Positions 1 to 64,000 of a DNA stretch of 64,000 nucleotides are shown piece after piece. Under the pieces are notes generated by a model. The model was not told where the DNA came from and made no database searches. It was given only the letters and a program-made list of their open reading frames with translations. Origin of the DNA: Prinia subflava (lineage: Eukaryota > Chordata > Aves > Passeriformes > Cisticolidae). A program made the position numbers and the translations under genes. The stretch's first letter is position 1; the number at the start of each line of letters is the position of its first letter. The stretch is taken from assembly GCF_021018805.1 (NCBI RefSeq), contig NW_026960610.1, positions 620,001 to 684,000 on the forward strand, written 5' to 3'.

Positions 1-527
1 CAAAGGGCAGCCTCCCTTACCAGGCTCTGACAACAGAGCCAGCTCTCCGAGCTCACAGGATCTGACTTGCTACAGAGTCTGGTCTGTTGCCTTGTGAGGG
101 CTGCTGTGTTTTGGGAAAATAGCAATTTCTGAGCTGCCCAGATGGCTTTTGGAGAAACTTCAGGAGCAGCTGAACCCCACCCTCTGTAAAGGCTGCTCCT
201 CCAGCCTGCTGTGGGACCACATGGAGACTGTGTCTGGCTGCAAGAGCATTCCCCTCCTTCCCCCAGCCCTCATCTCCCAACCAAAATAACTTCACCATTT
301 TCCCACTTTGCTCAGAATAAAAGAGCTTCTTATTTTTTGTAGCTTTAGAGCTCTGTAGGAGATCCAAACTTCCATGAAATTTCCAATTCGAGAAGGGGAA
401 ACTCCGCTCCATCCTTCCCTGTCCAAATCTCTAAGCCTCACCCCTGCAAGCAGGCAAATTCCTATTCTGGCCTCAGAAGGGATTTTCCTCACTCAGGGCT
501 GAAGCACATGGCAGAGAAAGGCAAATA
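1..527. other. No gene recognised
   Basis: Single-copy-looking sequence without a recognisable exon, RNA or repeat. Short open frames here have no family features. By synteny this could be intronic or intergenic sequence near SEPTIN6, but nothing in it proves that. Confidence 0.5.
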
Positions 528-690
528 CAGAATCATAAAATCATAGAATGGTTTGGGTTGGAAGGAATATTGTCTAGTTCCAAGCCCCAAATCTCCTGCT
601 CTGGGAACTGAGCAGTCCCTGATTGCCAGGATGACATATCCAGTGTCTTTCCGGAGGCAGCAAGATCCATTAACATTTCAAAGTCAATGT
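528..690 (-). repeat. CR1 LINE 3'-end fragment
   Basis: The plus strand starts with copies of an ATCATA-type octamer (AATCATAAAATCATAGAATGG) followed by GGTTTGGGTTGGAAGG. This is the reverse complement of the usual CR1 3' tail, whose hallmark is repeats of ATTCTATG/ATTCTGTG. The element therefore lies on the minus strand and is 5'-truncated, as most CR1 copies are. The left boundary is clear; the right boundary is approximate. Confidence 0.8.
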
Positions 691-1228
691 ACACTTTGAG
701 CTGCAGAACTGCCTGGGAGCCAGCTGAGAGCTTGTGCTCCATCACCAACCAACACAAACTACAGCTAGAACAGTCACCAGTGCAGTTGCTCTTTGCATCA
801 GTCTGGTTTTCAATCCAAAGAGGAGAAGAAGGAGTCAGCTGCCATGGCTGCAGTCCCTTGTGCTACCTCAGTGCATCAGCTGTACTTACAACAGCACTGG
901 CCAGAGCAAGGGAGGGGACCCAGCAAAGCACAAGGTTACCTCTGTCACTGGAAGAATAAGCTGGTCCAACAAGCCCTTCATTGACTTGGAATCTCATTGT
1001 CTGGACTTGTCAGGGACCATTTGCCCCCACAAAGGAGCAGGTGCACAAATCAGACTAGTGCATTGCCATGGTTTGGACAGGTATTTTGAGAGTTAACAGC
1101 CAACAGCCTTTATGGTCTCCCAGGCTGCTCTCAGGGATTCCAGGAAAACAAGTGTAAAAAAAGACAAAAATCTAAACAGCTTGAGAAGGCTGCAGCATTC
1201 CCAAAATGCCTGCCAAGGGATGGGTGGG

Positions 1229-1804
1229 TGTCCTGGGGTGATAGGACATTTTCATGCTTTGTATCCCAATCGTGTTTTTTTCCTGTTCCCGTGCTCCCAG
1301 TTTGTTTTGTCTATAGCTGCACCCCTCCCCCGGCTGCTTGCTCTGGCTCGCTCGCTGCTAGCTTTAGGCTCGCTTTGCTGGCTTTGCTCTCTTGCTTTTT
1401 GCTTTTTGCTTGTTTTTTGCCATTTTTCTGTTTTTGTTTTTCCCCTTCTTTCCTTCCTCCCCTTCCCTGAAGACATCGGACCTGCTTCGGACCTTGATTC
1501 AGGAACGTCAAGGACCCCCCCCCTGGAGTCTGCATTACAGAGAAGCTCAGCACCCTCCCCAGCAGACTGCCCAAGCCGTTCGGCCTCTCTTGGACTGGTG
1601 AAAACGTTTGTTGTCATCTCGGGCTGTTTTTCTTGTGTTGGGGAGTGTTTTTTGTCGTTTCTTAATAAACAAGTTTTTTCCACTTTTCCTCCGAGGAAAT
1701 TCCTCCCGAACCCGGTGGTGGTGGGGGGGAGGAGTTGTGGAGGTTTGTTTCCTTTAAGGGACTCCTTTGGAGATTTTTCCCCTAATTTGTCCTAAACCAG
1801 GACA
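1229..1804 (+). repeat. ERV LTR (tRNA-Ile primed family)
   Basis: A 576-bp LTR. It starts TGTCCTGG and ends CCAGGACA, a perfect 8-bp terminal inverted repeat with the canonical TG...CA ends. AATAAA at about 1664 lies near the 3' part, so the LTR reads on the plus strand. A primer-binding site follows it, so this is a 5' LTR with a stub of internal sequence and not a solo LTR. No matching 3' LTR is seen nearby; the body has been lost or decayed beyond recognition. Confidence 0.8.
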
Positions 1805-1812
1805 AATATTTT

Positions 1813-1830
1813 TGGTGGCCCGTACGGGGA
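1813..1830 (+). promoter_or_regulatory. Retroviral primer-binding site, tRNA-Ile
   Basis: TGGTGGCCCGTACGGGGA begins 8 nt after the LTR end. It is an exact 18-nt complement of the 3' end of vertebrate tRNA-Ile(AAU) plus CCA, as I recall that tRNA. In a live element this is where minus-strand DNA synthesis would be primed. Confidence 0.8.
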
Positions 1831-4800
1831 GGTCGACCATACAAAGTGGAAAAAACTTTATTCTAATAATATTTTGGTCTCAGTTGTTTCGTGGGCATAT
1901 TGGTATGTCTCTTTTTGAAGTTATAATGTCATTTGGAGTGAAAGCCTGCCTCTATTTCTAGTCATTAGGGTTCTTTGAAGTTTTAATACCTTTGTGGTCC
2001 CTAGGTTTATTTTCTTATCCAGAAATAGCTCCTGTGTTGTCCCTAATGCATAGCTTTTGTAGCCATGGGGCACTAACCAGAATATTTATCGGGCTGGGCT
2101 TGGTTGTGATGATTGCCTACTTTAAATCTATATAAAGTGTTTTTTCCAGCAAGAGTGACTTTAAGTGTCAGAGGGGCTAGGAGAAGTGCTTAAGAGATGC
2201 AGAACATACTTTTACACTCCACCTCATGCCAGCTACACAGGGCCAGCAAAGGCAACTTTGAACTCAAACACTGAGTTTTTCCTTTTGGAAGGGGAAGATA
2301 GAAACTGTGGCATTTTTCCACAGGTGGGAGTTGCCCATCCAAGCACCTTCATGATTGAAACATCCAGGTACTAACATAGCATCTCATATGAAGTCTGCAC
2401 TCCCAAATTTACATTGAGCCAGCAGATATCCCTGTCCCTGCACTGTGTAACCCCACTGACTTGACACAGAATTAAAGCCTGCCAGGGAAGACAGAAAAGA
2501 GAAGAAAGACTGTCTCAGCTGAAAGAATATTAACACTGACAGAGTGACATGAAATGGTAAAAGACTAAAGACACTAATAAAGTGTTCTGCTGTGTTAAAT
2601 ATGAGCAGATATAGGGAGCAGTGCTATTTTTAAGACAAAAACAACAGAAGGAAGAATTTCTGAATCTTGTGGGAGTTTCTGCCTCACACAGAGGCAACTT
2701 TTTGCTAGCTGGAAGATGTGAATGGTGCCAACTGCTTCTTGTAAGGTCTGATAAAAAGAACAAGTGGACTGTGCTTGTTCCAGACGATGGCACTGGAGTC
2801 TTCCCCAAAAAACAGAAATTATGAACAGGGATTAAAAGAGGCAGAATTACTTTGAAAAAAGCATCAGTGTACACAAACTGAGTGAGAGGCATCCCTGGCA
2901 GGGAGATTATTTCCTAATGTCAGGCTTATGGACACATGTGATTTGATCTCCAAAACCGTACTTAGGGATTATGCAACTCGACAGTGGTCTGCTGTCCCAA
3001 AACAGGGTTGACAAAGCTCTGTGGAGAGGGCAGAGAGAGTGACCTTTACTGGTAGAGTTCTGCACCAGAAAGATGTGACAGCAATGGAAAAGTTTGAGTG
3101 TTGTACCTTTCATCATGGGATGGAGTTTTGCTGTTAAGTCTGACAATTTTCAAGGACATTAAAAAAAAAAAATGGCCAGAGCCAACACTGCAGGTTCTGG
3201 ACATGCAACAGCCCTACATCAGTGCTCAGAAAGCACCATCCACTCTTAATGCCCAACAGCCCGGCTGTGCTGGGCTCCCCACACATCCTCTCGTTCTCCT
3301 GAGACATGTTCCCTGCTCCAGCTGCACATGCACAGGGTATCTTCACTGCTCTATGGAAGCACTTAATCAAATCTCACATTGATGGAAGTGGCATCACTTG
3401 CAAAACTACAGCTGGGACAAGCTCCTAACTTTCCAAACCAAGACAGGCATCTTCACGCTGAATGAACTTTCATGGCTTCTTTTCACAGAACTTTTAGCAT
3501 TCTAAGCACCTGCAGCAGTGAGCTGAATTATACACCACAAAAGCTGTACCTCCTCTTTTTGTGCCTGGAAATTTAATTTGCTTTTCCCTAGCATGTGCTA
3601 AGTGAAACAAGCAACTGCTCACTGCCCCCCTTCCCCATAACACTCAAGATTTAAGAGGCCCCAATCATATCATCATCAATAGACTCTGTGGGAGGACAGA
3701 GTCCTTGGAGTATTTCCCTGTTCAAAGGCAGGGAGCAGCTTTCACAAGAGCTTCCTTTCATGAGAGAGCAGCACCTGTCATTCATAAGATTAACAACTGT
3801 GATTCCAGATATCAAATAATTCAATTTTAAAGAAAATGTATATGCATGCGCAGCCTTTTCATGTGTAGAAATGGGAGCTAATCCAATGTAGCAGGTTTGC
3901 TGAGACAAGCCTGGAGGCAACTCAGACTGATAAGGCCATCTCTCAAGGAGAGAGGGGAAAATAGTTTGTTTCATCTGACAGGCATGCAGAGACACCACAC
4001 AATTCCCCACTGCCAGGCAAAGGCTGGGCTGCAGGGGCAAGGAAGGCAACAAGGGCTCACAAAATACACTGAAACACCACCTCAGAGGAGCACCCAGCTC
4101 CCAGTGTCCACCCCAGGGTACCAGTAGCACAGGGCAGGAGAAGGCTGAGGAGACAGATGGCTTTTTTATTAGAGAAACTGTTCTCTCCTCAGCTGGTTGC
4201 ACCAGTGACCACAGAAACAACCACTGGGCAACTTCCAGGCTGTACAGCTCATCATCCCAGAGAGCTGCCTGCTGGAGAGCACCAGGAATCCTGTGCACAT
4301 CCCTCTCTCCCCCAAGGTGAGAGCTCCCGTACATCACAGGCTCACTCCTTTGGAATGAGACCTCAAAGTCTTGGTACAGTCCCAGGGGAAAGTGAAGTAT
4401 TTCTGCCACAAAACAGCCTTTCTCATTGCACTGAATAGGCCAGTTAGAACAAATTCCCTGCAAATCCTGGGAAAGAGGAAGGGGCAAAATCCTGCTTAAA
4501 TTAGGATACTAGTTTAATGCAACTACAATTTACCCTGGCAAAAACTGAGATAGTTTACATCAAAAACCAGCAGCCTGTTCCTCCTCTTTTTCCCCTGTCT
4601 CACTGAGAAATACAGTCAGAACAGAAAGTCTCAGCCATTAAACACTTCTCCAGCCTTTGCACTGAACTAAGAGGCAACTAAAGATTTATCATGTAAGGTT
4701 TAGGAAGAAAATGGTTGTGCTGAGAAATAAAAGATCAGAGAAACCATCTGCAACACCTAACATTTAATGAGAGGTCTCATTTATTCTAGCTTTGGCTCTA

Positions 4801-6270
4801 GTCTCACGGGGGAGACAGCTTTCAGCAAGAGCTAAAAACTGCTCCACTCTGGACATGGTGCTGAGAGTAATTTCTGAAGCTTTCCTTGGCTTCTCCAGCA
4901 AGAGCTGGAAGAATCGCTGACTCAGATCCAGTATGACACAGAGTAGAATTATCACTGGATTTTTTGTTCAACAGATGCCACACACAGCTGAAAAATGGAG
5001 GGCAATGAAGTGCCTTTCTGTCATGTTTAGTGGGCTATGGGATCCTCATCCAATCTTCATTTGCTTCCTTGTTCTTCCAATTTTTTCATCCCAAACTCTG
5101 CTGTACAAGTGAAATCCAATGGAATAAATGACAGATGAACACTGGGAATTTTTGTTTTCTTTCTCCAGGATGTTTAAGTGTGGGGGCAAAGATTTGCAAA
5201 TAATTTTTTAATGAAGTTTATTATATTTTTCTATAAAGTTTCTTTATTTCAAGATTGTATTACTATTCATAAAAACTGACATTAGTAACTAATGTACATT
5301 GATCTTGGTGAGTCCTTCACCTCAACAACTGATTAATGCATTCCATTTCTGCCCTGCAAAGAGGAAAGCACAGGCATTCAGCTCCTCTCCACACATCAAA
5401 GTGAAGATATAACTACAGGAGGCACCCACTGCTACACCTAGAACTTGTAAAAACAACACTGCAGCCCAGTAAGTGGAAAAGGAAACACTTTTAGACTTCA
5501 GTTGTGGGGACAGGAGTTTTCCTTAGGTCATATCACATTCATGTACTGTGGAAATCACCTGACAGTGACCTCCACTTGTCGGCAAAGTTTATCATCTCAC
5601 AGGAATGTGGTTGTAAGGAAAATTGTCTTCTCAGCTCCATTTAACAGGGCTCAGCTCTCCTCTCCTTACTCTATTACTCTAGTTTCAGACTTAACCCTGT
5701 TCTGGGCAAACACCAAGTCCATATTATGAGCTGCATCTCTCATGGGAGGGGACAGAAAACCTCTGTGTGGATGCAGAGCTGACCACCAGCTGAGTCCCCA
5801 GGAGGTATCCACAGCTGCTGCTCTTCCCTCTGCCACACCAGGCACTGGTGGGATCATCTGCAGACAGGGCTTAGTCTGAGCAGCCACGGCCATGCAATAA
5901 CCTCCTGCTCCCAGAGGCAGGGCACCGGCAGCAGCAAACCCATCAGACAATTATTAATTCTCTATTTTTAATTTCCTAATTCACGTTCCCAAACTCTGGT
6001 ACCAAAGCCATACAGGATTTTACTTCTGTTACCTAAGAGAAGGGATTATTTGGGATCCTGACCCTGGGGAAGACCTGTGAGATGGGCTGCAGGGACAAAC
6101 ACCAAGTCCTGCTACAGTGCCAGGCCCCAGCTGTGATCCACACCACATGGCAGCTTGGATAACTGTCAGAAGAGTTAAGGCTTGGCCAGACACTCTTAAT
6201 TCAAGTATGCACAGAAGGGAGGAGAAAAAAGTAGCTTTTAGTGATTTAAGAGGAGCATGACTAGTATTTT

Positions 6271-6326
<56 letters not shown>

Positions 6327-8096
6327 CTTAACCAAACAAGACCTCATGACAAAGTACTCTGGCATGAGTACCTATTTTCTTTTAAAAATGTGAAATTCAA
6401 ACATATGAGGAAAAGAAAGATCATAATAACAGTCTGTAATTTTAGGTATTTTATTTCACTGCTTGGTAAAAAGCCATACTGCAGAACCACAGTGGGGATT
6501 TCCCAGAGCACCAGTAATTCTTGTTACTGAAAATAGAACAGTTAGGGAAATTTAAATCAAAGCTAACTTGTTAGTGCTGTAAGCTACGAGCTACATCCAG
6601 CTGCAGAAAACTTTTCAGCAAGAGAACTTCCCAAAATGGAAATACTCACCCACACACAGAATGTTGAAACAAAACCCATGATTAACCGACTTATTAACCA
6701 GCTGGTCAGGCAAACTATCAAATCCTACATGTCCAGAAAGCGGGACAGTACGACAGCCTTCACCCTGAAATACAATGAAATAGTCATGTCATTTTCAAGC
6801 AATATACACTTCTCTGTATAAACCCTTAAGACCTCCCAAGTGGAATCAACTGCACAGTCCAAGCAGAGATTTGCATAGATCTGTCAGTCATGTCAGTATG
6901 CTTCACTCTTCTCTAAAACAATTCCAGAAGGCACAAATAGAACACTTCATTTGCCAAGTGTTTGAAGGTAGCCCTGACAGAATAACACTAAAATGTACAA
7001 AACATGTACACAAACACAGCTGCTGAAATGAAGAGGTAAAAAAGACTTGTTTATTCAAAAAATAAGCAGAAACTCAAGTCTCACCTTATACTGAAAACAA
7101 AAAAAAAATCCTCTGTGCAAAGCAATGTACTAATGACACCTCCTCCTACAAGCCTATTACCATTCACTTTATGTGAATTGGAACTCACATGTAATTCCCA
7201 TTCACAGCCGCAATTATAGAAACTAGCTAGAAACAGTAAGGAAAACTGTACCTACAGGAAAACAAAGTGCAGAAAAAGTGTCCAGAAGAGAGCTCCTCAT
7301 AACCCCACAGGCCTGAAGGAGCCTGCCACGAGGGTTTGGAAGTGGATGTACCCAAACCTCTGGCTGGGGACAAGGGCTGCTCCTGCCCAGCCATCCAAAG
7401 GACTACCTGAGAAGCTGCTCCTGCACCCTGCTCTCTCCTGTGCTCAATATCACTAATCTGGTCTCCCCAGCCAAAAGGAACATGTGGTGCTCCATGCCCA
7501 GAACAGCCACGAGCTTTGGGAGGGGGGGGTCAGACATTTTCACCTGGCCAGTCTGTGCCAAGGCACCCTAGGTCCCAACCCTGTCCAGCCGACATGACAT
7601 GCGGAAGCTCAGCCTCAGAAATGGCACCAGGCAAAATGAAGAGTCAGTGTTGCACCCCAATACTGGTGTATGTTGTCCTCCTGCAGCCTCAAAAAGGTAT
7701 TTCCCTCTCTGAAGCAAAGGCTTTTCTTAAAAATGTATTTTAGTGTGAAAATCAGAAAATTCCCCTCTAGCTTTCCACCAGTTTGCAAAAAATACTACAG
7801 CCAAAAGGTAGTAGTTTATAGGGTGTGATTTTGAATTTATTCTTTCACAATCATGTTTTCAAATCTCTTGAAAACCTGTTTATAGGGATACACATACTGG
7901 TTTTCCCTCTTCTGCTGATGGCACTGGTATTTTAGGCTGGGAAAACATCCCCAAGGAGTACATTTACTACAGTAGCCTGTCAGTATGATTTCTTCTTTTG
8001 TTACTGTTTTGCTGTTGTGGGTTTGGGTTAGTTTTTTTTAGATATGAGGCTCCAAATACACTTCAATCATTAACCATACTTACCAGCCTGTGATGT
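1831..8096. other. No gene recognised (ERV stub, then unassigned DNA)
   Basis: The first few hundred bases are probably decayed internal sequence of the ERV whose LTR ends at 1804. The rest shows no exon with recognisable coding content on either strand. It contains one clear microsatellite, listed separately. If the CpG island at 15 kb is SEPTIN6 exon 1, this stretch would be intron 1 of that gene. Confidence 0.45.
6273..6322. repeat. (TAA)n microsatellite
   Basis: About 16 uninterrupted TAA/AAT trinucleotides. It gives a false poly-leucine reading frame on the minus strand, which should not be annotated as a gene. Confidence 0.97.
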
Positions 8097-9443
8097 TGTC
8101 TCGGTTTGAGGGGGAAGTGAATTTTTCAGGGAGTTGTGGGCAAACCAATCAATGGTCAGGTTTGAATGTTAGCATTTTTTAGTGGCCACTGGGGGGTTGG
8201 ACATGCCTCCGAGGACACAAGGAGTTAAAAGCAAGGACTCTCAGAAGGTCTGTCTCTTTTGGGTTCTGGTTTCAGCAGGGAAACATCTCCTCTCCCCTGC
8301 TCAGCTTTAGGCTGAGTGGGGGAGGGGAGCCACGTGGCCGGGCTGAGGAGAACCACGCGGCTGAACTGAAGTAAGCTGGGGCCCCGGGGGGGAGAAGAGA
8401 ATAGACAGAACTGGAGCTGAGCTGGCTCCATCCAAGATGGAGGGGTGGAAAACTGCGGAGGTGCCTTCCGTGTGTCTCCCCCCCCCCACCCCCCTCCGGG
8501 AGAAGATGCCCAGCCGCGTGGGAGTTGCCGAGCCTGGGAGTGCCTGAGCCTACACCCTGCCGGGAGCCAGAAACTGTTAACCCTTTCTTGAGGCAGAAAG
8601 AAACTTTTCCCAGACATTGATTCTCATGGCTAGTGGTTTCAGAAGAGAGAGAGAAACAGCTTAAGACTGAGATGATAAAAGAAGATGAAAAGAATCCCAG
8701 ATAGGCAGGGATGAAGAAGAGTAGCTTTTTAGGCTGGACTTTTCTTGCATAATGTTAGCCATAGACTGAACTTGAGTCCTTTTGAACATAAACTGCATTT
8801 TAGAGTGGATGTGGCCAGCTCGACTTGCTGCAGTGGAGTGAACAGAGACGAGAGGAAGAGGGTGTGGTGGTGCCCTCTGCCCTCAGAGAAGGAACCCTCA
8901 GCCCCAGGGAAAAAATGGAGAGAGCCCGGCATGCAAGCATCCATAAAAAGACCTCTATATGCAGTTTTGGCCCATGGACAGTGGTGAGAGCACTGGACAT
9001 AGAAAAGAGTGTCACCACGGCAACTTTTCTCTGGGCGGTGCCACGGGTGACATGGAAACACATAAGGGGTGGACCTGTGTTTTCTGAAGAGCAGTCTGTG
9101 GTGCGAGAGAGGCTCCTCTCTCCCTTGCTGAATTGAAGATTAGTTTTTTTGAGTGGTGATTGTTTGATTTAAAACCCAAGGGTTTGGTCTAGAGGGTAAC
9201 ATGTAGGGGGTGGAAATTGGGGGAGGAGAAGAAATGTTCTGGGAAGGTTTCATTTCTGGTTTTTGTGTGTGTTTAGAGTTTTCCTTTCTATTCCTGTTCC
9301 TATGTAATGTAATAAAGTTTTGTTCTCTGTTTTCAAGTTTTAGACTTGCTCTACTCTGTTCTTGACCACATCTCACAGTAGCTCATTAAGAAAAACATAC
9401 ACTCATGGGTGCATTAACATCTAGCCAGTGCTAACCCATGACA
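8097..9443 (+). repeat. Solo ERV LTR, 1.35 kb family
   Basis: Starts TGTCTCGGTTTGAG and ends AACCCATGACA. AATAAA at about 9310 sets plus orientation. The 5-bp GATGT flanks both sides (8092-8096 and 9444-9448). It is closely similar along its length to the copy at 22753-24158, which fixes both ends independently. No internal sequence follows, so it is a solo LTR left by LTR-LTR recombination. Confidence 0.88.
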
Positions 9444-12400
9444 GATGTGTAAATATGTTTCCCCTTAGCCAGATTTTATGTATTAGTCTGACTCTTCCTG
9501 ACAAGATGTCCACCAAATATGGCGCTTCATTAATTCCTGAGCACCTTCCCTCCTAATGACATGTTAATGAGGAAGGCACTCAGGCTCCCCAGCAGATTCT
9601 GGTTTTGCCTACTGACAATGCAGCTGTGAGGTCCAGTAACGCAGAATCAGCTAAAGCAGCAGAAAGGCCGTCAGACACACAGACATTGTGACAACACACT
9701 CAAATTATCCTAAACTGCATTCAGCAAAACAAAAGCTCAGCACTGGGGAATCTCATGGCAGTGCTGAACCTGCAGCAACAGCCCCACAGTCCTGGTGAAG
9801 AACAGAGTCAGGGGACAGAGCCTGTGAAGGCGCGAGAGAGAACCACCAGCAGACGGCTCCTGGGAAAGGAGAAATATCAAGTGTATTTTTAATACTCAGC
9901 CTTAAAACCACACTACTGGAAGACTGCTTGAACACTACTCTCCTCAGGAAACGTGGGCAGGAGTGTGGGCTCTCATTAAGAACAAATCATCTCCTCATCC
10001 CTAAATATAAGTGTGATCCAGACAGAACAAAATAAACGGTAGAAGTTAAGCCGCTCTCAGCTACAAGGAAGCTTTTACCATCACACAGAATTCAGCCTGC
10101 AAGTAATTTCCTGTAGGTTCTTTTTCTAGTCACCTGTGGTTTTACAATGCAGTTAAACCACACTTCACATCTGGTACAGGCCAGGAAACAACTACTGCAA
10201 AATGTGATTTCCAGTCACAGCAGCTAAGCCTCCATGTTAAGTACGCAGCCATAAGATATATTGTGCTACTCTGCCTAAAAATCTACAGCCTCCTTGGCCA
10301 AGGCATCAAGAGGTTGGATGCAGTGGAAAAAAAATATAATGCTTTAAGATCAGTCTGGTTTTGACACATATCAGAAAGTTGACAGCAATTACCAAACTAG
10401 TGGAGAGAAAAGAAACATTTTCTATCTGATCCACCAAGAAATAGTGCAAGTCACCAGTCTTCAAGCACCAAGTGGTATCTCTAGAGCACTGCTATATATA
10501 AACAGCACCATCATAAACAACATATGAACATAATGATTAGTCATCCTGCGTGTATATTAAATGTAGGTTTGGATCCCCTTGTTCAACACTGAAGGAGAAT
10601 ATGTTAAGCTTATAAGCTTTTTGCTGATAAGGTATTCAAGACTCTCCCATCATTCATCTTTCAAACCAGATCAAATTTAAAACATATAAAGAGGTACCAA
10701 CAAGGTAAGCAAAGTTTAACTACTGTATGCATGAAGACTTTTTCCAGAAGCATCAGTGAGCACTGGATGGCTGAGAGTCCTTTGTACTCTCTATTTTAAG
10801 TTTACATCTTCTTGAAATGAAGACAAAGATGGAATCTCTGGAAAGCCAGTGTGAACACTGGCACCACACCATGCCTTTTTTTCCCCATATACACAGAGTG
10901 ACCTCCTGCCTAGACAGAATGGGCTGTTGTTGCTTGGGAGGAAGTGAAGCGTGTTTGTCACAAACAAGATTAAAAGAACAAAAAGAGCAACACACTCTCT
11001 TGCTGTATTATCAGGCAGGGCTATTGCAGAGTGAAAGTAAGGAGCAGCCACTTGGAAAAGCTATTTTACTTCTTCCTTTCTTAGAAGGATTTATACAGCC
11101 TTTTGTAAGGGCTTCTCCATGCCACAGAAGCCACACTACCTACTCTAATTCTTACAGAAAACTATCCAAATCATATGGAAAATGCAAAGATGTTATAATG
11201 AGTGACCCCAAGCCTGAAAGCACCATACATTAACCATTAGTTTACATAAAAGGGGCAAGATTTAGTCTTCAGGTGTTTGAATCACTCCAGGGTCCTTGGG
11301 ATGAAAAAACGATTAGAGGAAAATCTTGCTGAATGCACACCTGTGCCCTGATCTACTTAGCAGGACAAGCAGGTCACGGTCACCTCCTGATGTCCTTGGA
11401 GCCCTGAGAGGCCATTGCTTCTTTGTGGAGATAAAGCAGAACACACACGATGGTGCTGCTCATTAGAAATGTCAACGCTGCATATTTGGGACTATGTCTG
11501 TGGCCAGGTCTAAAGGAATGTTGAGAAAGGATACCATGGCAAAGGCAAAGCCTCCACGTGGTGATATTCAGGCAGAGCACAGCAAAGAAAATAATGTTAC
11601 AGCTCTGAACCCAAGTGACCCAGTGTCCAAACGAGGTCCACACAGCACAAAACTGCTCTCAGAGGCTGCAGTACAATACTTCATCGAGTTTAATGTTTCT
11701 GTTCAGGACACTGACAGCTGACACTTAGTACTTCTGACACAATTTCTCACCTCTTCCCAAATGAGAATCACTTCAAATCCTGAGGCCTTGAAGACTCCCT
11801 TAGAAAGATTTCCAAACAGCCACAACAAACACAGCAGCACCATCCTGTAACAAAACTAAATCAAGCAACACACAGAGCTCCCTCACCACTGCCAGTGCTC
11901 ACAGCAGCCCCCTCCTGCCCCTCTGCTGCCCTGAATGCTGAGACCTGGGGGCTGAGCCCCCAAACCTGAGACAACTCTAGCACAAGAAGTCAAATGTCAA
12001 ATGGCAAAGCAAGGCAGAACCTGAACTCAGGTTTCCACACCACAGTTTTTCACACTGTCTTTAAGACAGAACATCAGATCCCTTCTCATGACCTTGGCAT
12101 TATGGCATTCACTTCCCTAGACTGCATTTGGTTCTGATTAAACAGCAAATTAGAGCAACACTTGTACCAATTATTTCTCACTTGTACAAGTATGTAATTC
12201 TCCTATGCAATGAAAGAATTATCCAGAAGACAGTATAAATATCCTCCATGAGATAAATGTAAATCAGGAATGTAAAGTCTAGATTAAGACTTTGTATTAT
12301 TTTTCCTTGCTCAGCTGATAAAAGATCAAGAATATAAAAGAAAAACACCAGAAAAGTGGGAGGGAAATAGTTTTGAATCAGGCCCCATGGAAAGCAAGAA

Positions 12401-13591
12401 GTGTCTCACCAAAGGTCCTGACCATCAACCACCCTCTCCAGACGCACTGCATCACTTGGCCATTTCACATTCACGGTCAAGTGCTTCCAAAATCTCAAAT
12501 TCTGACAGTTCTTAAGATTACACTTCTTTATGCCCCTAACAAAAGGGCGCAGAAATGCCATGCAGTTTGGATACATTCCCAGAAGTCTCCTCCAGCAGTT
12601 AAAAGATACATATCAGCAGTCACAATAATTTTTCTGACCTCTGCTAGAGACTGAGTTAGACAGTGCCTGGCAAGCAGGTCCTCTGCACCCATCCTCCCCA
12701 CTGGCAGAGGACAGGAGAAGGGGCTCAGCTCGGTGGTGACAAGGCCACCTTGCCCACCTGGGGAGAAGGGGGTTTCACCGACCATCCCTGCAATAAGTGT
12801 GGGTTTGATCAAGGGTTCTCTAGGACAATGGCAGGGTGGTAACCCAGCCCCAGCTCTCACACCTTAAACCCTGTTGGCACACACAGAGCCCTCTGTACCA
12901 CCAGGACATTACAGCTGACTGCTCCAGGAACCAGACATAACCAGATGCCCAAGACCTTGGCTGACAAGATAGCTGTTCATAAAAGGACATTTTCAATTTG
13001 CAGCACACTTATTTCAAGTCTGTCTCACAGCCAGCTTTCCCTTTTGCCTTCAAAGCGAGGCTGTGGGGTATCATAAATTCATTCCAGGCCACAAACAGAA
13101 GTCTCAAACTCCTGTACATTATCTTAGGAAAGCATAACGCTCAATTTCTTTAAAAGACAGGGAAGCAACTGAGTCACTTCACATATTTTGGCAGTCACAT
13201 ACAAGGCAATGGGTATGTTCAGGAGGAAATAACATCAAAAACTGGTAAGGAATGGCTACATCTACCGGTTCAGCGAGACTGGGTCCATGCTAAAACATAC
13301 TACTTTGAAGATGAAATTGGAAGGCATTCACCTCAAGTATTACTTCTATATTAACATATGGACGTGAAAGCTAGAAGCTCATCAAACCACAGACAAAACC
13401 TTTCCACATGCAAACATGTTACAGGTGCCTCCTTAGCATTTCTCTGACAAACGCAGAGATGGCTCATTTCCCTCTGCTCCTCTTCTGGATAATTCTCCGC
13501 AGACACACAGGGATCTTGTGCCGGGCTAGGCAGGTGGGCGAGCACGGCAGTGGCCGGTGGCACTACTGGGGACCCTCAGGGACAAAGCGCA
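9444..13591. other. No gene recognised
   Basis: AT-rich, apparently non-coding sequence. No exon, RNA gene or clear repeat boundary could be supported on either strand. Confidence 0.45.
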
Positions 13592-13595
13592 GCGG

Positions 13596-14415
13596 TGTGA
13601 AATACAAAGTTGTGTTTCGTGTCAGGGAAATAAAAAGAATCTGTGTAATTGTAATTGTAGAACACGGCCATGGGACAGTTATAAAGATGAGTTCTAATAA
13701 ACAACCGAGGAAAGCATGGAAGAAGGTTTTTAAACAAACTTTTTGCTTGTAATTATCTATTATAAATCTCAAGCTATTCTGTAATAAGAGTCTTTGAATT
13801 ATAACTTTAGAAGCTTGTTTTGTACTAAAGAATTTTAAACTGTAGTTTTAGAATGTAAAAAGCCTTTAAACAAAAGAAAAAAGTAAGAATGATCTTAAGA
13901 CTTCCTCAGAGAATGGTGAGAAACATCCTGGATACGGAAGAAGGATTTCAGATCACTGATTTATGGTTCTTGAAAAAGGGAAACTGGACATCACTATCAA
14001 AGATTGATAGACCTGGAAAATAGAAGCTGGACCCCACATCTGGAAGCTGGACCCCACCACCTGGGATACATATCCTGGATGTACATCCTGGAATATTGAA
14101 ATCTGAAATAGATCACAATAGAGTATAGAAATCGAACAGGAACCAAACATCACCATCATAGATTTATGATTATTCGGTATTGAATAGTGACGTTAAAAAT
14201 TGGAAATAGAAACTGCTGAGAAAAGCTTATGAATATGTATGAATATAGCCAATAAAATACCAGCAAGTGCAGCAATCAGTGTGCAGTCGGTAGGGAGAAC
14301 TCCTACCACTATACCCAGCGCTGCCTTTGCTCATACTTTACCATGCTAATTAATCAATTATTAAATTGAATTGCTGCTTGATATACTGGCCGTGTCAAGC
14401 ATCTCATTTCTAACA
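13596..14415 (+). repeat. Solo ERV LTR, 820 bp, 4-bp TSD
   Basis: Begins TGTGAAATAC and ends ATTTCTAACA, and is bracketed by an exact 4-bp direct repeat GCGG (13592-13595 and 14416-14419). An AATAAAA polyadenylation-type signal at about 14252 sets plus orientation. It contains a local duplication of AAGCTGGACCCCAC near 14026 and 14044. A 4-bp TSD is typical of class I (gamma/epsilon-like) ERVs. Confidence 0.75.
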
Positions 14416-14960
14416 GCGGGGACACGGTGCTGGTGTTTGGCTCCCATAGCTCCTCCGTAGTACGTGGTGCCAGACTGGAGACCTTCCTTTCCCGCATCAT
14501 GCACTACCGAACACGGTCTGAAGGTTTCCTTGGGAGGAGAGCAGCATCCTCGGAGAGACAGGGATGCCATTGCCGTGCCCTGGCCCAGCGAGGGGCCCTC
14601 AGACCTGGATAAGGGATGCATGACCAGGCCTCCCCAGCGCTGCAGCCCGGCCAGACCCGGGCAGCGCGGCAGGTCCGGCCGTGGCCGGGCCCGGGGGCAC
14701 CGGTGGGGCAGGACCCCGGCCCGCCGCGGTGCGGGCAGCCCGAGGTCGCCGGACCGGGTTACAGCGGGGGGGGACCCCAACATCCTCTTCCCCAGGTAAC
14801 CTCAGCTCCCCTCGGGTCGGCCCCCAAAGCCCGATCCTCCGGGAGCCGCCGCCGCTCCGAACCGAGCCTCGGAACCTGCGGGAGGCCCCAGGCAGGTGTC
14901 CTCGCAGCCCGGCCGGCGACCCCCGATCCGGCCCCGACGCCCCAGCCATGCCTGGCGCGT

Positions 14961-15120
14961 CCGCCCGCGTCCGCCCGCGTCCGCCCGCGTCCGCCCGCGT
15001 CCGCCCGCGTCCGCCCGCGTCCGCCCGCGTCCGCCCGCGTCCGCCCGCGTCCGCCCGCGTCCGCCCGCGTCCGCCCGCGTCCGCCCGCGTCCGCCCGCGT
15101 CCGCCCGCGTCCGCCCGCGT
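14961..15120. repeat. GC minisatellite, 16 x 10 bp
   Basis: Sixteen perfect tandem copies of CCGCCCGCGT. Each unit carries three CpGs, giving about 48 CpGs in 160 bp, and the 10-bp period is close to one helical turn. It lies immediately downstream of the candidate SEPTIN6 exon 1 donor site. Perfect copies imply recent expansion or ongoing homogenisation. Confidence 0.98.
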
Positions 15121-15123
15121 CAC

Positions 15124-15138
15124 CTCAACCGCCGCCAT
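15124..15138 (-). CDS. Possible SEPTIN6 first coding exon (5 codons)
   Basis: On the minus strand ATG at 15136-15138 opens M-A-A-V-E and is followed directly by a GT splice-donor-like GTGACG. Vertebrate SEPTIN6 starts with a short MAA-type N-terminus ahead of the conserved septin GTPase region, and related septins put only a few codons in exon 1. The CpG-island setting and gene order fit. Five codons cannot prove identity, and no other septin exon is visible. The 16-copy minisatellite starts right inside the supposed intron. Without transcript evidence this is a hypothesis. Confidence 0.33.
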
Positions 15139-15614
15139 CGCTGCCCGCTCGCCGCACGTTCCGTCCCGGCCTGCGGGCGGCTCCGGACGCGCCCACCGCG
15201 GCACCGCGCGGGGAGGCCTCGCCCCGCCCCCGAGCCCGCCCTGCCCGCGCTCCCCGCCCCGCCCCGTCGCCCCGCCCCGCCGCCCCCCGGCCCTGCTCGG
15301 ACCCACCGGTCCTGCCGCCGCGTTCTGTGAGGTGCGGGGCCGCTGGTCCTTCCCCGCGGCAGTCCGCGATGGTGCAGCCCAGGCTGCGGGCAGGGCGGGC
15401 AGAGGTTCGAGGCGGTGGCTGGAGTGGCCAGGCGAGCGCGGAGTTCCGGTCAGGGGGTCCCAAGCCCCGGCCCAGCGGGTCCCCAGCCCCGCGGGCTGCC
15501 CAGCTGCCTCCGCAGCCCCCTGACCCGTGCCCGCTCCCAGCGCAGGGAAGGGTTCCCTGCACCGACTCCTCGAGAAGGCGCAGAGGGCCCGTCCCGATGC
15601 CCTGCGGCCCCTAG

Positions 15615-16931
15615 TGAGACAGTAATTTTGAAGATTTGAGAAAAGCTAAGGTTATAGTTAACAATAGATGTTGCTGGTTTAGCTGAAATGAATAGATAAG
15701 CTTTGCTGAAATCACTTAAAAGTTAGAGAATGGTTAAAAGAAACCGGATTTAAGATAAGCTACCCCGGATCTAATAACTCATTGCTTGTCAAACAGAGAA
15801 ACTAATCAATACAACACCAGACCTCCTGTTTCCAGAAACCCACTGAAATAGTCCTGGAAAACAGGAAACAGAGAATTCTACCAGCCATCAATCACATCTG
15901 CATTGAAAAGGTTGAAAGTTTAGAACAAGGAAGACTCGTTTTACTTCCTCCTTTTGATGACCACTCCTCACAAAAGGACCACCGACCCATTTCAGGGAAC
16001 AAACTACGCATGCTTGATAGCCTTGTTGTCAATCAGCATACGAAGCGGAGAAGAGGAAGTGACAGGGGTATGAATATGCATTTGTATTTTTTGTATTCAA
16101 CATTTTTGTAAATGAAAGGCTTTGTAATTACCTGTTGTTATAAATATTAGCCAATTCTCAATTAATAAAACAATTTTTATTAATTAAAAAATCAACTTAC
16201 AGAAATTTTGGACAAGCCAGCAATTGGAAGTACAGTGTCGAGACCCGGGATCGGCACTGGGTGAACTTTAACTACGGCCTCTATCGCACTGTAGTCGCCC
16301 TGTTCACAAATTCAGCCCTTTTTGGGGTCCCCTTATATACACTTTATTTTGCCCGTGGCCCCCATAGTCTTTTGTCTTCTTTCTTTTCCTTATGGGTTTC
16401 TTGCTGTCGTCTCGTCTGCTGAATAGGGCTTTCCAAGGGAAGATTCAGTCTCTGAAAAAAGTCTGAGTAGGGAGATGAGATGGTGAATAGAGGGGTGTCT
16501 TCCTGATATTGCTGCTAAATCGATATAGCTCCTGATGGCTGGGCACTTTACAGTCCCCATCGCCCAGCAGGGTCAGTCCATCCCTCTTTCTGTTGTTAAT
16601 GTCAGTGATTCTCGAGTCTCCAGTTCCACCTTGAATCCCTGGCAGCAGCTTTTGTTTGTCCTAAAATGCATTTGCTACAAGCCCGGACTTGCCAGTTTCA
16701 TTTATTCCCATAGACATTTCTTGCTACATACATATACATATATTGTAACACGAATTATCCCATGTTATTTATTACACCTGTGATCTTTGAAGTGCGCATT
16801 AGGGAGCTATCCCACTGCTATCCGATGCGCTGCCCTGCGTCACAATAGACTTTCTAACTTTAACTGTTAGAGAGTCTTTTGTCTGTCACAGTTGCATATC
16901 GATATTAGATCGATATTCATATGATAAATCA
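15615..16931 (+). repeat. ERV 5' LTR (tRNA-Arg primed), interrupted by another LTR
   Basis: The left end (TGAGACAG) coincides with the sharp CpG-island edge. The right end (ATAAATCA) lies 2 nt before a tRNA-Arg primer-binding site. The segment near 16846-16890 (CTTTCTAACTTTAACT...AGAGTCTTT) resembles the 3' part of the LTR at 44188-44662. Bases 16136-16776 are a later LTR inserted in reverse. Without it the LTR is about 670 bp. No 3' LTR was identified, so the left boundary is less certain than the right. Confidence 0.55.
16136..16776 (-). repeat. Solo LTR, TTTATAACA family copy 1
   Basis: On the minus strand it runs from TGTAATAAAT to TTTATAACA and carries GGGCAAAATAAAGTG near the polyadenylation region. 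An exact 5-bp TSD, CCTGT, is at 16131-16135 and 16777-16781. It belongs to the same family as the copies at 17836, 18872 and 30614. It is inserted inside the tRNA-Arg-type LTR, so it is the younger of the two. Confidence 0.9.
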
Positions 16932-16933
16932 TC

Positions 16934-16948
16934 TGGCGACTCTGGTGG
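16934..16948 (+). promoter_or_regulatory. Primer-binding site, tRNA-Arg, split by an insertion
   Basis: TGGCGACTCTGGTGG matches the first 15 nt of the tRNA-Arg(UCU) primer site. The remaining three positions are found as GAC after the inserted LTR, at 17711-17713, with one mismatch to the expected final T. The insertion target duplication (GTGG) is part of the primer site itself. Confidence 0.7.
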
Positions 16949-17706
16949 TGAAAAGAACAGGGCATATGCCTTTATTAATATTCAGCTCTTTATTAAAGTG
17001 ATCAGCTCATTATTAAAATCATCAGCAGGATTGCAAAGTCCAATCGGAGTTTTCCACACTACTGCAGCCATCTGAAGGAGCAGGTGCTGTCCCAGGTGGA
17101 TGCTGAGTCCTTGTTCCCATAGAAACAGCTGGCAGTTCTCTCTGGTCAACCATCAGAAGGCAGAGCACTGGCAGTCAGCTCTTTGCCCTCAGGGAAAAGT
17201 TTCAAGAGTTTCCCATTCTCTGCATCAGCCAGCTCAGCTGGCCAGTTCCCATTCCATTCAGGCTCCTCACAGGTCATGGTCAATCTTCAAACCAGGCCAG
17301 GAGGTGCATCCACTCCCCGCTCAGCCAGGGCACTATCCCATTCTCTTCTGACGAATCCAGCTTCCTGTCCCGGGGTGCAGTATCCCCAAAAAAAACCTCC
17401 CAGGATCCACGGGGACGGCCCTGCCCTATCTGCATATCCAAATGCATATGCATTTGTCCTGGTCATAGCCGAAGTTACTCTTGCTAAATGAGGTAGTTAC
17501 AAAGGACAATAGGGCTATCTAGGTGTGGGCAGCTTCTTTTCACATTTCAATTAGGTAGGGAAAAGTTGCCAGGCAACTTTCCTTCAGGGCAGCTCTCCCT
17601 GCTCAGATTGTCTGGGGTGTGGGGGGTGTTACTCTAGCCAGGAGAGGGTCAGTTGTGGGGTGTTTTTTTTTTTTGTTTGTTTGTTTGGTTTTTTTTGTTC
17701 ATAACA
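16949..17706 (-). repeat. Solo gammaretrovirus-like LTR, 758 bp
   Basis: Minus-strand LTR starting TGTTATGAAC and ending TTCTTTTCA, with an exact 4-bp TSD GTGG at 16945-16948 and 17707-17710. It is closely similar to the LTRs of the provirus at 56959 and 63269 read in the opposite direction. It interrupts the tRNA-Arg primer site of an older ERV. Confidence 0.92.
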
Positions 17707-17830
17707 GTGGGACTCTGTTCTCTCTGGCCGAGGGGCCATTGGGGTCTGGGACCCCTCTGGGTGCCTACCCAGTATTGGTGATTGATTGAGAGATGGGAAG
17801 ACTGAATCGGTTATCAAAATTCGATTTTAC
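17707..17830 (+). repeat. Leader remnant of the tRNA-Arg ERV
   Basis: Sequence that directly continues the split primer-binding site after the solo LTR, and so is probably the 5' leader of the ERV whose LTR is at 15615-16931. No gag start can be recognised before the next LTR insertion. Confidence 0.45.
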
Positions 17831-17835
17831 TCAGG

Positions 17836-18538
17836 TGTTATAAATGCCAGGACAAATTTATTGCCAAATTCAATAATTTTGTTTATTAAAATTCAAATCA
17901 CAAAATTTGGAATCAAATTATATTAATTTTAAGCAATAAAAACAAAACAATACGAACCCCACAACAGCGACACTTACTTGACAGAATTTCTCCCGGGAAA
18001 AGTTGAGCCAAGGGTGACCCCAGAGACACAGGACCTGGCAGCCGGTGTATCTAGCTGGGTTCACGAATTTGCCATGTTCGAGGCTTGGTTTTTATACTCT
18101 TTATTCTGCCTCTGGCAATATTTCCCCATACTTCCCTTTGTTTCTTGGTTAGTTATTCAAACCCAAATTCGTCTCAGGTCGGATTGAAAAAGAGCTCCCC
18201 TCTCAAGTCCATGTGTTAATATTCAGTTTTTATGGATCCTTATAGTTGATGAATGTTCGAGATATGGGTGATATTGCTTGATGGTCTGTGAAAGTGGCTC
18301 CCGAGGTGTGAGTTGCTGATCCGGCTCATCTCAACAGGTCCCCTCCCAATACTTGAGAAGGCTGCTAAGTCTTTTGTTCCCTTCTGAATGGAGACGCCTG
18401 ATTTTCAGGGTGGTCAGTTTCACCATCTGCTGCAGAAACCTCCTGAAACATAGACTTTTACCTGATATAAATTTATACAGCTTTATAATTTTCCAGTTTA
18501 TCATAAGAACATGAATTAATCATCTCACGTTTTTCACA
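17836..18538 (-). repeat. Solo LTR, TTTATAACA family copy 2
   Basis: 703-bp minus-strand LTR ending TTTATAACA like its relatives and starting TGTGAAAAAC. An exact 5-bp TSD, TCAGG, is at 17831-17835 and 18539-18543. It is a diverged member of the family. Confidence 0.85.
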
Positions 18539-18543
18539 TCAGG

Positions 18544-18866
18544 TTTCTCAAAAGCTTATATACTATTTCAGACAGGTTAATAATTTCTACTACAATAATC
18601 AGGTTAAAAATCACACAGAAAACTCATGCATTTTACAATAATTCTCGGCTTGCAGAAGTTGATTGAATCTTCTCTCTTCCCGTAAACAGGTTTAATCCCA
18701 TCTTCTGTAATCTTCAAAGTTGTTTGTTCTTGCCATGGCATCTTGGTTATCAAACCAACTATGCTAATCAAGTCTGTTTGACTCTCTGTCTTGTGTATTC
18801 CACATCTCCCCCTCCTGTATCAACCAAGAACACTCCTTTGATGGCTTTATTAATTAATCTCTGTAC
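18544..18866. other. Unassigned AT-rich sequence between LTRs
   Basis: No gene seen. Probably ERV-derived given its position between nested LTRs, but no motif supports that. Confidence 0.4.
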
Positions 18867-18871
18867 ACATT

Positions 18872-19570
18872 TGTAGTAAATATAGTATGTTAATTCGTGT
18901 TTTTATGGAATGTAATAAATATAGTATGTTAATTCACATTTTGATGCATGCAAACTGTAAATATGTTCTGTAAAATGTACCACTAGTTCAAATCAGACAC
19001 GGAGCTGACAGATTCCAAGGCAGGCAACACCCAGAAACCGTCATTCAGAGGAGGACAATGCAATGCCAGGAACTGGAGATTTTGCCATTGGCATCAGAAA
19101 GGAGGACACATCAAGATAAGCCATTAGTCCTCCTCCCAGAAACAGCAGAGCCACAAGCACCCGACCATCACGCTTATCATAGGAGGGGAACGCCTGTCCA
19201 TTCAGATTTTCGTCTTTCATTCACCCACCAGAGGAGAGAAATCGACACTTCTCCCTCCCATAAGAGACCCCATTCAGCAGACCAAGGACAGTGATGCATT
19301 CGAATAACCACCCCAAGAAAACAGAGAACTATGGGGAAATCCTGTGCCAGGGGCAAAATAAACTGTATAAAACCTGGACCCCAGAGGGGGCCAATTTGTG
19401 AACTCTGGGGGATTGCAGTGCGATAGAGGCTGCTTTCCATTCACCCTCTGACGATCCCGGGTTATCGTCACCCTAACTCCGCTTGTTGGTTTTACCGAAA
19501 TTCTGTAATTTTATTTTTTTTAATAAACCAAATTATATTTATTTGGCAAAGTGGATTGGCATTTATAACG
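18872..19570 (+). repeat. Solo LTR, TTTATAACA family copy 3
   Basis: 699-bp plus-strand LTR with an exact 5-bp TSD, ACATT, at 18867-18871 and 19571-19575. Its 3' end is TTTATAACG, so the terminal CA has mutated to CG. The 5' end carries a tandem duplication of about 40 bp: TGTAGTAAATATAGTATG at 18872 and a near copy at about 18914. Confidence 0.88.
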
Positions 19571-19575
19571 ACATT

Positions 19576-21320
19576 GAAGCAAGCAAGGTATCATAACTAT
19601 TACAATTATTATTAAAATCATTACATGCATTCCTATCTTAAGAAAATCTTTTAGCTAAGGTGTCAAACTCCAGTCACTAAACAGGTTATCCAGCTAAGAT
19701 CCAGATTCTACCTTTAGTTTAAACACACTGTAAAATATAATGAATAATTATAACAATACATAATATAATGCCTAAAACATATAAGCTTATTTTAACTAAA
19801 TTTCTAATCTATTTATGGAGTCTCCAGCTTCTCAGGAGTTTATTCAACTATTCAAATCTATCATCTGCTTGCAGGTTTTTTGCACCTTCTTTCACGGCTG
19901 AGGCTTCACGATTCTTGCAACATAAACTGAATCTGTTACTAGATTAAAAGGAACAGAAAAATTTTGAAAAGCTCTGAGAACAATAGCAAGTTAAATAATT
20001 TGAGGGGATTTCTCAAATGTGGATACATCTGATCTTTAGGCACTAGAAAAAGAGTCTCTTTATACTGTTACTGATTTATGAGTGACCAGAACCATCTGTG
20101 AATACTGTTAAGGCTTGAAGTGGAACTTCTCTTAGATTTTTCTATTAATTGAAATAAAGGTGTTAAAAGCTCATGTTTTGGAGGATGTATTGAGATTTGT
20201 CTGCTGAATTCAGCAAAGGCTATTTGAATAGCTTCAGATTCTTGAAATATCTAATTCAAATAAAGGTGATAAGAGGCAGCAAAACAATGGAAAATTTCAC
20301 TCTTGCAAGAGAAGTTAGTCTCTGTCAGGCTTTAACAATTAGTTGGGCTATCATTTCATGTTGGGTACTGATGGCTTTGGTCACTTGGTGAGGTAAAAAA
20401 AATCAATGATAAGCACAGGGTCTGGTGCTTTGGAGTCTCATAGAAATATCAAAGCGTGGGGCTGTTTTGCTAGATGCAAAAATATTAAAAGGAAAGGCAG
20501 TTTAGGTGCTCAGTGTGCAGCTTGCCAGTTTACCAAGCTCTGCAGTGCATGTTGAACTTGTAAATTAAGTCGTTTAGGTGACAAAAAGGTTTGAATCTCT
20601 CTTTAGCAGTTCAAAGAAAGGACTTAGTTCTGCATTCAGGATTTCTAATAGGGAGCTTGCCCCTAAAAAAATTTTGTGCATCATGAAGAGTTTTGATTTT
20701 AGTTAAAATTTGCAAAGGTTGTGCCGAAATAGAATGCATTCTTATGGACTAGTCTAGATATATCTATGGGGACCTCTTTTGAACTAAAAATCAAACTGGT
20801 TATCACAATCTTTGTCCAAAGCATCTAAGTTTAACAGGCTATATCTAATTACTAGAAACAATTCTCAGTAAATATCATGATAGTCAGGAAATCATCATGT
20901 ATTCTTATTCTCAGTGGCAGTAAGCCACTGTGCTGTAATTGTTCAGATGGATCAAACTTATATACACACATTAATCGTTGAATTTGTGCATTATTTCTGA
21001 TGCGTCTTGGTGGATCACATTGACAGCAAATACCTTGTCTTTTATGAGATGCACAGTACTACAGTATCTCACATATAACACATTTGCATTCAACCTAGGT
21101 TTGATGACAAGTTAAACAAGAGAAGGAGAGAAGCAGTCCTGCATTAGGTTCTCACTCAAAGGCTGTAACCATTTGTTTAGAGTCCATCAAGAACAATTTA
21201 AACGACTGAAAACATAAAAGAGCTTTCTGCAGTCTTCTCAGCAGGGGTGCTGTCTTGGTCTCCCCTATTCCTGTTAAGAACTTAAGAGACATTAATTTAC
21301 CAAACTGGGATTTTTTTTTG
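19576..21320 (-). pseudogene. Decayed betaretrovirus-like env remnant (3' part)
   Basis: At about 19590-19720 the minus strand resembles the env tail kept in the provirus at 36.7-36.9 kb. It has a W/L-rich pre-membrane segment followed by an isoleucine/valine-rich membrane anchor. Upstream to about 21.3 kb the minus strand has short fragments with an env-like feel but many stops in all frames. This is an old ERV body into which younger elements inserted. Identification beyond the anchor segment is weak. Confidence 0.4.
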
Positions 21321-21573
21321 TGCTGCCTTCTCTGAGGCATGAAGACCTGGCTCAGGAACAGCACGGCAGCCACCCCCAGGCCGCACGGGCCATCAGCTCG
21401 CAGACACCAGTGTGGTGGACGGCAAATGGCATTTATTGGCGGGCAGTATGGGGTTAAATATCTTTGGTTTAGGATGTCATTTCCGTCCGCTTACATCACT
21501 AGGTAGGGGGGAGGAACTTTTATCTATCCTTACAGCACGTTATCTTCCGTTCACCTATCCCTAATTTCCCACA
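21321..21573 (-). repeat. 3' LTR of the tRNA-Phe provirus
   Basis: 253-bp LTR, starting on the minus strand with TGTGGGAAATTAGGG and ending GGCAGCA. It carries AATAAA on the minus strand (21432-21437) within about 25 bp that are missing from the partner LTR. Such short LTRs are usual in alpharetrovirus-like elements. Confidence 0.87.
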
Positions 21574-21584
21574 CTTCCCCCCCC
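21574..21584 (-). promoter_or_regulatory. Polypurine tract
   Basis: On the minus strand GGGGGGGGAAG directly precedes the 3' LTR. This is the standard plus-strand DNA priming site of a retrovirus. Confidence 0.85.
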
Positions 21585-21777
21585 ATGATTAATTGAAAAA
21601 GCTATAAAGTATAAATGCTATAAATACTATATAAAATACAAAAGGTATAAAATTGGTACAGCAGCCAAAAGTAGAAAAACCCGTATGGTTGACTAACAAA
21701 CTATAAAATGCAAAACTATCAGAATCTACGTAGCAAGTTTTAAAAAGGTGGTATAACATGCAGTTAGTAGATGCGCA

Positions 21778-22752
21778 TTAAAGCAATTGCTGGCGGTCAA
21801 CCAGCAATATGTGAGCTCTTTCTAAACAGCTCCTAACAAACGACACTACTTGGTTTAGTATACAAGGCCCAAGAATCAGTGTCAGGAGTATTATGGCGAG
21901 TGGCCCTACTAGGGTGGAAACCAGGGTGGTTAGCCATGGTGACTGGTTGAACCATGACTCGAACCATCCTTGTTGGGCCTCTTTCTCCTTTTTTCTTTGG
22001 GCTAATCTTTCTCTCAATTCAGCCATTGAGTCTCTCACGACTCCAGTGTGATCAGCATAAAAGCAGCATTCTTCTTTCAAGGCGGCGCACAAGCCTCCTT
22101 GTTGCATGAACAAGAGGTCCAGTCCTCGCCTGTTCTGCAAGACAACTTCTGAGAGTGAGGAAACTGATTTCTCTAGAAAGGAGATGGATTTCTCGATCCT
22201 CTGCAAGTCCTCATCGATGGTCATTTGCAGCTGAGAAAGTCCTTGGTGTTGGGTCACGAGGGCCGAGACACCTGTGGCTGCACTGGTTGCTCCCAGGCTG
22301 AGCAGCATCGCAATAGTTACACCTGTTATTATTTCTCTTTTACGCAGCCGGCTGGGTTCCTCAAAAAGGCGGTACACTTCTTTGTCTGAGTGGTACAGGA
22401 CTCTAGGAACAATTAGAACTTGGACACAAAAATCAGCAGAATCATTGAATTTGTCAAGGAACACACAGGGACTCACCCCAGATTGCTGACAAACCCACAT
22501 CCCAGATGTGGATGGGATCACCCACTTATTGATCTTTTTGTCGGGCTTGACAACTTTGGTGCAGATGTTGCCTTTCAGTTTTGCCAGGGTTGCATTGCCA
22601 AAACATCTGCCCTGGCCCGTGACTTGACTCAGAGTGATTCCTCTGCGGGGAGTGTCCCACCTGCACTGGGGTGGATTGACAGCTGCTGAGTAGCTAAAGG
22701 AAATGTCAAGGGCAACGCCCTCATAGAAAGGGGGTTTTGCGTCGTAACACAG
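21778..22752 (-). pseudogene. env: env 3' part: end of surface subunit and transmembrane subunit
   Basis: An open stretch covering the C-terminal part of the surface subunit and the whole transmembrane subunit. Visible in order: a basic RKR cleavage-type site; a hydrophobic alanine/glycine-rich fusion-peptide-like segment; a heptad-rich coiled coil; an immunosuppressive-domain-type segment starting LQNRRGLDLL; a CX6CC motif (CAALKEECC); a hydrophobic anchor; and a short cytoplasmic tail. These are hallmarks of gammaretrovirus-type envelope proteins, which bind and fuse with the host membrane. The first half of the gene lies beyond an inserted LTR at 22753-24158, so no complete env can be made from this copy. 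Confidence 0.9.
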
Positions 22753-24158
22753 TGTCCTGGTTTGAGGGGAAGTGAGTTTTTTCAAGAGGCTGTGGTCAAA
22801 CCAATCAGTGGTGAGGTTTGAATGTTGGCACTTTTAGTGGCCACCGAGGCGTTGGACATGCCTCCGAGGACACAAGGGGTTAAAAGTGAGGCCTCCCAGA
22901 GGGACTTCCTCTTTTCTGGCTCCGCTTTCAGGAGAGGAGCACCTTTTCCCTCCTCCCCTACCCAGGCTTGGTGGGGGAGGGGGGCCACGTGGCCAGGCTG
23001 AGGTAGGCCCGGGGCCCCAGGGGGGGGAAAGAGAGAGAACAGGACTGGAGCTGGGCCAGCCACATCCAGGTTGGAGGGATGGAGAACTTTGGAAGTGCCT
23101 TCCGTCCCCCCCCATCCCCCAAGGAGAGAGACTGCTGCTTCAGCGTTTTGAACACTGGCAGCAGGCAGCAGTGAAGAAAGAACGGGAGGAGGGGAGAGGA
23201 GAAGTTCTCGGCTGTGTAAAGACGTGCGGAGTCCAGGACCCTGCCAGGAGCCAGGAACGGTTAACCCTTTCTTGGCAGAAAGAAACTTTTTCCCAGGCAT
23301 TGATTCTCATGGCTAGTGGTTTCAGAAGAGAAAGAGAAACAGCCTGGGACCAAGATGATAAAGTACAATTGAAAAGAACCCTAGATGGGCAAAGATTGAA
23401 GAGGAGTGGCTTCTGAGCTGGACTTTTCTTGCATAATGTTAGCCATAGACTGAACTCAAGTCTCTTTTGAACATAAACTGCATTTGGGTGGATACAGCTG
23501 CCTCTGCTTTTGCTACAGTGACTGGCACTTTAAGAGTAGAGCGAACAGAGAAGAGAGGGGGAGGGTGGGGTGGCGCCCTCTGCCCTCAGGGAAGACGTGC
23601 TCTTGGAACCCTCGGCCCCAGGGGAAAGATGGGGAGAGCTCGGCATGCAAGCATCCGTAAAAAGACCTCTATATGCAGCTTTAGCCCATGGACAGTGGTG
23701 AGAGCACTAGACATGGAACAGAGAATGTCACCCTGGCAGACTTCTCCGGGCGGTGCCATGGGTGACATAGAAACACATAAAGGGTGGACCTGTGTTTTCT
23801 GAGGAGCAGTCTGTGGTGCGAGAGAGACTCCTCTCTCCCTTGCTGAATTGAAGATTAGGGGTTTTTTTGAGTGGTGATTGATTTAAAACCCAAGGTTTTG
23901 GTCTATAGAGGGTAACATGTAGGGGGTGGAAATTGGGGGAGGAGAAGAAATGTTCTGGGAAGGTTTCATTTCTGGTTTAGTGTGTTTTTAGAGTTTTCCT
24001 TTCTATTTCTGTTCTTATGTAATGTAATAAAGTTTTGTTCTCTGTTTTCAAGTTTTAGCCCTGCTCTGCTCTGTTCTTGACCAAATCTCACAGCAGCTCA
24101 TTAAGAAAAACATACACTCATGGGTGCATTAACATCTAGCCAGTGTTAACCCATGACA
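22753..24158 (+). repeat. Solo LTR inserted in env, 6-bp TSD
   Basis: 1406-bp plus-strand LTR, starting TGTCCTGGTTTGAG and ending AACCCATGACA, of the same family as 8097-9443. The exact 6-bp TSD ACACAG is at 22747-22752 and 24159-24164. It lies opposite in strand to the host provirus. AATAAA at about 24028 confirms orientation. A 6-bp duplication suggests a class II integrase. Confidence 0.95.
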
Positions 24159-25231
24159 ACACAGGCAACATGAACTTGTGAAATTTGGGATTGATTGGTT
24201 TAACAACAAAAAGGTGGCATTCAACACGCTAAGGAATGGATTGTAAGGAGCTGGTTTGGGATTTTGGTAAGGAGCTACTGAGTTGAACGGGATAAGGGTG
24301 GTAGAGGTGGTTTTGGGGCTAGTTGTCGTCTCTATCTTGGGTCTGTTTACTGCAAGAATTTGGTTAGGTCCAATTGATTGAGATGCTGACGGCAAGAGCC
24401 TGATTACCATTATGTTCACCCAAACGTCATGACCAAAGGTGCAAAAAAACACCGTCCACACTCTGCCCATGGCCCAACTCGCGTGGGTCGGTTGCAAAAT
24501 TGTCATATTGTAGCTTTGACAAGTGTGTCTCCTCCCAACTTGGGGCGTGTATATTGTTTTGGTTCGCGACAGCCACACGGTGCATACGTGACTTGCAGGA
24601 ACTTATCTGCTTGTCGCGGTTGCCATCTATCGCTTGTCACGATAGTTTCACACCCCCAGTACCCACAATACCCATAACCTGGGTATATACAATAACTCTT
24701 TCCTGGGTTGGAGGCAGGACACCAATAGGTTTGCCACAATGAGGAGTCGCCGAACTTGGGGAATCCTGATTGTGAAGGGAATATGTCTTTCAGCCTAAAC
24801 ACAAAAGATGGGCTGCTCAGTGTGGTGGTTTCTCTGAGCACCTCGTCACCTGAAAGATGTTGCAGGACCCACCTGAATGGTTGATGGGGGTAATAGTCTG
24901 AGTTGGCTTGCCCTCTGGCGACAAGCCCCAACAGCAGAATCACACAAAAACACCGTTGTTGTTTGGGTCTCACCGGTGTGGGACTCCTGGGTGCTGTCGG
25001 GAAGCTTGGCAGTTCGTTATTTTCCTCTGGAGCAGGGGTGTACACATTACGGAGGAGCCCCACGAGCATGTCCTGCAAACAGAAACTCACAGTTTTCATT
25101 AGTCTCATTCTGAAGGTCTGGCTTGATTGACTTAAGTGGACACCACCTGATTCTGCCCTCCTTTTTGACAGCTGCCTACCCCCGCCCTGTGAGCACCAGT
25201 CTCCAGCCCCATTCCCATTTGCCCAGCTCAT
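24159..25231 (-). pseudogene. env: env 5' part: signal peptide and surface subunit
   Basis: Two overlapping open stretches in different frames (about 24503-25231 and 24159-24578) cover the N-terminal surface subunit. They show a hydrophobic leader (CFCVILLLGLVARG), a YCGYWGCET-type motif typical of gamma env, many Cys and N-glycosylation sites (NATF, NQSI, NFTS), and then a C-C-L-C motif in the place where gammaretroviral surface subunits carry CWLC. The frame change near 24.55 kb disables the gene, and the LTR insertion falls at the CCLC motif. Confidence 0.82.
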
Positions 25232-25258
25232 TTTTAATTACAACCTTTGGGCCCTCCT

Positions 25259-28108
25259 CTAGTGCTCAGGTGGCCCAGTGTTTTTGGACAGGACTGTTTC
25301 ATCTCCCCTAGGGAATTGATTCAGTGCTAGCAAAGTGGTTGCCAGTATACGCGCTTGATCTCCTGAGGGAACGGAATTGGCAAAGCCCTCTGTTTTTGCC
25401 AATACTTCTAACTTGGCTTTCAGGGTCTGATTTGCTCTCTCAACAATGGCCTGCCCGGTGCTGTTATACAGGATACCATGCACTAAGGTGATACCCCACT
25501 TTGAAACAAACGCTTGGCTCGATTTCGAAACAAAATTTGGGCCTTTGTCTGTTTTGATCTGTTTCGGAACGCCGAGCTATGCCATGGCTGTCAACCAGAG
25601 CTGGATGGTTGCTTTGGAGTCAGTTTTCAGATGTTGTGTGGCCACGATCACCCCACTGTATGTGTCCACAGTCACTGCAAGCCATGCTCGGGGTTTCAGC
25701 AGCTGACAGAGTGAAGTCCGTTTACCATATTTCTGAGGCTTTGAGGCCCCTGGGGTTGACTCCGCTGGACCACAGTGGTGATTTCTGACAGTGAGGACAC
25801 GTAGCAACAACATGCTTTGCATCGGCAGTCAAGATCCTGCACCTCTTTGCCAGTGCTTTAGCTCTGATGTGGAGCGATTCGTGCAACTGCCGGGCATCTC
25901 TCAGTGTCCACAGCCCTTTGGCTGAGGCGTCTGCTTTGTCGTTGCCAATTTGAAAGAATCCTTTGATTGGATCATGGCTGTTGACATGGATGACGGATAT
26001 GGTGCCTTTTCGCGAAAAGAGTGCTTCCTCAAGCATCATGGCTGCCATGGATGTTGCGACGCTGGGCGCTGACATGGATAGACAAAGCTTGGCCACAAAC
26101 ATGGAGTTGGTTACAATGTTGAGGTGTTCTTCTGGGAACAGACCGCACGCCAGCACCACGGCCGCTGCCTCGAGCTGCTGGACTGAAAGTGTAGGATCGA
26201 TTGTCTTGACGCATTGCCACTGTTCTCCCGACTGCCACACCGCGGTCGAGGTCACTGAGGACGCATCTGTGAAGATCATTGGTCCTTGTTGGGGTTGGTC
26301 GATGATCTTTGGCAGGAGGTCGATGTCGACAATCGCCAGCAGCTGGGTCCAAGGGGGTTTCGCTGCATAGCGGATCTCCCCTCCAAAGCCAGCAAGGGCT
26401 AGGGCTAGATGCTCTGAAACTGTTGTTGATTGCGTGGAGAGCTGTTTGCGGAAGGGCAGGTAAATCGTGGCGGGTTTGATACCCAGGTGCTTGAGGGCAA
26501 GCTTCCTGCCTTTCATGATGAGGTTGCCAAGGCATTCGAGTCTCAGGGAAAAAGCGTGTGACGGTTTCCCCAAGACTACCCATTGTATAGACTGGGCTTC
26601 TTCTGGGAGCCCTTGGGCAAGCACTCCAACTCCTCCCTTCTTCGTGAAGTCGATGTACAAATCGAGTTCCACCTGGCAAGCGTACTCACGGACATCTGCT
26701 GTTCGATAAAATCGAGCAAACTTGTCGCTTCTGGTGTTAGAGTTTTCTGTTCCCATGAGTTCTTCCCTTTCAAGAGGTCATTCAGGGGGTCCATGACCTC
26801 AGGAGGGATCAGGATGATGTTGCGAAGTCATTGCAGGGATCCCACCAGCTGCTGCATGTCATGGAGTCTTTTAATGTCTTGGCGGATTTTTACCTGGGGA
26901 GGGGTAACGTAGGAACTTGTAATTCCTACCCCCAAAAAGATTACACACGGTCCCTTCTTTATTTTAGCACTCGCAATTTCAAATCCATTTGTTCTCAGAG
27001 TCTCTGAGACTGCTGATACTAGTCGGTCTACCTGGCTCACTGTTGGCACGGCAATCAGGATGTCGTCCATGTATTGGATGATGGATGCGGCTGGGTTGCT
27101 GCGCCGAACCGGCGCCAGTGCTCGGTCCACTGTGATCAGCCATATGGTGGCTGAGTTGACTATTCTCTGGGGAAGAACCCTCCACTGGAAGCGCAGGTTG
27201 GGCCATTGGTTGTTTGGGAAGACAATGGAGAAAGCAAACCTCTCTATCTTCATCATGCAGGGGTATAGAAAAGAAACAGTCTTTAATGTCAAGCACAGCA
27301 CAGAGTTGCCCCCGTGGAATCATTGAGTTCATGGGTAACAAAGTTTGAACGGGACCCATGGGTTGGATTTTCTTGTTCACTTCCCGCAGGTCGTGCAACA
27401 GGTGAAAGCCTTCGCCAGACCGCTTGGGTATTACAAGAACTGGGGTGTTCCATGGACTGGTGGAGGGCTCTATATGGTTCTGCTGCAGCTCACAACTAAT
27501 TAGCTCAAGGAGGGCAATCATTCGAGGCTTTGACAAGGGCCACTGCTCAACCCACACTGGGTCAGTTGATTTCCGTGTTAGTTTGATAGGGAATTGTGGG
27601 TACGTGGCAGTGGCCCTTAGAATAAATTTGTCACTCTGACATTCAGTAGGGCTAGGGCATCTCTCCCCAACAGGGGTGGACAATTTGACATAGCATATGG
27701 GAAAAGGGTGATGGGTTTCTCCGGTCCCCTTTTGGTGTAAAGTGTTATCCCCACCAACTGGGTGCTTTTGAGGGCTCGGGACAACCCCCCAACTCAGCCC
27801 ACCATGGGGGCCTCCTCTACTTTCCAGTGCAGAGGCCAGTATGTTTCCGGGACGGTACTTATGTCTGATCCTGTGTCAGCCCAAAAGGGGAGACTAATAG
27901 CAGTGTCGTCAGAGCTGTTGTGGAGATAGCAGACCCCCCACACTATCAGTGGGTTTTTACCCACCTTCATGGCCAAGGCCACCCAGGGATCCCGCTCCCA
28001 AGGGGTTATTCTTGGTGCTCCTGGAGCATAGACGGATCTGATTGAGCTATTGGTTGAGCTACAAAATTGGTCATTCCTCTGGGGGGCAGCGGGTGCCGGG
28101 GGATCCAC
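25259..28108 (-). pseudogene. pol: pro-pol: protease, reverse transcriptase, RNase H, integrase
   Basis: Open pieces in sequence. Protease at 27794-28108 has active-site ADTGSD. Reverse transcriptase at about 26828-27683 has LPQ and the YMDD catalytic motif and is split by a frameshift near 27.3 kb. RNase H and the integrase zinc-finger start lie at 25722-26756, with HX3H and CPHC. The integrase core is at 25577-25822 (VTVDTYSG), and the region around its last acid at 25259-25483. Pro shares the gag frame and pol lies in the -1 frame relative to pro, as in alpharetroviruses. At least three further frameshifts break pol. One RNase H position that is normally Asp reads Asn in TNSMF. Confidence 0.88.
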
Positions 28109-28111
28109 ATC

Positions 28112-30193
28112 CTATCGGGGATTGGCATAGTTGGGCCACTTTGCATTCCAAGTGGGAGGGAGCTGTGTGCGGCCCGGCTGTTCCCTCCCCCTCCCGTTTC
28201 CCTGAAGCTTAGATCTGTATTCTTTGGCAAAGTGTCCCTTTTTCCCGCATGCCCAGCATGGCCCCCTCGGACACATCTGGTTCGGGGGGACCACTGTTGG
28301 CGGGTGCCCTGCCTGGGGGCAACTCGCCACAGCGTGGCCTGCCTGACCACACTTAAAACATGCCATTACACTGGATATTGCGGTGCGAACGGCTGCCTGA
28401 ATTTGGGCTAGCTGTTCTTCTTTTTCGACATGCTTGATCATGCCTGCAATACTAGACCCAGCTGGTAATGACTGTAGGATGTCTTTGGTGGCCGAATTAC
28501 ATTGTTGGCGCAGACATTCTGCCACTATAGGGCCCTTTGCTTCTGAGGGCAAAGCTGAGGAATCAACCTCTGCCTGGAGGCGGTCCACAAATTGCGTAAA
28601 GCTTTCGGCCTCGCCTTGCCTTATTGTGGACCATGGGGATGGTCTGGCAATAACTCTGGAAGCAGTGCGAATAGCATCTCTGGCGGCACGAGTAGTTGCT
28701 ATAACTTCATGGGCTCGTAATTTCTTGGCTTGAGCTTGGGGCGTGATCATATCTGGGTCCATGCCCATCAGCCGCTGCAGGCTGGAGCCGTGCAGCCGGT
28801 GATCCGCCCCTGTCACTAAAGCCAGCTGCTTTGTGCAATTGTCCTCCCATTCTTGTTTAAAAACAATCATCCCTGCCCCATCAAAAATCAGTCTGCAGGT
28901 TTGTTTAATATCGAATGGGAGCATGTCATCCCCTCTAAAAATCCCATCAATGAGGGTGGAGACCATGGCAGAGTTAATACCTTTGTCTGCAATTGCTTTA
29001 ATAATTGCCTGCACATCCTTGGGATTTACTGGTGAACAGATCCTTTGGTTCTCACCTTGCCCCCCAAGTCAGACCGGGAATGCCAACTTGGCTGATGGGG
29101 CCCAGTCCGCACATGCTATCTTGATTTTCCTCCAGTCTGTAAGCTGGGTGGGTTCATATTTTAATTCCCTCTCGGTGTAGGCTGAGGCTTTATTTGACTT
29201 TGCTTTAAACCACGCTTGACACACTCCCTCTTTTTCAGAGTCCATGTCAGTTTCTGACAGCTCATCCGAGCTGCTGGTGTCAGAGTCAGTGTCGGATGTG
29301 GAGTGACTCAGCACTTCCAGGCTCCACCTACCCCTCCTGTGGGCGGACCGCTCCTTCCCCCTAGGCTCGCCCCGCCTCCTGCTAGGGGAGGCTTTTGCCG
29401 TATAAGGGTATGCTTTCAGGTGAGCCCTCTGGTTGGCCTTTTCCCCCCCCGCTGAACTCTCCTCCCCTCTTGGTTCCCACACGTTTGAAACATGTAACAG
29501 GCCTCCTTTGTTCTCACTGGCCGTGTGTGTCCCCCTCCCTCACCTCTGCTGCTCAGCGCTATATTGGGCTGAGTAAGGCAGGGGTCCGTCCCTGGCCCCC
29601 CTGTTCTCTGAATTGACAGCGGCATTTCTGGCTTCCTCCGCTAGCTCGTCCCAGAATGACCATGCCCGCACCTGCCCCTCTTCAGATGGGCCTGGGTTCG
29701 GGGGGTCTGGGGAGGGCTCTCACTCTTGTGAGCTTTTGCCTCTGGCAGAATCGCTCTCACCATCAGTCTGTGTAGATGCCCCTACCCCCAGCTGCGGTTT
29801 GGCCAGCAGGCAGTTTTCTGCGGCTTTCCAGGTCTCTTGCTCCTGGAGAGCCTTTTCCAAAGCCTGCACAACCTTTCCCCATGCTTTAAGGTTTTTCCCC
29901 GATCCCGAGGACATTGTTTCCTCAGCTAAAGCCTTAGTACATCTATCCCATATTTCTGGGTGGAGTATGTCCACCGTTTGGTTAATGGCCCCAATTTCTA
30001 AAAGCCTTGTGATGGCAAGATTAAAGTATTTTGGTTTACAATCGATACCCCATTGCTTATGAGTCTGAGATACGACCTTCGCAAGAGCTTCCATTGTCTT
30101 CCTCGCTGGTCCGTGAGCGATCTCCCCTCCGAGCTGGTCCAGCCACTTCAGCCGCTGTTCACCCGTCCAGGCGATTCCCGTTACCCGAGTGAT
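28112..30193 (-). pseudogene. gag: gag: matrix, capsid, nucleocapsid
   Basis: One reading frame broken by in-frame TGA codons at 29720-29722, about 29545 and 29069-29071. The matrix region (about 29720-30120) has the W-D/W-G spaced pattern seen in alpharetrovirus gag. Capsid has a major homology region (QGEAESFTQFVDRL). Nucleocapsid has one good CCHC knuckle (CFKCGQAGHAVASC) and a second reading CWACGKKGHFAKEY, which has lost its last cysteine. The gag frame ends in TAG at 28112-28114, and the protease follows in the same frame. The exact start codon is not certain. Confidence 0.83.
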
Positions 30194-30211
30194 TCCCGGG
30201 TTTCGGCACCA
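30194..30211 (-). promoter_or_regulatory. Primer-binding site, tRNA-Phe
   Basis: On the minus strand TGGTGCCGAAACCCGGGA, an exact 18-nt complement of the 3' end of vertebrate tRNA-Phe plus CCA, 2 nt after the 5' LTR. Confidence 0.88.
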
Positions 30212-30213
30212 CT

Positions 30214-30440
30214 TGTTGCCTTCACTGAGGCGTGACAACCTGGTTCAGGAACAGCACGGCGGCCACGCCCAGGCCGCTCGGGCCATCGGCTCACAAACAC
30301 CAGTGTGGTGGACGGTATGGGGTTAAATATCTTTGGTTTAGGATGTCATTTCCGTCCATTACATCACTAGGTAGGGGGGAGGAACTTTACCTATCTGTAC
30401 AGCGCGATATCTTCCAGTCGCCTATCCCTAATTTCCCACA
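30214..30440 (-). repeat. 5' LTR of the tRNA-Phe provirus
   Basis: 227-bp partner of the LTR at 21321-21573, clearly similar along its length. It lacks about 25 bp that contain the AATAAA signal in the 3' LTR. Numerous substitutions between the two LTRs show an insertion of some age. Confidence 0.87.
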
Positions 30441-30613
30441 CACTGGATAACACGAAGTATGCAAGCCCTAAAATTAATGAATCTGAGAGGTAGAAGAGTA
30501 AACCAAGCAGCATTAGTCTTAGTAAAATTTGAAGCAGGAAGGAATAATCCTTGGTGAGGTAACTAGGGTGAAATAAACACGAATTATATGGTGAAATTAG
30601 AAGAGGGAGAAAT
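30441..30613. other. Unassigned sequence between ERV elements
   Basis: Short AT-rich stretch with no gene or recognisable repeat end. Confidence 0.4.
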
Positions 30614-31326
30614 TGTAATAAATGCCATGGGATAATTCATGTTATAAAATTATAAAATGGGATTGTTTGTGTTATAAGGTTGCAAATACATAAAAATAAA
30701 TGTAACCGAATAAGCCTGGGCTTGTTGCAGTGAAACCAGTAAGCCTGGGCTTGTAGCAACTATGTTTTAGGTCAAACAAAAACTGCTGCCAGGAGACTCA
30801 GAGTGGAGCTGAAGAAGTGAGAAGCACCACCATCACCCACAAGAAAAGAGGGTGGACTGAGTAATCAAGAAAAGGTACTAATCTCGGCAGCAATCTCAGT
30901 GGCAATACCGGAGCGGACCCACCTCTATTCACCCTCTCGACTCCCTATTCAGAACCAAAATTATGATTCATCTCTCCCCGAGAAAATCTATTTTGCAGCT
31001 GGGAGGACCGACCAAAACCCCAAAGTTATTATTCATCTTTCTCTGAAGAGCCTATTCAGAAGACGGGGCGGGAGAATAAGACAAAGAACTTTGGGTGCCG
31101 AGGGCAAAATAAAGTGTATTTAAACGGGATCCCGGGACGGGTTTCCCTTTTGTGAACAAGGGAGGGACTCAGTGCGCTAGAGGCTGTGTTCACAAGGTTC
31201 ACCCAGTGCCAATCCCAGGTTATCGGCACTGCACTTTAGATTGCTGGTTTGCCTAAATTTTTTTTGTAAATTTCTTTAATTAATAAAAATTATTTTATTA
31301 ATTAAAATTGGCTCATATTTATAACA
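30614..31326 (+). repeat. LTR, TTTATAACA family copy 4
   Basis: 713-bp plus-strand LTR from TGTAATAAAT to TTTATAACA. It shares the CTATTCACCCTCTCGACTCC and GGGCAAAATAAAGTG blocks with copy 1. Unlike the other three, its flanks (GAAAT and AGACT) do not form a TSD, so it may have recombined or lost a flank. Confidence 0.8.
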
Positions 31327-31761
31327 AGACTAACTACTTGGTACTTGTGAGTGCTTGACCAAAACAAAAATCTTGCCAAAGGAGAGGGTAGCACTGGGCT
31401 ACACCTTTCAGTTTTGGGTCTCTGGGAGTTTCTCTTGGAGAGGAGAGATAATGCGAGTTTTGGGGGAGTGTTATGGGTTAACACAGTTTGGTTTTTAGTT
31501 AAAGAAGAATATGGACTATTGCCCTGTCAGGACCTTAAATTTCTTTAGAAAAGACAGGGACCTATCAAGGGCCAGTTGTTGGCTATTGGCGTGTGGTTTG
31601 ACCACTGAGAAAACAGAATGTGACTTTTGGTAATACCCATATAAAACTGAGGCTTCGTTCGAGCCCTCTCTCTTTCCTCCCGGTAAGCCACCAGGTAACA
31701 TTGTGGACAGCAAGAAGGGGCTGGCCTAGGCCCCGCTGCCCCAGGCCTGGCTTGGCCTCTG
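31327..31761. other. Unassigned, possibly LTR-derived sequence
   Basis: Contains TGTTATGGGTTAACAC at about 31470 and a TATAAAA-like TATA box at about 31640, followed by a GC-rich stretch, which resembles an LTR promoter region. A later LTR interrupts it. Ends could not be fixed. Confidence 0.3.
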
Positions 31762-32793
31762 TGAAATGAACAGGGCTTATGCCTTTATTAATATTCAGCT
31801 CTTTATTAAAGTGATCAGCTGGGTGGTAGAGTCCAACAGGAGTTTTTCATGCTGCTGTAGCAATCCGGAGGAGCAGGTACTGTCCCAGTTTATCACTCAG
31901 CTTCAAACAGTACTTGCCAAGTCCTTGTTCCTATGGGACCAGCTAGAAGCTCTCTCTCTGGTCAACCCTCAGAAGGCAGAGCGGTGGAGGTCTGTCACTG
32001 AAGTGCAAAGCGGCAGACGTCAGCTCTTTACCCTCATGGAAAACCTCGAGAGTTTCTCTCTGTCCCTCGAGCTGGCCTAGTCCCCACACCCGTCAGACTC
32101 TTAATAGATCATGGTGAGTTCTCAAACCAGGTCAGGGGGTGCGTCCACCTCCTCCTCGGAGAGAGCATCACCTGGATCTTTCACCGTGTCCAGTCTTCCC
32201 TCTTGGGGTGCCTTTCATCCCCAAAGAACTCTCTCCCAGCGTGCTGTGTGTTCGTCTTATTTGCATATGACTTCCTCAAGTAGGCAGCGTGGGGGGGGGG
32301 GGGGGGGAAAGTAGGTGAGCTCTGATTACAGTAGATACAATCAGGACAATCAACTAGCTTTTAACATGCTAATTCAGAAATGCAGGACCAGCAGGATGGC
32401 TGCCCAGCCCCGCCAGGGATGAGGGTCTCCTGTCTCTGAGGCACCGGGGCACCAGCGCCTCCCATTGGCCCCTCCAGAGCCCCGCAGAACCACGCTTAGC
32501 ATTCCCCCATGTCCAGCCATGGCTCCTGGCTGGATGGCAGGGCCGCCGCTTCCCGGGGGGCAGGGGCCAAGACACCAGCAGCTGCAGTGGCTCTGGTGGC
32601 CGCCAAAGCATCCCCCCCAGGGCAGGTCCCCACCTATGGCGGCCGGGGTCTGGCAGCGGATCCATCAGGGCTGGGGGCGGCTGCAGCAGTCTCAGGAGTT
32701 CTGGAGACATAACCCTACCACATCTCAGGCCACGGCAGCTACACAGGGGCAGCCTTTGGAGCATCCACACTCACTGAGAATTCATTCATAACA
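31762..32793 (-). repeat. Solo gammaretrovirus-like LTR with a different U3, 4-bp TSD
   Basis: The plus-strand left part (31762 to about 32280) is related to the gamma LTRs at 16949 and 57745: CAGGGCTTATGCCTTTATTAATATTCAGC and so on, read from the LTR 3' end. The right part (about 32370-32790) is an unrelated GC-rich sequence. The exact 4-bp TSD TCTG (31758-31761 and 32794-32797) and the minus-strand start TGTTATGAA place the whole 1032 bp within one LTR. A pure G run of about 18 lies near 32291. Confidence 0.75.
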
Positions 32794-32797
32794 TCTG

Positions 32798-34330
32798 GGA
32801 GGCACTGCCGACGAGGTGGGGTGGCCCAGCCAGCTGAGCCCCCTTTTCCCCCAGCTGCCGGCGGGGGAGACAGGAGGCTGCTGCCCAGGGCCGGCTGTGT
32901 GCCAGGGTCCTCGGCAGAGGGGGCCTGGCCATGGTTGTGCCCGATAACAGCGAGCAGCAGGGGAGGGGAGAAAAAGCCCCAGCAGCTGCCCATGCCGCCA
33001 GCCAGGGCTGGGGGGGGAATGTTCCCCCCCACATCCTCCTTCCTTGGGCCCCAGGGAGCAGCTCTGAGTGGCCATCATGAGATTGAGGGGTGGCAAAGAA
33101 GGCATCCACCAGCCTTCCCCACCAGCATGGCTTTGAGATCTTGGAGGCTGCCGCCCACCCAGCAGAGACCACATGAGCACCGCAGGCCTGGGCAAGTTTT
33201 AACTCTTTCCTGCCAGCAGATGGAACTCCCGGAGCACTGTCCCTTCCCGGAGTGAGAAAAAAATGATGGAACTATAAAGAGACATAGCAGGAAACTGAAG
33301 TTGGTGAAGAGTGAGTGAAAAGACTATTTGGGACAAAGGAGAAGGAGTGGTGTCATTTGGCTGGATGTCTCTAGTAAACTATGGTTAATAGACTGTTTTT
33401 CCCGTAACATGTGAATGCTGTTGGGGGGGATGTAAGACTCTAGTTAAAAGTGATATGAAGCTCTTTGCTCCTAAGGAAAAGGAGATTTTTAGTTTTTGAG
33501 GTGAAGATGATTTTGGAGATGAAAGAAGAGAATCTTTGTTTTATACTAGAGGAGGCATCCTTAAACAGTACCCCTAATAAGCAAATATGACCCATATGCA
33601 GTGTTGGGAAAAACTGCTATTGGGAGGGACCTCACAAAGGCAGGTTCCTGGGTGGCTGTCTTTTTGTGAGAGATGAGACCCATAAGAGAACTGTTCTATG
33701 TTGTCAGTGGGGAAATTCCACAGAGAGTTCTAAGAGAGACTCCTTTCCTAAAAGAACTGATGAAAGATTATTTTTAAATGGTGTAACCGACTGAAAATAC
33801 AGGTTTTCTCTCTTTATGTTGTATGTGAGAAAGTGAACCATTGGTAGGGGGAGCGTTGTTACATTCCCCTGTGGGAATGGTTTCTTCCCCCTCAGGGACC
33901 CCTAGAGCTTGTACCATGTAGTTTGACCCTTCCCTCCCTTTTTGACCCCATTGGCTGTGTCCCAATTTGCTCCTCCCTGACAAGAGCTGAGAAAAGACCC
34001 TGTTCCTCTGTGCACTCCCTCTTTCCCTCTGGAGACCACCTGGAATAAACATCTTACTGCAGCTAAGGGTTAGAGCCTCTTTTAGGTCCTTTTCCCCATC
34101 TATGATATATTCCTCCAGAGCCTGAGAAGGCCTGAGCTAGCTTAGACCCTCGGAGGGGTTAAAAGGAGGATTTATTGTCAGAGGGTAGTGCTTTGAAAGC
34201 TTTCATTTTACTTCTTTTTTTTTTCCCCTCTTTCTTGTAGTGTGTTAATAAATCTATCTGTTTTTATCTTTAAGTTGAGCCCTTTTTGCCTTCTTTCTCC
34301 TAATTCTATTTCACATCAGAAAAATATTTA
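32798..34330 (+). repeat. Possible LTR-like region
   Basis: A GC-rich part to about 33250, then AT-rich DNA containing AATAAA at about 34043 and 34246, the latter followed by a T-rich R/U5-like tail ending TTTCACA at about 34315. TGAGAAA at 33253 could pair with that end as a terminal inverted repeat, but no TSD supports it. No protein-coding gene is seen. Confidence 0.3.
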
Positions 34331-36134
34331 GACCACTACACTAAATTTAGCAAGCAGAATTTGGCAAACGTGAAGCCACTATATAATTTGATGTTTCCAC
34401 CCGGTTATGAATTTAAAACTATTACAAGGGGGTAAAGGACAGGGCTGGGGGCAGCTTTGATCTCTTGCTTTCGGCATCGGAGAGGACGGTCAGGCTGCTG
34501 CTTGCTGCGGGAAGAGTTCACTGTCACCACCTTGTCCAGTCCAGGGAAATCTACCATCACCTGCTCATGCACCCAGGAATTCTGAGCTCACCTCCTCCTG
34601 CCCTGCTGGGCCAGCCCTGTCCCGCCGTCACGGCTTCTTTGACACTGCTTTGAGGCTTTCTGCTATTCTGTGGCCCCACACTCCCTCTGCTCTGCTGAGA
34701 CATCCCTGCTGTTCCAGTTATCATCACAGAGCTTCTGATCCCATCTACTAGCCTGGGAATTTCCACTGTTCCAGCTTGGTACTCTTGGAGAGCCACAGGG
34801 GCACCGAGATCAGGCTGCCCTGGGCTTTGTGAAACAAAGCTCCTCGAGGTTCCTGGTTCTGTTTATTATTAATGCTGTAGTTGTTGTTGTTTGTTTGCTT
34901 TGTCATACATACTAGTAAAGAACTGTTATTCCTATCCCCATACATCTGCTTAAAAGCCCCTTTAATTTTCTAAATTAGAATAATTTGGAGGAAGGGGATT
35001 TGAATTATCCATCTCTAGGGAGGCCCTGCCCCTCCCTAGCAGATACCTGTCTTTCAAACCAAGACAAGCTCCTTCTGGAACAGCTGTGGCCATGTCCATG
35101 CCATGGGAGAGCAGGCTGGCTTCTCACAAGTCTGCTCACACCAGCACAAACTCTATGAACAGCATAGGGTCAAGTTCTGGTAACCAAAGTGCTGTTGATA
35201 AGACAGGACTGAAAAATATTTTTTGACCTACTAATCTTCTGTCACCCTTTTGCAGCTGTCAGGGAAGGAGCACAGGATGGTTCTTACATCCTCCTCTGAG
35301 TAAGGCACAGAGTAAACAGTGGAATTAATGACAATTTCCTTGAAGGAGCCATTTCCTTGGCAATAGTACCTGTGGCTTAGTCATGCTCCACTGGGAAACA
35401 TGGACTTAAATGTTCCATTTGAAAGTGAAATTTCGCTGGCAAATGCTGCACCTAAATATGACAAAATGATTTTCAGTAATTGCCTCCCCTTGAGAGATAA
35501 CCAAAACCCTCTTAAGACAGCTTTCCCCCCATCTTTTGGTCATGGGTTAGACCCTGTATTCTGTGCTGAGACAAATTAGGCAGGGACTTCAGAAAGAGCA
35601 GGATCAGAACTCTGCTTCTCTAGATGCGTTACAACAACCTTGCCATGCCGCCCCCTGCCCTGGCTGGGTCCCTTTCCACTGAGCAAAAAAAAAAATTCTT
35701 CCAGTGACCCACCCCTTTGTCTTGTTCGGTTCATTTTCACACCTACAGAAAGGCAGTTGATTTGGATACAGAGACATGTTTAAAAAAATATTCCTCAAGT
35801 ATACAATCAGCTCTAACTTTGCTTTTCACTCAGAAAACAAAACATATCCACCAAAATCAATGGAGTAGAATATCCAAATATTTTTTCTTTAAAGCTTCTG
35901 TTGATGTCTCAGTTATCATGTTAGCCCAGCTCTGCAGATTCCTGATCCCCTCTTACAGGGAGGAGAGGGCAAAGAGATCTGACACAGACAACAGAAAACA
36001 TTCAAACCCAGAGATATTTGTTTATTTAAGGTTCTGCAGAAGATTGACTTTAACCCAAGTTTAATTTGTACTAAATTTACTTTGTGTTATCCCTGTTGTC
36101 CAGTTTGAAAAGCAGATTCAGTCAAACAGGGAAA
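34331..36134. other. No gene recognised
   Basis: No exon, RNA gene or repeat boundary could be supported. Short frames lack family features. Confidence 0.45.
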
Positions 36135-36140
36135 ATAATA

Positions 36141-36709
36141 TGGAGGAGTATCTCCGAGACGGTAGAGTCGGCGACAAAGTATCTCTATAAGCAAAGTAGC
36201 AGGGGTAGCACGTGGTTTATTGTGAGGGCCTTGCTTGTAGCTGCTGGGCACAGCTAAAGCAGGCCAGGAGAGCAGGAACTGAGAGGGAAGAGAGAGAGAA
36301 AGAGAAGAAGGAAGAGAGAAGGGAAGGGAAAAGAGCAGGGGAAAGGGAAGAGGGGATAAGAGCAGGGAAAAAGGGAAGAGGGGATAAGAGAGGGAGGTTC
36401 TGAATACTGTACAATAAATATCTTTCCAAGTTGAATAGTATGAGTTGGACCAACCAATCTAATACAAGATAACAACATTTACATACAGCCAATAGAAATG
36501 TCCCATTACCTAAGGCAAGTAGGAGCATATTGTTTAATCAAGGGAGCTGGCCCTCAGCTTAGCACATCGTTGTTCACAAGCTGATGGCTCTGTACTCTAC
36601 ACCCTAAATCTCAAAGCATGCTTTCATTTCTATCTGGCTTGTTGAACTCAGACTCCCAGAATCTAAACCACCATATTTGCAAGGTCTTTCTACTTCATCC
36701 TTCCCAACA
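36141..36709 (-). repeat. 3' LTR of the gag-only provirus
   Basis: 569 bp, minus strand TGTTGGGAAGG to CTCCTCCA. It contains a long pyrimidine-rich (purine on plus) tract near 36280-36395, with about 30 bp more than in the 5' LTR. The minus strand just upstream reads AACTGGGGAGA, the polypurine tract. Confidence 0.92.
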
Positions 36710-36719
36710 TCTCCCCAGT

Positions 36720-36905
36720 TCTGATGAACAATAAAAATACTAGAAACTGCTTTACTCATAATTTTCTGCACACATTGAAGTATGCAGAGAACTACTACTA
36801 AAACTACAACTATTACTATTACTATTAAAATGAACAGGCTTATTTTACAAAGTTCCTTTAGCCAAGGTGCAAAGCTCCAACCATCAAACAAACAGTTTAG
36901 CCATT
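36720..36905 (-). pseudogene. env: env remnant: membrane anchor and cytoplasmic tail
   Basis: The minus strand encodes a W-rich pre-anchor segment (FDGWSFAPWLKELCK), then about 25 strongly hydrophobic I/V/L residues and a short polar tail. This is the C-terminus of a betaretrovirus-type transmembrane subunit. It stays because it lies next to the polypurine tract, where replication-competent deletion derivatives must keep sequence. Confidence 0.75.
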
Positions 36906-36910
36906 GTCAT

Positions 36911-39900
36911 TCAAAAATGTTGTTGATTTGGAGGTTGCCAAAGTTCACCAGGATCCTGATGGTAGTAGGTCTGGGTCATTACCTGGGATTTGACTGGTAA
37001 CGTAGCAGAGTGTTGTGGAGTCGGGGCATTAATAAATTTTGCTTCAGGTGCTTGGGGTGCCACTATTTGTTTCGTCACACGATGGCGTTGTGCGCTCGCT
37101 TTGGAGTTTTTTGGAGAGTGGGTTTGCCTTGTGTCATGCTTAGCTCGACATTGCCAGGCATGATGTTTCCCTTTCTTGCAGGCATGGCAGCGACGAGGTG
37201 CTTGTGCACCCCTTTTAATTTCTGGGCAATTTCTCACAATATGACCGGGTTTTTTACAAAAGTAGCAAGGTGCTGAGGTTACAGCAGTTTGCATAACAGC
37301 CATAGTGTTGTTTTGTTGCTGGGAGTTCAGGTGCAAAGCAGCAAGGATTTCAGTCAGTTTTTGGTCTCATGCCTCTGCCTGTGTTGCTTGAGCTGTAAGA
37401 GCTCGCTCAATTTTTTCTCCTAAAGTTTTCCAAGTTCATGTGCTTGGATAGTTGCCACTTGTAGTGGACTTACAATTTTGTTACAGGCTTCAATCATTTC
37501 AGGTACTGTGGGTCTTTCTTTTCCTAGGGCTTTGATTACCCTTTTACATTCAGCATTGGTGTTATTTTTAATAATGTCCCTTATCATGATTGGGCGAGCT
37601 ATATCATCACCGCATTGCCTTTCTGCTGCTTGTATCACTCAGTCTGCAAATGCAGTAAATGGTTCAGATGACTCTTGACTAATCAGATTGTAGGCTTTTT
37701 CAAAACTTCCTGCAGGCTGAATCTGCAAAAAGGCTCTACAAGCCATTTTTTTAATGTCATTGAACACTATTCTGGGTAGGTTCACTTGATCTTCATTCCG
37801 ATCATCAGGATGTTCACCAGTCAACTTAGATATGGTAAGGGTGCGAAGGGTTGCATCAGTACTTTGCCTGTAAGTGGTCAAAACCCCTGTAAGCATTCTT
37901 TTCCATATGTGTTCCCACAGCATATATTGTGAATCTGTGAGAATTACACTGGCGAGATTTTTACAGTCATTTGGTGTTAGCGTGTGTTCTTCTGGGGTAC
38001 TTTTCAGCAGTTGTTTAAAGTATGGCGAGCAAATGCCACTGTCTTTCACTGCTTTTCGTAGTTCTTTTATCTCATGAGGTGGGATAGCTGTCCATGTTCT
38101 TGGACCTTCGGCTTGTTGGCTGAATAGCACAGGCATAGTTAGAGGATTTAGACTTTCTTCTTTGCAAATCTGGCGTCTGACTTCATGCCAGTCTGTGAAC
38201 TGGGAATTGTCAAAACACTTCTGGGGGTTTTGTATTTTTGAGATTGATGTTAGTGAATATTCAGGGTTTAATGTCTCATTTTGGGTTGAGAAGTCTGTCC
38301 CAAACACAGGGGGCCCTGTAGAGCTGTTTGGGAACAGACTTATTTGTTTTTCGGGGTTCTCTTGTATTTGAATCAAAGGGTTGTCATTTGCAGGAGCAAA
38401 ATAGTTCTCTGTCTGTCCTGTATTCATTGAAGCAGCTGTCATATTCCACTCTCCCCCTTTTCCTTGCACAGTTTGTGTGCATGGCTGGGACTGTATGGAC
38501 GAGTTGTGATACAATGAAGTCTCATTCGGTACTAGGGGTGCTGAGGGCGGGAACGCAGCTGGGTGACCGAGGAGATTCGGTGGCTGGGGTAGGGCAGCAG
38601 GCATCGGAGGCAGAGGAGCTGACAGCGAAGACACATCAGCTGTTAGTTGGGCAGGGTCGTGCGCTGGTGAGGGGTCTCTGAAAGATGTGGTTGTGCCCGA
38701 GACGGCGGCATATGGCAGAGAGGGTGGCGCAGAAGGATGCATCCAAGGCGGTGCAGGAATCGACTGTAGCGGCATTGTGTGTAGACTCGGCGGTGGCGGC
38801 GGAGGGATGTTTGGGGGCTGCAGATGTGTGGGAGCCGTGGGCTGGTGCTGTGGTGGTGGCATGGCGGGCCGAGCTGCGGGAGGGATTATTTGCGGAGAGG
38901 CTGCAGCTGGGGCTGTTGGAGCAGGAACTGGCCGGGCTGGCGGCGCGGATGAATACAGTTCTGGAATTGCGAATATCTGCTCTGGCGGCGGCAGCGGCAT
39001 CGGTGGTCGTGCAGCATGGCATGGGGGCGGCGGGAGCAGCGCAGCAGGGTACAGGGATGCCGGCTGAGGCTGCACCGTGGCAGGCGGCGGGTCGGGACTG
39101 GGAGGCTGTGTCAGAGCCACGGCCAAGGCTGTGGGGGGTAGAGGCGGGGCGTGCTGGTTCCGGGGAAGCAGCAAGTGCGCATGCGCGGGCCGCCCCAGCG
39201 GTTCCGTGTGGTGCGGCATCACGGCGCACGTGCTAGGCTGGGGTTGCCTGTATTCATCAGCGCCGCAGCCGGGACTGGGGGCGCGGGGGGCAGTGGGGTC
39301 ACGGCTGTGGGCTGGAACGGGGCATCCGCGGTGGCAAGAAGCGGCGGGGCGATGTCACAGCAGCTCGGACGCAGGAGGCTGCGGCGGAGCTGGCACGGCC
39401 CCGCCCGGGGCGGCGAGCAGCGGCGGGGCGGCGAACAGCGGAGGAGCTCCGGGGCGGCTGGGGGCGGGAGGCTGGGCTGTTGCTGCGGAGGGAGGCACGG
39501 CTATGGGCGCGGCGGCCGCAAACATGGGGGTCTGTGTGGGCATGAGCGGAGCCGCCGGGGAGGCGGGACCGGGGGTCGGGCCGGAGCGGCAGCGGGAAGG
39601 GAGGAGGGCGCCGTCTCTAACATGGGGACGGCCGCGGCGAGCACCGGGGCAGGCGGAGCGCGGCAGCACTGGCCGGGGCTGCGGCTGCAGCGTCTACGAG
39701 GTCCCGTGCCGCGGCGCCGGGACAGGGGAACGTGGTCGGAAGGCCGGGACAGGGGAATCGCGCTGGAGCCCCGGGGGGCACAAAGGGAACCGCAGGCACG
39801 TGCACACCGGAGGAGACACAGGGGCTGGGGGGCCGCGATGCCACAGCCGCCAGCTCAGGGACTGGCGCAGGCGGGCAGGGCGGCCGGGCTCCTGTGGCAG

Positions 39901-40555
39901 CGCACACGGGGGGTGCCGAGGAAGGGGAAGCGGCGTGGCGCTGAGGGGGATACGCAGTGGTCGCAGCCGCGGCCAGGGGAGGCGGGGTCGATGGGGCGGA
40001 AGCGAGGAGGGGGACCGCGACGGCGCAGGGGGAACCGGGGGCCGATACTGCGAGAGTCGGGACAGCAGGGAGCAGCGGGATGGCGCGGATCGGGGTGGAG
40101 GGGGGGATAGTGGGGGCAGGTGCGGTGCCAGGGGCCGCGGGGAGAGGGGACAGGGCGGCAGGGGCTAGCGGGACGGTGGGTACCGGAGCCACGAGGTTCG
40201 GCTGGAAGGCGGTGGGCGTGTCCTGCTGCAAACTCGCAGCTGGAACGGCGTTCTTCAAAGCAGCTACCGCGGGTCGCTCCTTCGCAGCAAGCACTTCTAC
40301 AAGCGCCCTGCAGGCTGGGAGAAGCTCCCCAGCCGCGAAATCACGGCGGGAAATGTTATTAAAGAGCTTATTTCCGACTGTGTCCCAAAATTCTTTGGTG
40401 AATACAGCTGACCGGTCAACATTTGGGAAATTAATCAAAGTCCATTCTAAGAGTTTTTTTAGCTCTTCTTTTGGTAACTTACTTTGACTGGAGTTCAATA
40501 AATGCTTTAGTTGTTTATAAAGATATTTATCACCGGTAGAGTGTGTTTGCCCCAT
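36911..40555 (-). pseudogene. gag: gag of a betaretrovirus-like ERV
   Basis: Starts at 40555 with MGQ, a myristoylation-type N-terminus, followed by a helical matrix domain (about residues 1-100) and a long Pro/Ala-rich linker. Capsid (about 37639-38400) has major-homology-type ESSEPFTAFAD. Nucleocapsid (36911-37336) has two CCHC knuckles, CYFCKKPGHIVRNC and CHACKKGKHHAWQC. Breaks: a frame change near 39.64 kb, TGA at about 39355, TGA at 37639 inside the capsid homology region, TAG at 37420 and another frame change near there. The breaks are few for such a length, so decay is recent. Long plus-strand frames across 38.7-40.2 kb are shadows of the Pro/Ala-rich codons. Confidence 0.85.
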
Positions 40556-41119
40556 TATTAGACTGATTTTTCCTCACCTGTGTGTTGCCAAAGCAGGGTC
40601 CTTAGCTCGAACGGCGTGGAGTGCTGGCCAGGCACTCCCACTGGCATGGACGCTGCTTCACGTCCCTCCTCAGAGCACCGTCTTCGGCTTGCCGTGCTCG
40701 GGACGTCCCACTCAGAGCTGTAGTGCGGGCGGTGCTTTCAGCAACACTCGCGTGTGCTCTGACACGTAGCAGATTCCCTCAGGAGAGCTCCAGGCACGCT
40801 GCTGCCAGCAACGGCGAGACAGTGCTCGAGGGTAGCAATGCAAATCCTCAGGAGAGCTCCAAGGAGCCGCTGCTCAGCGGCGGCCCCGTGCTCGAGGACT
40901 GCCAGGTAGTGACCTCTCAGAGCTCGAGGAGGCTGCTACGGCAGTAACAGCTTCCCGTGCTCCAGGTGTACCTCAGCAGAATTTAAGAGCTCCAGCTATG
41001 GCGCTGCGCTGCAGCCGTAAGCTGTGCTCGCGACACTTTCAGGTGGCTAAAACTGGTTATTTAGTTACCGTCCATGGAGAAGTCTCCCACAGGTGGAAAA
41101 GGCTGGATCCGGCTTTCAG

Positions 41120-41136
41120 CCACGTCTGGGCACTAA
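41120..41136 (-). promoter_or_regulatory. Degenerate primer-binding site, tRNA-Lys-like
   Basis: The minus strand right after the 5' LTR reads TAGTGCCCAGACGTGGC. It resembles the betaretroviral tRNA-Lys1,2 site (TGGCGCCCAACGTGGGG) but has several differences and one extra base. The assignment is tentative. Confidence 0.4.
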
Positions 41137-41137
41137 T

Positions 41138-41673
41138 TGAAGGAGTATCTCCAAGACGGTAGAGTCGGCGACAAAGTATCTCTATAAGCAAAGTAGCAGG
41201 GGTAGCACGTGGTTTATTGTGAGGGCCTTGCTTGTAGCTGCTAGGCACAGCTAAAGCAGGCCAGGAGAGCAGGAACAGAGAGGGAAGAGAGAGAGAAAGA
41301 GAAGAGGGAAGAGAGAAGGGAAAAGAGCAGGGGAAAGGGAAGAGGGGATAAGAGAGGGAGGTTCTGAATACTGTACAATAAATATCTTTCCAAGTTGAAT
41401 AGTATGAGTTAGACCAACCAATCTAATACAAGATAACAATATTTACATACAGCCAATAGAAATGTCCCATTACCTAAGGCAAGTAGGAGCATATTGTTTA
41501 ATCAAGGGAGCTGGCCCTCAGCTTAGCACATCGTTGTTCACAAGCTGATGGCTCTGTACTCTACACCCTAAATCTCAAAGCATGCTTTCATTTCTATCTG
41601 GCTTGTTGAACTCAGACTCCCAGAATCTAGACCACCATATTTGCAAGGTCTTTCTATTTCATCCTTCCCAACA
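41138..41673 (-). repeat. 5' LTR of the gag-only provirus
   Basis: 536-bp partner of 36141-36709, almost identical apart from the shorter purine tract and a few substitutions. A TSD copy follows at 41674. Confidence 0.92.
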
Positions 41674-41679
41674 ATAATA

Positions 41680-43195
41680 CAAGGGGTTATTTTCCAAAAC
41701 AGTTGCTTAGTAGAAGCTACTTCCATCTAATGAAAATAATAGTCATGATAGTAATAGGGAGACTTTCGAATAAATAGTAATAAATTGCTCAATCTACTGC
41801 TCAGGAAAGTTTTCCCACAAATGCCATGGAAAAAAACTCTCTTTCCATTCTCAAGTCCATAAAATTCATTTTCTTCCTCAGCCAGATCCCCATAGATACT
41901 ATTACAGAGAAACTCCATGAGGAGCTTTTCCTGCCAGCAGTGATGTGGAGAGGCTGGAGGAGGTTCAGTGGGTGCTAAGGCCAAACTCCAATCCTCAGCA
42001 GTGCTGTTATTTCCTGAACACTCACTTCAAAAAGAGTGCAGAAGAGGTTTAAAAATCATTGGGGTCAAAGTGGCTGCAGCACGTGAGCCTCTGTTGAAAC
42101 ATCTCTGGCATTGCTGGTTGCTGCTTTCCTGTTGCAGTGACTTACTGCTTCTCCCTGATGATGAACTAGAGTCCACTCTTACCAGACAGGATAAGAAGCT
42201 AGAGGATACCTCTGAAGTATCCCAAAGTTGGTAAAAATCCCAGCCTTGCTTGCCCCGACAGACAGAATCCTACAGCACACCTTAGGAAGGAGAGACCTCA
42301 TGACCTTTGAGATGTGTATTTCTTAGCATTTACCTGTTTGGCACATGTTATGCCCAGTGTCATTTGCTCTGAGTTGCAATACAAAGGAGATAAATCTATT
42401 TACCCTCAATGTGAGAAGCAGCAATGCAGAAGGTATGGCAGCCTAAAGCTTCCTCAGGAAGCTGCCTCTCAGGAATGGACCTACGACCTGAGGCTGAACC
42501 CAGGAATGAATCAGCATCTTGGCAGCCCTCAGTGTCAGGATGGGCTTTGCCGCAGGCGAGAACAGGCTCACAGCAACAGGGATTTCCTGCTGACCAGAGC
42601 AGCTACCTCAGCTCAGCACTGCGAACAGAAAGGACTGGGTGCAGAGCCGCAACCTCCTCCTCCACTTCCCTGTAGTAAATTGGTTTCACAGGCCCCAGCG
42701 GAGAATACCAGCACAGGGGTGCTGGAGTGCCAACTACCTGGAGACCTTTAATCCCCTCTTTTTCCTCTCCCCCTTTTTAAATAGCTGCAAACTCTCCCTT
42801 TGAGCCCCATGTTAAATTTCTACCTGTCTACTGAGAATGTTTTATACTAACCTGCACCTGTGGTTGGTGTTGACTTATCAAACCAATCCAGACTCCCGAA
42901 CAAAACTCACATTACTTTATATTCTAGGGAGTACACAAACATTATATGCTACACTCTACAGTACTGCATTTTTAAGAGATTTTCTTTGGGTGTGATTTTG
43001 ACTTTTTTTTTTTTAAATTGGTACTTTGCTCCTGAAGGTTTACAGTCAGTGAAAAGGAAGACACAGCCTGAAAAGAGCGGCCAAGGTTCCTCATAATAAG
43101 TGAGAATATAATTACCATTACCATGAATTTTATTATTACAATCCCTCCACACACATATGAAATAATTCTAAAAACAAAAGTCATTCAGGTCCATA
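41680..43195. other. No gene recognised
   Basis: Intergenic sequence between the provirus and the 3' end of RPL39. A 145-codon plus-strand frame at 42314-42751 has no family features and is probably chance. Confidence 0.5.
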
Positions 43196-43201
43196 TTTAT
43201 T
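43196..43201 (-). terminator. RPL39 polyadenylation signal
   Basis: AATAAA on the minus strand, about 235 bp past the RPL39 stop codon. Confidence 0.6.
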
Positions 43202-43435
43202 AAGAAGCCTGTGCACTGTCAATGCTTATGGTGATGCCTGAAAGAACACTAATAGAACACAGTCTCCATGTTTCAGACACAAAGATTTTCCCAGTTAACA
43301 TCAGCATCCCAGACTAGCTTATAAAAACCCCATACTGGGGACTGCAGTCCAGCACCACAGAAGGAATGACTTGAGAGTGTTATCGATCTGACACAGAAAG
43401 ACCAGTGTTCATTAGAGCTCCCGGGACAGTCTCTC

Positions 43436-45830
<2,395 letters not shown>

Positions 45831-46484
45831 GTGCGAGTTTATTTGGGTTTAGTACAAAAACAGCTATGGCTAAAATTCGCTTGCTTGGGAGGAGCTGCTA
45901 CTGGCGAGGTCTCGTTCTGGGCTGTAAAAAATACTTTAAGTTATGAGGGAAGAGGAAGCAGTTCCGAGGGGGCAGGAGTTCAGAAGCGTTTCAGACTTGA
46001 GAGAACCAAAGATGCTGGAAAAGAACAGGATGCCCAAAGCAGCTACATTTGATTAAAAATAAGCATTTCAGTATAGGGAGACTTTACATGAGAATTTATC
46101 AAGACATATTCAACTATGAAGCCAGCTTATTCATACACTCCAACTAAAGTTACTTTATCCAGAGAACCACTGAATAGGACAGTCTCTCCCTCCCTAACAT
46201 GGTTACTGCATTGCCAGATATTCTGCTCCGTCCGTATGTGCCAAAAGGCTCCTGTCAACTGGTACTTCAACAACCCTAACCTGTGTATGTGTCTCAGTGC
46301 TAGACTGACACACTTTAGCTTTCACTGCCTCACACAGGAGCACCACACAACACAGCAACACCTGTGTTAACTCCAAGCAACTCCAAGCTTAGTCTGCTTA
46401 AGTGCATCCAACACTGGCTCTAATTGCCTTAGAGTAGAGCTCTGGCTTTTGATCCAGGTCTTGTCCCCTCCTGACCACAACTCA
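45831..46484. other. Intergenic RPL39-UPF3B
   Basis: No gene seen between the RPL39 promoter and the UPF3B 3' end. Frames here lack family features. Confidence 0.5.
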
Positions 46485-46490
46485 TTTATT
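46485..46490 (-). terminator. Candidate UPF3B polyadenylation signal
   Basis: AATAAA on the minus strand, 277 bp after the UPF3B stop codon. Other distal signals are possible. Confidence 0.5.
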
Positions 46491-46766
46491 ATCAAACTTA
46501 AGGCCATAAAGTCTTTCTATTTCACAAAGATTATCTTCTCTGTTGTAGTTAGATGTTGGGAAAATAAGTTCAAATAACTGAAAATATTACAATCAGAACA
46601 CATTTCAAATTCAGAATCTGCAACTGAGGTTCTTTAACCAGAAACATCCAACAGCACAATGCTCCCTTTTCTTCCTTTGTTCCTTTTTCACTCTGCAGGC
46701 ACTTCTGGATTGTGTAGTACATGCTCTTTGGCTGCACAGACAGAACACATAAGGCTGGCACATCAG

Positions 46767-49700
46767 TCACTCCTCTTCCTTCGTGTGACTGGTCTCACCC
46801 TCTTGTTTCTTATCCACTCCCTGATCTGGGGGCTTTGCAGCACTGTCTTGATACTGACACAATCTGCTCCGGCTTCGGGCTCCAGGCTGGTACAGCTGCA
46901 TTGCTGGGCGATCCTGAAATAAATCAAAACTCTTTAGACTCTTTCATAGCTCCCTGCTCTCAGGGTTACTATGACATCATTTCTATGGCATTAGAAATGG
47001 CTCAAATTCAAACTTTTCAGGCTAAGTTTAATTATTCCACAGTGGTGACAAAGTAACTTCAATTGTCCCAAATCAAGGTTGTCTCTGTTGAAAAGCAACA
47101 TCCCTGTTCAAGCCACAAAGAACACTGCTCATAGTTGAGGTTATTTGTAACAAGTTTCCTGTTGAGTTCCGCTCACACACTCTCAGAAGAGAGGCCAACT
47201 TCAAAGTTTCAAAGCCCTGAGTTTCATTTGTACCTGACAATGTCTCAAGTGATACAGAAAACAAGCACAGTGATGCTGCAAAATCAGATTTTGTAGAGTG
47301 CATAAAACTACACTCAAGACATTATTTCTTGAACCTAGAAGACATGTCATATTCTGCAAGTTGCAGTTTCCTATTTTAAGGAACCCTTTTAATCACACTC
47401 CCACTTTGAGATGCATTTTCAGGCACCTATAAGATCAGCAGACAGACAGATTACTGATACTCTACCAACACCTTAAAGAGATAGCCTATGGCACAAGTCA
47501 GCAAATAAAAAGGGATCAGTGTCTTACAATTTAACCCATGTTTTCTTGGATTAGTTCTTACACAGTGACAAGAAATACTACTGTTAAGCAAATTTTAGTG
47601 GACATTTCTAGCAATGGCAGTTTGTTGCAGAAAGTTTCAACAGAGAAACCACATGGTTCTTGAAGTGCTTTTACCCTAAAAACCACAGATCCCTATGAAT
47701 CAACACATGAATTTAAAATCCAGCACCTTGTTTCTTATACGATCCCTCTTAATTGTATCTTCTTTTTTATCATCTTTTGTTACTTTCTCAGATTTGTCCG
47801 TGCTACTGGTAAAGTCTGTAAGATCACTTTTCTTTCCCTTTACTCTGAGTAAGTCTCTCTCCTTTTTCACCTCTTCCTCTTTTCTTCTAAAAACCTTCTC
47901 TTTCTCATAGTGCTCTTTCTGCCTCCGATGCTCCTCTTCTTGGCGTCTCAGTTTCTCTCTCTGTGCTCTCTCATATTCTCTGTCTCTGTCAAAATCTCTA
48001 TCTTGGTCCCTGTAGTCCTTTACACACTCATCTTCTGATCTGTATGAAAACAAAACTGAAAATTAAGCTCAAAACATTCATCAAACAGAGCTGGGAGACC
48101 AATGTAATAGTAGTGTAAATGTGCAATAGGAAGATGACACACTGGCAGGTACTAAGGAGCTCTTGGGAGGCTGTGATAGCCCAAGTCATGCATGACAGCC
48201 AGAGAGGACACTGACCACTAGTTTCCCAGCCTCCTACTTGCACAGCTGGCTGTCTCTTTTGGCTTTGAAAAAACATCTGAATTTGTCTATCTTATCTGTA
48301 TTTCTCACATGGCAGAACTGAACCTCAGATCACGGAGCTGTTGAGAATTACATTTTCCACTTTGACTTTTTACAAGACTTAGAGGGACTGGTAACTGGAG
48401 AACACCTCTCCTCTTGTCATGGTTATAATAATTATCTCATTGCAAGGACAGTGCTCACAGCCTGCTGCAGTCACCTACATATGAGTTCCCTTAGTGGAGT
48501 TCCTATAATGAGTTGTAAAAAGATTAAAATTTGTCCACTAATGAAGAATTTCCAGGTAATTCACAGAGCTTTCTGTAATCATGGGAATGTGCAGTGGCAC
48601 AGAGAACACAGGCCATGCCTTATATGAGAAAAAGCATTTGAAAGGAATTTCAAAACATGGTCATGGCAGAGCAGTCTAAACCTCAGTACAATCAGGAAAC
48701 AAGTTATAGATACATATATATTTATAGCAAGTACTGGAATACTTTTTTGCCTTCTCTTCTTTTGTCTCCCCATCAGATCGTATGGCAGATGCACTACTCG
48801 CATTTTTTTCCTCCCTCAGAGTCTCTTTTTCCAGTTTCTTGGATTTTTCTTTTCTCTCCAAGTCTTTTTCAGGCTTCTTAAGTAGCTACAAAAAAAACAG
48901 AAGTCTCAACTAAAAAGCTCACTCTAATACATATTGTCTGGCACAACACCAAAATTGCATCAAAGGAACCACAGTCCAGTAAGAAGTAAACATTAAAAAA
49001 ATATTACTGCAAATCACAGTATTTCTAAAAGCTGGAGTGTATGAGTAAGCGTTATTCACACAGCAGACTAGGATTTTTCTCCTAAACCAGGCTGTTTTAG
49101 AAAGCTTAAAAACAGACTCCATTCCATAGCGAATTCACAATCCTGTTTACTGCAGCATGTACAACAGTCACGTGACAAAAATTTTAAATATTACTATGAC
49201 ACATTAGAGCATGTAAACCTTTACAATGCCTACTACTGAATATTACAAAAAAAAAGGTCATTTACTAACACCAAACTCATGTGATTCTTCACACAATATC
49301 CAAAGTACATTTTGAGACTGATATACAAATAATAGGGGAAAGGGAATGTAACAGTTTATAATAAAGAACTGTTCTAGACCTTAATCTTTGGTTCTTCTTT
49401 TGATCTGTCTCTTTCTTTTTCTGGGCATCTGTCTATTTTCTTCAATTTTTCTGCTTCTTTTCTCTTCCTTCTTTCCTCTTCTTTCCATTTTCTTCTTTCT
49501 TCTTCTCTTTGTCTTTTCCTTTCTAATTCTCTCCTCCTTCTCTCCTCTCTTTTTTCTTCTCTCAGTCTCTATGTATGTAAAAGCAAAGAGAAATAGTGTC
49601 TCTGCACACCAGGAAACATTTCTTTAAGCCATCAAACAACTCACCTCAAAACTGCCTCTTTTATAAAAGAAAAAAAAAGTCCTGTCATCTCTGTTGTTGT

Positions 49701-52700
49701 TGCGAACTGGAACATGTTGCGGCAGTATTTTTTTTATTCATAAGCCTTAATTTGTACTGTCTTAAAAAACTCAAATACAACATTTGCCTCAGCCTTTATC
49801 ATTCAAATTTCAATTAAATCTGCCCCACCTCTGATTTTCTCCATTGTTAGAAGTTAAAATAACATTATCTGCTAGGAGAAAGATCATCTACAAGGACCTC
49901 AACCATACTGCACTAAAAATGGAAGCACTAAAATGGAATCTGTTTTGTCAGTGCAACAAGAGGTGTTTTGCTGTGACCAGAATGTACACAAAGCACCACC
50001 ATTCTAACACTCTAGTCCTTTAAAATATATGAACCAAAAGTTTACAAGTTGGGTCAAAAGCTCCTTCTTCAAAAGGAAGGGCAGAAGTATATCAACATAT
50101 AATGACCAAATTGTACTTGCAAACAAGAAAATTCTGGAGGTAAGTCTTACCTGTTTATTTTTCAAGAAGTTCAATAAAGGAGTAGTCTTTTTAGCTGGAG
50201 AATAGATAAAATAAAAAGTAAATATTTTGACTTATCCAATATTGCAATACCTACAACAAAGCTCTATATGAAGGGAAGCAGTCTTACACATTCCCCTGCC
50301 TGTCTCCTTTCACATACAGCAATACAGCAGTGAAACAAGTATTCCAAACCTATCTCCAAACAGTGGCAACTATTAGGATTCTATAAACTTCTTTAGGATA
50401 TTTACAGGATGTCCATTACACCTATCTCTACATTGTCTGCATTAAGCTTTTCCCAGACACACTCATTTTTAAAGAGATCCCTGAAGATACTTAAAGAGAA
50501 ACCTGGTCATTTTTTTTGGTGGTATTTCACCCAACCACACTATCTCTTAACTTGTGCCTGCATGGAACATCACTGATCACAGCACTGTGCATTACACACC
50601 ACTGCATCTCACTGAAATGCAGCCACTCCACAGCCTGGTCTGGCTAACAAACATCTGCAACAGGAAGGAACTTTGTCATCTAAAAGTTATACCTACAGAA
50701 GATTTTAGAGCATGGGAACAAAACACTGAATAATATTAGCCTAAATGTTTAACAAATACTAAGTACAAATACACAAAAGAATTCAGTCTCCTCCAGACTG
50801 AGCTTCAAATTACAAAACATATTTGTTTCTTTGTGATCTAGGAAAATGTAACTAGTACACAGATTTCCATACCTATTAGCTCTTTGTTTCTTGCCTCTAT
50901 TTCCTCCAACAAAGTTTCAGGAGTGGAGGTTAATTTTTCATCATCTGCACTGTAACTTTCCAAAAACTTCTTGTATTCGGGATCTACACAGAAGAGAAGG
51001 AAAAAAAAAAGGGAGGGGGGGAAAGAAGAGATACTGTAGCATGTGCACTACTCGGTTACATTTACTCAGGTTGGGTTGTTTATATGCCACCTTTTCATAA
51101 GTTAGCAGCTCTCAAATGAGCTGCTGTATTATGTTTGTCTGGGACAATCATATTTAACAGCTTTCTAGCTGACAAAGCAGTGCTCATAAACTTCACATAT
51201 AATTAAGCAAACATCCTATTGGTGGAACTATAGTGTCACAGTAAAAACATTACATTCAAATTACTGCTAAGAGTTTCAAGTCTACACATGCAAAACAAAC
51301 TATCTCGCTGTTATACCATCTTCAATAGTTCCAGTTTTGGCATCCTTTTTCTTACTCTTCTTTTTTGCAGCTTTTTGGAAAGGTGCAAACTCAACTATGG
51401 CAGCATATTCCTGACCTGTTGTGAGAAAAAAAAATCATTAAAATAAAGATGAAATGGATATAAAATAGATTATATTGTCCACAGCTAAAGCGGGAAGGGA
51501 AGTCTCACAAGAAATATGCAATACTAGAAGAGACTACGTACACAGCATAATAAATTATTGTATTCGGAAACCCATTTAATAATTAAAAAAAACACTTTAC
51601 AGACAGCAGAATTCATAACCTTAACACTCTCACTATACTAATAAACCAGCAAATTCACAGACTGACAAGAAGGACATACTAGATTTAAGACTGCCCATCA
51701 CTCTCAGTTCAGCCATCTCAGTGGCACCACACCACATAATGGCCTCATCCTACAGACTCTATGTTCATTGTGCAAGAAAGAATATTTTAAGTTAATGCAA
51801 CTGAGGCAAATCTCAAATTTTGACAAAATATAGTAGAATGCAGCACATTACAAGCAGGCTTTAAAGCTTTTTCTTCTGACAAGAACACTACATTTATGGC
51901 TGCACAAATCCAGCTGGGTATGGCAAACAGTGTGCTGTTACACGGCAAACCAGCTCGTTTAAAGGACTTTGATGTTATTGGAACTATATATGTATGTATT
52001 TCTAGGTGTACTGGAAGTGTTATTTGAGGCACTAAACCCAAACAAGTCAGACGTGGCTGCTCACACCCACCCCTCCAAAACTCAACCAGCACACGGCACA
52101 GACAGCAGGGAAGCAGCAACATCCATCGAGTGCCGTTCACTTGCCTTTGTGATCGACAAAAACGTAGCCGTCAAAGCGATCCCTGAAGAGGACTATGTCT
52201 TCCTGGTTCTTGAAGTTGATGTAGGCTCTCGAGAACATGTGCGGGTACAAGCTGCAGAGACACAAACCGAGAGCGCTGGGCTGACGAGGCGGCGGCGCCA
52301 CTGGGACCCGGCTGGCAATAGCGGCGGCTACCGGGAGCGCCCGGACTGGGCAGGCGGCCGTACCTGGAGTCGTTCGCGAAGAACTCGAAGTAGTCGTGCT
52401 CGGGCAGAGGCTGCAGGTGCTCCTCCAGCTGCTTCTTCGTCAGGCTGGGCGGCAGCCGGCGGATCACCACCTGCAGCACGGCAGGACCGGCTCTCAGGGC
52501 GGCGGCAGCAGCGCCGAGGACGAGTCATTACCGCGCCTCCTCCCGACACGTCCCGTCCCAGGAGGCCCCCGCAAGCAGCCCGTTAGCGGGGAAAGGTCCC
52601 GTTACAGAGGGGGAGCCCTGCTACCGGAGGGAGGAGGGGCCCGGTACAGAGGGTGACCCCCGTTACCGGGGAGGGCGCCGTTCCCGGCGGCGCGCAGGCC

Positions 52701-52896
52701 CCACCTTGCTGAGCGTCTCCTTCTTGTCCTTGGGCCTCTCCAGGCGATCAAGCTCGGCGGCGCCGGCTCTGCCGTCCATGCCGGCGGCAGGGCCCGTGCC
52801 TGGGCCCGTGCCTGGGCCCACGGCCAGTAGAATCCCCGTCCCGGCAAAAGCCCCGCGCCGCTCCTTGGGCCTGGCGTTCTCCTTATCCTCCTTCAT
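46767..52896 (-). CDS. UPF3B: UPF3B, regulator of nonsense-mediated mRNA decay
   Basis: Binds UPF2 and the exon-junction complex to link splicing marks to nonsense-mediated decay; it shuttles between nucleus and cytoplasm. Ten coding exons (minus): 52705-52896, 52364-52470, 52145-52251, 51317-51415, 50873-50983, 50151-50194, 49380-49568, 48743-48885, 47727-48039, 46767-46913. The phases join into 483 codons, about the usual length. Exons 2-4 carry the RRM-like UPF2-binding domain (VVIRRLPPSLTKKQLEEHLQ, HDYFEFF, RAYINFKNQED). Exons 7-9 are a long Arg/Glu/Lys-rich helix. Exons 9-10 hold the exon-junction-binding motif (RDRIRNK then DRPAMQLYQPGARSR). The short alternatively used exon known in human between exons 7 and 8 was not seen. 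Intron 3 uses a GC donor (AAAG|GCAAGT). The gene looks intact. Confidence 0.97.
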
Positions 52897-53253
52897 CGTG
52901 ATCCCGATCCTGACTCCGGGCCCGGACAACGCCACACACACCTAATGACCGCCGCCTCTCGCGAGACTGTGCCTTAAAGGTGCCGCTGCATCCGCCGGAC
53001 TACCACTCCCAGCGTGCACTACGCCCGTCACCGCTGATCCCGATGGGGGTCAGCGACCGGGATTGGGACCGAGAACGATATCGGGCCGCGGACACAGCCT
53101 CATTTCTTGCCAAGGGACTATTCCCCAGCAGCACTGTGGCTCCCGCTGCCCGCTCGGGCCCGCTCAGCTGTGAGGAGGCGCGGGGCAGGCCGGGACTGCC
53201 CCGGAACTCGGTGCAGAGGCAGCGGCACCGATACCAGCACCGGCACCGGCGGG
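52897..53253. promoter_or_regulatory. Divergent CpG promoter of UPF3B and NDUFA1
   Basis: The two start codons face away from each other, 357 bp apart, inside a CpG island that runs from about 52.3 to 53.4 kb. This head-to-head layout suggests a shared bidirectional promoter. GC content and CpGs fit a housekeeping promoter; no TATA box is evident. Confidence 0.7.
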
Positions 53254-54037
53254 ATGTGGTACGGGATCCTGCCCGCCATGGCCATCATGGGCGTCTGCCT
53301 CAGCAACCCCGGCATCGCCAGCGTCTTCATGTACCGCTCGTGCCACGGCGGCAAGGTCAGCGCGGGGCGAGGCGGCAGGTCCCGAGATCCGGAACGCTGG
53401 GGCTCCGCTTCCCCACCCAGCCCGCCCTTATTCCCCAGTCCCCTGCATCCCTCTGGGATCCCTTCCCTCCTTGGGCTCCCCGCGCCTCGCGCCCTGCCTT
53501 CCCTCGGGAGCCCCTGCCCGAGGCCTTAACAGGCAGTTCTGTGCCTGCAGGAGAAGAGGATCGCCTGCTATGCCTACGAGTGGACCCTGATGGTGATGCC
53601 TTGAGGCTGAAACAGAGGCTAGACAGAGTGAAAGGAACAAAATGAGTGTTTATTCAAGCCCATGTCCTTGCGTCTCCAGACCCACAGAAGTGGCCCAGCC
53701 CGAATATTTCCAAGATGGAGACGAAAAAGGGGCTTGTCCCCAGATCTTACCCCTTTTACAAGTTTCCATTCATTTGCATATAGCAATGCACCGTCCAGTC
53801 AATAACTCCGAATCACCGAACACCCTCCTCTCAACCTGCCCTTCTCTTCCAGGTTGTTTGTGCTCGGGCCTGGAGCTTGGAGACAATGTCCTTGAACAAG
53901 ACTGCCCTACCCCCATCACCCTGTGAAGATCCTAGCACCACTCAGTGCTATCAGACAAAACAGAAAAACCCAGCCCTAAGGCATCAATGGAAAGGGATTG
54001 GCGGCTGTCGGGTGTCAACAAGCACTGTGTGCCCAAG
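53254..54037 (+). pseudogene. NDUFA1: NDUFA1 (complex I subunit MWFE), broken by an LTR
   Basis: NDUFA1 is a small single-pass inner-membrane subunit needed for mitochondrial complex I assembly, about 70 residues. Exon 1 (53254-53355) encodes MWYGILPAMAIMGVCLSNPG and a total of 34 codons ending HGGK, with a GT donor. Exon 2 starts at 53551 (CAG acceptor) and reads EKRIACYAYEWTLM, then runs into a solo LTR at 53594 and stops three codons later, giving a 51-residue truncated product. The rest of the exon resumes at 53987 with MERDWRLSGVNKHCVPK. A W stands where the family has R, and HC stands where it has YY. The expected last exon (GLENID-type end) was not found up to the next ERV. The intron shows it is the true locus and not a retrocopy. 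Confidence 0.88.
53594..53986 (-). repeat. Solo LTR inside NDUFA1 coding exon, 4-bp TSD
   Basis: 393 bp with near-perfect 16-bp terminal inverted repeats, TGATGCCTTGAGGCTG at the left and CAGCCCTAAGGCATCA at the right, and an exact 4-bp TSD ATGG (53590-53593 and 53987-53990). AATAAA lies on the minus strand near 53650. It is antisense to NDUFA1. Confidence 0.93.
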
Positions 54038-54198
54038 GCAGGTTTTGGGGGCGCTGGGCGGGTACCGCCAGGGGGAAGCGGGACCCAGGTGCTGCTCCCC
54101 CATCCCCGAGCTCTGGGACAGTCACTTAGGTGGGCACTGGTCGCTCTTGGGGCTTACAGCTGGCCTGCCTCTGGGGATGTGTATCACCGCGAGCCTAG

Positions 54199-54516
54199 CT
54201 AGATAAGGACACTCAGGAGACAGAGGTCTGGGTTCCACAGAGCAGCAGGCAGGAGAGACCAGAGCCCGAGTTTAGTTACAAAACTCAATTTTATACATTT
54301 CCTATGGGGCCTGTGGATTGGAGGATGGTATTCCACCTCTCAATCCACATTGGTCAAGCCAACTGTCAATCACCTTTCTCCTCCCACCTAGAAATATGTA
54401 AACAATGAAAGAGCAAAACATGGCCAGTGTTTATAGTAAGGAGCGCGAGAAGCTGCACACTTCTGCTTTTAGGATGAACTCTCAGCAAACTAAGAAAACT
54501 CAGGGCAACATCACAC
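54199..54516 (-). repeat. Probable 3' LTR of a gag-bearing ERV
   Basis: The minus strand starts TGTGATGTTGCCCTGAG, preceded by the purine stretch AAAAGGG, and has a TATAAAA-type TATA box at about 54288 on that strand. The other end near 54199 is a guess. The partner LTR is not in the window, because a younger provirus at 56959 cuts the element. Confidence 0.5.
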
Positions 54517-55361
54517 CCTTTTAACTATTACAAAAAAGAAAAATGAACAATTGTACAACGGGAAAAAAGAAAGAAAAAAACCTGTACAGAGTTCACCGAC
54601 CTTCATTTCGGTCATGGTGTAAGGGTTGCTTGTTAGCCTGATTCTGCCTTTGCTGTGCAGGGTTTTCCCCTGAATCCCCTTGCAGTAACCTGCTCAAAAT
54701 ACCTCGAGCATAGTCTACCATGATTTGGCCAAACAACCCTCATTTTTCAAATTTCTATAAGATGCAAAGGGAATATGGTGCACAGGCAGGAGCATTCCAA
54801 GAAAAAAAAATCACTCAGTTCAAAGTTCTGTCCCTCGAAAGTTCTGTCCCAAAACCACAACCCCAAACAATGTGCACATTCCCCACAAAGGTCACAATGG
54901 CTACAGTACATAAAACTGAACCATCGCAAACAGTTCCTCTGAGTCCTCGATTAACAGCCTGCTGGCTCAAACAGCATCACACTGCTCCACCCAATCCTGC
55001 AACAGGCAGTTCCACAGGATCCAAAACCGCTATGGAGGCCATACAGGAAAGGAGAGGATGGCCAAATCCGTGTCCATGTCAATCAGATCTTGAAGAGGCT
55101 TCTCTGATGGGTGGCACCAGGGTGGCACAGAGTACACAAGGTTTCAGGATCAGACAGGATCAGTCCAGTGCACCTGAAGCAGCTCAGCAGACTTGCAGTG
55201 GTCGCCTTCAAGAAACAGATCCCCAAACCTGAGGACAGAAAACTTAAAAAACACAAATTGAGCAATTTGAATTTTCTCAAAGAATGCGACATAGGAGGTT
55301 GATGTGGGAACCACTGCACAAGTGTGCACTTTGCAAAAGTCCAAAGAAAATTTGACCATTG
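54517..55361 (-). other. Unassigned 3' internal region of the gag-bearing ERV
   Basis: Lies between gag and the 3' LTR. No pol motif (YMDD, DTG, integrase zinc finger) is visible on the minus strand, so pol is absent or lost. The Cys-rich fragments cannot be assigned. Confidence 0.35.
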
Positions 55362-56405
55362 CTATTGTGACAATATCAACACTTCCTGAACTTCAGATGC
55401 TGGCTGCAAACCAGCCAAACAATTTTGCTCTTGTTCCCGAGCTTGGGAATCTGTTTCGTTTCCCTGATGTCTTTGGCGATTTCTTCGCTTCCGACTTTTC
55501 AGGCTTGGCAAGGGCTCGCCATCATGAACCACTGCTTCACATATCTCTGCAGTATGTTCTGGGCTGCCACACCGTGCGCAGAAAAACAAGGGAGTCACTT
55601 TCTGTGCCTTCTTTCCCTGTTTTCCACTGGCCTGAACATTTGCCTGTGTCCTATGTTCATTTTTCAGCCCCTTATCAGATGGCTGTGGAGCAGCAGCCGG
55701 GGCAGACACCACAGAAACAGAGGTGTCCAGAACCGCACAGGCCTGGACCATTTCCAGGACATTAGAAGTCTCAGGAATGGTTCCAAGGAACCTCTGGCAA
55801 GCAGAATTAGCATATCTCCTTGCTAATTGTTCTAACAAAATTTCTTGCAGAGCCCCATCCTCAACTTCCTTCTCTAAAGAATGCATCAGACGTCCTACAA
55901 AATGAACAAAGTTTTTGTCTGGCTTCTGTAGTATATCTGAGAAGTCCTGCTTTAGAGAGGAGGATAACATAGTTTTTGTCAGTGCAGATATACCTATGCG
56001 TCTGCAAAGATTCAGGACAGTCCGAGGAAGGCCAAATTGCACATCAGGATAAGCATATTCGCTTCTCCCGGTAAGCAAATCAGCTCTGACCGCAAACAAG
56101 GGATCTTCTTGAGGCAATTGACTATTTTGGACAGCCACTTCTGCAGCCAGTCGTTCCCAATTGTCCTCGAAGGTAGAAACCTGAATAGGTTCAAATAACG
56201 GCAATGCTAAGGGTCTAATTTCATAAGGAAGAATCAGATCCTCAAATTCTGCACTGATCCATTGAGTTACTTCAGTGAAGCTTACATTACTTTTTGGCCA
56301 CGTCCCTTCGGAAGGGAAACAGGACTGCCCAGGATGGGGCATCATGGCTGTGAGGCTGTGGAACCACGCCCACAGCTCTCTGGAGCGGCTCGAGCAATGC
56401 TGCAT
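55362..56405 (-). CDS. gag: Retroviral gag-like ORF, capsid and one zinc knuckle
   Basis: A 347-codon open frame. It has a helical capsid-like part with a major-homology-type segment (QKPDKNFVHFVGRLMHSLEK, about residues 162-181), then LARRYANSACQRFL. A basic linker and a single CCHC knuckle (CARCGSPEHTAEIC) near residue 275 follow, then a basic tail (KSRKRRNRQR). No stop or frameshift breaks these domains. The N-terminal part probably continues upstream in another frame (56287-56745), so the first ATG may not be the original start. Single-knuckle gag proteins are typical of gamma-like and some ERVL-type elements. No pol is associated. Whether the open frame survives by youth or selection cannot be told. 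Confidence 0.7.
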   Translation of the reverse strand: MQHCSSRSRELWAWFHSLTAMMPHPGQSCFPSEGTWPKSNVSFTEVTQWISAEFEDLILPYEIRPLALPLFEPIQVSTFEDNWERLAAEVAVQNSQLPQEDPLFAVRADLLTGRSEYAYPDVQFGLPRTVLNLCRRIGISALTKTMLSSSLKQDFSDILQKPDKNFVHFVGRLMHSLEKEVEDGALQEILLEQLARRYANSACQRFLGTIPETSNVLEMVQACAVLDTSVSVVSAPAAAPQPSDKGLKNEHRTQANVQASGKQGKKAQKVTPLFFCARCGSPEHTAEICEAVVHDGEPLPSLKSRKRRNRQRHQGNETDSQAREQEQNCLAGLQPASEVQEVLILSQ

Positions 56406-56958
56406 ATTCAGACAGATGCTCCGTTAGCCCCGCGGCCTGATTTGGCTGCGATGCAGGACCAGAACCTACATCGCAATTCAGGAGAGGGCGAGCGCGTATC
56501 TCCGACAACGCTTCAGCCTCATTTTCACCTTTCTCAGCCAGCTCGACCCGGCTGGGGCGGCGGGCGGGCGACAGAGACTCAGCCTCCGCTCTGAGCAGGG
56601 CGGTTTTCGTCGAGCTGGGCAGGGGGGCGTGGCTGATCGGCCACAGCTCTCGGCTCCCTGCCACTTCTGGGGTGCTCGGGGCCGGACAGACAAGTCCCAG
56701 TCGGGAGGGAATGGCGGCGGCACGGCTGCCGCCCCTGCTCCCCACTCAGCCTGCATGTGCTGGCCGGGGACGCGGGAGCACGGCATGGCCGCCGCTGTGA
56801 CCAGCTCGGTCTCTGCAGGCGGCGTGGGGACGGTCCGGGCGGGAGGGCCAGGCGACGGCGGCGGCACCGTGGTTAGCAGCCCCTTCCCTGTACAAAGGGA
56901 CCGGTGCGGCGCGGGGACAGGGCAAGGAGGGGCCGTCCCCGCTGGGCTCGCCTGCTGA
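56406..56958 (-). pseudogene. Upstream gag and leader of the gag-bearing ERV, truncated
   Basis: GC-rich Pro/Ala/Ser-coding sequence in several overlapping minus-strand frames, probably the gag N-terminus and leader in shifted frames. It ends abruptly where the provirus LTR begins at 56959. Confidence 0.4.
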
Positions 56959-57745
56959 TGTTAGGAACGAAAGAAAAAAAAAAAAACAAAAAAAAAAACC
57001 AAAAAAACCCAAAAAACAAAACAACAAAACAACCACCCCACAACTGACCCTCTCCTGGCTAGAGTAACACCCCCCACACCCCAGACAATCTGAGCAGGGA
57101 GAGCTGCCCTGAAGGAAAGTTGCCTGGCAACTTTTCCCTACCTAATTGAAATGTGAAAAGAAGCTGCCCACACCTAGATAGCCCTATTGTCCTTTGTAAC
57201 TACCTCATTTAGCAAGAGTAACTTCGGCTATGACCAGGACAAATGCATATGCATTTGGATATGCAGATAGGGCAGGGCCGCCCCCGTGGATCCTGGGAGG
57301 TTTTTTTGGGGAAACTGCACCCCAGGACAGGAAGCTGGATTCATCAGAAGAGAATTGGATAGTGCCCTGGCTGAGCGGGGAGTGGATGCACCTCCTGGCC
57401 TGGTTTGAAGATTGGCCATGACCTGTGAGGAGCCTGAATGGAATGGGAACCGGCCAGCTGAGCTGACTGATGCAGAGAATGGGAAACTCTTGAAACTTTT
57501 CCCTGAGGGCAAAGAGCTGACTGCCAATGCTCTGCCTTCTGATGGTTGACCAGAGAGAACTGCCAGCTGTTTCTATGGGAACAAGGACTCAGCATCCACT
57601 GGGACAGCTCCTGCTCCTTCAGATGGCTGCAGTAGTGTGGAAAACTCCGATCGGACTTTGCAATCCTGCTGATGATTTTAATAATGAGCTGATCACTTTA
57701 ATAAAGAGCTGAATATTAATAAAGGCATATGCCCTGTTCGTTTCA
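56959..57745 (+). repeat. 5' LTR of the CR1-carrying provirus
   Basis: 787 bp, TGTTAGGAACG to TTCGTTTCA, with an A-rich start and AATAAA at about 57718. Same family as the solo LTR at 16949-17706. Confidence 0.93.
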
Positions 57746-57747
57746 AT

Positions 57748-57765
57748 TGGGTGCTCGTCCGGGAT
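57748..57765 (+). promoter_or_regulatory. Primer-binding site, tRNA-Pro-like
   Basis: TGGGTGCTCGTCCGGGAT starts 2 nt after the LTR. It differs at one base (T for G, position 5) from the classical gammaretroviral tRNA-Pro site. Confidence 0.82.
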
Positions 57766-58169
57766 AGCCACGCCCACAAAGGACCACCCCCGAAGAAGGT
57801 GATCATCTGCTTCGAGGGATCCTTGGGAATCGCTGGCTACCCCCGGACCTTGACATCAGCGTGGGACCAAGCAGCACAGAAGAACGCAGGATCGGCCCTG
57901 GGATCATCGTGAGACCAAGCAAAGCAGAAGAACGCTAGATGGGTGAGATAAATCCGTGGCGGAAATGGGAGGCGAGTGAATGAGTGCTTGAGTGAGATGG
58001 GGGCCGGCAGCTCGGACCCCCAGAGCGAAAGTGAACCCCCTAGTATCGCGTTTCCGGTCTCCCGAGAGGGTGCCGGCCGAGAACGGGCGGGAAGCGAATG
58101 GCATAGAAGAGTGACTGAGGCGCCTCCTTGGGGGAGGGCCCCATCGAGCGTGCAAAGGCTCTTGAGGTG

Positions 58170-58900
58170 TGAGATTAAGATCCTCGGCAGGGCAGGTGAG
58201 AGGTCCCTGGCAGGGCTGCCCCAGAAGGCAGATGAGAGGAGATCCCCAACAGGGAAGGTAATGTCCCTGGCAGGGCTGCCCCAGAAGGCAGATGAGAGAT
58301 CCCCAACAGGGAAGGTAATGTCCCTGGCAGGGCTGCCCCAGAAGGCAGATGAGAGAAGATCTCCAGCAGGGCAGGTGAGAGGTCTCTGGCAGGGCTGCTC
58401 CAGAAAGCAAGTGAAAGAAGATCCCTGGCACAGCAGGATGCCCCATCAGGCAGGTGAGGGATGATCCCCGGCAGAGCAGGTGCAAGGTAATGTCCCTGGC
58501 ATAACAAGACAAGATGCTCCAGTAGGCAGGCGAGAGAAGATCCCCAGCAGGGCAAGTGAGAGGCCCCTGGCAGGGTTACTCCAGAAGGCAGATGAGAGAA
58601 GATCCTCAGCAGGGCAGGTGAGAGGTCCCTGGCAGGGCTGCTCCAGAAGGGAATTGAAAGAGGATCCCCGGCACGGCAAGATGCCCCATCAGGCAGACGA
58701 GGAAAGATCCCCGGCAGAGCAGGTGCAAGGTAATGTCCCCGGCATGGCAAAACAAGATGCCCCAGTAGGCAGGTGAGAAAAAGTCCCTGGCAGGGCAGGT
58801 AGAAAGTCTCGGGCAGGGCAGGATGCCCTGACAGGCAGGCAAGGAAGATCCCTAATAGGGCAAGTGGGAAGTCCCTGGCAGGATAGGGCATGATGTCCCA
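58170..58900 (+). repeat. Irregular leader repeats, about 60 bp unit
   Basis: At least ten imperfect copies of a block built around GGTCCCTGGCAGGGCTGC and CAGATGAGAGAAGATCCC. Long frames on both strands in this stretch (up to about 300 codons) come from the repeats and are not genes. It lies between primer site and gag, where packaging signals normally sit. Confidence 0.88.
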
Positions 58901-59088
58901 GGAGGCAGGTGGGCTGTCCCCAAGAGAGTTTAAGCATATCTGGGCAAGCAAGTAAGATATCATTAGCAAGCAGGAAAGCAGGCATAAAGGTGAGGAAACA
59001 GACAAGAAAGCAGACAGGCAAGCAAGAAGGAAAGCAAGATTTATGAGCAAAAAAAAGGCAAACAAAAAGAGCAGCCAGATAAACAAAA

Positions 59089-59660
59089 AGGGAGGCGAAG
59101 GGGACTCGGCCGGAGTTCGGGTGTGAGGCTCGGCAGGACGTTCGACCTCACCCCGGCAGGGAGTTCGAGTCTCCTAAGCCTAGGGGGCAAGGGGGGCTTG
59201 GCCGGAGTTCAGGTGTGAGGCTCGGCAGGACGTTCGACCTCAGCCTGGCAGGGAGTTCAAGCCTCCTAAGCCTTGTAGGAAAGGGAGGCGAAGGGGACTC
59301 GGCCGGAGTTTGGGTGTGAGGCTCGGCAGGACGTTCGACCTCACCCCGGCAGGGAGTTCGAGTCTCCTAAGCCTAGGGGGCAAGGGGGGCTTGGCCGGAG
59401 TTCAGGTGTGAGGCTCGGCAGGACGTTCGACCTCAGCCTGGCAGGGAGATCAAGCCTCCTAAGCCTTGTAGGAAAGGGAGGCGAAGGGGACTCGGCCGGA
59501 GTTCGGGTGTGAGGCTCGGCAGGACGTTCGACCTCACCCCGGCAGGGAGTTTGAGTCTCCTAAGCCTAGGGGGCAAGGGGGGCTTGGCCGGAGTTCAGGT
59601 GTGAGGCTCGGCAGGACGTTCGACCTCAGCCTGGCAGGGAGATCAAGCCTCCTAAGCCTT
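59089..59660 (+). repeat. Leader tandem repeat, 3 x about 193 bp
   Basis: Three near-identical units beginning GGAGGCGAAGGGGACTCGG, each made of two related half-units of about 96 bp that share GAGGCTCGGCAGGACGTTCG. GC-rich and unedited. Confidence 0.93.
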
Positions 59661-59771
59661 GTGAAGTTAGAGAGTTCAAACAAGACTCAGCAGGGGTCCA
59701 AGCCTAGAAAGCCTAGAAAGAAGTTCAGACTTAAGTCGAAAAGTTAAGAGAGATACCCTTAGCAGAAAATA

Positions 59772-60900
59772 ATGGGTGTGATTCATAGTAGTACGTGTCA
59801 TAGCCAAGAGAGAGTTTTAAAAAGAGACAGACGAAAAAGTGTCAAAAGTGGGTTGCCAAGAAATTATATTCTGACCCTTTAAAGTTCAGCAAAGAGATTC
59901 AGAATGTTTAGTTGTGAGAGATCAGACAACCTTTAGTTATCTTAAAGTTTAGATTGCCAATCAGAATATTCCAGTTTAGATTGAAGCATTGTTAAAGTAC
60001 TTCGTTTTTCCTTTTATTTTAAGGCCTAAAAACTGAGATGATGTTATAGTAAACAAGCAGACCCTTCCAAAAGGACAGTAAAGAAGATTCTCCCTAACAT
60101 CCCCCTAGAACAATTGTCAGACCAATAATATCCTTAAAAGACCACAAAGAGTCCAGATAAAGTTGACATGTTATAGTAAAAGAATATAGCTGAGATTAAA
60201 ATTACAAAGAGAGTAGTCATAGTGTAAGACCTGAATTCAGTAAATGTGTAACCAGTTAAACCAACATCTCTAAGCCCAAGAAGACCCTGATGTAAAACCA
60301 CTATCTTATGCAGCCTGCTGGCTAGAAAACTATAAGTAATGAAAATGTGAAAATATGCAAACTCTCCCTCCTACCCCAGCTGTACCTCCAGTCTCTTCCT
60401 TAACCTCTCCAACAGTTCCCCTTCACCAATTGTGATACCCTCACTTCCCCACTTGGGAGTGGGAACCACCCCTGCCCAGTGTTTCTCTTGGCCCGTCTCC
60501 ACTACTGCTCCCTCTACCTGGTGTTTTAGAGGAAGAGACAGATTACAACACCCAATCCAAAGCACCAAGAACAGAGGAGGTCTTTCCCCTTAGAAAAGTT
60601 CCTATAGATTAATTAAAAAGATTAAAATTTATAAATGCACCTTTGACAGCCCCTGAAGCCCAAGACTCTAAGAAAGAGAGAGGGTTTAGTAGAAGCCCCC
60701 ATTGGAATGTCTAACCAGCTAGACCAGCTTCTGAGGCCAAATAGTTATTTCTAGAGAGAGTTAAACTCTATTCTAATAGTTCTGTTCACTCCAGAAGAAG
60801 CCCGGATAGTCCAGATAGCAAAAATAAAAAAAATAGACTGTGACACCCAAGAGACCATAAGATGCCCTTAATAGACACCAGCTAAAATTCAGACCAAGAA
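59772..60900 (+). pseudogene. gag: Degraded gammaretroviral gag
   Basis: ATG at 59772 opens a short MGV... frame, a myristoylation-type start. Further along, a Pro-rich p12-like stretch (60360-60550) is followed by capsid-type FPLRKVP at about 60583 and the spaced L-D-Q-L...P-N-S-Y motif of gamma capsid at about 60720-60750. Where the family has a tryptophan, the codon is TAG (60752-60754). Many further TAG/TAA codons interrupt the frame in a G-to-A pattern. No protein can be made from it. Confidence 0.7.
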
Positions 60901-61224
60901 AAAAAAAAAAAAAAGCAAAGCATGAGAGACTATAGATCCCTGATAGTGAGAATCAAAGTCTACGGTCTACCTCTCAAAACTACTAGACCCAGTAGTTAAG
61001 AGATAACCAACTTGCCTGCAAACAGTTGCAGTAACAGCTACCCTAATAAAAGAAGTCTAAAAGGTTGATCCTGCAAAAGAAAAAATGCTAAGCCAGAAGA
61101 CTTAACACTAGTTGACTGACTCTAAAATAATGAACACAAGTGACTTAGAATTAATCACCCTATGCAGTTTCTCGCTAGAGAACCCCTAGCCAATCTAGAA
61201 CATGATTCAAAGTAAGAAGAAAAT

Positions 61225-62680
61225 TAGTAATTGCAGACAAAGAGAAAGCAGAAGTGCTTTATGCTTTGTTTTGCTGCTGTCTTTAGTGAGAAGACAGCTT
61301 GTCTTCAAGACAGTGGTCATACTGAGTCAGTAGATATTTTTAAAGAACAGAATAGTCCTCCTGTTATCAAAAACAAAGTAGTCAGAGAAGTAGTAATTTG
61401 CTTGAATGCCCACTCACATGAAATCCATCCCAAAGAGATAAGAGAGCTAACTGATAAGTTTGCAAAGCCACTCTATCATCTACCAACAGTCTCAACTCAC
61501 TAGTGAAGTTCTAGATGACTGAGAGCTAGCCAATGTAATTCCCATTCATAAAGAGTAGAGAAGAGCCTAGTAATTATATGCCAGTTAGCCTGACCAAAGT
61601 ACCGAGTAAGATGATAAAGCAGTTTATACTGAGAGCTATTGTGCAGCACTGATGAGATAAACAGAGTATCAGACCCAGCCAGCATGAGCTTAAGAGAAGT
61701 AAGTAGTGTTCGACCCCACTAGCCTCCTTCTCTGACCAGGTGACCTGCCTGGTAGATACATGAAAAGTTGTTTATGTTGTCTATTTAGACTTCAGCAAAG
61801 TCTTTGACACTGTTTCCCACAGCTTATACAAGAACACTCTTTGCTAAGTTAAGAACTGGGTAGATACCCAAGCCCAGAGAGTAGTAACGAATAGTGCTGC
61901 ATCCAGCAGGCAACCAGCCACCAGTGGTGTCCCTCAAAAGTCTGTGCTGAAGCCAGTTCTATTTATTATATTTATTAATAACACAGATGAAAGTATTGAG
62001 TCCTTCATTAGTAAATTTACAGATGACACTAAGCTGAGAGCACGTGTCCATCTGTTAGAGAGTAAGAAGACTCTGTAGAGAAACCTAAAATGATTAGATA
62101 GATAAGCAAAATCCAAGAAGATAACGTTTAATAAGTCCAAATCCCAGGTGTTGCATTTTAGCCACAATAACCCCCTGCAACCTTACAAGTTGAACGTAGT
62201 GTAGCTAGACAGTACCCAAGCAGAAAAAGACCTGAAAGTGCTAGGTGATAACCAACTAAATATGAGCCAGCAGTATGCCCTGATGGCCAAAGCTAACAAT
62301 ATCGTAGGCTGTATTGAGAATAATGCGGCCAGCAGAAGCAGAAAGGTCATCCTTTCCTTACACATAGCATTGGTGAGGCCACTTAGCATTGGTGAGGCCA
62401 CTCCTTGAGTACTGTGCCCAGTTCTGAGCCCCTCAGTTTAAAAAAGACATTAAGATGCTTGAGCGTGTCAAAAGAAAGCAACAAAGCTAGTGAGAAGCTT
62501 AGAACACTAGCCCTATAAATACTAGCTGGAAGAGCTGAAGTTGTTTAGCCTAGAGAAAAAGAGATTCAGAAGTAACATTATCACTACAACTCCCTGAAAG
62601 GTAGTTATAGTAAAGTGAGAGTGAGTCTTGTTCTTCAAGCAGCAACTGATAGAACAAGAAGACACAGTCTTCAGCGGTTC

Positions 62681-62727
<47 letters not shown>

Positions 62728-62868
62728 CTGCCTTGAGAAGTAGTAAAGTCACCATTCCTAGATGTGTGTAAGAAGAGAGTAGATGTAGCACTTAGTGACA
62801 TCATGTAATTAGAGTTAGACTTAATCCTAGAAGTCTCTTCCAGCCTAGTGATTCTGTAATTCTGTAAC
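61225..62868 (+). repeat. CR1 LINE segment (reverse transcriptase to 3' end) inside the provirus
   Basis: The plus strand follows the CR1 second ORF and 3' region: DKEKAEVL-type codons at about 61236, GTCTATTTAGACTTCAGCAA (the YLDFSKAFD region) at about 61778, the AGCCAGCAGTATGCCC and CTTGAGTACTGTGCCCAG blocks, and a 3' tail with ATTCTGTAATTCTGTAA at about 62851. Compared with the CR1 sequence as I know it, most differences are G to A. A run of 44 A (62682-62725) replaces part of the 3' region. It is in sense orientation with the retrovirus. Confidence 0.85.
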
Positions 62869-63248
62869 TAAGAAGAGGAAAATTATGAAAGTCTCTTCCA
62901 GGTGCTGCTCACCACACATACCGCAGTGCGAACTCCAGAGAGGTCAGACCCACGTTATCGGAGTCACAGGACCAGTACCGCCCCTGATGCCGAACCAGAC
63001 CCAACAGGACCACCTGCCACCTCTTCTACGTAGACAGCAATTGAGGGACCAAGAGACCTATCCCTAGTTAAATTGTTATCGAGTGTGTCTTAATTCCTGA
63101 TAAAAAAACCAAGTTTAAAGGCACCCCTCCCACATCTGCTCAGTCTCCCGCTGGGCAATTCCCCTAGAGAACTAAATTTCTTTGAGCAGTGTCTACTGAG
63201 AGGATACACAGTAGGAAGCTGCAAGTTGATGCGGGCTACAGCCCGATC
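62869..63248 (+). other. Provirus 3' internal region
   Basis: Between the CR1 end and the polypurine tract; retains GGG and looks little edited from about 63.06 kb. A short frame at 62885-63067 could be a remnant of a viral gene but has no diagnostic motif. Confidence 0.4.
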
Positions 63249-63268
63249 AAAGAAATAGAGGAGGGATT
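63249..63268 (+). promoter_or_regulatory. Polypurine tract
   Basis: AAAGAAATAGAGGAGGGATT directly before the 3' LTR. Confidence 0.85.
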
Positions 63269-64000
63269 TGTTAGGAACGAAAGAAAAAAAAAAAAAAACA
63301 AAAAACAAAACAACAAAACAACCACCCCACAACTGACCCTCTCCTGGCTAGAGTAACACCCCCCCCCACACCCCAGACAATCTGAGCAGGGAGAGCTGCC
63401 CTGAAGGAAAGTTGCCTGGCAACTTTTCCCTACCTAATTGAAATGTGAAAAGAAGCTGCCCACACCTAGATAGCCCTATTGTCCTTTGTAACTACCTCAT
63501 TTAGCAAGAGTAACTTCGGCTATGACCAGGACAAATGCATATGCATTTGGATATGCAGATAGGGCAGGGCCGCCCCCGTGGATCCTGGGAGGTTTTTTTG
63601 GGGAAACTGCACCCCAGGACAGGAAGCTGGATTCATCAGAAGAGAATTGGATAGTGCCCTGGCTGAGCGGGGAGTGGATGCACCTCCTGGCCTGGTTTGA
63701 AGATTGGCCATGACCTGTGAGGAGCCTGAATGGAATGGGAACCGGCCAGCTGAGCTGACTGATGCAGAGAATGGGAAACTCTTGAAACTTTTCCCTGAGG
63801 GCAAAGAGCTGACTGCCAATGCTCTGCCTTCTGATGGTTGACCAGAGAGAACTGCCAGCTGTTTCTATGGGAACAAGGACTCAGCATCCACTGGGACAGC
63901 ACCTGCTCCTTCAGATGGCTGCAGTAGTGTGGAAAACTCCGATTGGACTTTGCAATCCTGCTGATGATTTTAATAATGAGCTGATCACTTTAATAAAGAG
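63269..64000 (+). repeat. 3' LTR of the CR1-carrying provirus (cut by window end)
   Basis: Nearly identical to 56959-57745; about 45-50 bp of its 3' end are outside the window. Confidence 0.93.

Follow-up and report, generated by a model that had tools for sequence, protein, structure and literature searches.

A G-to-A edited endogenous retrovirus with a CR1 LINE fragment in Prinia subflava and its probable non-autonomous family

Has a retrovirus carried a LINE along in its genome, or did a LINE merely jump into one provirus? The question arises from a provirus in the window, by which we mean the whole stretch of 64,000 nucleotides analysed here (Prinia subflava, contig NW_026960610.1, positions 620,001 to 684,000, forward strand). 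A sequence-only reading had proposed that CR1 sequence lies in sense orientation between retroviral remnants and the polypurine tract (PPT), that G-to-A damage is found in the CR1 and gag parts and is lacking in the LTRs, and that the provirus belongs to a non-autonomous lineage with CR1 in its packaged genome. Here, the provirus is compared with other loci of the same genome, which are labelled L011, L081 and so on.

The provirus spans 56959 to just past the window end at 64000, and CTGA is found on both sides (Table 1). Its 5' and 3' LTRs differ by 5 substitutions in 766 aligned positions. We take the primer binding site (PBS) to be that of a proline tRNA. The internal order is a gag remnant, a pol remnant, about 1.65 kb of sense CR1, an integrase C-terminal remnant, and the PPT. 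All retroviral remnants before the CR1 had been read as gag; this holds for the capsid remnant, while the remnant at 60968-61186 is pol. Similarly, the CR1 had been said to stand in place of pol and env. It replaces the middle of pol, from RNase H to integrase, and nothing of env is left in the interval from the integrase remnant to the PPT.

Table 1. Features of the provirus in window coordinates
Feature	Positions	Strand	Remarks
5' copy of 4-bp target-site duplication CTGA	56955..56958	.	3' copy past the window, window-equivalent 64038-64041
5' LTR, TG...CA, 787 bp	56959..57745	+	
Primer binding site, proline-tRNA-like	57748..57765	+	differs among copies
G-rich leader with short repeats	58171..59086	+	no GG depletion
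193-bp tandem repeats, three units	59087..59665	+	3 to 15 units across 12 copies
G-to-A edited block, GG depleted	59666..62876	+	common to 12 copies
gag capsid remnant	60662..60832	+	local E 9e-7 to L065, 26% identity
pol remnant, RT connection region	60968..61186	+	local E 9.6e-8 to L057
CR1 LINE fragment, sense, 5'-truncated	61190..62870	+	natural 3' end, 8-bp unit present twice
A-run within CR1, variable length	62683..62726	+	inside a 208-bp stretch missing from L011 and L012
Integrase C-terminal remnant	62881..63000	+	local E 5e-5 to L056
Polypurine tract	63250..63266	+	
3' LTR, cut by window edge	63269..64000	+	true end at window-equivalent 64037

The remnants were recognised in local searches of 21 translated pieces against 20 and 40 loci of this genome, run without low-complexity filter or composition correction. 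The integrase match is the weakest, and a proline-rich frame scored E 1.1e-4 in the same search. The match repeats at the same motif in L055, L054, L053, and L051 (E 0.001 to 0.2). Pfam and PDB searches with gag/pol pieces gave no relevant match, a protein search with the gag piece found nothing, and neither did a search of viral contigs for CR1 and for the LTR-PBS pattern. The gamma-type gag and pol of an ERV1/gammaretrovirus-like element are seen as remnants only, at the E values in Table 1. TG...CA LTRs with a 4-bp target duplication also agree with ERV1, for which this duplication length is given in the accessible text of PMC6523648.

The CR1 in sense orientation was borne out by protein and DNA comparisons. 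The frame at 61848-62408 (stops as X) matches avian CR1-type reverse transcriptases (RTs), best a Hirundo rustica protein (E 3.6e-63, 66% identity); a piece of it scored 19.1 bits against Pfam RVT_1, below the cut-off of 29.6. Two native CR1s align at the DNA level, both starting at 61221: L081 reaches 62865 in two pieces, and L082 reaches 62630. The 5' junction lies within about 61140-61221, and the clear DNA match begins at 61221. The fragment combines a CR1 RT with the terminal 8-bp repeats of a CR1 3' end, a motif given in the accessible text of PMC6523648. Native CR1s are numerous in this genome, with identities of up to 96% to a Hirundo rustica protein. Self-comparison revealed no further CR1 in the window.

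The provirus is one member of a family. Of 754 candidates, the 40 with the best LTR match yielded 12 LTR-paired copies, including the window provirus; chosen in this way, they belong to the youngest and most similar ones. The sequence-only reading had suggested a search for CR1 at identical junctions in proviruses with the same LTR, and all 12 copies have it, together with the edited block. Exact 4-bp target duplications, all different, flank 10 of the 11 testable copies (L017 has one mismatch; L012 is the copy left out). Since these duplications differ, the copies are separate integrations. Duplication of the locus is, for the same reason, an unlikely source of them. In the 12 copies, 3154 of 3278 gap-free columns are identical, and the mean pairwise distance is 0.0086 for CR1 and likewise for the gag/pol remnants (66 pairs). 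The LTR pairs, measured in 10 of the 12, differ by 0-7 substitutions in 765-787 aligned positions. The CR1-to-pol (3') junction was found at 76 genome places (reversed control, 0), at 73 of which the 5' junction lies upstream on that strand, 1456-2049 nt away. The CR1, the junction, and most edits are also found in three sister loci that are more diverged. The same junctions at many places indicate that the CR1 travels in viral RNA, as the proposed non-autonomous lineage implied. Across the 12 copies, the longest stop-to-stop internal frame ranges from 84 to 113 aa. Many separate integrations with common defects and no long frame are what is expected of a non-autonomous element.

No clean copy with intact pol and without CR1 was seen among the most alike copies sampled. 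CR1-free relatives were also sought with a 42-nt integrase pattern, which occurs at 112 places; among the places listed, four that lacked a junction match close by were read over about 500 nt apiece. The CR1 3' end sits at the family's junction in L085, L087, and L088; L088 has only its last stretch, followed by other sequence. L086 has the integrase remnant and no CR1 in the 500 nt read; it also has an antisense LTR-like fragment and looks rearranged. The 30 best Gag_p30 loci yielded no helper: they have no DNA in common with the provirus and no significant translated relation to it, and 10 gag-downstream stretches showed no DNA relation either. The searches of this genome turned up no ancestor that lacked either the editing or the CR1.

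The G-to-A damage is real. GG/(GG+AG) is 46/425 in 59640-62876, 309/610 before it, and 68/160 after it, and the LTRs show no GG loss, as had been noticed. Segmentation on this ratio gave a gain of 96.7 on the shuffling grid (99.0 on the full grid), and the maximum in 300 shuffles was 12.6. The opposite-strand CC/CT statistic had a gain of 12.0, a value obtained without shuffling, at other breakpoints (57759 and 58920). Compared with native L081, the window differs at 375 positions in 61221-62630, among them 169 G>A, 34 A>G, and 44 C>T, and 107 of 147 native GG sites read A. Against native L082, 168 of 341 differences in the same interval are G>A and 99 of 133 GG sites read A. In the control, L081 versus L082, there are 44 G>A and 45 A>G among 212 differences, and 11 of 151 GG sites are affected. 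Over 146 residue columns, 44 differences were counted; 25 are pure G>A and two pure C>T. Such strand-biased change with a preference for GG is of the APOBEC type, and the pattern suggests that a host APOBEC-type deaminase acting in reverse transcription was the editor.

The sequence-only reading argued that, if the damage arose during reverse transcription, CR1 was already in the packaged RNA. CR1 was indeed in the RNA genome, as the common junctions indicate, but the damage is inherited. All 12 copies are equally poor in GG, and because the damage is common to all of them it dates to their common ancestor. Private changes of the copies show no G-to-A excess (14 G>A and 21 C>T of 84). Editing in the last replication of the window provirus itself is ruled out by the common edits.

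GG might instead have been lost through many mild rounds in sequence without coding constraint, rather than in one burst. Eleven native GG sites read A in the window but G in sister L084, with no reverse case, and the two differ by 32 G>A and 11 A>G among 104 differences; in the 3' part, A is seen at three native GG sites only in the window and at one only in L087. We nevertheless find a purely gradual course doubtful: 113 GG sites are A in both the window and L084, 36 of 49 GG columns read A in the window as well as in three sister loci, and the private changes of the copies show no current editing. Where the native G is followed by a base other than G, differences between the window and L084 are nearly balanced (7 vs 5). 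As the edits are mostly common and some are window-only, there was at least one large early event and a smaller later one. The edited block stops at the CR1 3' end (62876 vs 62870), a counterpoint to the reading of an edited founder. Had a single reverse transcription been edited, the loss of GG should continue towards the PPT; the last 398 nt show only a mild shortage of GG (18/58).

How the CR1 entered is a separate matter. A late insertion into this one provirus, unrelated to the viral life cycle, has nothing in its favour beyond the CR1 anatomy and hardly any probability at all, since a simple later insertion is refuted by the same junction at 76 places and in 12/12 LTR-paired copies. Retroviral capture comes close to an even chance. 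CR1 RNA would have been co-packaged, and the RT would have switched onto its 3' end and, after copying about 1.65 kb of it, returned to the viral template at a point further upstream in pol. This agrees with the sense orientation, the junction at the CR1 RNA 3' end, and the replacement of viral sequence rather than addition to it. Moreover, the connection-to-integrase match distance is 1907 nt in the window and 1842, 1854, and 1854 nt in L055, L054, and L051, so the swap was nearly length-neutral. However, this agreement was noticed post hoc and may be chance; the distance is known for four of 10 stretches and is 2570 nt in L053, and there is no direct trace of template switching. The CR1 is thus possibly 'transduced' in the strict sense of capture during reverse transcription. 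It is also conceivable, at somewhat below an even chance, that a 5'-truncated CR1 entered the pol of one germline provirus by target-primed reverse transcription, that about 1.6 kb of pol was lost, and that this locus later seeded the lineage. The 5' truncation and the natural 3' end with the 8-bp repeat are the usual anatomy of a CR1 insertion, and the abundance of native CR1s fits as well. A simple insertion keeps its target, though, and here the middle from RNase H to integrase is gone; no empty site was found for judging a CR1 target-site duplication.

Taken together, the provirus very probably belongs to a non-autonomous ERV1/gammaretroviral lineage of many copies with the CR1 fragment in its RNA genome, founded by an edited CR1-carrying genome and spread by a helper. 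The founder would have lost most of gag, pol, and env and gained CR1 in mid-pol, probably before editing. It would then have undergone strong strand-specific G-to-A editing in GG context, as by APOBEC deaminases on minus-strand cDNA, and the edited genome would have spread to many places. The copies encode nothing long and have kept the cis parts, namely LTRs, PBS, leader, and PPT. They were most likely transcribed from the LTR and then packaged, reverse transcribed, and integrated by helper retrovirus proteins in trans, with CR1 as a passenger. It is rather likely that this edited LINE-carrying genome founded a long-lived non-autonomous lineage, edited before the subfamily split and again later in one branch, with cis ends kept or regained unedited, and with recent integration.

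APOBEC editing is usually taken to finish a provirus. That an edited genome containing a foreign LINE is common to dozens of insertions, of which some are young, implies that editing can leave, or even make, a competent non-autonomous element, and that LINE sequence can spread through LTR machinery. This suggests that a crippled chimeric viral genome is able to found a successful parasite family. If true, host editing would act to generate parasites of the retrovirus that depend on a helper. The sister loci with fewer GG changes, followed by the young copies, form a series for studying editing, recombination, and helper parasitism together.

In the literature searched, which mostly excludes subscription papers and is no proof of absence in print, we found no LINE-carrying hypermutated ERV family. 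The native CR1 LINEs of this genome have the same sequence and 3' end as the provirus fragment, but the shared junctions suggest that the fragment was moved by LTRs and not by its own machinery. The cattle ERVK[2-1-LTR] D-type elements are non-autonomous, without functional genes, and the most numerous class, and they were proposed to be parasites of autonomous C-type partners (PMC10924933, accessible part). They resemble the present lineage in lacking functional genes and in a trace of APOBEC3-type editing. However, they are ERVK elements of a mammal, and in the accessible part of that article the D-specific fragment is not described as a LINE and no hypermutated founder is mentioned. In chicken and zebra finch, OVEX1 is likewise a bird ERV locus containing a CR1 fragment, but according to the accessible part of PMC2717909 it is single-copy except for its last third, its CR1-Y4 is antisense in the 3' UTR, and it is an old composite rather than a spreading family. 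Zebra finch LTR elements with APOBEC G-to-A editing (Knisbacher and Levanon 2016, as reported in PMC6523648 and PMC6497032) are G-to-A edited bird LTR elements as here. In the accessible parts of these articles, the strongest editing signal is in birds, oscines above all (PMC6497032), and the effect in the medium ground finch is much more limited than in the zebra finch (PMC6523648). Compared with the zebra finch elements as described there, the present case is one edited genome, LINE included, that is common to dozens of copies.

The provirus in the window has direct LTRs and a PPT, and CTGA flanks both of its ends. Its leader is G-rich and contains short repeats as well as three repeats of 193 bp; its internal part is A-rich and has a longest stop-to-stop frame of 105 aa. 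The PBS is presumably proline-type. A few PBS positions vary among the 12 LTR-paired copies that we read (e.g. TGGGGGCTC, TGGGGACTC, TGGGCACTC, and TGGGTGCTC), as if several primer tRNAs had been used or a modified base had been copied.

Positions of the provirus, its parts, and one further Rfam match in the window (L009-L020, the 12 LTR-paired copies; L020, the window provirus with flanking genome)
Feature	Position	Remark
Provirus	56959 to equivalent of 64037 (past right window edge)	3' LTR end taken from flanking genome (L020)
PBS	57748-57765	Variable among L009-L020
193-bp leader repeats	59087-59665	Halves of 101 and 92 bp
Start of edited block	59640-59666	Near end of 193-bp repeats
CR1 5' junction	Within about 61140-61221	
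End of edited block	62870-62876	Few bases from CR1 3' end
SNORA69	43599-43726 (-)	72.9 bits (Rfam)

The genome (1.12 Gb, 537 contigs) was searched with a 300-nt piece of the LTR. There were 754 first-look candidates genome-wide, and the best 40, listed at 99-100%, were scored and contained 12 LTR pairs and 16 single LTRs. In each of these pairs, the LTRs enclose the edited body and the CR1 with identical junctions. Three of the 16 single LTRs were examined (L003, L004, and L007) and the internal part is absent within 1.5 kb either side; by coordinates, five of the other 13 have a junction place no more than 7 kb away. Copy lengths vary because the 193-bp repeat is present 3 to 15 times (6 to 30 half-units) in the 12 copies, and because of indels such as a 208-bp stretch absent from L011 and L012. 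The region 3' of the CR1 showed a higher mean distance between copies (0.0196), which is partly an artefact because L019 lacks the 3' LTR start. A 41-nt pattern of the CR1 3' junction (up to 2 mismatches) occurred at 76 places in the genome and a 49-nt pattern of the 5' junction region (up to 3 mismatches) at 96, with no places for the controls (reversed for the 3' pattern). For 73 of the 3' places there is a 5' place in the expected order, for three there is not; 23 of the 5' places lack a listed 3' partner. The pol-CR1 spans of these pairs fall into size classes near 1475, 1680, and 2020 nt, and the long class is absent from the copies read.

Exact 4-bp duplications, each different, flank 10 of the 11 copies with both ends readable (L012 is left out of this count); that of L017 has one mismatch, and that of L019 is GGGG inside a G-run. 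Since these separate integrations have the CR1, it is carried by the viral RNA, which supports the sequence-only reading in placing it in the packaged genome. The LTR pairs of the 10 copies measured differ by 2, 5, 1, 3, 0, 0, 1, 5, 7, and 5 substitutions. Songbird genomes change at 2-3 substitutions per billion years per site, and at this rate the youngest copies would be very recent and the oldest about 2 million years old. Because the longest internal stop-to-stop frames of the 12 copies are only 84 to 113 aa, helper proteins probably act in trans.

Gammaretrovirus-like loci in this genome match the retroviral remnants at the gag capsid (local E 9e-7), the pol connection (9.6e-8), and the integrase C-terminus (5e-5). 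The last is the weakest, and a proline-rich frame reached 1.1e-4 in these searches (21 translated pieces against 40 and 20 loci, without a low-complexity filter). No relevant match to the gag and pol remnants was found in Pfam or PDB. The assignments are supported by their order, which is gag, pol, integrase. The best capsid and integrase matches (L065 and L056) belong to one provirus, from C1:88511470 on. Open frames are long in many gammaretrovirus-like loci of this genome (150 of 740 candidates scored), the longest, at a Gag_p30 place, reaching 1969 aa; one locus, at C41:686547, lies about 2.5 kb beyond the window provirus.

The CR1 occupies the place of RNase H and most of integrase. With stops read as X, 61848-62408 matches avian CR1-type reverse transcriptases (best E 3.6e-63; 144 of 191 candidate proteins at E <= 1e-3). 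Two native CR1 copies of this genome align from 61221 on: L081 up to 62865, as two pieces at 70% and 67%, and L082 up to 62630, at 72%. The span from connection to integrase is 1907 nt in the window (60968-62875) and 1842-1854 nt in three gammaretrovirus-like loci (L051, L054, and L055), with the CR1 taking the place of nearly its own length of pol; a fourth locus, L053, deviates. Template switching and a LINE insertion with deletion are about equally probable as the route of entry. According to a survey (PMC8665684), passerines have few full-length CR1s, whereas many CR1s in this genome have long open frames (19264 candidates, 150 scored).

The sequence-only reading had also claimed the same G-to-A damage in gag and CR1, and this part held. 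GG makes up 46 of 425 purine-G sites in 59640-62876, compared with 309 of 610 before it, where there is no depletion, and 68 of 160 after it, where the absence of depletion is less clear. The opposite-strand statistic has weaker breakpoints of its own, inside the leader (gain 12.0, unshuffled). With the native CR1s standing in for the ancestor, so that the direction of change is inferred, the window has A at 107 of the 147 sites that are GG in L081 and at 99 of the 133 in L082, while the native copies differ from each other in this way at 11 of 151. These counts cover 61221-62630, where both natives align; there, other contexts of L081 were hit less (GA 31/111, GC 17/75, GT 14/92). A wider stretch including the 3' part, poorly aligned in L082, gave 126/168 for L081, 108/146 for L082, and 24/184 for the control.

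The damage does not date from this provirus's own reverse transcription, because the edits are common to the 12 copies and, for the most part, to more diverged sister loci. Each copy has 57-66 GG and 231-239 CC, and of 84 private changes 14 are G>A (two preceding a G) and 21 C>T. These like counts and the pattern of private changes indicate that recent copying went without visible editing. Among the 17 places that match the 5' junction pattern with 2-3 mismatches is the sister locus L084, which differs from the window at 104 of 1692 sites. The two have the CR1 and its junction in common, together with 113 edited GG sites; the 8-bp repeat typical of CR1 3' ends has three units in L084 and two in the window. 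Native GG sites read A in the window alone at 11 positions and in L084 alone at none, while for native G not before G the numbers are 7 and 5. L085 and L087, found through an integrase pattern, have the same CR1 junction. In the 3' part, where the four loci differ pairwise by 3.6-8.3%, 36 of 49 native GG columns are A in all four and nine are G in all four; A is found in the window alone at three and in L087 alone at one. Thus a large share of the editing preceded the subfamily split and a smaller share came later in the window's branch. The edited block has sharp boundaries, one at the leader repeats and the other where the CR1 finishes on its 3' side. They may reflect recombination with unedited genomes, through which an edited genome would have regained unedited ends, or alternatively selection that would have kept the cis ends.

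As far as the accessible accounts of known systems go, cattle D-type ERVK elements are nearest to this family in life style, OVEX1 in content, and the edited elements of zebra finch in damage, and none of them unites all three.
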